64,000 nucleotides of DNA, taken from contig NW_022985453.1 in assembly GCF_010093595.1 (NCBI RefSeq), positions 1,016,897 through 1,080,896 of the forward strand, written 5' to 3'. A program made the translations under genes and the position numbers. Below the pieces are notes generated by a model. That model was not told the origin of the DNA. It was given only the letters and a program-made list of their open reading frames with translations, and did not search any database. This stretch comes from Mytilinidion resinicola (lineage: Eukaryota > Ascomycota > Dothideomycetes > Mytilinidiales > Mytilinidiaceae). Positions 1 to 64,000 of the stretch are shown in pieces. Position 1 is the first letter of the stretch. The number at the start of each line of letters is the position of its first letter.

Positions 1-1399
1 ATAGGCAACGCCCGGAGTCGCTTCGCGTCCAATATGCTCTAGCTTGCTGGTCGAAATCATCAAATATAACACCTCCATTCCCGTAGATGAATGTCATAGT
101 AGCGCCCCCAAAAACACTTTGTACCAACAACTTTCAGACATGAAACGAGCGAGTACCTGTCCGTGCACGACCAACTTCACCAGTGAAGCCTCGTCGGATT
201 GCTTGATCGAGTTCCGCAGCAAGACTCTCACTCTATGATCGGATCGACGAGCCTAAGAGATCGAAAGGATCCTTCATTAGACGCCAGCAGAATGCTGAGT
301 TATTAGTAGGCTAGAGACGCAATCTTAGATTAGATCGTGAATACATTCATCTATTAAAGTTGAAGACCAGGTTTTGGTTCAAGGGACTGGATCTATTTTG
401 CCGGTTTTTCACCCTGGCGGACCACATACGATTATATTATCTAGGAAGTCAATCCCAAAACATTGGCCCGATATTTGACACGGCAAATCTAGACTGCGCC
501 TCTGTACTGCACATAGCAAAAGAAGCTCATAAGCTTTTGTGCACCGTTCAGTCTATTTCGACATCACTGCCAATGACAACATCAGCCTGTCCCCGAGGCC
601 TTCGACACTCGTCCTTTTCGAAAACACTCACATAACTATCCGGCGGGAGGAACACACATGAGATCACTAGTACTTTCGGCTTAATTGGCTCCAAACCACC
701 GAACATAACTCAAGAATATTTTATTCCTGAACATCCCCCACAGCCTAGCAACCAAAAGCTCTTGCCATGTTCGTGCTGATGATCGGACTCATGTTAATTT
801 CCTCCTAAGGTGTTAAAGCACTTATAGGTCTGGAAAGTGGACGCGAATTTCCAGGGAGCTGCCGAAATATTCACTTAATGCAAGATGGGAGGACTTTATT
901 GAGAATTTACAGCTCCCGGATCCTACAGCTCCGACGAAAGTCCGTCACTCACGTGTTCCACATTTTCCTGCACGCTGCCCTATTGCCAAGACAACCCTAG
1001 AATGAGGGCCAGAGAGACCTCCCTATCGCCAATGCTTGGCAATAGGGCGACGTGCAGGAAAATTTGGAACACGTGAGTGAATCAAACCTCCTTATACACT
1101 AGCCTGAAACTCCGTTAGCTGCGTAAATTTCTCTCTGGGACTGCCTATAAGCACGATTTGTCCGCTTGAGCTTGCAAGAGTGGAAAAAGCTGAAAGTTGA
1201 TGGTACCGCCTAAGGATGCTGAATCAACAACTCGCAAAGCATATCGTAGAACGGCAGGAAGATCGAACAGTCTATTAAATAGTATCTTTCCATTTTCCTT
1301 GATCAATCATTAGATGTCAAGCCCAAGCCATAGATTACCTGGCCTAGGACTGCTGGAGCGGCAATCCAACGTCAAAACTGCTATGGAACTTTTGATGCA
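1..1399. other. Gene-free left edge
   Basis: I see no convincing coding region here: open frames are under 100 codons, overlap on both strands and resemble no family I know. A few weak matches to the array boxes described next occur (for example near 200-235), so the array may begin left of the window in a more decayed form. The clearest structure is the hairpin at 945-1080, listed separately. Confidence 0.5.
945..1080. repeat. Hairpin / MITE-like inverted repeat
   Basis: Two 46-bp arms, 945-990 and 1035-1080, are inverted copies that differ at only a few positions and flank a 44-bp loop. The outer ends read TCACTCACGTG / CACGTGAGTGA, so each tip holds a CACGTG palindrome. Diverged relatives with the same tip and the following TTCC..ATTTCC block occur at 49311-49417 and probably near 14155 and 49560-49890, which suggests a small dispersed hairpin family rather than a local structure. 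No target duplication was identified with confidence. Confidence 0.75.
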
Positions 1400-2040
1400 A
1401 GAAGCGGACGTTGAGCCCACTCTATCATTTTGCATTTGCATACACTCTGGAAGATCAACCTGCGGGACATACAGAGGGCTCCTTCTACTGGTCACTCATA
1501 TAAAAGAGGTGCTCTTTTGGTTTTCTTGATCAAATATTAGGGGCCAGGCCGGCTCCATGTAACTGGTTACAAGCCAGTTATAAAACATTAAATCCAATCA
1601 AAAACTCCCGAGCGTGGCTAGATCATGCTAAACCTAAATTAGTTGCGTTTAGCCAAAATGCAGAAGCAGCTACCCATACGATGCTGGTAGTCATGATTTT
1701 TCCAAGCCAGCGCCAGGCCATTCGAGGTTTGTGAGGTCTTTCTATCGGCCACTAGAGGACAAGCCAACCCATGATTTTGCTAACAGTAAGGTTCTAACAG
1801 CTCACCGGACCCCATATCTCAGGACGAGGCCAGCCTATAGCAACAATATCCAGGTACATGGATCAAAGGCCAGAAGCCGTGTACCCCCCTAATTCTCTCT
1901 GGCGAATTTTCATCAGACAGTACCGGTCCATTCGCGCGGATTGAATGGATAGTTGATGAAGGACGAAAGACAGTGCACACCACTTTCCTCTTACTAGCTG
2001 GCAGCTGGCGTAGGAAGGGCAAAGGATCAGTGAGGAAAGC

Positions 2041-2478
2041 GTGAGTTGTATTGAGGTGCTAACGAGTGGCTATATAGTGAATGGAATAGGGGTTGCAGGT
2101 GGCACCGGTTGCAACGGTGGCAACGGTGGCAACTGTGGCAATGGTGGCAAACAACAGGTGAACCTTGTCCAGCTGAGAACTCAGGTTGAAATTGATGTGA
2201 ACTCTGATTCCTATAGATGTCTAGCTCGTTGTTTATATACTAGGGGAAGGAGGGGGGCCACCCCCGGGGGCTTGACGTGGCGGATCTCTTGATGCGTTGC
2301 TAGTTACATCCTGTTACTTGATACAGTACTGATACCGTGCTGCAGCACTGCTGTTGCACTACCTGTTACTTCCTCCTGTATTAGCATGCCATCCTGATGC
2401 GTTACTGGCATATGAGTTGCTGATCCTAGGTTGTAGTGCTGCAACCCGAGTTGAGAAGTGAACCTTGTCCAGCTGAGA
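2041..2478. repeat. Non-array insert with 9-bp repeats and 21-bp direct repeats
   Basis: The A/B boxes are absent here. Positions about 2098-2155 hold a short tandem repeat close to GGTGGCAAC. Directly after it a 21-bp word beginning GTGAACCTTGTCCAG occurs at 2158-2178 and again at 2458-2478, exactly 300 bp apart. The stretch between contains CTGTTACTT and GTTGC words. It looks like a separate repeat inserted into or locally duplicated within the array. Confidence 0.5.
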
Positions 2479-5400
2479 CGCGTGGACAGATGTGCGTAGG
2501 AGCATTCTAGCTGGCTGCCACTAGCTCAGTTTCAAAATGATGTTAGAAATTAACCAAAACTCGAGATCCCAGGACGAGAGCAGCCCACATAACCCAGGGC
2601 AGAATTGTTTGACGAAAGACCAGAGGCAGAGACCACTCCGCTGGCTGACTTTATAGTACTCTTCAAGAGTTTCAGTACCCAGAACTATTTCAAGGGCGAG
2701 TGTGTTCATCCCATTAGGGTTGGCTGACTCAGTTCTAGGACAAAGACCTAGAAGCAGAGCTTCCTATAACCTATACCCTCGATCGTTCTCCAAGCGGCCG
2801 CTGGAGCATCCAATTAAGTCTTCATTTCTTCTGGACAAAGATTATTTCGAAGCCTACTCCATCGTATCTCGCCAAGCCTACGTTTGAAAGAATTTTGGTA
2901 GTCAATCAGTCCCAAAGAGCCCAGAGCAAGAGCAGCCCCCATGAATTAAGCCAGGCTCGTCTTTTATTAGGTTTAACTCCGTGCCAACAGAGCTCAACAT
3001 TCTGCTTCATGCAGTAACAGTACTGGATTTCCTTATGCCTAGTAAGTTCTATGAAGCTAAGGATTGGCTGTGGTATTCTAGATTAGATACTACCGGACAG
3101 GCAACGCAAGCATAGTTCCGGGTTGATATACTTCTATGAAGGATGCAGAAACAGAACAAACTCATACACTTCTGGACCCGACTTGTGGAAACGCGAGACC
3201 ATGATAACTGCTTGGTATACTAATTAATCGCCTCTTGCGAATCATTCCTTTTTGTTGAACACAGAACATAAACTCAGTCCTATGGACGGTTTGAGCCCAA
3301 AGATATTGCTTAGGTGGAAACAAGGCCACTCTAGAAACAATTTCCCGGGCCTGAGCAAAGGAGAGGTAGGGCACGCTCCATCGCCCTAATGCTTAGCAAG
3401 CTATGATATTCTAGCCAATAGGCTATTGCAGGGACGATATCAATCGATTTATCGGACTGTGGTGATTCTCCTTTTAGCTGATGACAGAGGGGACGCCCCG
3501 TTAATTAGTCGGATCTACCATGCTTCTCAAGCAGACACTCGTTTAATGGAAGCTTGCAGTCCTCATTTGATGGCAGACGCAGACGCAAAGTACACTCCAT
3601 AACACCAAAGTCGAGCTTCTTTCAATACTCAAGCCCGTCTTAATGCGACGATAGCAGAATTAATCATCCCATAAGAGTCCTCGAGGTAGTCTTTTTCAAC
3701 GAAGTTCAGAAGCCGCGACCTATCATGGATCGAGCCTAAAGACTTGTTACTGCCAGGGCAAAGCCATGAAAAAGGGTTGCGTGCAGTCTTGAGTAGAGAC
3801 CAGAGTTCCAGCCTAATCCATGGAAATCATGCTGCTCTCACTCTGAAACGCCAGCCTCTAGCAATAGTCCTAGATTGATATCATTCGTTCCATCGCTAGA
3901 ATTCATCCCTCCGCCTTTGGTTCAGGCGGAGGGACAAAGTACCACTCATAGTGCAGCTGTAGTATTATTTTCAGACCAGCAGTAGACCATGTAGTGGTCT
4001 TCAAGTTCGTTATGATGGAATATACCGGGGTAGAGGCCAACAATGCTTCACTTTTCCAACTTCGTTGAAATGCCAGTCCACGACAGCGTTCCTGGAGTAC
4101 GATTGATCGGCCCATGTGAGATTTTCGGTCGCTATTTCGATCAAAGCCGCAGAAGCTGCGCCTCATCCTTTTGCTTTTTGTACGAATCTTACTAGGCTAG
4201 ATACTGATTCATCCCGGAATCCATCATTTGGCCTCTATAAACGGAAAGGCTTAGAACGTAACCCGTCCCCCCTATCCAGGATACCTTAGAGATGGCGGAA
4301 CGTCAACTTATGATAAGTCTACCAGCGCGAGACCGACTGCTCCATGGTTACTAGTCCCTACCAAGTTTGTCTCGTGACTAAGGACCAAGAACGGAGCCCC
4401 ATCCGAGGTCAACTTTCACAATCTTAACGTCTTTAGACAAAAGACTAGAGGCAGAAGCAAAATTCATCGTATGCTAGTATTGATTGGAGGTATTTGTTAA
4501 TAAATCGGCAATCCAGGTGAGAAGTCCAGACCGAGACCAACCATCGTACAGATCGAGCATCTAGATCTTAACTGAAGACTCGCAGGCAGAGTTCCATAGC
4601 GATCCAAGTGGAAGTATTTTTGCCGGCCAAGACTCGCCTATTAGGGTAATGTGTCGAGGGTTTTGATGAAACGCTGTAACGGAATCGGTTCCATGCGCTG
4701 TCTCGCGTTTGCGTTTGATATGATAGATCGTGGACCTCCACCTGAGATCTCAGGGCGAGAGCAGTCCGTAAGAAGAAAGCTGGATCTTAGTTGATCTACT
4801 ACCCAGATGCATAGGTCAATGTTGGTCGGCCATGTGTAGTATTTGGTTTCTCCACATTGACACCAGCCGATCATAAGATATGATTCCCGTTCTGGAAGGA
4901 AAAGCAGATATGGGCCCTACTCCATCGCGTTTAGTTCGTTATAAGTTCGAGGTGATGGATCGTCATTCTACACGAGAGATTCCAAGGCGAGGCATATAGG
5001 ACAAAATCAAAAGGGGGTGACATTTCGCTAAAAGTAATAAAACGGTGCAATGCACATAGTATGCCACTTTGACGGTTCTTAGATGACCACAGGCGGAGTC
5101 CCAGTCATACGGGTCGCTATTGTGTTGTTTTCGATAATGAAGCGTCAAGTTGAGAAAAGAATTCCAGGGTGAGAGCAGCCAATGAATGGACGCACCCGTA
5201 ATGTTTCAATAAGTTTTGTTACAATGATAGAGAGTCGAACAAAACTGAAAAGTCTAGGGCAAGGGCGGCCTATGAAGGTCGTTACGAGTGCCTCTTAACT
5301 AAATGCTCAGAAGGAGAGTCCCATGTTGAATAGCCAGCAGAAGTTTCTGCAGTACGCCCGCTCATCACATATCCCGAGGAGTAATTTGATAGACCCAGGA

Positions 5401-7506
5401 AGACCGGAATTGGAATCCGCCTCGTGGCCCCGGCCCCAGATGAAGGATGAAAGACTCTGGTGCAAAACCGAACCTATTTCGATTAAGCTCGGGTGCGGTT
5501 TTTGAAAAAGAACAAAGAGGCAGAGCCTCCCCAACGCCCATGGGACTTGGTTTGTCAACTCTTCAGGCCAACACGGCCATCGCAAGGTGCTTCAGGTAAT
5601 CTTCATAGGGGACCAAAGTCGAAGTTAACCGCATAACACTTTGCTTATCCTAAGCCCACGATCCTTGGCATGGACCAACATGAAATATCCCAGAGCAAGA
5701 GCAATGATTCTCCCATTCGCGGGTATGGATATGGTATCTTAGCCACAAACTTAATACGGGGCTCTATTGACGACTTCGATGCTAATTCTTTCCTAAGCTA
5801 ACAGCAGCTCATGACGCTTATCCTTTTTGCGAGTGAAAGACCGACGGCAGAGCCCACAACATGGACTGTCGCCTGAGACTTATTCATAAAAGTACATTTC
5901 CGACTGGATTAAAGATCATAAGGCAAGACCTGCACATGATTCGAAATACGAAATTGTTCTTGAGTGGAAATCCAGAGCGACGCGCACTCAATCGACATTT
6001 ACCACCAGTTAGCTTGAGTTATGCCAACATAAACCCAGAACAAAATTTCAGGGACGAGAGCAACTCATCGAAAGAGGGTAGATTGAATGTTGATAGCAGG
6101 TCCAGAGGTGAAGCCCACCCCATTCCTCCCAATATACCGGAATGTCATGATTGTGAGCCGTCAGCCTAGCGCCGAATTGCTAGCGAAAAGTTGCTATCAA
6201 TGGGTACCAGTAAGGTCTTTGATTGGAGATCTAAAGAACAAAGGGCCCCATGAGTTTCTTTCTCCAATTCTGGTCATACCTCTGGTAGTTCCCAGAGATC
6301 GAAGATCCTAGGGAGCGGGTAGCTTATTCTCCTATACCAACTACTTTCTCGACCAGAGTTTCAGAGACGGCGCGCACTCCATCAAACTCTTTGTCCTTGT
6401 TTGTTCATAGACCTTAACTGTCGTTCAGAATCAAAGATCCCGGGGCAAGAACAGCTCATGAAGGTTGGACGGATCGATTTTTCTTTAAACATCCAGAGCC
6501 GGCGCGGGCTCCATCAGTTATCCTTCTGCGGTGTTCAGAATGATAAGAAGGGTTAACACCTCCAAAGCTCTCATATTTATAGTAGCCTACATATTGTTCA
6601 TATTCATGACGGAATATCAGAGGAAGACCCCGTCCCAATCCATGTTGTGTGAGTATTTGCTGTTTTAGAAGATGCATCATCCTGCATACCAAAGATGCCT
6701 GTGCGAACGTAGCTCATACATGATAAGTGGGAAGGTTTCTTATCGAATATTCCGAGGTAGGACGGAAACCAATTTCTTTCGTTCGTTCGTAGCTTCGCGT
6801 CGGAGATTTGATTCATATCAGAGATTCTGGAAAGAGAACAAAACATCGAACGGACGAGGTGAAAGCGTTGATCAGCGATCCATAGACGGAGCTCACTCCA
6901 CTTCCCTCTACACACCTGACTGCCGAGTTCAAGAAGTAAGAACTGAGATAAGACTCCCAGGGCTCGAGCAGCGCATGTGCTGTGAAGACTAAGTTTTTGA
7001 TAGGAGATTCCAGAAGCAGAACGCACTCCATGGAGTTCGATATTGAATCTTTTCATAGTCTCCCGCGGTCACCTCGACTAAAGGTCCCGGGACGTCGGCC
7101 CATTAGGAGATATAAATGGGAAATTTTAAAGCGGAGATCTGGGGCGCTGCGTACTCCTTATTGTAGTCGTCAATGATGTGTTGGTGTTAATGGAATGCCT
7201 GCGTCTACCAAAAGTTTCAGGATTAGGGTAGTCCATATGTTAGATTGTAGGGAAAGTCATGACTGATGGCCCAGAAACGGAATGTACACTATAACGCTTT
7301 TATTTTTTCTTCTGTATTAAAGATAAAGCGTCATCCCTTAACAAACATTCTGGAGCAAGAGCAGGCCATGACACCTGGTCTAACATCGTTTTCATCGGAG
7401 ATTAAGACGCAAACTTTTCCACATGAGTAGTACTGATGACTGGATCTGTTGTGTTTGAAATATTAGGGTGTTGACTGAGACCAAAAATCCCGGGCCGAGA
7501 GTATCT

Positions 7507-7716
7507 GTGACGGACCTAGGCCTCGTTCCTAGCTATGAGCTTAGCACGTTCCCAGGTCACGTGCTCGAGTCACGTGCTCGCTAGGAACAATCGTTGTTCC
7601 GCCATCGACGCGTCTAGATAGCATCGCGAGCAGCCTCGTACTCCGGCTCCTTGCAGCACGTCTTGTAATACAATCCTACTGCTCGTCTCTACACCTCCGT
7701 ACTAGCCGCCCGTGAC
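7507..7716. mobile_element. MITE-like insertion inside the array
   Basis: The regular A/B spacing breaks here for 210 bp. The insert is flanked by AGTATCT at 7500-7506 and 7717-7723, a likely 7-bp target duplication. Its ends are roughly inverted (GTGACGGACCTAG against GTCACGGGCGGCTAG read from the other side). Inside are an 11-bp direct repeat TCACGTGCTCG and an inverted pair GTTCCTAGC/GCTAGGAAC. Removing it restores array spacing. Coding capacity is nil. Confidence 0.55.
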
Positions 7717-10110
7717 AGTATCTCACAAAACGGGAGCACACGATTCCTTGATCGGAAATTCAGAGGCAGAGACAAACCCATTCGGCTTTTCTCTTATAAT
7801 TTTCGATAAAGAGGCTGCCAGTCTATACTAGAAAGGTAAGGCGAGACCAAACCCATATTTCTCCAGCACGACGTGGTTTAATCGGAAATCTCGAGGCAGA
7901 TACACTCCCAAGGTTTCTCCTGCCGTTTGTTAGAGATGAAGCCACATCTGTACCAGGATCCCCAGGGCAAGAACAACTCATGGGGGCTGATGCTGTACGT
8001 ATTTGATTAGAGATTCGGACCAGGAGCACGCTCCATCAAAAGTTGACTATCCATCTTTTGCGAGATAAAGCCACTACCTCTACCACAAATCTCGGAACGA
8101 GAGGAATCCATGACAATCCCCGGTAGACTCTTGTGTACGAATGACACAGAGACAGAGCACACCCATTGAATTGTCCAACATCTCTTTAGAAAAATCGGAC
8201 GTAGCTGAAGACGCCAACGCGAGGGCAGTTCATGAAGAGACGGTAGCTAATGTTTTGATCAGAGATCCATACTGGTACGACGCACACTCTTATAGTTGAG
8301 TCTCCAGCCAAGCAGCGAAGCCCGCCATTGAATTTTCGGTCCCTTGCTTCTCGATGACAGATTCTGGTCTGGGGCCCAGAGGCGGAACACGTCCCATATC
8401 GGGCTGATGGGAGCGTGCTATAAGAAGATACGCCCCTATCCAAAAGACCAAGAGCGAGACCACGCCATGCGCACGTGTTAGCTTTATCTTTGGACCGGAG
8501 AACCACAGACAGACATGTTCCGCTCATTTTCCTAGTGTGTATACTCGAGCTCGAAGCCCCGGTCGAAGATTCCAGAGCAATGCCAGTCCATTCTGTGGTA
8601 ACATACTACTAGATGACAGACTTTTATCCAAGAACCCAGAGCGGATCGCATTCCAGAAAGCCCCAACGTCCACGTTTTGCACCTACAGTACTAGGTCACA
8701 AGTCTAGGCACACGGAGTTATCATTGCTTGCTTGGCTTCATTCTTGCACACTTGACACCACTGTGAGGAGCAGCCCAGCGAGTGCGTAGCCACTTAGCCA
8801 AGAGGGAGACTAATTTACACTGCTTGAAACTTGACATCGCGCCTAGATTTTTGAAATCTACGGGGGTACCCCAAGCATTGGTAAATGGGTGTGCAAAGAC
8901 TGATGGCCTGTCGCTGTAAGCACCAGGCCGAAGCCCCCAGAGCGAGGAAAGCTTATTTCTTCTGATTGAGGGGTATTTGATAGCAGCCGCAAAGATGAAA
9001 CGCACTCCATTCTTGTGTCTACGTCTGTAGTTTATTGGGAACTAGCCTTCGGCCGAGAGGCCCAGAGCGACACCAGCCCATATTGACTTTCTCCAGATGG
9101 TTGAAAGACGGAGGCGGCGCACACTCCATAATCTGCTCCTAAAACTGCCAAATCGATGGCATGGTCGAGATATCCAGGGCTCAACCGACGCATAAGAAGT
9201 GGGTTTCCGCGTCTCTTGAATAAAACGAAGAAACAGAACGCACTCCATGGTGCTGACGAGATTGCGGTTGAAACTGAGCCCTAACCAAGTCGTCTAGAAT
9301 GAGACTAGACCATGGTTTCGTTCTTCTTTTCATGTTGAAAGAAACAGCTGCGGAGCATACTCTATGCTATTTCGTGAGGTTAGAGATTGAAGTTGAGGCC
9401 CAAAGAAGAGTCCAGAACCGGACCGCCCATATGGCTTCTTCCCTAGAAGTTTTGATGAAAGGCGCCGAGGCAGAACGTACTCCATGCACCGCTTAGACGC
9501 TTGGTGTTAATTACCCAATCGAGGGCTCCAAAACGAGCTCGGCGCGCATCAGATGTTTGTATGATGACGCGATGAAGGAACTGGAGGCAGAAAACACTCC
9601 ATCGTCCATTCTCGTTAAAGAAATTGAAGTTGATGCCCCGGTCGAAGAGTGCAGAGTGACACCAGCCCATCGCCTAAGCAATCGACGTTTTTTGATATAA
9701 GGTAAAGAGGCAGAACGCACTCCATCGGCTCGAGTTCCTCTACCTGGTGAAATTGAACCATCAATCGAAGATCACCTAGCTCAACCAGCCCATATAAATT
9801 TTCTCCTACTTTTGGGGGTGAGTGACACTGCGGCAGAGTGCGTTCAATTCCCGGCCCTTCCCTTCTCATGTATTGGATTTTCTCCACCAGTCGAAGATCC
9901 CCGAGCAGGACCAGGCCACATGATTGTAGTGTATCCGTGAATTCGATCAAAGACACAGAGACAGACCGCCTTCTATGCTAGTCTTCAAGGAAATTTGATG
10001 ATGCAAGCACCACCCCACCACCAAGACTCCAGAGCGAGACCAACTCATCGCTCGAACGACAGATACTTCTTGATCAAACACCCACGCAGAGCCCACCCAC
10101 CTACTCCACC

Positions 10111-10440
10111 CCATAGTGATCTTCTGCCACAGATTTGGAACTCAACCCAGCCCAAACCCCGGCACAGCCACCACACCATCTCCCTTCCCCATCGTAAGAC
10201 TCCACGATAGCTCTTGAACACCCCTTTCAAGTCGCCAAGCCCTCCCTTCCCATCCATAATAGGTTTTCACCATTGTTCTCGATCTCCGTTCCTCCCCTTC
10301 CCACTCCTAAACACCCCCTCTGCCGAACTCAAACTTTCGGGGGGCGACCCCATTCCTATATACCTCCCAGCTCCTGCCTCGGCTGAATCGTTTCTCCGAC
10401 CCCCGCCGATCTCGCTCCGTGTGCCGCCGATGGAGCGGTG
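10111..10440. other. Pyrimidine-rich spacer between two arrays
   Basis: This stretch is C/T-rich on the + strand (runs such as CCCTCCCTTCCC) and holds no box of either neighbouring array. Short overlapping open frames on both strands look like low-complexity by-products. No gene is called. Confidence 0.4.
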
Positions 10441-10549
10441 AGCGGGTTGGCCTATCGGAGGGGACCGGAGATATTAGGAAAGGGGATCGGGTAGGGAAGG
10501 CCTGTGACGATGGCTGGAGGGCTTGCGTGGGCGAATGGGAAAGTGGAAG

Positions 10550-11190
10550 GAGACTCGCATGTGAAGAAAAAGGAAAGGAACGGGGAGAAAGGGGCACGGG
10601 GTGGGAGTCGGGGAGGTTTGAGGTTACACGCCGACGTCTTGAGGAGAGCGGATGGGCGAATCGGATAGAAGAATAGCTTGGCATGTGGAATAGAAGGGGA
10701 GTGTGACGAAGCGCGGGACCTAGAATGTAGCGGCGTGAGGGGCTGTTCGCGGTTGCGAGGCCTCCGATTTGCTGAGAACAATGAGGTGGGAATCGGGCAT
10801 GTGGGAAGGGATGAGAATGAAGAAGCTTTAGTGTTACGCTGATGCTTTAGAGGGCTCCGATTTGCTTAGTGTCAGGTGATGGAACGGAGACACGTGAGAT
10901 TGAGACGGAGACTGGGAAGTTGATGATGGAAGGCTTGCGAGCTTCTCAGAGAGCGGAATGTAGAGAGGCACGTGAAGAAAAGGGCCCACGGGGACAGGGT
11001 CGGGATCTCATGAAGACAGACCGCTTTCCAGATTGCTTCGGATCCGCAGAATGCGGTAATGGAAGAGTGACATGCGAAGGAAAGAAGGTATGAGAAAACG
11101 AATGAGAGGTCACGAAGACAGACAGTCTTTTTGAACACTTCCGAATCGCTCAAAGTACGATAATCGAAGATAGACACGTCAAGGAAGGGA
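10550..11190 (+). repeat. Second degenerate tandem array, ~100 bp
   Basis: A different motif recurs: CTCCGATTTGCT, then GGTAATGGAA-like sequence, then a CAYGTG-AAGGAA box. The CATGTG/CACGTG cores lie at 10558, 10682, 10798, 10891, 10969, 11071 and 11175, with spacings of 124, 116, 93, 78, 102 and 104. Linkers are G/A-rich and diverged. It is separate from the A/B family but has the same architecture: weakly conserved box, diverged linker, one orientation. No reading frame stays open through it. Confidence 0.6.
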
Positions 11191-11419
11191 ACAAAGGACG
11201 AAATTAGGGGAGTCACCGAAGACACACCAACGGGTTGGAAGTAATTCTATTTGTAGATTGAAGCAGTATTGTCACCAAACACCAGAACCCTTGAAGCTTT
11301 TGCCCTACCTTTGTTATATGACTGCTTCATTTAGTGCTCGCAGCACGTGGTATACGCATCATCGCATCAAACCGTATCGCGTCAGACCGCCCGGCATACT
11401 CACCCTTCACGATAACCTC

Positions 11420-12398
11420 TCACGCGGTCTGTGCCTGAGCTTGGGGTGCGGCGGGGCCTCCGGTATTTCGCTGCTTACTGACAGTATACTCGGCGAGGAA
11501 ATCAGGATCGTTCTCGAACTCCTCCTTGACCTATCACATCATTCCATTAGCTTCAGCTCAATACGAGCGCCACCGCCATTGACACTAGCTAAAGAGAGGG
11601 GATACTCACAATATCCAACCCCCCAACCAACTCTCCACCAACCCAGAGCTGCGGAAATGTCGGCCAATCTGCATACTCTTTCAATCCCTGCCTGACATCA
11701 TCGTCTGCCAGGATATTAAAGAACCCATACCGCACACCCTTCTCCCTGAGCAGCGAGCTAGTCTGTCGACTAAACCCGCACTGCGGCGCCGACGGCGTCC
11801 CCTTCATGAACAGCATCACGGGCGCCGCCTTGACCAGCTCCGCTAGGCGCGCGAACAGCTCCTCCTTTGTCTCCTTTGCGCCAGAGCTGTACTCGGGCGC
11901 AGTCTTGGGGTCATTGTTGGAAGGCGCGTATGATGCGAGGTTCTTGGTGCCGTTTGTGCCGTTCGTTGCGCCTGTTTCGAGATGGGTTGTGGGTGCTGCA
12001 GGCTTTGTGACTGATTGCGCCGGGGGGAGACCGAGGTTGGAGGCTTCTCCTGCGCTGCCGGCGCCAGCGTACTTCTCGACTGCCGCCCGTACCTTTGCGG
12101 CGTCGGAGCCGGAGACGGTCTCGAGAACCGAGCCGTCCTTTTGTAGCACGATGTAGGGGACCGCGGTGACGTCGTATTGCTCCGAGATCTCGGGGAGCTC
12201 TTCGGCATTAAGGGAGAGGAAAGCGAGGGGCGCGGAGGAGGGGTATGTGGAGGCGAGGGTGGAGAGGACGGTGGACATCTGCTTGCAGGGCGCAGCCCAG
12301 GGCGCGTGGAAGTATATCACCGCGACGGTAGCGGGCGGGAGAGAGGTGATGGTTGATGCGAAGTCGGCCTCGGTGGGGATCTCTCTGAGGGAGGCCAT
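11420..12398 (-). CDS. grx4: Monothiol CGFS glutaredoxin, Grx3/Grx4 type
   Basis: Cytosolic/nuclear [2Fe-2S]-binding glutaredoxin of the Grx3/Grx4/PICOT family, which delivers iron-sulfur clusters and reports iron status to transcription factors. Two exons: 12398-11610 and 11530-11420, with a 79-bp intron (GTGAGT..TAG) in phase 0. The intron matters: without it the frame ends in a spurious VSIPSL tail, whereas the second exon supplies the expected VKEEFENDPDFL continuation. The product is about 299 aa. An N-terminal thioredoxin-like domain (about 1-112) carries WAAPC at 34-38, a one-cysteine version of the thioredoxin site. A Ser/Thr/Asn-rich linker leads to the glutaredoxin domain from about 175, with CGFS at 207-210 and the glutathione-binding WPTFPQLWVGGELVGG segment. 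The C-terminus is an Ala/Gln tail. Transcribed divergently from the Rpf2 gene. Function assignment is firm. Confidence 0.95.
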
Positions 12399-12724
12399 AG
12401 CGGCGGCGGTTGTAGGTATCGTCGAGGCTCTTATGATAGTGAGCAGAGTGTTCGAATGGAGACGTGGCTGAAGAGAGAGCAGAAGGTGGGCTATTCGAGG
12501 TGATGAAGACGCAAAAGCGATCAGATGGATTGATTAGAAAAAGAACTGACGTGCTCCGTCCCGCCTCCGAGCAATGCCCAGGAGCCAGGTGCCCCGCCTC
12601 GGCCGCCATCTGCGGCTTCTCCTCGGCATGCCGTTTCGCCGGCCCGAGAAAAAGAGGAACTCTTGGCATCTTCACTTTCTGCAACCCCGTCGCGAGAGTG
12701 CGCCGCATCACCAACATCGCCACC
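12399..12724. promoter_or_regulatory. Shared divergent promoter, grx4 / rpf2
   Basis: Only 326 bp separate the start codons of the two divergent genes, so both promoters and 5' UTRs must lie here. I see no clear TATA box. The rpf2 start has a good fungal context (CACCATG). Confidence 0.6.
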
Positions 12725-13795
12725 ATGTTGCGTACAATGTAAGACCATAGTTCCAGAAAAACAAGCACACAGCTAACGCCCCCTCCAGAAAACCCAAGAG
12801 CGCCCGCACGAAGCGCATCCTCGAGAAGCGCGAACCCCAGGTGCACGAGAATGTGAAGCAATGCCTCTTCCTCAAGGGCACCTCTTCGAGCGAAATCCTG
12901 AAGCTTGCAGTTACCGGTACATATGCAACACCCCTCGCATCGATATCCTCACTCTAATGTATCTCTAGACCTCAACTCCCTCCTCAAACCCCACACGAAA
13001 AAATTCACAAAACCCAACCCAATCCACCCCTTCGAATCCGTTGACTCGCTCAACTTCCTCTCCCTTAAAAACGACTGTTCGCATCTCGTCCTCTCCCACC
13101 ACAAAAAAAAGCGCCCCCACACCCTCACCTTCATCCGCACCTTCGCCCACACGGTCCTCGACATGCTCGAGCTGCACATCGACCCCGATACCTTCCGCAC
13201 CATCTCCCAGTTCAAGAACAAGAAGTGCGCGGTCGGCTTGAAGCCAATGCTTGCCTTCTCCGGGACCCCATTCGAGGGGCCGGTGGACAGTCGGTATACG
13301 CTCGCGAAGAGCATGCTGCTAGATTTCTTCCGGGGAGTCGAGGCCACAGGTGTGGATGTGGAAGGGTTGCAGTATATGATTCATTTCTCCGCATCGGATG
13401 AGATACCTGGAGAGCCTGCGCCTATTATCCGTATGCGCGTGTACCTTGTCAAGACGCGCCGCTCTGGGCAGAAAGTCCCCCGCGTGGAAGTCGAAGAGAT
13501 GGGTCCTAGGATCGATTTCAGCGTCGGCCGCGAGCAAGTAGCAGAGGAGGCGGTCATGAAGACGGCGCTGAAGAAGCCGAAGGGCTTGGAGCCGAGGACG
13601 AAGAAGAACATCACGACGGATGTGGTGGGTGATAAGATGGGGAAGATTCATCTCGGCAAGCAGGATTTCGCAAACTTGCAGACGAGGAAGATGAAGGGGT
13701 TGAAGAGGAGTCGGGAGGAGAGGAAAGCTGGAGAGGAGACGGACGCGGAGGAGGACGGAGGCGTCGAGGTCAAGAGGGTGCAGTTGGAGGCATAG
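12725..13795 (+). CDS. rpf2: Ribosome production factor 2 (Brix domain)
   Basis: Nucleolar assembly factor that, with Rrs1, brings the 5S RNP into pre-60S ribosomes. Three exons: 12725-12738, 12789-12916 and 12969-13795. The 50- and 52-bp introns have GTAAGA..CAG and GTACAT..TAG ends. Joined, they give 322 aa, close to the 344 of the yeast protein. The N-terminus is basic (MLRTIKPKSARTKRILEKRE) and is followed by the conserved block ending in LNSLLKPHTKKF. The Brix core covers roughly residues 30-240, with SHHKKKRPHTL, the GLKPMLAFSG motif and FHFSASDE-like sequence. The C-terminal tail is Lys/Arg-rich, as usual for nucleolar proteins. The first exon has only 14 coding bases and would be missed by simple ORF calling. 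Divergent from grx4. Confidence 0.94.
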
Positions 13796-15105
13796 GTTGC
13801 GGCTGTATACCCAGGGTCTTCTGGTCGGCGTCTAGAGGTAAGGATGGCGTTTAGGTATCAGGAAAACACATTTGCAAGATATGTGGGATATGTAGACTCT
13901 TTCGGTCTCTATCATGATTCATCAAATGTTCCGTACCTCACCAACTCTGAACGAAGCATCGCACGGCCTATCAATCACCCTGTGAGCTCCCCTTGTCAAT
14001 TCCGCACCGCAATCTCCTCGGTCTAGCTCCTGGTCTTCATCTTAAATGTTTGTTCCTATGCTACCTACAAAGGCACTCCAGATCCCAGACGGAAAACAGC
14101 GAACGCGTCTCCATCATCAGCTTCGCCTCCACCGTCTTCACTCACCTCGCAAGATCACGTGCTCCCTATTTCGCATCCACGTCGAAGATTTGACAGAACA
14201 GACTGTTCTAAGATTTAGGGTAGATGTGGGAAGCCGCTAAACTTCAATTGAACGTTCAGGATTAATGAGATTTGGAGAGCACGTGGCCACGTTAAAACTT
14301 CTAGAACTGAGGAATTGCCCATGGATGGAGCTTACTTCCAAACTTTAACATGCATGGAATACCTAGGGGACATATATGCCTCATAAGCCACAGAGTTCTC
14401 GAATCCTATGCAAGAACGATGAACGGAAGCACGTGACTGTAATCACCAACCGAGAAGTGAAATAAGAAAGATGTAAGTCCCAACAGACGGGCGTGACACA
14501 CAAAAGCACCGCCTACCGCAGCAGATTACAAGGGTATATATCCAAACATTTCAGCACTACCTAGGTATCTGAAATTGTCTTTGCGGGATTCGGGGATATC
14601 TTCTCCATTAGAATATACAGGTAGAGCGTTGAGCATACTTGTCGATATCTGCCGGTGTCGGTCGGTATGTATACGCAGCTAGTGAGATGGAAGGAAGGAT
14701 GATCAAGTATGGCTACTTAGTGGGATGCCGCTCAACAGTCCATGTAGTCTGCGGAATACGGCCAGCATACCCTGGAAAGTTGCCTAACGGCATAGGTGTG
14801 TCATTGGGTTATCACGAGACGAGGGAGTTCACACCAAGTACAGAGGTGTCTCGTGCTGTCTAATGTGTATACAGAGATGGTATTGCGATTGCACTACAAA
14901 GGTATGTACCTGCATGGGATGAGGTTGAAAGCGGCTGGCAGCCGGCGATCCCAGCGTTGGTGTGGGGAAAGCTCCCGTGCGTCACTACCTTTGTACCTAC
15001 AATAGTGTTGATAGCTAGCTCCAGCACGCCTCACTGTCCATCCCTTCATCTACCACTGCTGTCTGGAAGCTCCAGCAGTCACTTCCCTCCAGCTTTCTGC
15101 CCGAC
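13796..15105. other. Intergenic region
   Basis: 1.3 kb between rpf2 and the M13 peptidase gene. Open frames are under 75 codons and unconvincing. Around 14152-14295 there are words like those at the tips of the 945-1080 hairpin family (TCACGTGCTCC, TATTTCGCATCCACGT, GAGCACGTGG), perhaps a decayed copy. The last few hundred bases should contain the peptidase promoter; no motif stands out. Confidence 0.4.
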
Positions 15106-17683
15106 ATGGCGTCTGAGAAGCAGCCGTTGTTGCTGCCCTCATACCCGGAGCCAACAACCGGAGCTCCAGCTCATCCCTCATCTCTACACAAGCATCGGTC
15201 TGCAGCACGACGATTCATGGGAGCTGCTGCTGTCACACTCACGGTGCTAGGGCTCCTGCATGGTGTGTATGAATTCATTTCGATGGCGAATCAAGCTGGC
15301 TAATATGAAACAGGCGTTCCCTACGCCAGCGAGCCCTCATCAACTGCACCATGCCTGTCCGCCAGCTGTGTCCACGCAGCCTCCGAGATCCTGTACAACC
15401 TCCATCCCGACTACAAAAGCCTTGACCCCTGCGAGGACACCTACGAGTACATATGTGGAGGATGGGGTGACCGCCACGATCTCCGTCCCGACCAGGGCGA
15501 CGCGTCTTCTCTCAGTGTCCTCTCCGAGGAAGGACAGTTGCTTTCTAGGCATATTCTTGATTCGCCTTATCCTGGAGATGATCCACTCAAAGTATTCGTC
15601 AACTCCTATTCTGCAAATGGGGTAGACAAGGAGAACTTCGAACAGCTGAAGGCCGCCTATGACGCATGCATGGATGAAGACACCATCAAGAAGGCCGGTG
15701 TCGGTTCTTTGAAGTCACTGCTAGACGACATATCTGGGAAGAATATCACTGAGACGGTCTTGTCGCTACTGGGAAATGGCGTTGGGGCATTGGCCTCTTT
15801 CTACACCTCTGTGAGTGCAACTCGTTTCCCCATACCTAGTCAGTGAGACTGCCATCTAACATCTCATCAGGGCGATGATCGAGATCCTGACTCGGTTGCT
15901 ATTTTCGTTACGCCCCCTAGGTCCATCGGCCTCCCCTCGAAAGAATACTACGATGATGAAGCGGTTGTTAAGGAGTACAAGGAAGTGCTTTCCAAAGTCA
16001 CGGCTGCGCTCATATCCGCCGACGTTCTGTCGACGGAACAGTCAGCGTTGTTTTCTACCACACCCAATACCGATGGCATCGTGGACTTTGAAAAGGAACT
16101 GGCCAAAGCCTCCCCACCCCCTGAAGACCTGGAGAGTGTCGTCAAGTACTACAACCCTCGGACTCTGGAGGAAGCCCACGAACTGCTCCCGCAACTGTCA
16201 GTCAGCCGTATCATATCCGCTCTTGGTCCATCGGACTTCACCGCCAAACGCATCATCGTCGGGTCGCCTGAGTACATGAAGTCTCTATCAGAGATTTTGG
16301 ATAAAATCCCAGAGGGCACACTACATGGCTACTTTATGTGGAAAGCCGTTCAGGCGTATGCCTCATCGGTCGAGGACGATGCCTTGAAGCCTCTGAAGCA
16401 ATTCAAGAACAAGCTTCAAGGCAAAGACCTCGACGCCGTGCCGGACCGCTGGCGAACCTGCATTGCAGTGGTGGACGACACCCTAGGGTGGACACTCAGC
16501 CGCTTCTTCGTCCAGCGGGCATTCTCCAAGGCCGCGAAAGAGTTCGGCGACCGCATCATCTACGACATTAAAGACCAATTCAAGACCATACTTGGTCAGA
16601 CCGAGTGGATGAGCAAAGACGTACAGAAGCTGGGCCAGAAGAAGGTCGACAACATCGTGCAGAAGATCGGCTATCCAACGGCGAGCCCCGATATCATGGA
16701 CCCTGAGAAGCTGAAACAATATTACTCTGGGCTGACTATCACAAACTCAAGCTTCTTCGAGAACAACCGCAACGCCGCCAAGTTCGAGATCAAGCGCGAG
16801 TGGTCGAAACTCGGGAAACCGACAGACCGCGACGAGTGGGGCATGACCGCTTCAACTGTCAACGCGTACTACAATCCCGCTGGCAACGAGATTGTATTCC
16901 CGGCTGGTATAATGCAAGCTCCGCTGTTCTACGACCCGGAGGTGCCGCAGTATTTGTCGTATGGCGCGTTTGGAGCTGTTAGCGGGCACGAGCTGTCACA
17001 TGGTAGGCCCCCTTAGCCATTATTTCCAAGTTTACATAAACAGTACTTGATTGAGGAACTAACAAATCCACAGCCTTCGACAGCAGCGGCCGCCACTACG
17101 ACGAAATCGGTAACTATTCGGACTGGTGGGACACCAAAACCGTCAAAGCCTTCGAAGAGCGCGCGCAGTGCTTCGTAGATCAATACGCGAACTTCACCGT
17201 TGCGGGACCAGATGGAAAACCACTACATGTCAACGGCCGCCTGACATTGGGCGAGAACATCGCGGATGCGGGCGGGCTGAATGCGGCGTACGCGGCGTGG
17301 AAGAAGCGCGACAAAGTCAACCCAGACAAAACTCTTCCGGGCCTACTAGATTTTACCAAAGAGCAGGTTCGTCCCCAGAGTTCCATTCGTATAGCTTTAC
17401 GTGTAATGTGAAAGGAAGGCTAATCAAGGTGATGCTAGCTCTTCATGCTCAACTACGGCAACACGTGGTGCGGGCTCACGAGGACGGGGACAGCGATTCA
17501 GAGGATCTATCAGGACCCGCATTCGCCCAAGTTTGCGAGAGTCGCGGTACGTACAAAATATACTTCCCCATTCTCTGCCTGGATTTGTGACTAATTGCCA
17601 AGTAGGGTACTCTTGCAAACACACGCGCGTTTAGAGAGGCGTTCAATTGCCCCGTCAAGGAACCGACGTGTAAGCTTTGGTAA
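15106..17683 (+). CDS. M13 (neprilysin-like) zinc metallopeptidase
   Basis: Membrane-anchored zinc endopeptidase of family M13 (neprilysin / endothelin-converting-enzyme type), cutting short peptides on the outer or lumenal side. Six exons: 15106-15262, 15314-15810, 15871-17002, 17074-17366, 17439-17546 and 17606-17683, giving 754 aa. A short cytoplasmic head with a PLLLPSYP stretch precedes one membrane segment at about 36-52, typical of a type II protein. The paired-cysteine start of the ectodomain (DPCEDTYEYICGGW) is present. Catalytic residues: HELSH at 591-595 (His591, Glu592, His595) and GENIAD with zinc ligand Glu656 and Asp660. The substrate-binding NAYYNP motif precedes HELSH, and the chain ends in a Cys-x-x-Trp tail (CKLW), the family's usual C-terminus. 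The first intron removes an apparent in-frame TAA at 15301. All catalytic residues are intact. Confidence 0.93.
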
Positions 17684-18684
17684 TGGTGAGAGGAGGCGCT
17701 GCGGAAGGTTAGCAGATGAGTTAGACGTGTATTATTAGCAGCAAGCTTAGTTTGTAGCAGAGCGTGTTGAGTTTTACAGAAAAAAGTATTGATTCGATGA
17801 GCGAAGTGGAGAAAGTGGGAAGCTTTCTCACTGTAGATGCTTGAGGAATTGGGACGCACAGGTCCGCGTAAAATCTGTTATGGAATTTTTTCGTATATAA
17901 GAGACGAGGAGGGATGTAGGCGTAGCATTTTTCAAACCATCGAACTACAGGGCGGGCGCGGGGTGTTGTATTCACGCCGTCGTCGTAGATGAGATCCCGG
18001 GATCCTCCTCCTCTTCGAACTTCACCGCTTTTGCTCGCTCGATGCCACTGTCTGGAGTACCCCAACTATCGCTATCAGGTAGGTAGGCTGGTTAAGAAAG
18101 TTAGTCTGATATCCACAGCACGAACGAAAGGATTGCACAATACGGATATACCACGACTCGAGCCCCCACTCTTGCTCGCTCGACACGGCTGTCTGGAGTG
18201 GAGTGGCCCAGGTACGGTGGAGCTATCCGGATAAAAGGCAACCTGATCTCGACTGCGTGAGCGTGAGGATAGGTACGCGGTGATAGCACTGCGGGTGGAC
18301 GCTTCCCCTTTTGCGCGCTCGATGCCACTGTCAGAGGTGGCCCAGCTGGCTTAGAGCTAGGGAGCTAAACGGGAACCTAGGCTCTACTGCATGAACAAAA
18401 GGATGGGCACCCAGGAATCTCACTGCGGGGGTGGGAGGGGATACGAAACGGGCAGCACGTGACCCAATGTGACATTTCAAGCATGACTCAGTTCGGTCTC
18501 TCACCTACTCTATCCCCCCAAATCGCACTCCTACAAGCCCGTCCCTCCTTACCGCACGCGTAAAGCATCTCAAAAAGCCGCCCGTTTGCATGCAGAAGAG
18601 GAATTGCTTTTTAGTCACATGACGCACTAAGTTCTCCACACACCTCCGTCCCTTGCCAGCTACTCTAGAAACTGAACTGCTCTA
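17684..18684. other. Intergenic region between convergent genes
   Basis: The M13 gene and the abp1 gene end towards each other here. Apart from the three-copy repeat at 17990-18430 I see no feature. An 18-base word, ACGGGCAGCACGTGACCC, around 18450-18470 recurs near 40154-40171; it contains a CACGTG E-box core and may be a fragment of the same small dispersed repeat. Confidence 0.45.
17990..18430 (+). repeat. Three-copy degenerate tandem repeat, ~140 bp
   Basis: The words TTGCTCGCTCGATGCCACTG (18030), CTTGCTCGCTCGACACGGCT (18171) and TTGCGCGCTCGATGCCACTG (18310) are followed each time by TCTGGAG/TCAGAGG-TGGCCCA, then a GAACNAAAGGAT-like block about 80 bp later. Spacing is 141 and 139 bp. Copies are diverged. 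This is a third, unrelated family with the same style as the arrays at the left of the window. Confidence 0.65.
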
Positions 18685-21421
18685 CTACTCATCCAGCTGT
18701 ACATAGTTGGCCGGGAAGAGACCCGACTTCCCGCCGTAATGGCCGAGCCACCAGTCTTCGTCTGGGAACTCCTATAGCGAGTAATTAGCATTCGCTCGCA
18801 GGGAACAGAAGGAACAGGACTGCAACTTACCACACCCGTAATCGTCGCTCCATCGGGAAAGCTTAGCTCATTATCCTCCGCAGCCTCATAATCATACAGC
18901 GCCGTCGCCGTGGGCCCCGCACCATGGCCAGCCGGCGGGGCTGGCGCATGTTCCTCTTCCTCCTCTTGCACCGCTCTTGCAGGCTGCGGCGGTGCTTGCG
19001 CCTCCTCTTCCACCCCATCATCCCCAACCAGCTCAACATAGTTGCTAGGAAACAGCCCCGTCTCGCCCGCCCTATTCTGTCCCATCCACCAATCCTCATC
19101 CACAAACTCAATGTTGGTGACGTACTCGCCCTCGCGCAGCTCGAGCTCGTTGTCCTCCGCCTTCTCGTAGTCGTACTGGACGAGAGCGCGCTTGCCGCCG
19201 TGGGACTCGCTGTGCGCGGCCACGGCGGCGGCGACACCAACGCCCGCACCAATGCCAGCGGCGGCGGCGACCGCAATGCCGGCGGCGCGGGCGGGGTCGT
19301 GCGACTCGACTTTGGGTTCGGCGGGGCTGTCGCGGGAGGCCGAGGCGGCTTTTTGGAGCGAGTGGGTGGGCATTGGGGGAGGCGAGAAGCGCTCTTCTGG
19401 TGCGGACAGGGGTTCAGGGGAGGCACCGCGCGCGACGGGCATGGCGATGCGGATGGGGGAGCCTTCTGGCTCCTCGAATTCAGGGGACGGGGTGCGGATG
19501 TGACGGGGGGGAGATGGGATGGCTTGGTGTTGTTCCGCTGGGATCTCCTGGTGGGAAGGACGGGAGGGCAGGCCTGGGATTGGGATGCCGCGGCCAGCGT
19601 TGGGTTTGCTGGAGAAGTCCATTGGTGGTGGCATTGCGTGTGCTTCTGGTTCTGGTTCTGGAGCCGCTCGTGTAGTGGGAGCGCCCATTGGAGCCGCTCC
19701 CTTGAAGCGGTCACGGATGGAACTGACCCCTCCGGCGGGAGACGATGGCTCCTCTGGTGTGTGCTCTTGTCCGGTGTTGCTGGCTGAGACGACTCCAGTG
19801 TTTTGCTGACTGAGAGAATTGCTCCCCGCGGATTGACCAGTGCGGGTGGTTTGAACGGGCGCCCACGATTTCCCAGAATAACCGCTGTGCCACCCACCAC
19901 CACCGCTCTTTTGCCCAGATAATTGGCCAGCCAATGGTGATGCAGGTCCTCCAATACCTGGAGAGGGCGCAGAGGGAGCTCCACCTTGGCGAGCCTTCTT
20001 TTCAGCCCACAGTTGAGCCGGAGTCTTTCCGCCCTCGTCAGCGAAAGTACGGCTGGCAGTTCCTACAGGGGCAGCAGGTGCTGGTTTCGCTCCAAACGGT
20101 GTCGGAGCGGAAGCTTTGGTGCCTGTGAAGGTACTCGATCCACCAAATTTGTTTGCGACTTTAGGCTTTGGCAGCGAGGTCAACCTCTCGGATTGTTTGA
20201 AAGCAGCGGACCGGTCTGCCAGCGACTTGGGCGCATCGCTTTCCTCACTTCGACCAGAGGCTCCAGTAATAGCAGGGGAGAGATTCGAAGGGGATGACGC
20301 TGCGTCCGATGGCGCTTGGGCCCTAGCGCGGATGGCTGCAATATCAACTTTCCCGACCGGCTCATAAGCTCCCTTCACTGGCGCAGGCCTGAGATCTTCT
20401 TTCTCTTTTGCCTGACGACGCAGGGCAGCAATATCGACCTTTCCAACTGGCTGATAGCCTCCTCTTACAACATCACTCTCATCATGGCTGGGCTGGGGGG
20501 CGCTAAACCTCGATGGTGCCTGTTTCTGGGATGTGAGGTCGGATATGTTGGCTTTGGTGGGTTTGTATGCCGATTCCACCTTTTCCAACTGCGACCTCGT
20601 AACCGGAGGCGCATCCGAGCCCCAGCCGTCTGCATCCACGTTGGTGTCCTTTGGTGCAGCTCGCGCGCCTAGTGGATTGAAACCACGTCCGCCAGCTCCA
20701 CTCTGCGAGGGTGTGAATACTGGCTTCGAGGAAACGGGTGGCGGTGGACCTCCGGAGCTGATGGCCGGCCCTCCAGCATATTTGGAGCCCGAGGCATCCG
20801 AGACCTTTTGCACGATTCCTTCGGGGGTGAGGTCGCTGTCTGATCGGGCAGTAACTTGAACGTGATATCCCTTGACGATCTCAGAATTGTGGTCTTTAGA
20901 TAAAATTGCTTCGGTCTTACATGTAAAAGCTTGGAGACAACGCCTAGGTGGCTGCCGAAGTAGCCCTTGGTGCGTTCAGGCACACCTGCGCCGCACTGGG
21001 ATTCGGATTACAATTAGCCGTGTTCCAGGACAAGAGGAGCAAGGATGCGTACCCAGGCAATCAGGACAGACTTGGGAAGGGATGTGTTTGGGTCCTTGAC
21101 TTTGACGAAGGCAAACTGGATTCGGCCGTCGTTGAAATCCTCGATTAGATCAGAAAGCTCGCCCTCTGTAAGTGGATCAGCATTTTGCAGTGCCGCTCCT
21201 GGTTTGTATGGCTAACCTGCGACGGATTCTACCTTCAGCACACTCTCCTTTCCACCATCGTTCTGGAAAGCGCTGACTAGCGGGGCAGTGACGGTAAACA
21301 GAGCCCATTGACCGTACGTAGGAGAGCTGGCGGAAGCTCCGGACGGCTTCGGAGCGTCGACAATGGACTGGTAGCTGCGCTTGATGTTGATGCCATTGGT
21401 GGAGGTGTTGAGGGAGGCCAT
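18685..21421 (-). CDS. abp1: Abp1/drebrin-like actin-binding protein
   Basis: Cortical actin-patch protein linking F-actin to endocytosis through an ADF-homology domain and SH3 domains. Five exons on the minus strand: 21421-21217, 21165-21053, 20995-20921, 20870-18831 and 18771-18685. All four introns are 49-59 bp and keep frame. Product 839 aa. The ADF-H domain fills about the first 140 residues, starting MASLNTSTNGINIKRSYQSI and including GELSDLIEDFNDGRIQFAFV. A long low-complexity Pro/Ser/Ala middle region contains repeated KVDIAALRRQ / KVDIAAIRAR short motifs, PQLWAEKKARQG and polyproline. Two SH3 domains end the protein: one begins ALVQYDYEKAEDNELEL, the second ATALYDYEAAEDNELSF and continues across the last intron (EFPDEDWWLGH..GLFPANYVQL). 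Two SH3 domains are common in filamentous fungi, against one in budding yeast. Divergent from the F-box gene. Confidence 0.94.
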
Positions 21422-22292
21422 GGTGGAGAGGCGTAAGCCGGCCGAGGGGTTGCAAGCTGGCTGGAAAGGGGGCCTGGGGGAAGTGGAGGAGTGGAGAGAG
21501 CGACGAGGAGTGTATACAGCGTGGTGAGCGTCGACAAGGAGAGTGGCCGCAGACGGCGCGTGGGGAGTCCGGGGCTGTGTTGGACTCGACAGCGCGCAAC
21601 GATGCCTGTGTGCTGTGGGCGATGACGAAGGCGAGGGCAGCCCAAACATGGAGTCTGCCCAGAAGCAGCGTGGCAGCGTGGAGCGCGGCAGTGTGGCAGT
21701 GTGGCAGTGTGGCAGTCACGTGGCAGTGTGGCAGCTCGCACGACGTGCTTTGTATCATTGCAGCCAACACGCCCAATTTTCAACATGGCATCCTCAAAAG
21801 TCCAAGGGGCAAGCTTGAGCTCGATGCAGATGCCGCGGCAGGAGCACAGCCCTAAACAGCCATCAGCATGGTGACTACAGCCGCAGTGTTGTGTGCTGGT
21901 GGCGGCTGCCACTTCGTCCAGGGCACGCGGGACGGGCACACGACGGGCACACGACGGGCAGCGAAAACATGCCAGCTCGCCTCACCTTTCCGGGCGCTGT
22001 GATTCGTCCAGCGCGACATGAAAGTGAAGCTCCACGCTCTCCTCGCCTGCCCTTATACTCGTCCCGCCCCATACACTGCCAGCCCATCTTGCCTCTCCCT
22101 CTCTGCCTACCTCCTCTGCACTGCCTGAGACCCGTCCGAGAAGCACATCGAGCTGCCCGCTGCCCACTGCAACCGTCTACCGTCTGCCGTCTGCCCTCGA
22201 ACAGCCACACTTGCTCCACCACCAACACCCTCATGGCGGCAGCCGATCGAGCCACTGTCGCATGAGAGGCACTGCGGGGACTGGGAGGCGCA
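21422..22292. promoter_or_regulatory. Divergent promoter with short tandem repeats
   Basis: 871 bp separate the abp1 and F-box start codons. Three small tandem tracts occur: GTGGCAGT-type units at about 21667-21740, ACGGGCACACG units at about 21930-21962, and CCGTCTGC units near 22175-22195. A C/T-rich stretch precedes the F-box gene, as is common near fungal transcription starts. No coding sequence is supported. Confidence 0.5.
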
Positions 22293-25200
22293 ATGGAGGA
22301 GGAAGAGCGCGAGCCCAGTGTCGCATCCTCGTCAGACCTCTACTCGGAGTCTGATACGCCCGCGGCTGTACAACACCATGGCCCGACACCAACCAAGCGC
22401 AAGGCAGAGCATTCAGACTCTGGCCCAGACAAAAAGCGCAAACTTGATCCCGTCTCAAGCTCTCCTTCCTCCTCACGTCTTCTCCCCTGCGTTGGCCTTC
22501 CGCCAGAGATCTGGCAGAATGTTTTCCTTTCCTGTTCGCCTGCAACCCTCGGAAGACTGTTGCAGGTAAATCGATCTTTTCGTTCCTATCTCCTCGACGT
22601 TCAGTCTCCCTCCAGCGGGGCTGGCCGTCTAAGTCTTGTCAGATCCGACTCTATTTGGATCGCTGCAAGAAAAGCCCATCCAACTAGACCCTCCAAGCCT
22701 CCTGAAGGCTTCTCTGAAGTCGACTTATGGAGCCTGATAATGGGCAAATCGTGTCAGTTCTGCCAAAGCACTCCGTCTTCCATGCCAGGAGAGAAAGCAT
22801 GGGAGAAAGGACCTGGTCCGAATGGCGTGCGCATCATATGGCCCTTCTGGGTTCGTGCGTGTGGCAGCTGTTTGAATGAGAGATGCGAAAAGGTAAGTTT
22901 TACAATTAGTGGCGTGCCGCCATTTGCTAACAACGCGTAGGATACTACACTGCTCTTTTCTGCGGCGTCCGCCCTGCGTCCCGCACTTCCCTTCGCCTTC
23001 ATAACCTCCGATCTCAATGTCATCGCGGCTTCATCCTTACAGGATCCCGCGCTGCCTCCAAGCCTCCAAATATCGAAAGTCTACTACAAACCTCAAATAC
23101 AAGAAATGGAGGCGGAACTCGTTGAAGCTCAAAGCCGTGGCTCAGCTGCCGCCGAAGAGTGGCTCAAAGGTCTAGAAAGTCGGGGACGGGCTCGTATGAG
23201 CAACTCCGCTGGCTGGGAAAAATGGGAGATCAAATACCAGTGGTGGCTGAAACACCAAGACACTCGAAGAACCCCAATGTCTACATCTACATCACCAGGC
23301 CCAAGTCTCCCACAGAAGACGGCCTCGCCATTTCGTGCGGCTGTTTCTTCTAGACCTAGTAATGGAACACCTGTGGCCAGTAAGTGGATTTCATCAGTTC
23401 TGTTCAACAGTCCTCCGCGATGACCCTAGTATTCGTCATCTCGCCCTATGGAATCCTAATCAAAACCTAGCAACATCCACACAGCTGCTACCTCCACGTC
23501 CAGCCGTTTCAGCACAGCCTATGCATGCTCCGCAGCACATCTCGCAGCCGCCATTGCATCATCCTCGCCCAGAACGAAACATTCACGATGCCAACGAAGC
23601 AAAGGCAGCCCGAAAAGCCGACATCGAACGTCGATGCGAAGCTTTGTCTCCACCCATTCCAGCCAATGTACTCCGCCACATGGAATCGTTCAAGGCAGCA
23701 ATACAAATATCACAGCCAATGACGGACAACTCATGGGAAGTCCTGAAGCCCCGCCTACTTGCTCAGAGAGCGGACGCGGAAAAAGCTGAAGGCGAACAGG
23801 CAGCACGGATGGCATATCTACAAACGCGTGTTGCTGACCGGCGCCAACAGGACGCCAGCAACAAAGAAGTCAAAGAAGTGCTTGACCGAGAATGGGAAGA
23901 CTCCCAGAAGCCCGTTCGCGATCGTCTTTCTTCATACGCAGATGAATTCATCCGGTTCAAGTGGGCCGGTGACAAATCAATTAACTATGACAGCAGTCCC
24001 AAGTTTGCCGCGGAACTTCTTCTTCATGTCCGTCAGAAGTTCTATTCTGATGTTTCCGGAGAGGATAGGACTGCCGATGATGCCCCAGGCATGGATTTGG
24101 ACCAGCCAGACCAACTTCCACGGAGGGCCCTAATCTTGGAGAACATGAAATGGACATACGACAACAAGATTAAGCCTCTAACCGAACAGTATCGAAAAGA
24201 GCTTTTCCTTTGCAACGGCTGTGACGGAAACTTCCGCTACTACGGCTTTGAAGGCGTGATTCAGCACTACGGAGCCAAGCACACCAGTGCATTCAGCGTA
24301 GGGAATGTTGTTGTCTCCTGGAGGGAAGCCGAGTGGCCAGAGGAACCTCCATTCCATCCGGATCCAAGTGCAGCCAAGAGTTACGGTCATTCTGTGCCAA
24401 CTTCTATGCCTGCCCATGGTCATTCTGCCTATGCGCCTTACTACGGTGGGTATTCCCGCGGAGGTACGACTACTCCCCAGATGTCTATCCATCTCCAAAG
24501 CCCCAGTCCGTACATGCCGTACGGAGCGCAGTTCAACGGCCCGTTTCCACCCCCTCCGCCTCCTTCCAATCCGGTTCACGGAGCGAATTACAACTATTCG
24601 CAAGGGTATGCGCAGCCACAGCCCATGGATCCATACAACGGGTATCAACTAGGATACCTTGGATACTCGACATCGCCACTCATGAATGCTTCCGTCCCGG
24701 TTGGAAATGGATCCAATGGCTTTGGTTTCCAGACTTCTCCACAACACGTGCCAGTTGCCCCTGCCCCCATGCCTCAGGAACCCGACAAAGATGAGCCCTT
24801 CCGCACTACCCTCTTCGATGAACAGGTGAGAAGCCTCGTGGAAATGGCTCGGGACATTTGGAACAGTACCTCTGGGATCAAGGATTTGCCAAACAGTGTT
24901 CGAGTCTATGTGTTGTTGCAGCGTGTTATTTCCAAGTTCCAGCTTCAATTCGATCACGAACCAACATTGGATCATTTCTCCGACGCTGTTCAAAATCATT
25001 CCCTATCAGGACTGAAGTCTGCCGCCGGACTTGCTTGTAAGGCGTGTCAATCTGAACCCATCAATCAATTTTCCATGTCCAATGTATCTCGACCCGAAGA
25101 CAGAAAAACATATCATGTACTTTCCCTATTCTCTCATTTCAAGTCAGTTCATTTGGAGCGATTTGGACCCCGGCCAACCTTCCAAAACGGCCAGCAACTC

Positions 25201-26973
25201 CGGCTTCTAGATTGGAAAGAGGACATGATCGAGCTTCCCAGTGATCGATCAATATCTGGCCTTATCCATGCTCCCGGAATGGATGATGATAAGCTGCATA
25301 TCATTGCAACAGTGTTTCCTACGCTGTTTCCAACTCCTCTACCGAGGATCGGAGTAGTGGATCAGTCTGGCGTAGCATCGGCATCACTTAACAGACCCAA
25401 GAGTGCAAAGCTGGACACGGATATGCCTGACGCTTTGGATGAAGGCCTGGGAACTACTCCACGTAAGTCTCTACATGGTCGGGCCAATCTACCTCGCCGC
25501 CCGGGTGAGGAGGAATATGATCCACTTCGACCAGCCCTGGTCAGAGACTCCAGACATGCCGTCGGAGCGTCTCACAGGAGGCCATCTCATTCCTGGAGCC
25601 CGCCATCAGATGATCGTAGGCAGGTCTACTATGCCGAGCCGAGATATATCGTAGGTGGACCGCAGTACTACCCGGTAAATGGTTTCGACACTGACGCACT
25701 TTTTTTGAAGCGACCACGGGATCCCATGGACGATGAATACGCCGGACCTCCACCTCGCCAATACATTGAAGTTAGCCCTAATGGAACACGTTACCTCCGC
25801 GATGCTAGTCCAATGTATGAGGAAATACGGGAGAGACGGCCGGTCTATCGCGATCGTGAAGTGTATCCAAGTCTTCCACCAGGAGAGTCCAGGGGCTATT
25901 ACAGAGGACCAAGCCAACTTGGTGCCACGGAAGGCCCTCCAGGAATGGATCGATATCGCTATGGTCCCGAGAGTGCTAGGGCTCGTTCACGAAGCGAGTC
26001 GCCCGCCAGAGCAGAAACTGACGCAGAGCGCTTCCTCAACGAATTTGTGCCACCACCTCCGCTGCCACAACACATCCGCAAGGATGAGGGGGACCTCCGC
26101 CAGCCATGGCCTCCAAAGGACAACGACGACGGCTCCAAATACACGCCACCCCCTCCAATCCTTGTAGCGCCCGCAGATGATCGTCCAGACCCCAACACGC
26201 CCTCAGGTCCTCAGCCCATTCCGATAAATGGCTCCCTCCACTATGAGGATTCCCGTCATGGCAGGCATACACCGGATTCAGGACATACTCCAAGGAGACC
26301 AGGGCCGGGACCCTACCGCCGCAGAGAAGTGCCCGTGCCTTCACGGTACGCGAGATACATGAGTGCGGCTGACCGCGACACATACGCCCGCGGCCACAGC
26401 ATTCAGCGTTCGCACAGCCGATACGAAAGGAGGTATGAGAGGTATGACCAGCAGCGGAGACGGTTAGATCAAGAAGGAGAAACCCCAGGACCACCCACGG
26501 CCGCAGAACGAGACAGGGATAGGAGTCTCGACCGCTATACGGATGAGAGGGATCACGACCCGTATTACCACCCACTGCGCCAGGGCTCCAGGGAATACGT
26601 CCCGATTGACGACCATCGCGGTGCTGGGCCCCCACCCGCGCGTTACTTCTCCCGTTTCGCAGCCGAGACGGCAGATGCGCAGCCGCCGCAGTTTGTGGAT
26701 GAGTTCGGCGAACCGGTGCAGTACGTCCGCGTCCGGAGTGAGGCCTATCAGCCGCGCTATGCGGATGATAGGGAGAGGGTTGAATACGTCCCTGTTGGGT
26801 ATGACCAGCGTGAGAGGGAAAGAGATAGAGAATACGTTTACTATGATGAGCGGGCGCCGGTGCCGCTGAGGGGCGGCGAGGTGGGGGTGGAGAGGGTGCC
26901 TGTGCCTGTGCCTGCGCCTGTGCCAGTGCCTGTGCCTGTGGCATTTGAGGGGGAAGTGGGAGAGGAAAGGTGA
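22293..26973 (+). CDS. Large F-box protein with zinc-finger-like motifs
   Basis: Predicted adaptor of an SCF ubiquitin ligase. I know this protein type only as an uncharacterised conserved ascomycete family. Exons 22293-22892, 22941-23358 and 23411-26973 give 1526 aa. The second intron is uncertain: a GTAATG donor at 23359 gives 52 bp, a GTAAGT donor at 23380 would give only 31 bp in the same frame; I prefer the first. An acidic start and a KRK-rich stretch precede an F-box at about 64-110 (LPPEIWQNVFLSCSPATLGRLLQVNRSF as anchor). A cysteine cluster follows (CQFCQ ... CGSC ... C). Two C2H2-like motifs lie further on, CNGCDGNFRYYGFEGVIQHYGAKH and CKACQ..HFKSVH. The rest is Pro/Tyr-rich, then Arg/Tyr/Asp-rich with SRSRSE and RERDRE runs, and it ends in a VPVPVP repeat encoded at 26895-26940. 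Internal ATG 23335 is not a separate gene start. Confidence 0.8.
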
Positions 26974-27598
26974 GGGAGGGGTTTACTTATGGCGTCTGAA
27001 AATAATCGGTTTGCGTGGGTGGAAAAGTGTGCTTCTTTTAGCGAGTCTGCCAAAGGGTGGTTAATGGAAAAAACCTGTGTATGAATACGTACTGCGGGAT
27101 GTTGCGTGGAAATTTTGTTGTTCATGTGGGTAGGTCTCTGATGTTTAAACGATAGTCTAATAATGTGACACTTGATTTACAGAAAATTACCTTTGGCGGT
27201 GATGTCATCGCTATGACTGCCCAAAGACGTTGCAGAGACCCCGCCGCTGCAACGTCACATTGATTTAAAATAACGATTCAACTTCACACATCAGTGCTTG
27301 TTGGCTTCAATGGCAGCTAGGCCTAACACGGTATGCAGATTGTTGCATATGCAGGCGCTGGTTGGCTGGCCTCAACGTCGCCCCATCACCGTTCCGAGAT
27401 GGGTATACAATCAGTTTCTTGGCTTCTCACTCTACACGTCTGCTTCATCCTTTGCCTAGCTATTGAAATATATGAGCTCCAGCTTTCCCTCTTCGCTCAG
27501 CTTCCCAAGAGTTCTTTTCAAATCCGATCTTCCATCTTCACATCCCTCTCACGCCTCTACCACTTCCATTCCCATTTCTAAGTTTAGTTTCTAAAGAG
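26974..27598. other. Intergenic region
   Basis: 3' flank of the F-box gene and the start of the SDR remnant. Moderately AT-rich; GTTGCAGAGACC / GTTGCAACG-like words near 27228-27256 form a weak inverted pair. An 82-codon open frame at 27333-27581 resembles nothing I know. No gene is called. Confidence 0.4.
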
Positions 27599-27864
27599 AA
27601 GATTCCATTCACACCCTCCCACGTCCTCCTCATCGGCGCCGCCGTTGCCGAGCACCTCATCCGTTCCGGCTCCAAAGTCGTCGCCGTCGGCCGCCGCTAG
27701 GACCGCCTCGACGCCTTTGTGCAGAAACATGGTGCCGAGAAAGCGAGCACTGTGAAGTTCGACATCGGCGACGCGGGGGGGATGGATAGGTTCGTCTCGA
27801 CGTAAGAAGACCCCGTGATGAAGGGAAGTGGGGGGGGGGGGGGGGGGGGGGGGGGGAGGGGGGG

Positions 27865-27915
<51 letters not shown>

Positions 27916-28004
27916 CGCTGAAGCTAATAGTTCACAGGATCATAAAGCAGTACCCCGACATCGACTGCATCTGCATCTTGCTACCCCGTTTGCGGAAGCA
28001 TTCG
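27599..28004 (+). pseudogene. Broken short-chain dehydrogenase/reductase (SDR) 5' fragment
   Basis: The frame from 27599 reads like the start of a fungal SDR: HVLLIGA, then AEHLIRSGSKVVAVGRR, DRLDAFVQKHGAEKAS, FDIGDAGGMDRFVST. Two defects are visible. The glycine-rich cofactor motif expected right after LLIGA (TGxxxGIG type) is missing, apparently by deletion, and an in-frame TAG follows GRR at the place where Gln is usual. A splice donor at 27802 (GTAAGA) and acceptor ending at 27937 (TTCACAG, branch GCTAAT) would join FVST to IIKQYPDIDCI, the next expected SDR segment. After that SDR similarity stops and the same frame runs into the ORF at 28005. This is a dead gene or a fusion remnant, not an enzyme. 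Confidence 0.7.
27830..27915 (+). repeat. 86-bp G tract in the remnant SDR intron
   Basis: 84 of 86 bases are G, interrupted only by A at 27857 and 27867. It lies between the splice donor at 27802 and the acceptor at 27937 of the SDR remnant. Such a tract can form stacked G-quadruplexes in the + strand and in any transcript of it. Its exact length is doubtful because sequencers and assemblers misjudge homopolymers. Confidence 0.9.
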
Positions 28005-28572
28005 ATGGCAAGCGGCGTAGGCTATGCAGTCATCCCGGGAGCGATTTCCCTATCGCCTGTTCAGCAAGCAGTCTCGGCTGTATCGGGTGGCGTGAAAGTT
28101 AAGAGAGCGACGGAGAAGTACACAGAGTATGAGGTGCCATCCATCTGCATCAATATACGAGACGAATTTATCAAAGTAAGTCGGCTGTGGTTTTCATGAA
28201 TACGTGCTAATACAACGGTAGAAACAAACTGACGACCCCTCCCTCGCTCAGTTCCTCGACCGTCAGCCTGTTTCTCAATTACGATCCGTCAACGTAGGAG
28301 TCTTTCGCGAAACAGACAACGCGGACCCTAAAAAGGTCTATGGTGCGGGCAAGGAAGAAATTTATGTTACCATAGCTCTAACAGGCCTTGACTCCGGAAA
28401 TGGCTGGTACATCTTGATCGAAAAATCTTACGATCGATCGCCATCGCAAACATCTTGGAATGACGCTTCGATGAAATTGAAGGCTGGCGACGCAGTGGTA
28501 TGGCGGGGAGACTTGTTATATCGACATCCTCCTGGTGGAGGAGGAACATTTATGACGTTGGTTTATGCATAA
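28005..28572 (+). CDS. Conserved-looking protein of unknown function, 173 aa
   Basis: Two exons, 28005-28175 and 28222-28572, joined by a clean 46-bp intron (GTAAGT..GCTAAT..TAG) in phase 0; the join keeps an open frame of 173 codons, good evidence that it is real. The C-terminal part reads like the closing strands of a jelly-roll or dioxygenase-type fold (KLKAGDAVVWRGDLLYRHPPGGGG), with GNGWYILIEKSYDRSP before it, but I recognise no complete catalytic motif and do not assign a function. The start ATG is in frame with the upstream SDR remnant through the G-tract intron, so the present transcript might be a chimera. It may also be the 3' part of a longer gene whose 5' end was lost. Confidence 0.6.
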
Positions 28573-28716
28573 GGCTGCAGGGGAGTTCTCCGCCCAGGAG
28601 GAAGGCTTTGAATAGCAGTGTGCACCAGTTGCTCGAAGTGATCAGCTTCCATCTCGTCCCATCCGTCCATGTCTCTGCAACGCTCAGCTAGGGCTTCTTG
28701 TCAAATGAGTCGAGGG

Positions 28717-30993
28717 CTATGTTAATCCGCGTAATTCAATAGCTGCCCGTCGCGTTTCCCGTGTAAACAAAGATTCTTCTCCTCGTTGTTTAACCGGACT
28801 TGCTCTCTTTTTTTTTCGGTTTGGTGATATAATGCCTAGGGCAGCCCGTGGCTTCACGACCTCCGCCCGCTCAAAGTCGATTACCATAACTTTGCCAACC
28901 TCCGTATTCCACAGTATGTTGCGAGGCATGAGATCGTGATGAAGGACCCCTAAATTGTGAATGGCCTGAGCTGAACACTCCAACTGTTGAGTGATGAATA
29001 GTCTGTTATCGGCAGTAATGTGTCGAGAGATGAGCTCTCCTCCAAAACTAAGGAACATCATATGAACAAGCTCCGTAATACCCTCGTAGAAATAGGGATA
29101 GACGAGGTCGATGTTACCCAAATGTACTGGCACATAGACGCCCTGGAGTGGACGAAGGTGTTCATAGATGGTAGCCTCCCTACGTAGGCGATGAATGAAG
29201 TCAATCGGGGTGCATTTGGCGGCGGCAGTATATCCGTACGAGTTTAGTCTAACTTGGAACAAAACACCGCATGCTCCAGGAATGCCTACAGGCTTGCAGT
29301 CGGTATCCAGGTCTTCTGAGAGTTGTTGGCGAACTAGAACAAGGAATTGGCGTCGGTCGATCCGATGATAGTTCTCCCCATGATCTCGTACGTTTGGGCA
29401 CAACACGTCAAGTGGACCGCCCTCGACTAAACCACGTAGGCAGTTTTGGGTGCAATATTGCCCACTCCCGTTCTGCGCTCCGCGGCGGGAATCACGACTA
29501 GATGACGAGTTGCTGGCAGTGGCCTGGCTACGGGTTGAACGCCGGGGTAAGGGCCGCTTTTGACTCGGAGTGTCCGGATCAGGTTCCTGGTCGCTAGCTT
29601 CATATTGATCCTGCGCTGGCTCGCAATTCAGGGAGCTGGTTTGAGTTGGTCTCCGTCGGAGCTGGACAGGCGACATGCGAAGGAATTGGTTGTGCTGAGG
29701 TGGCCGGTACTCTGATGATGGTGCGTCTTGGGTAGGGATTGTCTCAAGTAGATCGTCATACACAACCTCCCAGCTGTTTAGCATAACAGCCGCCTCAGCT
29801 CGCCACTTATGACTCCGAGGTGGTGTCTTTAACGCCTGAAGCGTAAACGCCAGCATCTGTCCGACAGCGGTTAGATGCAGCCGATTTGCCCCTTCAGAAT
29901 CTAGAGCCCATCCCGTAGTTTCCCCAACGTCGCCTTTAGGGACGGATAGGAAATAGTAGGCCGTCCTAGGATCATCAGGCACCCGTAGGAAGATGAACGC
30001 CTCGCCGGTACTCACGCACCCATACTCCAAGCCAGCCTGGACCATGTAAGAAAATGCTTGAGTAATGACTGCAGCAATCAGGCGCCGGAAGCGCTCTTGA
30101 GCAGTATCGGCCTCAGCGCAGCGGAGCACCTCCTCAAGATCCATTTCATGCAAGCCTTCGTAGATGTATCCAAGCGAGAGCTTGTGTGGTGCCTTATATT
30201 CGATGATGAAAGCAGCAATGCGATGTTCCGAGTTTGGAGTCGTGCTAGATGTGTTGTACACGCAAAATTGGTCTGCACGAGGCCGGGATGATCTTGCGAC
30301 TTCTGTGGCTACCAGATCTGCTGAGTCTACCGGCATTGTCTGGGCTTGTAGGCGTGGTGACCGGCGTCGCGGAGCCCCTGATACGCTTATCCGTTGTATG
30401 CCCGCTTCCAGCTGTGATTCTGGGCTAAGGGTGTTGGCGTGATTCTCAAACTTGATTGCACCCCGCAGTTGAAATTTCCGTCGAAGTGCGCTGTTATTGT
30501 AAAGCTGCGAGATGATTGACGATATGTGGTCCTCGAGGGTGGAGCGCTGGAAGAGATGCAAATCCAGTTCAGAGCTCATCATCCTTTGCCGGATACCCTC
30601 TCCAGACTCCTCCAAGGTATGTAGTGAGGTGAAGTGCCGTTCCAAGACGAATTCTGAGCCCATAACCTCGTCCCAAATCGCTTCCTGTTGTGCGGGAAAG
30701 TCTTCCCACTCGAGAATTCTTTCAGGCCGAAGTTTATTATTCGCGTTTGCAGGGTCGCCTCGCGTTGATAGGGTTGCATCGGTTTGTACAGTGAGGCCGG
30801 AGTATAGGTGAGTATGACATGCGTCGAGGAGCTCTAGTAATGTTGTCTTGCGCGTTTTTTCTTCGATCCTTTCCTGCGCCCGCTCTGCATCTTCGCGTCT
30901 GCGCTGTTCTTCCTCCTGAGCAAGCTCTGCAGCCTTCCGTCTGTGCTGCTCTTCGAAAAACAGCCTTTTGTAATCGGGCGACGGTTCAGCCAT
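28717..30993 (-). CDS. Nuclease-like (PD-(D/E)XK) plus kinase-like fusion protein
   Basis: Single-exon gene of 758 aa. After a short head, residues about 10-50 form a charged coiled coil (EEEQRRREDAERAQERIEEK). The middle (about 240-420) has the look of a PD-(D/E)XK nuclease fold, with FIIEYKAPHKL as the E-x-K core after a conserved acidic approach. A Ser/Arg/Pro-rich linker (about 450-545) leads to a short protein-kinase-like domain: AAKC as the possible ATP lysine, then HHDLMPRNILWN (HxDxxxxN catalytic loop) and VMVIDFERAE (DFE instead of DFG). The glycine loop is weak (GACGVLF). Ascomycete genomes carry many variable, intronless copies of this type, often near transposons; their role is unknown, and links to self/non-self conflict proteins are inference. 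The tail is basic (NRKKKRASPVKQR). The gene is intact although its surroundings are gene-poor. Confidence 0.75.
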   Translation of the reverse strand: MAEPSPDYKRLFFEEQHRRKAAELAQEEEQRRREDAERAQERIEEKTRKTTLLELLDACHTHLYSGLTVQTDATLSTRGDPANANNKLRPERILEWEDFPAQQEAIWDEVMGSEFVLERHFTSLHTLEESGEGIRQRMMSSELDLHLFQRSTLEDHISSIISQLYNNSALRRKFQLRGAIKFENHANTLSPESQLEAGIQRISVSGAPRRRSPRLQAQTMPVDSADLVATEVARSSRPRADQFCVYNTSSTTPNSEHRIAAFIIEYKAPHKLSLGYIYEGLHEMDLEEVLRCAEADTAQERFRRLIAAVITQAFSYMVQAGLEYGCVSTGEAFIFLRVPDDPRTAYYFLSVPKGDVGETTGWALDSEGANRLHLTAVGQMLAFTLQALKTPPRSHKWRAEAAVMLNSWEVVYDDLLETIPTQDAPSSEYRPPQHNQFLRMSPVQLRRRPTQTSSLNCEPAQDQYEASDQEPDPDTPSQKRPLPRRSTRSQATASNSSSSRDSRRGAQNGSGQYCTQNCLRGLVEGGPLDVLCPNVRDHGENYHRIDRRQFLVLVRQQLSEDLDTDCKPVGIPGACGVLFQVRLNSYGYTAAAKCTPIDFIHRLRREATIYEHLRPLQGVYVPVHLGNIDLVYPYFYEGITELVHMMFLSFGGELISRHITADNRLFITQQLECSAQAIHNLGVLHHDLMPRNILWNTEVGKVMVIDFERAEVVKPRAALGIISPNRKKKRASPVKQRGEESLFTRETRRAAIELRGLT

Positions 30994-33900
30994 GTTGTGG
31001 CGATAATAGGACTAGCGGGATGTATTCGGTGGGGTTTGTTTACGGCGGTTGTCTGGCGTGTTTCGCGGAAATAGGTGGCAGGTTGTATTGATGCGGGCTG
31101 CGTGATTTCGGATCAGATACCGTTCCCAGTCGGCCGATTGCACAAGGGCAAGCTGCTCGCGAGACAGATAGAGTTTGCGTTTCAAGGTTGTTATGGGAGA
31201 AGGGGAAAGTCATCAATCGAGACTTAGCCCCATCGCGTGTTTCGGTCCCGCCAATCTTGGCACTGCGCCTCATAGCGATGTGGCGAAGCGAGCCACCGTC
31301 GGCAAGCAAGGCCTTATTCACCTGGGCTGGCAGCGGTCACGAAGGCGTGAAAGAAAACTCGCTCGAGGCTTAGTCATAGATACCAACTGCTGCGCCTCAG
31401 AATAGGGTGGTGAAACCTGCCAGCACACAATCCTCCACGGTGTCACGGTGTTACTATGACACCTTACCCACTACAAACTGCAACAACGCGCGCGGACCAA
31501 CGACCAGAACGCTAGAATAAAGAGCTACGCGCTTCATTGCTGGGGTATAATGGTCCATGGCAAGTCCTGCAAAGCCGACATTGCCGCTAAGATATACTCC
31601 GACCCGGAGCACAGGCTTGCTTTCCTGTATACGTGACATGCATTGATAGACGCCAAAATAAATTAAGATTAGCCAATCGCGTCCGGGATCATCCTGGGGA
31701 CTATCCTGAGGGCTATCCTTGCGCTGGGTGGTTCGCCATTCTGCACTGATGGGCTAAAAATATCACTTGGTTCCAAATGATTTCAACATGACCGACCTCG
31801 CCAAAGCACGCAGAACCGCAAACCTCACCCGCCGGGCCCGAACACTCCTCACTGTTCCACTCTACCTGGTCTCTACAGCGACTCCTTCTCTGTGCCTCGG
31901 GTAAAGTCCCAGAGCTACGGAGAGTCCCTTGCCTGTCAGCAGGAAAAATAGGCTTAGAGTAGATTAGCGGGTGGCCGCCGTCCGTCGCCGCGTTCAACGC
32001 GTGCCTGAGGCGCGCCCATTATCAGCAATTCTGTTTATAGCACCGGATCTGGACGTCAAGAAGGCGCCGGCGGAGAGAGTCGAAATATTTTCCGAGGCTG
32101 TCAATGAGGGGCTTTTCGATGTGCGTTGGTTCAAGGAGGTCATAGAAAGAGATAACAATGAGAAGTTGGGACCCGGGGAGGATAGTGGTATCGAGCTTGA
32201 TTTGGAAATAAATATGTAGGGTTAGATGGAAGTTAGTTTCCTCCATTTTAGCTCTTCTGATTCGGGTCAGCTCCGGTAAGTACACATGCTGAGAATGGAC
32301 GCCAATCGTCCACCTCCATTTCATATCCAGCTCCACCCCCGGACCATCTCTCTATTCTTCCTGGTTTCTCCTGGGTGCGATAGAAATGGCCAAGCCGCCT
32401 CCGCCTTTGATCTTCGCGATCACCAACAGAACTAAGCCCCTCTCATCCTCATATCATCCCTTCTGTTGTCACACATGTGCCTTCAACCCTGTCCCGGGAC
32501 AGACGATGCACTCATTTTCGCCGCAAAACCGAGATCTAGAAATATATAAAATTAGAACGTGAGCTAGCTATAAATAGATAGATTCCGCAGACCTAAAGTC
32601 CAGCAAATACACACGAAGCCCCACCACCAGGCCGAACAGCTTGTGACCAATGATTGTGTTGAATTTGGCTTCGTTTTTACAGGTACGTACATTCCCGAAT
32701 CAGCCTCATGGTTGCGCGCTGTCGCGCGTCCAAACATCCTTCTCTCATCGCACTTCCTCAATAGACAAAACGGATTAAAACGTCTCCACGACTCACCGCA
32801 GATTCACCTACAGGACTCACAACAATCTATGAACGACATTGACTCGCTGTGTGAGCCAAGACCAAGCCAAGATCACAATCTTCTCCGGTCTATAGCCTCT
32901 CCGTATGACTCTCTGCATACTCCGACGACGATCATTGTCCGAGAGCGCTCTCTCCGCTTCACGATCAGCGCTCAAAGAAGGACGGCTCACAAGAGCGAAC
33001 CCACCTCACTTCTTCTTGAAGATCGAGGAGTGGTGGGATACAGGGCTCGAAGCGAGGAAGCGGAAGACGAGAGCGGACATCGTGAGTACCGACAGCTTGT
33101 GAAGATAGATCATGTTACGACGTGGGCACATGGCATGTAATACGGTCGTGAGGGCGGACAGAATGCGGTCGTGACGGCAGTGGGCTGTGCCTTCGCGAGA
33201 AATCACGACACCCAGCCCTCGTCGGCATTGTGGTTCTTCCGCCGCCGTGCATTGGTCTCTTCGTGCTAAACCACGCCCCAACAATTCTCATCTCATCCAT
33301 CTCTCTCCTATCCATCGCAATGCGATACCGAAAGTCCTTCGTAGAGCCCACGAATAATAATATCATGCTGTGGGAATTAGAACATGGAAAGTGTGGGGAG
33401 ATCGCAGTGCTCCCGACGACATTTGGGTTGAAGGATATCATTTCGTTGATGAAAGACCTTGAACTGGCGCTGGTCTACTTATCTCAGCTTACAGGACTGT
33501 CCGACTAAGGAACTGCTTGACTCGTAGAAAAGGTTGTGGGTGTAGCAGGGGTCAGATGCTCCTACATAGATAGGACACTTCTGGAACGAGCTCTCGAGGA
33601 AGTCTCATGCGAAGGACTGGTCGGATTGAAACGTCCCACAGAAAGTGACTTTGATATGCCACTTTGATTGTGAGATCCGCGAAACAAGGCGAAACCAGCG
33701 TTTTTGAGGCTCAGTCCCTGGCTTTAATGACGTCTCTCCGTAGCCCTTTGGTATATATTCGATAGTGCGCGAGAAGCAAGGCATATTGTCGTGGGCGTTG
33801 GGCAAGATTCGGTACCTCTGTTGTTGTAAACTTTGGGCAAAATCGGAATAGTAGGCGCATATTAGTAGGCCGGTGCTGTTCTATATACTTGTTTATCCAC

Positions 33901-34968
33901 TGCACTATCTTCTCTATTATTTTATTAGTAAAGAATAGCTTAAAAATGGCTATAGGATTATGCCGATTAAGACTAGAGGGTATAGAGGCTCTCCCTGGAG
34001 CATGCCAACTGTTAATACGGAGCGGAGAGAACTCGGGCAGCGGCGCCGGCTTTAGGGGGGTGTTTTTGCTTGTTTTGTACGAGAATCCTTCCTTTTAACA
34101 TAGTTAATGTTATTTAATGTTCTGGGCATAATTGGGCATCAATTGCTGTCTTTTTAGGTGGGTTCTGGTTGATTATTATGCCTGACAATGTTTGTTTGTA
34201 TATCTGAGAATGATGTTCGCTTGGCGTTGGACCGTGCGTTGCGCTTCGACGGGTTAAGGGATAGGTTACTGGTGGAAATCTAAAGATAGTTTTTAATTAC
34301 ACTGTTAGAGCCCTTAAGCTAAGAGGTAACTATATTATTAAAATAAGGAAGAAGCTAAGTATAATACTCGGCAATCTCTATCTGGTTCCTCGATGCCCTT
34401 GCCCGAGTCGAGGCGCTTCAAGCAGTGGACGTATTTGTCATTAACGATGCCGAAAATGTCGAATTTACGAGGGTGAACAGCCGGTTTAGGTATATAGGCT
34501 CGAACAGAGGTCTTGTTGTTGTTGCAGCTATTGTGGCGAGGAGAAATGGGTCGACGTTGGGATCTTCCCAGGTTGGAAACAATGCAGAGAAGGTCACGTG
34601 CAGACGTGTCGAATGATTGGCCGATCTTACAACGCGTCTAGAATACGCAGGTACTTCAAACCATGGATCGGCCGCCGCGTCAACTCCACTTCACCACCTC
34701 ATCAAACATACGTGTCCGGCCACACTTCTTGTACAGCCTATATCCACAGTTGGCAAACCTTCGACTGAGGTCTCGCGCTTCCTAGAATATCCAGCTCCAG
34801 AGGTGAGCACTTTACGCGCTCCCCCGCATCAGCCTGACGAGCTTCCTTCTCCCCTACGTACTCACAACCCTTTGTTTACTCAGACTTAACGTGACAAAAC
34901 CTCCATCCGGGTGCTCGAGGCCCTCTACAGTCGACAACGCGAAATAATTCCACGAGGGAGACGCGACC
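30994..34968. other. Gene-poor region with possible gene remnants
   Basis: No gene can be supported in nearly 4 kb. Possible fragments: an open stretch 31968-32219 with codon use like a gene (LFIAPDLDVKKAPAERVEIF), whose upstream frame closes at TAG 31965; a segment near 32990-33085 (FFLKIEEWWDTGLEARKRK) followed by a GTGAGT donor; and a 92-codon frame at 33230-33508. None could be joined into a plausible protein. 33870-34370 is AT-rich with TA/TAG-rich words, like RIP-altered transposon debris elsewhere in the window. The last ~350 bp should hold the promoter of the BTB gene. Confidence 0.4.
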
Positions 34969-37207
34969 ATGTCATTACCTTCCGACGGTCCCACGTTAGG
35001 CAAGCCCTACAACCCCACCGCGGAAGGCGACCAGTTCCTAGCATTCCTAAATCTGGGCAAGAAGACCGAGCAGAAGACAGCAGAGGATAAAGGCTCTGGG
35101 TCGGAGATGGAGAAACAGAAGTTGGAAGCGGGGGCCAGCTTTAGCAACCACGTAGGCGCAAACAGCCTTACTAGTCGTAGAGCTAGAGTCCGGTTGCCCC
35201 AAAAGGACGGTTTCCTAGAGAAGCGTAAGCGCGAAGATGTACCTGAGCCGACAGAATGCGGGGATGATGAGAAGATGGATGGCAGCTATGAGGCTACGCC
35301 TTATTATGATTTGTCCATGTGGGATTTTGAGTTTGCGGGACGGAAACACTACCTCGGCATGATGAGAGACACGAAGAACGAGACGGCTAAGAAGACGGAG
35401 ATCCCATCTTCTTGTAGCTTCGATCCCATACCTCCTGCCCCATGGCTTGAAGAGCTGGGTCATACTGAAAAGAACGACATCGTGGGAGCCAAAATCGATG
35501 CTCCGCCAATATCCCACGGCATGCCTCTGAACAAGGAGACGAATGCCTGCGTGGACAGCGAGCTCTCTGTCCAGGATCACCAAGACAACGACACCACACC
35601 GGACGCCGTTGCATCATCTTCACAGGAGGACGTAGAGCAGGGCGAGCAAACCCACGACCATTCCTCCAATCACTCTCAGCCCTCATCGATCGACGAGTCA
35701 CCTCTCACACCGGAAGAAGAACTTATTATCATCGATCCAGAAGGAGATCTTCGCATCACCATTGGGACAACTGGAAACGAGATCACTGCGCTCTGTTCCT
35801 CTCCATGCGTTCGTCGCGCTAGTCCAAAGTGGAAGGCTCTCATCGACGCGTCTCCAAATGAGATTCACCTCGAAGAGGACATTGGCATGGTATTGGATCT
35901 CCTGCGCATTGCGCACGCTCAATTTGGTGGACTGCCTGATCACACTGTCTTCAACGAGCTCTTGGTTTTTGCCCACATCTGTCACATTTACGAAGTCACC
36001 GAGCTTGTGAGGCCTTGGATGCATAATTGGGTGGATCCTTGGATGAAGAAAGGTCTTGATTCAGGGTTCGAGGGTTGTATCTTCATCGCCTGGATATTTG
36101 GGTACGAGGAGACTTTTGAGGCACTCACGCACCGTCTTGCTTCTACGGCTACCAAATCGAAGGTTCGTATTCCGGATATCGTTCTTGAGGTCTTCGATCT
36201 AGAACTGCGTACTATCATTGTTGGTAAGTGGATTGGTTTACCTGGTGATTGGCGACATCATTTCATATGCACTGTTATTAATAACGGACACTAACTCCTT
36301 CCGTACAGATAACATTCTACGCATCCGCAACCTAGTCATACCTGACTTGATCTCAATTTGCAATTCTCAGGTAACCCAGCTGGCCGACGTGAGGAGCCGC
36401 AAATCCTGCTTGGTATCCGATAAGTGCCTAACGGAGGAGGAGTACCACTCAGAGCTGTGTGACTGCATTGCTCTCGGATCACTCCAGCGCAGTCTCAACT
36501 CGATTGGAATCTGGCCTCCATACCCTTGCCCGGATACTTCCAGTTTCACTATTCAGAGCCTGCAGGCCCAGCTCGATGACTTTTCTGTCCTCTCCTATCC
36601 TGACCATGAAGAGTACCACAAGTTCTGCTACGCGAATGAGGATTTCCACCATGCTCTGCGCGTCGAGCGCAAACAGGTATCGGCACTGCAAGTCGCTCAC
36701 AAGGAGCACTTCGAATCGTTCAGCCCTATGGTTGATCCTAGTGGCTGGAAGAACAAGGCTGTCGAAAAACTGGGGCTCTTGGAGCGTGAGTCCCGCACTC
36801 ACGAATCGGACAGCGAGTCGGACGAGGCTTTCCATGATCCTGAGCTCAAGCCGGAGGATGACGACCCAGAGAACGGTGCGGATGAGGGGAGCTTCATAGA
36901 CCCAGAGACCGAGGAGGAGTATGATGAAGATGAGGATGAGGACTATGAGGAGTCTGACGAGGACTCTGACTCCGAGCCCGATGAGGAATACTTGGATTCT
37001 GGGGAGGAGAGCGACTACACTTCCGATGTTGAGGAAGAGGAGTCCGTGGAAGAGCGGTTCAAGGCCTGGATGCCTTATGTCCCAAAAAACGAGTCAGTCG
37101 AAGAGCAGTCTAAGACATCGAGGTCTAGATCCGAAGTGCTAGGATCCGTGGAGGAAGACAGCACTGTCGGGTCTTCTCCTCTGTCAGAGTCTACATCGTA
37201 CTTCTGA
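34969..37207 (+). CDS. BTB/POZ domain protein with acidic C-terminus
   Basis: Exons 34969-36223 and 36309-37207, joined by an 85-bp intron (GTAAGT..CACTAAC..CAG), give 717 aa. The first 240 residues are hydrophilic and probably disordered. A BTB/POZ domain lies at about 250-355: EGDLRITIGTTGNEITALCSSPCVRRASPKWKALI matches the usual GDL..VG...V.S..L.RASPVW start, followed by HLEEDIGMVLDLLRIAHAQF, LLVFAHICHIYEV and LVRPWM. A helical region with spaced cysteines follows, then an extreme Asp/Glu tract (about 600-680, encoded near 36860-37060). BTB domains dimerise or recruit Cullin-3; in filamentous fungi this subtype is expanded and uncharacterised. The start follows an A/C-rich leader and has a GACCATG context. 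No catalytic motif is present. Confidence 0.85.
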
Positions 37208-37878
37208 TCGATCGCGAGATTGCTAAGCTTTCTGTAGGTTGGTCTAACAAACCGAGACTGTTGTGTTCTTGGGTTATGGTACAAAGTAAATTATGGGCTT
37301 CAGACTTTGTGGTACATAGGGCGCCGAGACAACGGAATGGGAGTACCGTTGGGCGGCGATGTTCACTTTTATGGATAGGTCAGAGGCGTCTTGGACGGTA
37401 TACCATGCTTTCTGTTCATTCTCCGTGTTCCTTCGGGATTGTATGTGGGAAGCAACACTTGTGCCAGAGCCTACTTCGTGCGGACTTGCTCGGTAGTCTC
37501 TTGAATCCAAATCAAACATGGAAATAACTCTAAACATGCTTCTTTGCTTCTGGCGTCTATTCTCCATCATGAACGCGATCACTTTCAGCAATTCTATTCC
37601 CTTGTGCAGAGTGTGCTTGTGATCTCTTCGATTCCTTGCCGCGGGCAGCTCTTCGGTCTTCGCGGGTGAATTTTCCGGATATTACTCTATTGGGCAAGCC
37701 TTGGCATGGCGAGGAAAAGTGTTGAACACAGAGTGCGAAGACTTTTGCAAATTTTGTCAGTGCGCTCATCTTGGTAAGCCCCGGGTTCGGCGCACGGCCA
37801 GCTTCAGAGCATCATAGCTGCAGAGCATCGCAGCTGCGCAACGAACTGTCGCAGCAACATCCCCACACCGACGACAAC
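37208..37878. other. Intergenic region / promoter
   Basis: Spacer between the BTB gene and the small charged-protein gene. A minus-strand frame of 70 codons (37769-37557, starting MSALTKFAKVFALC) opens divergently 110 bp from the next gene and could be a first exon, but I found no convincing continuation. I leave it uncalled. Confidence 0.35.
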
Positions 37879-38584
37879 ATGCAGTCTCCAGAGAACCAGA
37901 TCCAGGCGACCCTCATCAACTGTGCTCGGAGCTACGAAGTGGAAGACGTGGACTTTAGGTTCGCTCCATTTCAAGAATATGAGCCACTCCCAATCACCGG
38001 TACACCAGTTGAAGAGGGACATGGCGAAAATACTAGCGATCCCTCTGTCCACCAAACCGTCATGGAAATAGAGGGCTCTGGCTCTTTAGAACAGCCTAGC
38101 GAGAATATGGCTCTGATCAATGTCTCCGAAAAGAACAGAGAAGAAACCGGCAACGCAGAGGAATCCCCTCTTCTCAGCAATAATCGCAAACGTGGCCGTG
38201 CCATGTCAGAACCCATCAACAGCGGTGCTGAGGCGCCTCGTCCAACCTTGCGTAGGAGACTGGATTCCCACGCCAACCCGTTGCGGATCCCCGAATTCAG
38301 CGCCGTCCGCAGGACAGCCTTGAAGCGCGACCTGTCCAAACGCAAAGACCTTGAATGGGCTAAGAAGGAGGTTCGCACCAACTTGAAGCGTATCCAGGCC
38401 GAGAAAGTCATTCGCGAGGCCGAGAAAGAGATTCGCGAGGCGAAAAAAGGTCACCCTTGAAGAGGCCGTCAAGGTAGCCGAAGCGGAGAAAGCCATCCGG
38501 GAGCTGGCGTTGGACGAGATCGACCAGGAACAGATTCTGGCCGATTACGATGAGAGAGAGGACCGTGGAATGGTGCTGGAGTGA
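37879..38584 (+). CDS. Small charged protein with homopolymer frameshift
   Basis: From ATG 37879 (MQSPENQ) the frame is open to a run of six A at about 38443-38448, where it runs out after 'KKGHP'. In the next frame the same style of sequence continues without a gap (VTLEEAVKVAEAEKAIRELALDEIDQEQ..) to a TGA at 38582. One extra A would explain this, so it is either a sequencing/assembly error or a very recent inactivation. The restored length is about 234 aa. The N-terminal half is acidic; the C-terminal half is a highly charged helix (KKEVRTNLKRIQAEKVIREAEKEIREAKK), probably a coiled coil. An upstream in-frame ATG at 37771 exists but its leader looks like 5' UTR. No family recognised. Confidence 0.55.
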
Positions 38585-40666
38585 GAGACTTCAGATGGGG
38601 ACAGCTGAGGTGCGGCTTCATGAAGGTTCTCCAACAGTTTTCCTTTTGTTCCTTGACAGCATGATAGATCATCATGGACGGCGTATGGGTGAGTAAAACT
38701 GGTGTTTGGCCGAGAGTGGTGATTCTAGCCGTATTCTAGCATCCATGCTTGAGAAAGCGAGTGAGCGATTATGGAAGGATTAAGATAATGGATACAGAGT
38801 TGGGGATTTGTTTTCTTGTGCGAAGTGTAGCAGGAGACTTCGATACCCCCCATTGTAACTATAGCGGTAAAGCAATTCAAGATGGTAAAGTCTTGGTATC
38901 AGTTGCTGAGGAGAGATGTCATGGGAATTCTTGCCGCCTACTGCTCAAACATGAGGTCGTTTATACTTACACGGCATAAAGGAAAATAGGTCGGCACATC
39001 TTTGACGCCCGAGCTCCAACATAAACATCCTCCTTACCTAACCACTTACCAGCCTATCCAGCCTCGTTCCAGGAATTAACTAACGTTGTGGAGTAGACGA
39101 AACTCTCCGCCAAGCGTTTCTAGGTCTCTAGTACGATAGCCAACAAATGACTACTTAGAAACGTGAACAATAGACTTTACGAAGTTTGAAAAGCCCTATG
39201 GACAAAGTTCGCAGTGTTCTTCAGGAGCTGTGGGCAGAGAAAGATGGTTTCGGGGAACCGAAGAGCACACTTGGAGGAATTCTTGGTGGGGAAAGGATAT
39301 GTCTGAACTGGAGAGGAGAACATGCAAGTTGGCGCTATAGGACGTCGAATACCAACAAATGCTTTACGATCGCGAAGATTGAAAAGGTTGGGGAGGTTCT
39401 GCAATCACAAGGCAGAGGGGCAACAAATTCAGAACTTACCGGATAGAAGATTGCCACTCGACTCGTTCGTCTTCTAGCGGAGTTCATTATTTCATTCTTA
39501 CGCATCTCACGATAGTTTTGCGCTCGTTGATGCCCCACAGGACTGTGTCCTAGGGTAACTGCTACTCGATGCAGTGTCACAATGCACGCGACGATATCTA
39601 AATTAAACGGGCATTGTTCTGTTCGAAAACTTCACATACTCGCTGGACCAGCTCTGATTCGACGGCGTCATCTCCACATGGCTGGCTTCCTCGCTCTTCT
39701 CTTCGGACAATTGGCAGCCAACTCATGGGTGGCATTCCGTGCGCTAGGTATCACGGATTAAAGGGCCTACCAACAGATTAGGGCTTTCGGGGACGGCAAG
39801 TTTGACGATGAGTCGTGATTCCCGAGAGGCTATCCCCGCCGTAACAGCGGTAGAAATGGTCGGTAGAGTACGTCGGGACACAGAAATAATTGGCTAGTGG
39901 GTTGGTGGGTGTGGGGGACGTGGTATGGAACGTTTGGTTGAAAGATGGAGCGAAAGGGTGGAGGACACGCCTCGTGAGCGGGGATGTCTGCAAGCTCAAA
40001 GAGGAAAGTCTTGGTGCGAACGAAAATCGTGGAGCACCGAGTGGGACCGAAACGCACTTTTTATCAGTGCGCTACCGAGCCGGGAAAGGGAAACTCTTGG
40101 CGCGAATGCAACCGGGAGTGGAGAGCGCAGAACACACATTCTTGAGATTGGAGACGGGCAGCACGTGACCCCTACAGCTGTCCTTAGCATCCGGAACTGC
40201 CCTTTATTGAATAACTACTGCACATGTTAGACACCGAGCACTGTTTCTTCCCGTCTTTTCTACAAGGGAAAGCATCAATGTGCCAGCCCAAAAGCTGCAG
40301 AGTTGATGTTGTGGGCAGAAGATATATCCATCTCCTAAACGGTAAGACTTGGCGCGAAACGTAAAGTGTCGAGCGCAGACACAGAAGCTCCCTCCTTTCT
40401 GTCCGTGCGTCGCTCGAACGCACGGGCACTTTCTGGGTAAATCCTCACTCTGCTCTCGACACTTTCCAAGTTTGCGTTCACGCCAAGACTTTCCTAATCA
40501 AGTCGGCAACCCTACCTCCCCCCTGCCGTCTTTCCATCGCGTTTCGCCTCTTTTCTTCTCTCGCTACTGCATATGCATACTATCAAAGATAGTCGTAGTA
40601 GAGAAAGGTGGGCCGAAGAAATAGTAAAGCACGCACAACGGGCGACCAGCTAATCGAGGAAACGAA
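38585..40666. other. Intergenic region left of the transposon cluster
   Basis: About 2 kb without a supported gene. Small open frames (for example 39186-39446) overlap on both strands and look like chance. The right part, 39990-40500, contains a degenerate repeat with CTTGGCGCGAA words, described separately. The 18-base word shared with 18450-18470 lies at about 40154-40171. Confidence 0.4.
40343..40492. repeat. Imperfect inverted repeat with nearby direct relatives
   Basis: The left arm (about 40343-40379, AAGACTTGGCGCGAAACGTAA..GTGTCGAGCGCAGA) is matched in inverse by about 40450-40492, with a short extra piece in the right arm. Two more partial copies of the left arm lie upstream in the same orientation, near 40003 (AAAGTCTTGGTGCGAACGAA) and 40090 (AAACTCTTGGCGCGAATGCA). 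Between the arms GTGCGTCGCTCGAACGCAC forms a second small palindrome. It may be a decayed MITE; no target duplication was found. Confidence 0.55.
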
Positions 40667-40812
40667 TAGAAGGCGCCACCGGCTCGTGCACGCGACAGGC
40701 TCGTGCACGCATCACCAAAAATCACGTACAATACACAATGAAGCTTTTCAACACAACACAACTTTCTATACAAGCCTACAAGCTCGGAGGTGAGGTAACC
40801 AAACCCGCTCTT

Positions 40813-42398
40813 TCACTCTATCACAACCTCATAGTCGTCAAGTGCCTTGGGGCGTCTCCGTGCACGTGTAGCTCGGCCCGAAGGCTCCGGTGCATCATCA
40901 TCCTCCTCATCATCTATCACCACAAAATCTCGCTTTTTTGATGCTGTAGATGTAGCTGTGAATAGCTTCCTTACTTGGCTCTCTCCTAGCAGCTGCCTCT
41001 CTGCCTGTTTTGTAGCCCTGGCTGCCTCATCAGCTTGTTCCTTTGCCTTCTTCGCATCACGTGCCATTTTCTCACGTATTTCCTTCTCTTGACGACGTTT
41101 AGATGCCTTCTGCCGCTTCTCTACCTCTTGTTCCTTTTTCTGTATAGCCTTTTAAAGCTTTGCATCCTGCTTAGCATTTAGAATTTGTTGCTTCTCCTCT
41201 TCTTCCTTCCTCCTAAGATCACGTGCTTGCTGTACCTTATTGGGGCTATACACAATTGCAAATCCATCTTCTGCACGTGCAAGAGCCTTGAAAAGAGGCT
41301 GTTGCCTCTGCCTCTTTTTCTTCTCCTCCGTAAAGCCCTTATAGAGGTTCTTATTTTATATTTCTATAAGCTTAAGCTGTGCCTCTGTCACGACGACGAT
41401 GTATCAGACATGAACGCGAGATGAACCAGCATTAGATTCAATTGATGATAGCTACGTACAGCTGTGTGATGAATCAAGAGAATTGGTGAAGAGCAGAAGC
41501 AGGGGCAGAGGCAGGTCTATGTACAGGACGGGCCGCGAGCTAGGGCCAGCAGGGCTAGGGGCAAGCTACGCCACGGCGTAGCGCGTGTAACGGGCAATAC
41601 CGTTACAGCCTCTATTTTATGCACCTAGCGTATAAATACACGGTTATTTTAGCTTAGTACCTTTTTTAGAATCCTTTCTATAGCTTAGTAGAATATTTCT
41701 GCGCTAAATTTAGGTATAGGAGCTTCTACCTTAGTATTATTATTATACCTTCTTCTAATCCGCTTTAAAACCTTTTCCGGCTTAAATAGGTGTATACTAG
41801 TCTTCTTAAAGCCTAAGGCTATATTCTCTAGTATTATTATAAGCTTTTATGCTGCCTAAAATGCCTAGAAGAAGTTTCTCTTTATAAATCTTATATAGCC
41901 CTTATTTTATAGCTAGAACTTCACCAATTTATTATTATATTATATAGCTAGAGAAGCGAAAAAAGAGACGTCTAATAGCTATAGCTAATGCGTCGAATAA
42001 GGTGGAAATATAAGCAGGAGGATTCTATTCTTAATATAGAAGTTAATAAAGCGTGATATTATATAAGATCCGTGGCTATTAATAATAAGCAGCCGCCAAT
42101 TTCTTCTTTACCTTGCCTTAGCCTTTATTTCTCTTTAGAATATAGTTATAAGCCAGGCATAGCCTATATTATATAAGGTCTATCTATTTAGTAAAGATCT
42201 AAAGAAATAGCTATATTTTTTAGGGTTAAAATCCTGTAGCCAGGTGTTTTATATATTACCTAAAACGGCTTAGTATATAAGAGTAGAAGAGAGCTTACTT
42301 CCGTCGGCGTAAATAGCTGCTAGCACTGTAATCTACTTTCTATTTCCATTCTATATAATATTAGCAAGCTTAATCTTATCCTTAGCAAAGATCCTATA
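40813..42398 (-). pseudogene. pogo transposase, catalytic and C-terminal part
   Basis: Read on the minus strand from 42398, the decayed frame shows ITVLAAIYADGSKLS, NTWLQDFNP, then RNWRLLIINSHGSY (the second catalytic Asp of the DDE triad appears changed to Asn), and later FKKTSIHLFKPEKVLKRIRRR, the usual domain end. A solo LTR interrupts after that. The last part, 41385-40813, is a Lys/Glu/Gln-rich coiled coil with a single TAA (about 41152) and an acidic end (VVIDDEEDDDAPEPSG). Stops are dense in 41613-42398 but almost absent in 40813-41385. Confidence 0.85.
41386..41607. mobile_element. Solo LTR in pogo, GCCTC duplication
   Basis: 222 bp beginning TGTCACGACG and ending CGTTACA, flanked by GCCTC at 41381-41385 and 41608-41612. 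The start is related to the LTR of the element at 52201 (both have TGTCACG, then GACGATGTATC, then GAACGCGAGAT-like sequence), but the remainder differs, so it is a relative rather than a copy. It is hardly altered by RIP. Confidence 0.8.
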
Positions 42399-42737
42399 CC
42401 ATTAAAGTAAACCTAATAGAAAAACACGATGCAGTCGTCCTAATAAGCCGTTGGAAATCGAAGCTAAAGGGAGTCCCAATAGGCTCCTTAAGGCACTTAG
42501 AGCAATCGTACGCAATTATAAAGCCCTCCGGGCAGTAGTAGTGGTGTTGCAGTAGGTTAAATCTTTCCCGCGACCCCTAACCTTAGATTGCACTCGCAAC
42601 AACAATAATAACAACACCTACAACAACAATACAACTAAAAGCCCCTTCTCGACACGTACGGAAGTGTTGTAAGCGCACTTAACGAAGTACAACAAATACA
42701 AAGCGCCCTACGGAGTTAGCCCCTTAATGCTATTAGC

Positions 42738-43770
42738 ATGGATTTCCTCCAGGCTATAGTCGCGTGCATTAACAACGCGTTCTTCGGACTTACGGATGCT
42801 AAGGAAGGACTCCACCGTATACAGAGAACTATAGACGAACGGAAGGATGCGCTATAGAAGGAACTAATAAAGGAGATGAAGGATATAAGGAAGAGTATTA
42901 GCGAGCTGAAAGCTTAAGGAAACAAGGCATACGCAGCTGCAGCAGCGAGGGCCCTGATGGTAATATAAATCGGGCAAGCTATACAAATTGGACAGGACGC
43001 AAGAATCGGACAGGATGTAATAAACAACCTCTATAAAATCAACATCTATATTAAAAACAACGCCCAGTAAGCGGCTAATGCGATATATATAAACAACTAT
43101 ATTATAAAAAAGCTATAAGCGGCGGGAGAGCCGGAAACTATAAAGATTAGCGGTATTAGGAAGCTACAAAGTGGTGATATTAAGGCAATTATCGCGGATA
43201 AGCTATTAAAAAACGCCCTTTTAAAGAAGAAGGATTAGGTTCTTATTCTAGGCTCTTCCGCTACTATACGCACGCCTACGGTGCTTATTAAAGTACACAG
43301 CGTGCCTAAGAAGATAGACCTCAACAACCTAAGTCTATAGAAGGACGTAATAGAAAATAATGCAACCTATAACCTAGGACTTATAATTAATAAGATTATA
43401 TAGAAGAATAAGGCAGCTATTACCGCAGCGCGGGCAAACCTAGTATAGCGTGTAAGCTTGGCTATTATAGGCGTATAAACAGAAGCAATAGCGAATAATA
43501 CTATTAATAATAGTATTGCTTAGGAAGGCTATATACTTAACGCCTTAAGGTATAAGGCAGGATTTACAGCTACGCAGTGCTTTAACTGCCAGGGCTACGG
43601 GCACGTTGCAAGATACTGCAAAAAGAATGTTAAATGCGCAGTATGCGCAGGCGAGCATAACATAAGAGTGTGCCCGGATAAGACTATTAAGAAATGCGCA
43701 AACTATAACAAAAACCACCTGTTATACAGTGCCGAATATACTATTCGAAAGAGGGCCTAGTAAAGGGCCT
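42738..43770 (+). pseudogene. LINE ORF1 (gag-like) with zinc knuckles
   Basis: From ATG 42738 (MDFLQAIVACINNAFFGLT) the decayed frame runs to a cysteine cluster at about 43573-43745: QCFNCQGYGHVARYC is a perfect CCHC knuckle, CAVCAGEHNIRVC a second, and a third (CANYNKNHLLYSAEY) has lost cysteines to tyrosine, the change expected from G-to-A RIP on this strand. Such proteins bind the element's RNA. Confidence 0.85.
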
Positions 43771-44079
43771 TTAATAAGAAATAGACAATACTATACTAAT
43801 ATACCGCAGAGCGCAATAAACTATATATATTCCAAGCGCAGTTATATAATAAATAATAGTATATAAGGAAGATAGCTCTAAAAAAGAGGGTGTAATATAT
43901 AGAGGAGTTCGAGATATAAGTAGAGGAGCCCTCCTTTATAAACTTTATAGTATCTATAGCTTCTACTATACCTGCACCCTTAAAAAGACCCGGACCTAGG
44001 CGGCTAAAAAAGGTGCTTACAGCGGATAAGAACCAGCCCGCTATTAATAAGGCATTTAGAATCGGAAGTAGAACGCAGC

Positions 44080-47000
44080 CCGCCTAATTTACGCGACCTA
44101 ACCGATTAGCTATACTGCCGGAAGTATTATTACAGCTAGCTATATAAACTATATACAGCGGAGGCGATTAGCTAATATTAAGCAGAGAGGTTTAAATACT
44201 ATTATTATAAAATAACCTAGCTAACTAATAGATCTATACTAAGTAAAGAACCTAGGTAGATAATAGGTAAGCTAAGAAATAATAAGAGGACACTAAGATA
44301 AGCTAATATTAGAACAACCGAATAACCTTACTATTATATAGTATAACATTTATAAGAACTTAATAACCTAGAAAAAGTTCCTTAAAAAGGCGGAGAACGC
44401 TAGCCCGCAACCTATAGTACTAGCTATATAAAAACTGTAGAAAAACCTATATAGGCAGGGGCAGGGGTATATAGTATATACAACGCATATAATAAAGTTA
44501 TACTATTTACTGCACGTAGGAGAGGAATATATAAAAGCCTGTATATATATTAATAAATAACTAGATATTAATAAGTGGTTAGTTATATACTATTTACTAG
44601 ATTTTAACACCCTTTTTTTTTATATAGAGGGAGAGAGGATCTATATTTATAATATTTATAACCTAAACCTTAACAGTATTATATAGGAACTACTTCTACT
44701 GCTAAATAATACTAAAGCAGAATATATTTTTATTAGAAATATAAACCTATACTATCCGCTATAGGAAGAAGTTTAAGTTATATAAATTAAGGAGTAAGTA
44801 GAGGAGCTCCTCCGTATTACGCGCGAAGCAGGTATAAACCTAGCCACGGAGAAAGGGCTAAAAATATAGGTAAGAGGAATATTATAGTCTATAATTAACC
44901 TTATATTTATAATAGGGTGGCTAATAGAATAAATAATTTCCTCTATAGTATAAAAGGAATAGAACTGCAACTCTAATTACCGGCCTATATATACGGAGTT
45001 TAATATCTTACTACTAAAGGCAGCCGAACCCCCGTAGTATAGGCTATAGAAGAATATAGCATAGAAAGAAGTATAAAAGAACTTAGTAATATAGCTAGAT
45101 AAGCTAGAAACTTAGAATAACTTGCAGGAGATAGAGAAAGATTTTAATATATTTGCACACCGCCTATATAAGTGTATATAAGCTATAATAGACAAAACTA
45201 TACTACTTATAAAGCTATTAAAATAAGTATTACCTGTATAGTTAATAGAGTATACTAAGAAAGTATAGGAAATAAGGCAGGCCTATAGAACCTAGCGCTT
45301 ATTAAGAATAGTAAAGGACTGGATTTTATACAGAGTATAGTATAATAGAAAGAAAAGGGCTATACGTAAAAAAAGTATAAAAGTATAGCGCCGCGCAGTA
45401 GATAAGATTATATTAGATCCGAAAGGCGTATAGAAGCTAGCTAAATAGGGTAGAACTATTAGAAAGGAACTATAGCCACCGCTTTAATTTCCCCCTTTTT
45501 TACAGCCTAATAACGTAATACTTTATATAGATAATAAAACTAAGGCCTAAATACTTATAGAACAGTTCTTCCTACCTTTTATAAAGGCAGACCTCTCTAA
45601 TATTAAAGAATACTAATACCTAGAGCTGTATAAGTCCTTATAAAATATTATAGTAGAAGATATCCTCTCCGCGCTAATAGAAATAGCCCCGGATAAAGCC
45701 CTAGGTATTATAAAGATAACTAACAGAATCCTTAAAAAATGCGAAACGCAGCTAGCACTAACGCTGGCTAGGTTTTTTACCAGGTGCGTGTATATAGGGC
45801 ACCACCTATAGCTATATAAAAAATTAATTACTATAGTGCTACGCAAGCCTTAGAAAGCGTTCTATAATATAGCAAAGTTATATAGGCTAATTACGCTGCT
45901 AGAAATAGTAGGTAAGCTGCTTAAATATATTATAGCACGAAAACTATCTAAAATAGCAGAGGAGAAAGGTATACTCCTACTAAGCTAAATAGGTATAAGG
46001 CCCGAATAATCTATATAGACAGTACTAAAACTTCTTACGGAACAAATATAAACTATATAGAAGGGCAACTTTTACCTTATTACTTTCCTTTTTAGCCTAG
46101 ATATTTTAAAGGCCTTTAATAAAGTATTTTATAAGAGAATAATATATAACCTATAGGTCCAACGTGTACTAAAATAGATAGTCTAATTTATAGAATTATT
46201 CCTATAGGACTAAACTATAAAACTCTCTATTAGAAGATATATTACTAAAACTATCCCGGTTAATACAGGCATACTATAAGGATTTTTACTCTTGCTAATC
46301 CTCTTCTTATTCTTTGTAAGCACGCTCTTGCCGGCACTATAAAAAGGCAATATAATAGCCTATAGGTTTATAGACAACACTAATATCCTTATATTTAGCA
46401 AAAGCACGGAAGAGAACTGCAGGGTAATTAAAAGTGCGCATATACGGTGTATAGAGTGGGCGAAAAAGCATAGCGTAGTATTCGCCCCGGATAAGTATTA
46501 CCTTATATACTTTATAAGGTGCTATTTAAATATAGTAAATATAAAGGCTATAGTAAACATCCGGGGCTTTATAGAGGGCCTAATTATAGAGCTCTATATG
46601 CTTAAAGTCTAGGTAGACTTTAAACTTAAATAGGGCCCGTATATATATATTATAAAGGAAAAGGCTATAGTATAAATAGGAGCCCTTATACGGCTAATAG
46701 TATTAATATAGGGCGTAAGCTTCTAAAAAGCATAGTATATATACTTAGCAGTTATTAGGCCGGTCCTTATATATAGGTGTACTACCTGGTTTCCAACGCC
46801 AGGTATAAAGGAATAAATTAGCAAAGCGAAGATTAAATAACTTAAAACGGCCTAGAACTACTGCCTTTATACTATTGCAGGGGTGTATAAGATAACAGAT
46901 ATTAAGACGCTTAAATATAAAACCTCTTACCCCCCCCTAAGGCTTAAGCTAGAGGAACTTGCGGTGGCGTACGCGGACCGCACGCGCGCGGGCCAGGCTA

Positions 47001-47724
47001 AAGAGCATATTAAGACCACGTGCCGCACTATTAGAAACACTATTAGGAGACACTATAAGCCTAGGAAAACGCCTAAATATAAGCCGAGCCGGCATAATAT
47101 ACTAAAGAGGCTCGCGGTTAAGGCTATAGCACTAGCCCTGAGGTATAAAGGGTAGTTAGATAACTTATATAAGCTTTTAAGATAAGGAGCAATATAGGAA
47201 GTATATAAGGAAAGGTGGAGGGATAAATAGAAGGCCTACAGGAAGAAACGAAGGGGCCCCCCTACGCCGGCCCTTAACACGAAATAGAATAAGAATTAGG
47301 CAACTAAACACTATAAGCTTATAAAAGCAGAAAGCTTGATTATTACGCTCCTACAAACGGAATATATAGGGCTTAACGTATACCTGCACTGTATAAGGGT
47401 GCCCAATCACTCTTCGCCCGTGTGCCCAATCACCCTTCGCCCGTGTGCCCAATCACCCTTCGCCCGTGTGCCCCTGCGGGCATATACTACAGTCTCTAAA
47501 GCACGTAGTAATGCACTGCAAATAACACCGCAACGGCAGAGGCGATATGTTTTTTAAGGCTAGAATAAGAACGTATATGCAGCTGTACAAAAACTACAAG
47601 GGAAATAAGGCTGTTTCGCAATGGTTCCTGCACCAGACAGACCTCCTACCCTACCTCTCTATAGCTAGAGAGATGGCAACGGAAAAGCTGGCTATACAGC
47701 CAGCCGACTCGTATAGCCACGCCC
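44080..47724 (+). pseudogene. LINE ORF2 (endonuclease, reverse transcriptase), decayed
   Basis: The N-terminal endonuclease region (from about 44080) is too decayed to read residues safely. The reverse transcriptase is clear at about 45830-46640: FSLDILKAFNKV, then GFLLLLILFLFFVS, then the catalytic-loop region FIDNTNILIF at about 46366, where the second Asp of the usual Y/F-x-D-D has become Asn. The thumb and C-terminal region follow, with an intact 90-codon stretch at 46883-47155 (VAYADRTRAGQAKEHIKTTCRTIRNTIRR..). A 23-bp unit is present three times in a row at about 47399-47471. The frame then enters the N gap. Confidence 0.82.
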
Positions 47725-47924
47725 NNNNNNNNNNNNNNNNNNNNNNNNNNNNNNNNNNNNNNNNNNNNNNNNNNNNNNNNNNNNNNNNNNNNNNNNNNNN
47801 NNNNNNNNNNNNNNNNNNNNNNNNNNNNNNNNNNNNNNNNNNNNNNNNNNNNNNNNNNNNNNNNNNNNNNNNNNNNNNNNNNNNNNNNNNNNNNNNNNNN
47901 NNNNNNNNNNNNNNNNNNNNNNNN
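47725..47924. other. Assembly gap, 200 N
   Basis: Exactly 200 N, a conventional placeholder. It lies in the LINE 3' part. The second LINE copy, inverted at 61661-63316, spans the same place: its flanks GGCGTGGCTATAC (about 62136) and GCGCGGCTGTAG (about 61831) match both gap edges, so roughly 290-300 bp are probably missing here. Confidence 0.95.
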
Positions 47925-48112
47925 TCCCCCACAGCCGCGCAGAAACAAAAGGAACGCAAGGCGTTATACACTGTAGAAAACAAGGTTTTCACCCGACCGC
48001 TATAGAGCGAACGGTTTCCCCTTGTAAATAAAACCTAGATAGCACTGCCATATAGACCCTAACGGGAGCTAAATCGGCCTAATAGAACCTAATAATAATA
48101 CTATTAAAGTAA

Positions 48113-48593
48113 GCAGCCGATAAGAAAGCCCTTCTTATCTATATTATAGGTATTCTGCTTCTTAACACTATATTACTTAATTTTATCGCTAAAAAGCTTA
48201 AAATATAGCCTATAGTATTACTCTAATTCTGTTTACTTCTATGCAGAGTTAATAGGCTTTAAGTAGCCTATATCTAGCTGATTTTTGTAGTAATTAACCT
48301 ATCGGTATAACTAGTTAGTTCCTGGCCATATATTTATAGGCCAGATTTCGAAGCATATTATATATAGGAGGTATTCCTTTGGCTGTAAGGTAGCTTATAT
48401 AAGCTAGGAGAGCCCTAGATTAAGCGCGATTGACAAGCATTTAAGTATCGTAGCTATCCGCTTTGGAACCAGTAACACCGTGGTAGCGCCGTGAGAGTGT
48501 TGATCTATCAACACCATGCTTCTTAGCAATCGCCGTGAGATTCTTTCCTTCGGTAAGAATGGCCTCCTCGATCGCCTCTTCAAGTGGATCCAT
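48113..48593 (-). pseudogene. pogo transposase, N-terminal part
   Basis: Starts at ATG 48593-48591. The opening 50 residues are intact and typical of the Psq-type helix-turn-helix of fungal pogo transposases: MDPLEEAIEEAILTEGKN, then LTAIAKKHGVDRSTLSRR. Further on the frame decays but still shows TKGIPPIYNMLRNLA-like CENP-B-type sequence and NTYNIDKKGFLIG at about 48160-48120, the block just before the catalytic domain. There the LINE was inserted, and the protein resumes at 42398. A longer start at 48671 is unlikely: it would lie inside the terminal inverted repeat. Confidence 0.85.
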
Positions 48594-48706
48594 TTTCTGA
48601 GTGAATTGGTGTAAAATTGATGGAGATATGAATTTTTGAAGTTGGTGGTGGTGGCGCTCGGTTGCGTGCACGAGCCTGTCGCGTGCACGAGCCGGTGGCG
48701 CCTTCT

Positions 48707-49116
48707 TGTCACGGTATCGACCGCGACACCCTACCTACCGAAATTCTGCCGCAGATTGCTACAACTCCAGCAATCTGCACCGGCCTACTACCGTTGGCCG
48801 GCCTCCTACCCTGCCTACCCTGCTCCGCTCCCGTCTCGCTTCCGCTTCCTATCCTGTCCCGCTCCAGCCACCTACCGGCCGCCCCCTTTTCCTATTACCT
48901 GATCTGGTAAGGACCTCGCATACACGCGTGCCACGCGCCGAAACGGCATAGAGGCCGTACGCCACGCGCTCGGCCACGCCCTTATATCCGGTGGCCCGTC
49001 TCCCGTCTTCCTGTTCCTTACACAACGTCTTGATTCTCCACGTAGCATTATACATAGCACCTAATCAACGCTCCTCTTTAAGCCCTCAACCTCTTGCGTA
49101 TAGCGCTATCGTGACA
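48707..49116. mobile_element. Solo LTR at the pogo end, CTTCT duplication
   Basis: 410 bp beginning TGTCACGG and ending CGTGACA, flanked by CTTCT at 48702-48706 and 49117-49121. It inserted in the last bases of the pogo inverted repeat, so the pogo tip (CTTC then TA) is found on its right side. The body is C-rich and not RIP-altered. It shares only its ends with the LTR of the element at 52201. Confidence 0.82.
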
Positions 49117-49122
49117 CTTCTA

Positions 49123-50882
49123 TAGGATTGCGTCTTCGCCGCACAAAATAGGATCTATAGGGATAATCGAGTTAATTATATAGGTCGGATTTAATTACTC
49201 TTAATAAGACGTTCGCTAATATCGCCTAGTGCATCGCAATAGGTTTTGAATATAATAGGTCATGCATGTAGAAGTCTCAAGGCTGGTGTTAAGTAAGATT
49301 TCTTTTGTTTAGTCACATGTTCCATATTTCCTATCCACGTTTATACTTCCTGGCCGTGCACTTCCCCAACGCAGAGACAAATAATGCGGATGTGGAGTGG
49401 AAATAGGGAACACATGAGAGACCGCATCCGCCTTTTCTTAGCTGTATTTACAGTAGGGTGTCAGTTAAAAAATGGTTAAGGTAACTAGAATTAAAGCAGA
49501 ACTACACGGGCAAGTTCACTATGTGCAGTTATACCTATCGACAAGCACCTACTTATTAGTCCGTCACGTGCTCCCACGCACGGCTAGAAGGTGTGTTTCG
49601 TGGTTGGAAAATAAGGAGCACATAAGAGAGAAATATTAATGCTTTAGCCACCTTTTCTTAATAATCTGCTTACGTAGAAAAACTTAGGCGCTAGACAAAT
49701 AACTCCTTACCCTCTCTGCAAGCACGATCGTGGCTTTCTACTTAGAGGCTCCCTAGGTGTTAGTCAGTCCCGTGCCTCTAGTTTCTCGAATCGCGCCCCT
49801 AATGCTAAAAACCTTTGGCATTAGGGACGTCCTGCTAGTGTTGTCTTAACATTTAGGATACGTGCCGGAAAATGAGAAGCACGTGAGATTGTAAGTGTTC
49901 ACCTCCTGTTTCGCCTTCCTTACTTTCACCGCCTTATAGTTCGCATGGTACTTTAAGAAGATCTGGAGAATACTAGAGTGTATTATAGCACGAGTTCTGT
50001 TGCTTATAGAAATATAATTCACTCACACGTGTAAGTACTAGTTTCCAACCGCAACCCTATTGCTAAGATTGCCTAAGTAACAGAAGAGTCTCTCGCTTTA
50101 TGTCACTCCTTCTTCGCAAGCTGCGATTTTCTGAGGCTGAAATAAGAGAGTTGAGTACTGTGGAAGGGTCGCGATGGCGGGTCCACTACACCCTATGGTA
50201 AGCGGTTAGCCTGTACTGCACTCTTTCCAACTTTACAGCCTTCTACTACTGCATAAGGTGCTTTAACGTTATCTCATATTTCCAAGAAAGATGTAAAGCT
50301 TTGGACCGCACGTGTTGTTTAGGCTGTAGGCTGAGAGTCACCTTACTCGGGGCTGCTTCCGGTGGGGTGTCTGTTCAACAAGATTGTTAAGAATCTCCTA
50401 AGTTCCTAACGCTAGATTGTAACTAATGTCGGAATATACCCCTAACGACCTCTTAATATAAACGCAAATATTGGACTAGTTGTCCGACAGGCTTAAACGA
50501 CAAGCTACTTATTCCACTTATTCCAGCCACCCCGAGTAGTGAACTAGAAGGGCAACGATAGCGACGAGGTAGTCCCACCTGCGAGCTCGAACAACGAAAA
50601 GAAGTTTGCTATTAGCAGGACGAAAGCATATTAGGGAGAAAGGGGTTAACATTGCTATTGGTGTTACAATATTAGTGGGATTTCCTAAAGTAGCAGGTGG
50701 TTCTCCCTTAAGCCTGCGCTAACTGCACCTATTTATAACTTGCCTAGTCGGAACACATAACATCCAATACTATTCTTTGGTACATCCTCCCTTGCTTAAT
50801 ATGTTGTAGCTAGTAATATATAACTATTCTATTACTATAGTACTTTTAGTTCCCTATTTTTTTCCTATAAAGTTGCAGGGTT
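49123..50882. repeat. Non-coding region with decayed hairpin-repeat copies
   Basis: No gene. Several copies of a CACGTG-tipped hairpin repeat related to 945-1080 can be traced. At 49311-49417, TCACATGTTCCATATTTCCT pairs with GGAAATAGGGAACACATGAGA. At 49560-49630 and 49777-49893 similar ends occur (AAATGAGAAGCACGTGAGATT). Near 50305 another CACGTG is followed by GTCACC..GGTGGGGTGTC, like ACAGTAGGGTGTCAG near 49452. Copies are 200-430 bp apart and diverged. Confidence 0.5.
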
Positions 50883-50890
50883 TATTTAAT

Positions 50891-51641
50891 GGCCAGTGCT
50901 ACGTGTACGACCCCTTTTTGCTGCTTGTACGATGTCCTTTTGCTGCACGTACGACCCCCCCCCCCCCCTAGCAGCCTCTTCACCGCGTTTTAATTGGCTC
51001 GGAGGGCTCGGAGGTTCCTCCGGCCATTCACTCTTATATATATTTGCACGTGCAGCCTTTCCGTTTTATCTACAGCCTTCTCATTTTGTATAGCTACGTA
51101 TATAGCTACATGTATAGCTACCTGCCTACCTGCCTACCTGCCTACCTGCCTAGGAGAATGCCTAAACCGTCGATTTCGCACCTAATAGAGGCCCTCTCTC
51201 CATCGCCCCTGGCCTACAAGCACCTACGTAAAGTCCTTATTAACGAGATCCTCCGCATACTCATTAAAATCCTTATCAGCCGCCTCACGAGCTGCCTCAC
51301 GAGGCTGCGGCAGGCCTGTCGACTGCGCTGTACTTCCTGCGACAGGCTGTAAACCCCGTACCTGCGCTTCTAGTAGCGCAATCTTCCGCTTAAGATCTGC
51401 CTTGGTATTCGCACGTCGCTTCTTTATAGGACCTCCTGGTGTTAAGTTCTTAGGTAGCCTACCGCGCTTCCTAGGCGGCTGATTAATACTCGCATTTGGA
51501 ATCTATCTATGCTCCGGAGTAGTCGGCCCGATAAGCGAGCCAATTAAAACGCGGTGAAGGGGCTGCTAGGGGGGGGGTCGTACGTGCAGCAAAAGGACAT
51601 CGTACAAGCAGCAAAACGGGGTCGTACACGTAGCACTGGCC
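50891..51641. mobile_element. hAT-like non-autonomous element with long inverted repeats
   Basis: 751 bp with inverted ends of roughly 115 bp. They start GGCCAGTGCTACGTGTACGA and contain TTGCTGCTTGTACGATGTCC and a C tract (about 50957-50970; G tract at about 51570-51578 on the other side). An 8-bp target duplication, TATTTAAT, flanks it at 50883-50890 and 51642-51649, the size made by hAT-type transposases. It encodes no transposase. On the minus strand 51520-51210 is an open, codon-like stretch with a basic PRKRGRLPKN AT-hook-like motif and a short heptad region (LKRKIALLEAQVRGLQ), possibly a remnant of the parent element's protein or a captured fragment. Confidence 0.8.
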
Positions 51642-51656
51642 TATTTAATAAAGCTA

Positions 51657-52200
51657 TAACGTGCAACACAAGCGAGCCGGCCACCTAAGCGAGCCGGCCA
51701 CCTTATTACTAAAACGCGCTCGGTTAGCTTTTAACCACCATGTCTTAACAACGCAATATACAATCAATCCAAAAAAAAAAGGCCGAATCTGCCTAGCTAT
51801 CTTAGCAATTGATAAGAATTAACTTTAAGGCAAACGACGCGCTGTTGCAATGTATAACGTCCCTAGAAGTACGCTCCAAAACCGACGCGCCGGAACTACC
51901 GCTCGACGCGATTGTGAGCCCAATTCAAAAAAGCTTGCAAAGCTAGAGGAATTAGTTATTATTAAACATATACTTGATCTAGATTTGCAAGGGTTTGCAT
52001 CTAGCTTAAACGCTGTAAGAGATATAGCTAATAAGTTACTTAGAAAGCGCAGTACTAGCTAAGTTGGCAAGAACTAGCTATATAACTTTATTAAGCGGAC
52101 TAATAAGCTTTAAACATAGTTTAATTAAAAGTATAATTGCTAAAAAGCTCTATATAAAAATCTAAGGATTATTACGCTATAGTTTAAGCTTATATATAAT
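51657..52200 (+). pseudogene. Second pogo-type transposon, 5' fragment
   Basis: The left end carries AGCGAGCCGGCCACCT twice in tandem (about 51665-51700), like the doubled subterminal word of the first pogo. An ATG at about 51740 begins a broken frame. From 51850 MYNVPRSTLQNRRAGTTARR, then NSKKLAKLEELVIIKHILDL and LNAVRDIANKLL are the helix-turn-helix and CENP-B-type regions of a fungal pogo transposase, different from the element at 40669. RIP-type stops follow. It is cut at 52200 by the LTR element, with AATAAT-type sequence duplicated on both sides, and continues for a short unclear distance after 53692. Confidence 0.8.
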
Positions 52201-53687
52201 TGTCACGGTGACGATGTATCGGGCATTTAAACGCGAGATAGACAAGTATCAGATTCAAAGAAGGATAACTACGTGCTATTACCGTGGTTGGTTACAAGAC
52301 GTCAAGATGCCGAGTTGAATTAGGGACGGGAGCCAGGCTATATACAAGACAAGAAAAGGGGCTCGCATATAGCGCGTGGCCCTGACATAATCGGGAATCA
52401 GGTGGCAGGCGCGTGGCGCACGCGTGCGCACGTATGCGGGAACAAGGTGTCAGGGGATTGATGCTTAGAGGGAGGCCATAATTAATACCGTGACAGTACC
52501 TCCCTCTTAAATGCAAGCGAAGCGAGATAGAAAGGACGGGTAACAGGAAACAGGAGAAAAAAAATTTCTGTGAAATTCCGCTCCAGGCTCTAGCTCTAGC
52601 CTCTGCAGGAGCCCTTCACACAGAGAACGTTCTCGTGAAAGCTTCCTCGCTTCATTGCTTCTAGCTAGCTCGTTGACTTCCAGCATAGCCAAGCTCTAAC
52701 ATCCAGTCTGTGTTGCAGTCTCTGTTCGGACTAGAGACGCGTATATCTGCTTAATTTATTGTACTCATCTCGCAGCGCTCTAGGACGCCATCCACGGCGC
52801 CCTTCTGGCTACCCCAGGTCCCCCAAAAAATTGCCCCTGTTTTTAGGCAGAAAAAGGGGGCAGAAACGGGTGTTTTTGCAGGCATATCGGCACAAAACAG
52901 GGTCGGTTCGGGCTCAATCGCCAAGGCGAGAGCGTTCGGTTGCCAGGGAGGGTCCTAAGGGCCCTTATCTGACATCGTATTCGGGTGGCAGTATATTGCC
53001 AGCAGGCAGCGACAGGCGATGCGGCGGACGAGGCAGCGGACGCAGGTTATCTAGCAGTACGGTGCTAGCGATCGGGGCAGCAGTACGGTGCTAGCGATCG
53101 GGGCAGCAGTATGGTGCTAGCAATCGGGACAGCAGTATGGTGCTAGCAATCGGGGCAGCAGTACGGTGCTAGCGATCGGGGCAGCAGTACGGTGCTAGCG
53201 ATCGGGGCAGCAGTATGGTGCTAGCAATCGGGACAGCAGTATAGTGCTAGCAATCGGGGCAGCAGTACGGTGCTAGCGATCGGTCGCAGTATTGTTGCGG
53301 GCGTCGTGTCTGGGTTCAGCAGTGTCGTTGCGGGCGTCCAGGTCGGTACTCATCTCAGGCTCTGGCACGCCCTTGTGAGGATCTTGACGTAATATCACGG
53401 TGACGATGTATCGGGCATTTGAACGCGAGATAGACAAGTATCAGATTCAAAGAAGGATAACTACGTGCTATTACCGTGGTTGGTTACAAGACGTTAAGAT
53501 GCCGAGTTGAATTAGGGACGGGAGCCAGGCTATATACAAGACGAGAAAAGGGGCTTGCATATAGCGCGTGGCCCTAACATAATCGGGAATTAGGTGGCAG
53601 GCGCGTGGCGCACGCGTGCGCACGTATGCGGGAACAAGGTGTTAGGGGAGTAATGCTTAGAGGGAGGCCATAATTAATACTATAACA
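52201..53687 (+). mobile_element. Short non-coding LTR element (TRIM-like), copy 1
   Basis: Two 295-bp LTRs, 52201-52495 and 53393-53687, differ at few positions and end TGTCACGG..CGTGACA. The flanks are ATAAT at 52196-52200 and 53688-53692. The 897-bp interior has no retrotransposon protein: its open frames are short and contain the 26-bp minisatellite. No tRNA-type primer site starting TGG is seen after the 5' LTR. Total 1487 bp. It is much less RIP-altered than the DNA around it, so it is probably a recent arrival moved by another element's proteins. Confidence 0.85.
53055..53283 (+). repeat. 26-bp minisatellite inside TRIM copy 1, 9 units
   Basis: Unit close to CAGTACGGTGCTAGCGATCG + GGGCAG, nine copies. 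Variants alternate between TACGG/GCGATC and TATGG/GCAATC, a CpG-to-TpG/CpA pattern. The same array in copy 2 has six units, which explains the whole 78-bp difference in length between the two elements. Confidence 0.9.
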
Positions 53688-53692
53688 ATAAT

Positions 53693-56600
53693 ATAAAGGT
53701 AAAGTATAGTAATATACTTTATAAGTAAGCGGTCTACCTATATTATATTATTTCTTTAGGTTTTTTTAGTAGTTATTAAGGTTATAAAATATTATATATA
53801 TAGATATTATATAATCCCGGGCTAAGGGTTTTTCCGGCGCTTTACGCGCTCTACTATATAAATAGCTTATAGCCGGAGCCCTTTTCCTTTCTACGCAACT
53901 TTATTATAAGGGCTATAAGCCTAAAATAATAGATTATATTAAGTATAAAAAAATTTATTAAAAATCTAAACTATAAATATATACTGCCTATATACTTTAT
54001 TATTAAGGAAGTAATATAACCGTTCTATTCTTCTTTATATAGTATAGCCGTGCTGTATTATTATACTTATATTATAATATTATACTATATTACTATACTA
54101 TAATATAAAAAAGGCTTTATAAAAGGCTGCGTAAAATAGAAGGAATATATAGCTAATTAAGCAGCCGTTTAAGCGGCTAGGTTATAAAAATATATATTAG
54201 TATACGGTTTAATAAATCGGATAGAGTAGGGCAGCTTAGCCAATTCCTAGAAATAGAGATTTAATTTTAGAATAGTTTCTAGTAACGGCTTATAAACTAG
54301 AACGGATAATATAGAATAGAAAGAATAAATTTAGGCGTTATAAATTAAACGGGGTAAAATAGCCGGGCTAGTTTTAGTATAGAATTTAGGTTTTTAGAAT
54401 AGAACTAATTCTATATTAAGTTCGTAAACCCGGTAGGCTATATAAGTTAAATAGGCTATACGAATTAGCACTATATTAGTTCGAATTAATATAAGGAATA
54501 AGCTAAGCCTTATAAAGTAGTTAATAAGAAAAAGTCTAGGGCGTAGCCTGTAACACTTATTAATAATAATATAACCTTTTTCCTTAGCTATAGTTCTAAT
54601 ACTAGGTTATATTATTTAAGGAAACCTAGAAACCTAGAAACCTTAATTTCTTTTTAATTATATAGCTATACTACTATATATATATACCTATATAGGTTAT
54701 TAGCTTTAAAATTTAGCTATATAGTTACTAACTATATCTACTAATATACTTTATACTCTATACTCTATATTCTATACTAATATACTTACTTACTACCTAT
54801 TAATAAAGCCTAGGCCTTATTATATATAGCTAGATATACCCGAGTTTAATAATATACTAGGCGGCAGATAACCTTATTACTTTAATATTCTCTTTAGTGC
54901 AGGAAGGGTTAGTTATTACTAAGGCGCGCCTTACCCTACTTATATATAAATATAGTATAATAAGAAGAATAATACTTAAGGAAATATATTTAAAGAAAAT
55001 AGAAAGGTATAAGTTCTAGTAACTTCTTACTTATTTTTATAAGAAAAGAATTGCACTAATAAAAGGCGTAAGCGCGTTAGTAAAATACTTAACACTACTA
55101 TTACCAACGCGTACCTACCTAGCAAATTCCTTAATACCTAGAACTCTACTACTATTATAGGCAACTTTTAGAAGGTAATTAGGCCTATTAGCTTAAACTT
55201 TCTACTTAATCTATATAATATTAGTGCTTTTATTAAGTAGATAGGTATAATAGGTTATTTCTTCTATACTTTCTAAGTGCTTATATAAGGCTAAGTGTAG
55301 GTTAAGTTGTTATTAGGGTGTAATAGTCTTTAAAAGGTAAAGTAAATTAATATTAGGTATAAAATAGAGTTACTTCTAATAGGTATTATTAAAGTCTTAA
55401 GTTATATTATAGCCATACGTTTGCTTATATAACACGTGCCCGATAGTTACGTAATTAGGGCTCCGCGGAACGGATTAATATTGCTCTAACCTTTGGTTTA
55501 TAACAGCGTTAAACCTAGAAACCTTTTTCTTTCTTATATTTATCTTTTATTAATATTAATACAACTTATTTTAATTCTAACCTTAAGCCCTAATATAAGA
55601 TAAATACCCTTCTAGCTTTCGGGAGTAATAGAAGTAACCTAGAAATTTTTTCTTTATAATAGAGCGCGCTTTTATAATTAACTATTACCTATATAGCGGA
55701 AAAACCTATTAGCAGCGCTGTAAGTATAGCCCCTAATAACGCGATTTAACTCTCTATATAGAGTTAAGTAATAAACCTTTTAACTATACTAGCGTCCGGA
55801 GGGCCTCTATAATAGAGAGGTAGTAATAGTACTCTAGAAAGTCCTTACTAATTCGATAGCTTTACCTGCGCGCGAAGTTCTTACCTTCTACTATTTACTA
55901 TTAAAAGTATAGAAACTATAGTCTACGTATATAGTATTAATAATAGCCTGCGCGCCTAGTATTACACCTTTTACTATTATAAGTATAGAGACTATAGTCT
56001 ATATATATAGTATTAATAATAGCCTGCGCGCCTAGTATTACACCTTTACTATTATAAGTATAGAAACTATAGTCTGCGTATATAGTATTAATAACAGCCT
56101 GCGCGCCTAGTATTATACCTTTACTATTATAAGTATAAAAACTATAGTCTACGTATATAGTATTAATAACAGCCTGCGCGCCTAGCGTTATACTTTTACT
56201 ATTAAAAGTATAGAGACTATAGTCTGCGTATATAGTATTAATAACAGCTTACGCGCCTAGTATTACACCCTTTACTATTATAAATATAGAGACTATAGTC
56301 TACGCATATAGTATTAATAACAGCCTGCGCGCCTAGTATTATACCTATTTACTATTATAAGTATAGAGACTGTTATCTACGTATATAGTATTAATAACAG
56401 CCTACGCGTTTAGTATTAACCCTATCTTGCTATTATATTATATAGAAACTATAGTCCGCGTATAATAGTATTAATAATAGCCTGCGCGCCTAGTATTATA
56501 AATAGAATAAATAATAGCCTGCGCGCCTAGCTTTATCCCCTTTACTAAGGTCTTACCGAATTTAGTAAATAGCCTGTTCTAGCTAATTAGAAGTTTTCTT

Positions 56601-57475
56601 ATTATAGCAGAAAATAACTAGAAAACTCGCTATTAGACAGGCTATTTACTGCCTATACAACTAATTTACTCTATAAAAAAGTAGAATACTTTAGTATTAT
56701 TTCTAGCTAAGTTTCTAGTAACTTTAATTTAAAGCCTAATTTAGAAACTAAAGCGCCCTTATAAGTATAAATATAATACTTTTATTAGTAAACCTTTTTT
56801 TTCTTTTACTAACTTTTTTTTCTATAAAGTATTATATAGCTAGAACCCGTAATAAACCCTATATTTAAGAATAGTACTAGCTTTAAAATAACCTAAATAC
56901 TATTCTACTACCTTACTATATTATATCGCGCTATAATAATACAGCTAATATAACCTACGCCTTTTTTAGTTCTTAGCCTTTATTAATAAGCTAGGTAATA
57001 TAGCAGCGCTATTTACCTAATAATTCTACTATTAGTATACTACTACTACTTCTAGCTAGCTAATAGGCTATTTAGAAAATACTAGCCTAGGCCTAAGCGG
57101 AGAATTATAAACTACTACTTTTCTAAACTAGCAGCTATACTTTAGGCTTATTTTATTTACCTAAAAATAAGGAACTAATAGTAATTAATACTTATAACAC
57201 GCGTAATAATAGCTATAGCTTTAATAGCAACTTTAACTTAGCTAATAAGTAAGATAAACGCTAAAATAAGCTAAAAGTAGATATACTTTTAGCTAAAAAA
57301 TATTATACCTAAGGACTAAATACTTTCTACTATATTAGCAGTACTATACGCCTACTTTTCTTCCTAAATATATTACCCTTTTAATATAGGCCTATATATA
57401 TAGAGTTTAATAAGCTAAATAACTTAAAAACTAGCTAAAAGCCTTTACTATATATTATTCTAGCTAATAACTATA
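53693..57475. other. AT-rich RIP-altered transposon graveyard
   Basis: No open frame of note in nearly 3.8 kb. Sequence is dominated by TA, CTA and TAG words, with C kept mostly in CpG or CpT context, as RIP leaves it. The first ~100 bp may continue the second pogo; the last ~200 bp flow into the gypsy element interrupted by TRIM copy 2. Only the 75-bp tandem array at 55890-56540 is well ordered. Confidence 0.6.
55890..56540 (+). repeat. ~75-bp tandem repeat, about 9 units
   Basis: Unit: ACTATTATAAGTATAGAAAC, then TATAGTCTGCGTATATAGTA, then TTAATAACAGCCTGCGCGCC, then TAGTATTACACC. The GCCTGCGCGCC core recurs near 55948, 56021, 56098, 56171, 56246, 56323, 56399, 56477 and 56517, at 73-78 bp steps apart from the last. 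Units differ mostly by C/T and G/A changes while the CpG core stays, consistent with RIP after amplification. Confidence 0.85.
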
Positions 57476-58884
57476 TATTATAGTAACGATATATCGGGTA
57501 TTTAAACGCGAGATAGATAAGTATTAGATTTAAAAAAGGATAACTATATACTATTACTATAGTTAGTTATAAAATATTAAAATACTAAGTTAAATTAGGG
57601 ACAGGAGCCAGGCTATATATAAGACGAGAAAAGGGGCTTATATATAGCGCGTGGCCCTAACAGAATTAGGAATTAGGTAGCAGGCGCGTGGCGCACGCAT
57701 GCGTATATATGCGGGAATAAGGTGTTAGGGGATTAATACTTAGAGGGAGGCTATAATTAATACCGTAACAGTACCCCCCTCTTAAATGCAAGCGAAGCGA
57801 GATAGAAAGGACGGGTAACAGGAAATAGAAGAAAAAAAAATTCTGTAAAATTCCGCTCTAGGCTCTAGCTCTAGCCTCTGCAGGAGCCCTTTATATAGAA
57901 AACGTTCTTATAAAAGCTTCCTTACTTTATCGCTTCTAGCTAGCTTATTAACTTTTAGTATAGCTAAGCTTTAATATCTAGTCTATATTATAGTCTCTGT
58001 TCGGACTAGAAACGCGTATATCTGCTTAATTTATTATACTTATCTCGCAGCGCTCCAGGACGCTATCTACAGCGCTTTTCTAGCTACCCTAGGTCCCCTA
58101 AAAAATTGCCCCTGTTTTTAGGCAGAAAAAGGGGGCAGAAACAGGTGTTTTTGCAGGCATATCGGCATAAAACAGGGTCGGTTCGGGCTTAATCGCCAAG
58201 GCGAGAGCGTTCGGTTGCCAGGGAGGGTCCTAAGGGCCCTTATCTGACATCGTATTCGGGTGGCAGTATATTGCCAGCAGGCAGCAACAGGCGATGCGGC
58301 GGACGAGGCAGCGGACGCAGGTTATCTAGCAGTACGGTGCTAGCGATCGGGGCAGCAGTATAGTGCTAGCAATCGGGGCAGCAGTACGGTGCTAGCAATC
58401 GGGGCAGCAGTATAGTGCTAGCAATCGGGACAGCAGTATAGTGCTAGCAATCGGGGCAGCAGTACGGTGCTAGCGATCGGTCGCAGTATTGTTGCGGGCG
58501 TCGTGTCTAGGTTTAGCAGTGTCGTTGCGGGCGTCCAGGTTAGTACTTATCTCAGGCTCTGGCACGCCCTTGTAAGGATCTTAACATAATATTACGGTAA
58601 TAATATATCGGGTATTTAAACGCAAGATAGATAAGTATTAGATTTAAAAAAGGATAACTATATACTATTACTATAGTTAGTTATAAAATATTAAAATACT
58701 AAGTTAAATTAGGGATAGAAGCCAGGCTATATATAAAATAAGAAAAGGGGCTTATATATAGCGCGTGGCCCTAATAGAATCGGGAATTAGGTAGCAGGTG
58801 CATGGCGCATACGTGTGTATATATACGGGAATAAGGTGTTAGGGGATTAATACTTAAAGAAAGGCTATAATTAATACTATAATA
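57476..58884 (+). mobile_element. Short non-coding LTR element (TRIM-like), copy 2
   Basis: Second copy of the element at 52201: LTRs 57476-57770 and 58590-58884, each 295 bp, flanked by CTATA at 57471-57475 and 58885-58889. Length 1409 bp, shorter than copy 1 by exactly three 26-bp units (six here, about 58329-58480). Both LTRs carry many C-to-T and G-to-A changes, whereas parts of the interior are close to copy 1, so RIP hit it unevenly. It inserted into the gypsy element described next. Confidence 0.88.
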
Positions 58885-58889
58885 CTATA

Positions 58890-61660
58890 GTTATTTATAA
58901 GCTCTAGATAATAAACTCTATAAAACGCGCTATAACCTAGATATTACTATTAAAAAACGCGGTATATTAGACGCTAGCTTACTTAAAGCCTAGCGCTTTA
59001 TTACTAAATATAAAAATAAGATCTCCTACTTAAAAAACCTATTAAAAACCCTTAGGCGCAATAATTAGAAGTAATAAAATAAAGTTGCACGCCTATATCG
59101 CCGCTATAATACTAAATATAACTTGCTATAGGAATAGATAGCCCTGTATAATAAACTTAATAGTAAATATAAATCTATACTTTAATAGATTAGGTTTTTT
59201 AAAGTATAGCTCCGATTAAATAATATATATAACTATTAGCCAGCCCTATTTTAAAATAGTAATTATAATAGTTTTAATAATAATAATAACTACTAACTAT
59301 ACTACTCTACCTCTTCTATTACTATTAACCTATATACCTACTAGCAGGATTAAGTTCTTCTATAATAATTTACTATAGCAGGCGTACTAAAAGAAAATAA
59401 CTTTAACCTATATAGCAGACCTAGTAGATAAGGCTTTCTTAGCTCTTAATAACTACTATACGGCACTTTTAATAGCTGCTGCTATAAGCAGACCCTACTA
59501 TAGAACCTTAAAAAAGGTTACTATAAGTATAAAGTATAGAAAAATTATCTTTTTTTCCTTATATAAGTAAATAAGTAGTTATACCCTACTATACTTACCT
59601 AGATATAGCTTATAGTTAGCTATTATAAAGGTTAAGCGCTGGAAGCTATTAAGAACTAAGGCTTACTAATATCTATAGAACTCTATTAATTACTAGTAGA
59701 TTTTCTTAAGAACCTTAACGCTATATTTAAGAAATAACCTACTATTTATACTAACTCCTTAATAAACTAGATAGCCCTAGCATATAATAGCAATATAATA
59801 AAAATACTAGCAACTTTATTTAGCGCCTTAATACCGTTTTTAATAGCCTTAAATATAAGTACTCCGGCCCTAGCCTATAAATACGCAACCGCTATCTCTA
59901 TAAGACACTCTATAAGAACCTTTTTAAACACCTTTTACTAGAAGAAGCTACTAAATAGAAGAATATAAAAAATATAGTTTTCTATTAAAACCGGCTTTAG
60001 ATCTAATATAAAGAATAAAATAAAAAGGATTTCCTTAACGCCCGGAAGGCGGCCTAAAAGCTAAACAGTAGGAAGAATAGCTAACCTATCTATAATAGCA
60101 ACGCCCGCAATACTTATAAAGTTATTTTTATACTAAACCTTCCCCCTTATATATATATACGCCTTATAAAAGAAGAATATTACTTTACCTACTTTAAAAA
60201 GGGATATTATACAGGCGTTCTAGAATATTCTATAATAAGTAAAACTATAACTAAATCCTAGCAAAATAAGCAGTTAGCAGCAGTAGGAATTAACAGCCTT
60301 AAACTAAACGCGTTCGGAAACTCTAAAGCAGATAAAAATAGAGATAGAGATAATAACTATAAATATAAAGAGTATAAAAAGGACAACTATATTTACTCTA
60401 ACTACTTAGAAAATAAGTAATTTCTAGTAGAAGTTGTTACTAAAGATAGATAGATATTATACTAGCTTAAGTTATAGCCTATATATAACAACTTAAGCAA
60501 CCTTCTTCTAAGCCCTTTAATATTAAGCTATCCGCCTATATAATTAATAGATAAACTCTATTTACTAGCTAATAAATAGACTTTAACTGTAAAATTATTA
60601 CTACTACTAAAACAGTTAAATCCACTATTTTTATAGATTCCGGCTGCAGAGGATTTACTTTTATATCCGCTATATTTGCTAAATATTATAAGCTTAATAT
60701 ATATAAAGCAACTCTACGCAATATCTAACTTTCTAATAGCATAGTATCTATAGTTAATAAAGCTGCTAAAATTACTATATAGATTAAGGGATACTATAAT
60801 AGGTTTTAGGTACTAATATATAACCTAAAGGGTTATAATATTATATTTAGTATAGGATAGCTAATATTGCATAATATATATATAAAATTCGGTTCTTAAA
60901 TAATATAGATAGACTTAGACTACTGCTATACTTACTAACTAACTAACTATAAACCTGTATATATCTAGTTAAAAAATCCTATTACTAGTAAAGGTAAAAA
61001 ACTCTTCTAGAAGAAGCTTTATATACAGCTTATAGTATTTAAAGCACTTAATATTACTACTGCTATAGCTAATAAGTGCCTATATAACTTTTAAAGATCT
61101 GCTAAAGAAAATATAATTTATATCTAGCCTAAGCACTTTAAAATAGCTCTTGCTAATAAAATTAAAGAAGATATAGTATACTAAGAAAGCTGTCTATAGC
61201 AAGATATTATTATAGGTCCTATAAACTTTACTACTAACCTAGCCGCTATTAGTATATACGCTATATCTAAGGATAACTAGCGTAAGTTCTTTAAGAAAAT
61301 AGAGCGGAAACTAATAAGTAAAAAAGAACTTAAGACGCTGGTTTTAAGGGAATATTAGGGCTTCCTTAATATATAGAATCCGAAAAAGGCTAATAAGCTA
61401 CTACTATAGCGTAAAGTAAAAAATAGCACTAATATTAACTACTATATTAATATTAAGCCGGGTATAAAAGTACTAGCACGTAAAGTTTATAGGTTGTTAA
61501 GAAATAAAACCCTAGTAGTTAAGATATTTATTAATAAAATATATAGCAAGGGCTATATTTAAAAAAGTAATAGCTAGTACGCCGCTCCTGTTATTATAGT
61601 TTATAAACCTAGTAAAGGCCTTTATATTTACGTTAACTATAGAGGTTTTAACGCTGTTAC
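58890..61660 (+). pseudogene. Ty3/gypsy gag-pol remnant, 5' part
   Basis: Heavily RIP-altered but readable in pieces. Gag-like sequence has a ruined zinc knuckle near 60190-60240 (YFTYFKKGYYTGVLEY, cysteines replaced by tyrosine). The aspartic protease start is at about 60629 (FIDSGCRGFTFIS, the DSG triad kept). The beginning of the reverse transcriptase lies at about 61438-61655, with INIKPGIKVLARKVYRLL, SKGYI, SNS.YAAPVIIVYKPSKGL and YVNYRGFNAVT. There the similarity stops at the tail of the inverted LINE copy. RNase H and most of the reverse transcriptase are not found in the window. The 5' LTR is not identified; gag probably also continues left of TRIM copy 2. Confidence 0.82.
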
Positions 61661-63316
61661 TATTATTATTATTATTATTAGGTTCTATTAGGCCGATTTA
61701 GCTCCTGTTAGGGTTTATACAGCAGTGCTATCTAGGTTTTATTTATAAGGGGAAACCGTTCGCTCTATAGCGGTCGGGTAAAAACCTTGTTTTCTACAGT
61801 GTATAACGCCTTACGTTCCTTTTATTTCTGCGCGGCTGTAGAGGACGCGTGGCAGCTTTATAAGCATTACCACGGAGTAAGCTATCTTAACGCATTCTCT
61901 AGAATCGATCCGGTGTCCGTAGGCCCTAGGTTCCAGGGTTATACGGTGTCCAGAAGGTTAGTAAGGTCCGGGGTCCGCGTTAGGGCGCGCGTGCCTTTAC
62001 CGTACGCGCGTGCCCTTTTTTCTTAAAAGCCGAGGTATTAAATTAAAGGATAATAGGAAATTAGGGGGGTTGCCCTATTGCGGGCGTGCCTATAGTTATA
62101 TAATATGCGTGCGTGCGTGTAGTTCTGTTCTTAGGGCGTGGCTATACAAGTCGGCTGGTTGTATAGCCAGCTTTTCCGTTGCTATCTCTCTAGCTATAGA
62201 AAGGTAGGGTAGGAGGTCTATCTAGTGCAGGAACTATTGCGAAACGGCCTTATTTCCCTTATAGTTTTTATACAGCTGTATATATATTCTTATTCTAGCC
62301 TTAAAAAATATATCGCCTCTGCTGTTGCGGTGTTATTTACAGTATATTACTACGTGCTTTAGAGACTATAGTATATACCTATAGGGGCACGCAGGCGAAG
62401 GGTAATTAGGCACCCTTATACGGTGCAGGTATACGTTAAGCCCTATATATTCCGTTTATAGGAGCGTAATAATTAAGCTTTCTGCTTTTATAAGCTTATA
62501 GTATTTAGTTACCTAATTTTTATTCTATTTTATATTAAGGGCCGGCGTAGAAGAGCCCCTTTATTTCTTCCTATAGGCCTTCTATTTATCCTTCTACCTT
62601 TCCTTATATACTTTCTATATTACTCCTTATTTTAAGAGCTTATATAAGTTATCTAACTGCTCTTTATACCTTAGGGCTAGTGCTATAGCCTTAACCGCGA
62701 GCCTTTTTAGTATATTACGCCGGCTCGGCTTATATTTAGGCGTTTTCCTAGGCTTATAGTATCTTCTAATAGTGTTTTTAATAGTGCGGCACGTGGTTTT
62801 AATATACTCTCTAGCCTAGCCCGCGCGCGTGCAGTCTAAGTACGCCACCGTAAATTCCTCTAGCTTAAGCCTTAGAGGGGGCAAGAGGTCTTATATTTAA
62901 GCGTTTTAATATCTATTATTTTATACGCCCCTGTAATAGTATAAAGGAAGTAGTTCTAGGCCGTTTTAAGTTATTTAATTTTTGCTTTACTAATTTATTC
63001 CTTTATATCTAGCGTTGGAAACCAGGTAGTACACCTATACGTAAGAACCGGCCTAATAACTACTAAGTATATATACTATACTTTTTAGAAGCTTGCGCCC
63101 TATATTAATACTATTAGCCGTATAAGGGCTTCTATCTATACTATAGCCTTTTCCTTTATATTGCGTATATACAGGCCCTATTTAAGTTTAGAGTCTACCT
63201 AAACTTTAAGCACGCAGATTTTTATAATTAGGCCCTTTATAAAGCCCTAGATGTTTACTATAGCCTTTATATTTACCGTATTTAAACGGCGCCTTATAAA
63301 GTGTATAAGGTACCGG
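61661..63316 (-). mobile_element. Inverted, 5'-truncated second copy of the LINE
   Basis: Reverse-complement match to 46500-48100 of the first LINE, including the ACCGTTCGCTCTATAGCGG block (61757 here, 48000 there). Its ATT-repeat tail at 61661-61680 marks the 3' end. Similarity stops at about 63311-63316, inside the reverse transcriptase region, so the copy is 5'-truncated as LINE copies often are. It lacks the 23-bp triplication of copy 1 and spans the sequence hidden by the N gap. Confidence 0.85.
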
Positions 63317-64000
63317 TATATTATAGTAGTTATTAATAGGCTTTTTAAAATATATAAGTTTATTCTAATAGTTATAATAAATGCGGAGGAAGTTGCCTAG
63401 GCGTTTTTTAAGTAGATCTAGTAAACTAAAGGTTACCCGGAATCTATTATTTTAGACTGTGGTCTGCAGTTTATATCTATATTTTAGATAAAACTATACT
63501 AGTATATTAGTATAAAGCCTAAACTTTCTATAGCTTTCTATTTAGAAATAGATAGTTAAACCGAAATTATAAATATAGGCCTTATTATAATAGTGCTATA
63601 AGCAGGAGTTTAAAAGCTTAGAAGAAAGCTTTAATTAGATGCTAAATATATTACTATATAGGGAATTAAGACGTTATATAAGAAATAGGAAATCGAGAGC
63701 GCCGGCGAAGAAGATATACCGGCGGAATATATATATAGTATAAGCTTATAAGCTCTATATAAGATTAGGTAATAACGCTATATAATTTACTCTATAACCT
63801 AGACTATAACCTAGACTAGGTTACGTAATCTAGGCTATATTCTAGGATATAATCTAGACTAGGAGCTAGACTAGATATATAATCGGCGAATTATAGTAGG
63901 TAAAGTATTATAGGTAGTTACTGTAATAAATACTAGGGTTGCTTTGCGTAAGTATATTAAGGCTAAGCGTAGTTCCTTTAAAATAGATTCTCCGGCTACT
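63317..64000 (+). pseudogene. Ty3/gypsy integrase remnant, running off the window
   Basis: From about 63325 to 63600 the + strand shows an integrase core: INRLFKIYKFI, then KGYPESIILDCGLQFISIF (normally DRG, here DCG), then IKPKLSIAFYLEIDS.TEI, typical of Ty3/gypsy integrases. Same strand as the 58890-61660 remnant, hence probably the same element, separated by the LINE and a missing middle. The last 350 bp are too decayed to name; AACCTAGACTA-type short repeats occur at about 63790-63870. It continues beyond the window end. Confidence 0.75.

What the first reader, a model, noticed from the sequence alone, without database searches (positions are those of the whole stretch)
1399..10110. A ~9-kb one-strand array of 20-bp boxes every ~60 bp, unlike any repeat type I can name
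Two related boxes alternate with strict phase (box B ends 9012, 9132, 9249, 9367, 9484, 9602, 9724) over on the order of 70 dimers, while linkers between them are nearly unrecognisable. A neutrally decaying satellite should lose boxes and linkers equally. Retained boxes plus retained spacing point to constraint on short sites: binding sites for a protein, units of a long RNA, or phased chromatin. The divergence also lies below the similarity at which RIP acts, and no RIP signature is visible, so the array survives in a RIP-active genome. This is the best candidate for an undescribed system here; function is unknown.
Basis: partly seen in the sequence, partly recalled or inferred. Interest (0 to 1): 0.9.

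Follow-up and report, generated by a model that had tools for sequence, protein, structure and literature searches.

The report
Conserved oriented two-box fungal DNA array
A fungal chromosome carries, at one place as far as could be searched, a nine-kilobase non-coding array in which two related 21-letter boxes alternate in one direction; the boxes have been kept while the DNA between them has become random, which points to many selected binding sites of unknown use.

Summary
On the + strand of about 1311-10101, box A (~CCCAGAGCGAGACCAGCCCAT) and box B (~CAGAGGCAGAGCGCACTCCAT) alternate. The chain fit places 109 boxes, 71 at 12 bits or more; 15 control fits placed one or two. Matrices fitted to one half alone find the other half. 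B follows A by exactly 55 bp in 14 of 41 intervals; the next A comes after ~75 bp in the middle part and 62-72 bp at the 3' end. Over all 41 A-B units, boxes are 49-50% identical pairwise and the linker after A is random (25%), also between neighbours and with gaps allowed. A uniformly decaying satellite does not do this. The array is non-coding, without conserved RNA fold, Rfam gathering-score or tRNA match, or RIP signature; no second copy was found in the 47-Mb genome, which is Lophium or a near relative. Best reading: an old, purifying-selected cis array of an oriented two-box protein-binding element; a multivalent long RNA is the main rival. Function is inferred; no other species could be compared.

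The parts
1311..10101 (+). whole array of alternating box A and box B (one orientation)
   Evidence: chain fit, 109 boxes placed, 71 at >=12 bits; two B placements after 10101 (10130, 10159) break the order and are left out of the extent
9061..9081 (+). box A, strongest copy (26.1 bits)
9109..9129 (+). box B of the same dimer (22.6 bits)
9650..9725 (+). representative A-B element with exact 55-bp offset (A 9650, B 9705)
   Evidence: best model match 9623-9725
6439..6514 (+). representative A-B element of the middle part with exact 55-bp offset (A 6439, B 6494)
6956..7031 (+). A-B element with exact 55-bp offset (A 6956, B 7011); B is the strongest box B of the fit (25.2 bits)
10028..10048 (+). 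last strong box A (25.4 bits), 3' end of the array
1405..1425 (+). one of the first box B copies at the 5' end (15.6 bits)
1990..2560 (.). interruption without boxes; contains a GGTGGCAAC minisatellite (2098-2150) and a dispersed short element
2179..2457 (+). dispersed short element inside the interruption, flanked by 21-bp direct repeats (2158-2178, 2458-2478)
7507..7745 (.). second interruption without boxes (a weak A-like box lies just before it at 7487-7506); 7505-7745 matches only itself in the genome
10440..11290 (+). second, different degenerate repeat array directly downstream; relation to the first unknown
   Evidence: self-alignment 60% over 397 columns, E 1e-10, no clear match to array 1; 10120-11300 matches only itself in the genome

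Best explanation
An old, non-coding array of an oriented two-box element (box A, 34 bp, box B, with a T-rich stretch and a GAT-AAGA shoulder before box B), found at one locus and kept by purifying selection on the boxes. Shown: boxes conserved, linkers random, one strand, no second copy found, no open frame, no conserved RNA fold. Inferred: each box (about 17-19 bits, measured in-sample) is a DNA-binding site for a sequence-specific, multi-domain protein (for example a many-fingered C2H2 protein) that may bind A and B as a pair; many weak, individually dispensable sites concentrate it at this one place. There it would act as a cis landmark (enhancer, boundary, or replication- or pairing-control region). 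Linkers carry no information and have diverged freely, which also keeps the array below the similarity that RIP is thought to need.
For: Sharp 3' edge of both boxes: the last box column holds 1.44 (A) and 0.87 bits (B), the next base 0.14 and 0.03 bits; inside, columns hold 0.49-1.44 (A) and 0.15-1.45 bits (B); 36 A and 43 B boxes of >=10 bits. Pairwise identity over all 41 A-B units 0.491 (A box), 0.503 (B box), 0.249 (linker after A), 0.265 (linker after B), random 0.251. Gapped comparison of 41 A-B linkers: mean z 0.02 +/- 0.04 over 820 pairs, no excess at lag 1 or 2. In simulation the box identity corresponds to roughly 0.4-0.5 and the linkers to about 1.3 or more substitutions per site. 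Fixed orientation. No conserved base pairs in 26- and 48-sequence alignments, which disfavours a structured RNA. 113-152 stop codons in each of six frames. No box enrichment elsewhere: with <=3 mismatches 12 of 19 box-B and 19 of 30 box-A matches lie outside the array, against 16 and 23 for the reversed-pattern controls.
Against: No binding protein, no transcription or chromatin data, no second species. A factor with ~100 sites at one locus and no excess elsewhere is unusual. Helical phasing is not evident: B-to-A distances run through 62-79 bp. Box scores in the same dimer are not significantly correlated (rho 0.21, p=0.20, n=41), so the A-B pair as functional unit is not shown. The 5' side of each box fades into shoulders rather than ending sharply. 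Units were found by their boxes, which inflates box identity; with all 41 units it is 0.49-0.50 instead of the 0.53-0.54 of my first 25. Cross-anchoring limits the bias: anchored on A alone, 8 of 21 box-B columns reach p<0.01; anchored on B alone, 7 of 21 box-A columns do.
Confidence: 0.42

Rival explanations
1. The array is the body of a long non-coding RNA whose ~60 repeated modules bind a protein (or pair with another RNA), like the repeat regions of XIST; boxes are the RNA-binding modules and linkers are unstructured spacers.
For: One locus found, one orientation, T-rich stretches on the + strand (12 T5+ runs against 4 A5+ runs); freely diverged linkers are natural for multivalent RNA. XIST A-repeats are likewise repeats varying in sequence, separated by less conserved U-rich linkers (PMC10870365, passages seen).
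Against: No conserved RNA structure; no Rfam match at the gathering score; 21-nt boxes of 17-19 bits are longer than usual single-stranded RNA-binding motifs (general knowledge). Pairing with rRNA could not be tested.
Confidence: 0.28
2. Decayed satellite: an ancient tandem repeat with no function, whose boxes look conserved only because units were found by their boxes.
For: Regional period (130 then 120 bp) and weak neighbour likeness of B boxes (Mantel r -0.137, p 0.001) and A shoulders (p 0.011) show tandem-duplication history; box scores fall towards the 5' end; spacing can be inherited passively; gapped local self-alignments of 60-61% over 223-357 columns occur at 9110-9921 and 7748-8112.
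Against: Linkers of neighbouring units are random while boxes are not; the contrast survives cross-anchoring and a fit on one half alone; 3' box edges are sharp.
Confidence: 0.13
3. A cluster of many small RNA genes (snoRNA, tRNA-like or guide RNAs), one per box, with variable guides in the linkers.
For: Constant boxes with a variable stretch of ~16-18 nt before a T-rich stretch; a TGAT before box B recalls part of a C box (C/D consensus recalled).
Against: ARAGORN finds no tRNA, Rfam nothing at gathering score; no full C or D box in the column tables; no conserved fold. A 2.7-kb piece of the array finds no other genomic place at E<=10, though short matches of about 20 nt would be missed.
Confidence: 0.05
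4. Linkers are kept different by selection: similar units would be recognised by RIP or pairing and destroyed, so a needed tandem array is forced to diverge everywhere except in the boxes.
For: RIP-like DNA in the same window and none in the array, C5 DNA methyltransferase domains in the genome; RIP in Neurospora can read interspersed homology (PMC4858203, abstract and passages). Neighbouring A-B linkers of the middle part are nominally less alike than shuffles (lag-1 z -0.47 +/- 0.18, 11 pairs).
Against: Over the whole array lag-1 linkers are as random as expected (z -0.12 +/- 0.17, 40 pairs), so freedom from constraint is enough; the middle-part value is one of many comparisons.
Confidence: 0.12

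Closest known systems
Primate alpha satellite with alternating A/B monomers carrying pJ-alpha and CENP-B boxes (recalled, not looked up)
   Same: two related monomer types alternate head to tail, each with a short protein-binding box
   Different: alpha satellite is homogenised, present at centromeres generally and similar over its whole monomer; this array was found at one locus, is random between boxes, and lies between genes in DNA of ordinary GC
C. elegans meiotic pairing centres bound by ZIM/HIM-8 (PMC9071541, passages seen)
   Same: 12-base motifs enriched in a chromosome region and bound by C2H2 proteins as cis landmarks
   Different: there shorter motifs, shown as densities per 100 kb at chromosome-end regions; here a 9-kb, one-orientation, ordered two-box array, binder unknown
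XIST A-repeat region (PMC10870365, passages seen)
   Same: repeats that vary in sequence, separated by less conserved U-rich linkers, single locus
   Different: [quoted passage not shown] here ~100 boxes, no conserved fold, transcription unknown
Drosophila Responder-type satellites and Xenopus 60/81-bp rDNA enhancer repeats (recalled, not looked up)
   Same: alternating related short repeats in one orientation
   Different: high copy-to-copy identity and different genomic setting

Membership tests
Satellite or minisatellite array | head-to-tail repeats with similarity over the whole unit | tested here: not met
   only boxes and, weakly, shoulders and the T/GAT stretch are similar; A-B linkers mean z 0.02 over 820 pairs; Tandem Repeats Finder reports no ~120-130-bp array here
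Satellite or minisatellite array | concerted evolution: neighbours more alike than distant copies | tested here: inconclusive
   absent in A-B linkers, A boxes (p 0.12) and B shoulders (p 0.32), weak in B boxes (r -0.137, p 0.001) and A shoulders (p 0.011)
Protein-coding repeat gene | open frame or 3-base-periodic units | tested here: not met
   113-152 stops in each frame, longest open run 155 codons; 55-bp offset is not a multiple of 3
Rfam-described structured RNA or tRNA cluster | covariance-model or ARAGORN match, conserved pairs | tested here: not met
   in 1-10600 at E<=1 only two matches, both below their gathering scores: 957-1068 + (the palindrome, mir-4436) and 9857-9927 - (Six3os1_3, E 0.96)
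CRISPR-like array | near-identical repeats with unique spacers | tested here: not met
   boxes only 49-50% identical pairwise over 41 units; dimer alternation
Centromeric satellite with protein box (alpha-satellite type) | present on many or all chromosomes | tested here: not met
   no second locus by patterns or DNA search; model R1 finds none in 41 other loci, 193,608 bases of which ~12 kb are counted twice; the model could not be run genome-wide
Pairing-centre or other C2H2-bound landmark | bound by a sequence-specific protein; deletion changes chromosome behaviour | not testable with these tools
   needs bench work
Long non-coding RNA with repeat modules | stable transcript across the array | not testable with these tools
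   no RNA data held
RIP-mutated repeat | high TpA/ApT and low (CpA+TpG)/(ApC+GpT) | tested here: not met
   0.74-0.87 and 1.19-1.26 in the array, against 1.60-1.71 and 0.40-0.62 at 42-48 and 53-64 kb

The most novel reading that the evidence does not exclude
A single-locus chromosomal landmark built from about 100 oriented, individually weak sites for a dedicated DNA-binding protein, in which the genome's repeat-destroying defence (RIP) has selected for maximal divergence of everything but the binding boxes: a RIP-proof tandem array.
Probability: 0.18. Interest if true: 0.85.

Novelty: new variant of a known kind. Interest (0 to 1): 0.6.

Why it matters
Tandem arrays usually stay alike through homogenisation or decay evenly. 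Here ~100 short sites appear to have been held by selection for so long that nothing between them is recognisable, in a genome with RIP-like DNA. If confirmed in relatives it would show a long cis element (or RNA) in a filamentous fungus with a very redundant site code, and a natural way for a repeat array to live with RIP. It is directly testable by comparison of sister species, transcript data and probe pull-down.

Tried and rejected
Plain autocorrelation shows the array only faintly; box profiles show it clearly. Examined and set aside: protein-coding repeat, tRNA and known RNA families, structured RNA, RIP relic, array copies elsewhere, the exact box B in viral contigs (none), and look-alikes at L014 (two weak B-like sites, no model match) and L056 (A/C-rich, 6% T, which may by itself explain its self-similarity). 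A remembered likeness of the boxes to 5S rRNA and to the tRNA B box found no support in Rfam or ARAGORN. A survey of sequence already held for other degenerate arrays flagged L056, AT-rich L006 and L007 (direct and inverted alike), and more weakly L017 and L040, which I did not follow up; it is a small, pattern-chosen sample. Literature: no paper on such an array was seen with the term sets (15 of 40 listed); only titles and starts of abstracts were seen, in an open-access library, so this is no proof of absence. Complementarity to rRNA could not be tested.
Full report
Setting. The window lies at contig C17:1016897-1080896 of a 47.1-Mb, 44-contig genome (contig length 1,221,752). The Rpf2-like Brix protein at 12902-13795 is 99% identical over 93% of the query to one of Lophium mytilinum; the next best named hit, Glonium stellatum, is 71%. 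So the organism is Lophium or a near relative; the longest contig given for that hit (2,436,711) differs from ours, so it may be another assembly. The array lies between genes: on the left, in L002, a HIT-domain ORF (4085-5341) and unassigned ORFs; on the right a thioredoxin-glutaredoxin ORF (11589-12533, minus) and the Brix ORF.

Is it there? A fit that alternates two 21-base matrices places 48 A and 61 B boxes between 1311 and 10179. The last strong box is A at 10028; B placements at 10081 (8.2 bits), 10130 (12.4) and 10159 (10.1) follow, the last two out of order, so I give 1311-10101 as the extent. Seventy-one boxes reach 12 bits. The same procedure on 15 controls (minus strand, 3 mononucleotide shuffles, 5 loci in both orientations, 1 other window stretch) gave total scores of -2 to 11 and 1-2 boxes, against 1011 and 109. 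Because matrices fitted to the array favour it, I fitted each half alone and scored the other at a control quantile of 0.99995: 12 A and 13 B hits in the 5' half (0.26 expected each), 15 A and 15 B in the 3' half (0.18 each), none on the minus strand there. An earlier version with matrices taken from halves of the whole-array fit gave 11, 14, 16 and 18, with one minus-strand hit. The starting consensus of the fit was read by eye from this array, so the halves are not wholly independent of it.

Anatomy. Box A reads about CCCAGRGCGAGASCAGCCCAT, preceded by a shoulder ACC-AAGAT; box B about CAGAGGCAGAGCNCACTCCAT, preceded by a T-rich stretch, GAT and AAGA. The two look like relatives that share GATCC...CCAT (my reading). 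A to B is 53-57 bp in 30 of 41 intervals and exactly 55 in 14; without any spacing prior, 18 of 33 A boxes of 12 bits or more have their best B at 53-57 within an 85-bp search range, 10 of them at 55. B to A is looser and regional. After box B the T-rich stretch recurs weakly about 19 bases on.

Boxes against linkers. Over all 41 A-B units pairwise identity is 0.491 (A box), 0.503 (B box), 0.335 and 0.341 (shoulders), 0.305 (T/GAT stretch), 0.249 (linker after A) and 0.265 (linker after B), with 0.251 expected for random bases. Adjacent units are hardly more alike than all pairs (A box 0.499, B box 0.518, linker after A 0.242); A shoulders are somewhat (0.385). My first count, on 25 chosen units, gave 0.529 and 0.540 for the boxes and 0.243 for the linker after A. 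With gaps allowed, 41 A-B linkers give mean z 0.02 +/- 0.04 (820 pairs), lag 1 -0.12 +/- 0.17, lag 2 -0.29 +/- 0.18; 32 B-A linkers, which contain the T/GAT stretch, give 0.71 +/- 0.05 with little dependence on distance (lag 1 1.03 +/- 0.25, lag 2 0.85 +/- 0.23, lags above 5 0.66 +/- 0.06). Local gapped self-alignments of 60-61% over 223-357 columns occur three times in 9110-9921 and once at 7748-8112; they span several boxes, and the A-B linker test shows no excess in the 3' part (mean z 0.12 +/- 0.21). Anchoring on A alone marks 8 of 21 box-B columns at p<0.01, and anchoring on B alone 7 of 21 box-A columns.

What this means. In a simulated star-like decay, box identity of 0.49-0.53 corresponds to about 0.4-0.5 substitutions per site, and the linker result to about 1.3 or more. 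Boxes therefore evolve roughly three times more slowly; choosing units by their boxes biases this upward, and saturation of the linkers biases it downward. Uniform neutral decay is rejected. Spacing is not an independent proof: 14 of 41 exact intervals lies within the range kept passively in simulation (13-53% for indel ratios of 0.1-0.02). Weak neighbour likeness in B boxes (Mantel r -0.137, p 0.001) and A shoulders (p 0.011), not in A boxes (p 0.12) or B shoulders (p 0.32), and the regional periods, are traces of tandem growth.

Not a known element by these tests. No Rfam family at gathering score in the window; no tRNA; in 1-10600 at E<=1 only two matches below their gathering scores, one of them on a palindrome upstream of the array; no consensus base pair in two alignments; 113-152 stops per frame. 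RIP indices of the array are near those of the gene-bearing 11.5-27 kb (0.67 and 1.24), while 42-48 and 53-64 kb are strongly RIP-like. C5-methyltransferase domains occur at three loci of the genome; I did not assign them to RID or DIM-2.

One locus, as far as searched. Box-B pattern with up to 3 mismatches: 19 matches, 7 in the array, 12 elsewhere, reversed-pattern control 16. Box A: 30 matches, 11 in the array, 19 elsewhere, control 23. DNA searches with 741 and 2701 bases of the array find only themselves. A 106-position sequence model built from 26 units finds 48 matches in the window at E<=1, all on + and all between 1378 and 10098, and none at E<=10 in 41 other loci, 193,608 bases with about 12 kb counted twice; these loci are the places of the pattern hits plus flanking contig. 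More diverged copies elsewhere cannot be excluded, as the model could not be run genome-wide.

Age. A short element sits at 2179-2457 inside one interruption, between identical 21-bp direct repeats; 39 further matches of 238-285 bp at 90-98% identity are listed for it, a lower bound since 40 of 399 candidates were scored. Boxes lie on both sides, which suggests that the array is older than this insertion.

Mechanism. I favour DNA-binding sites over RNA modules because the boxes are long and specific (about 19 and 17 bits summed over the columns, in-sample), sharply bounded on the 3' side and unstructured; this is a judgement, not a result. Papers: on RIP recognition, abstract and passages (PMC4858203); on nematode chromosomes and on XIST, passages; on RIP across fungi, passages, with no mention of Lophium in its main text (PMC12543289). 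Alpha satellite, Responder and Xenopus repeats are recalled.

Noticed in passing
window 10440-11290: A second, different degenerate repeat array (motif about GRCAYGTGAAGGAAAGG, units of roughly 80-125 bp by eye) directly downstream of the first; 60% self-identity over 397 columns, found only here in the genome. A TATATA stretch near 10357 and a change from C-rich to G-rich lie between the two arrays.
   Followed up: partly
window 2158-2478: Short dispersed element of ~275 bp with 21-bp flanking direct repeats and 39 other listed copies at 90-98% identity, a lower bound; perhaps short enough to escape RIP.
   Followed up: partly
window 945-1080: Palindrome with 46-bp arms (93% complementary), hairpin- or MITE-like.
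   Followed up: no
window 27830-27915: An 86-bp almost pure G tract.
   Followed up: no
L056 1-3020 (C19, around 996174): Three kilobases with extreme strand asymmetry: A 44%, C 32%, G 18%, T 6%; cause unknown.
   Followed up: partly
window 42000-64000 and L006, L007: AT-rich block beginning about 32 kb right of the array, strongly RIP-like at 42-48 and 53-64 kb; L006 and L007 are AT-rich by base composition only.
   Followed up: partly
window 53053-53283, 58328-58480, 55894-56498: Tandem repeats inside that block: a 26-bp unit at two places and a 75-bp unit in ~8 copies.
   Followed up: no
L017 (C5, around 657833): More direct than inverted self-similarity (8.9 against 1.0 matches per 500 bp) in a survey of held loci; not looked at.
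   Followed up: no
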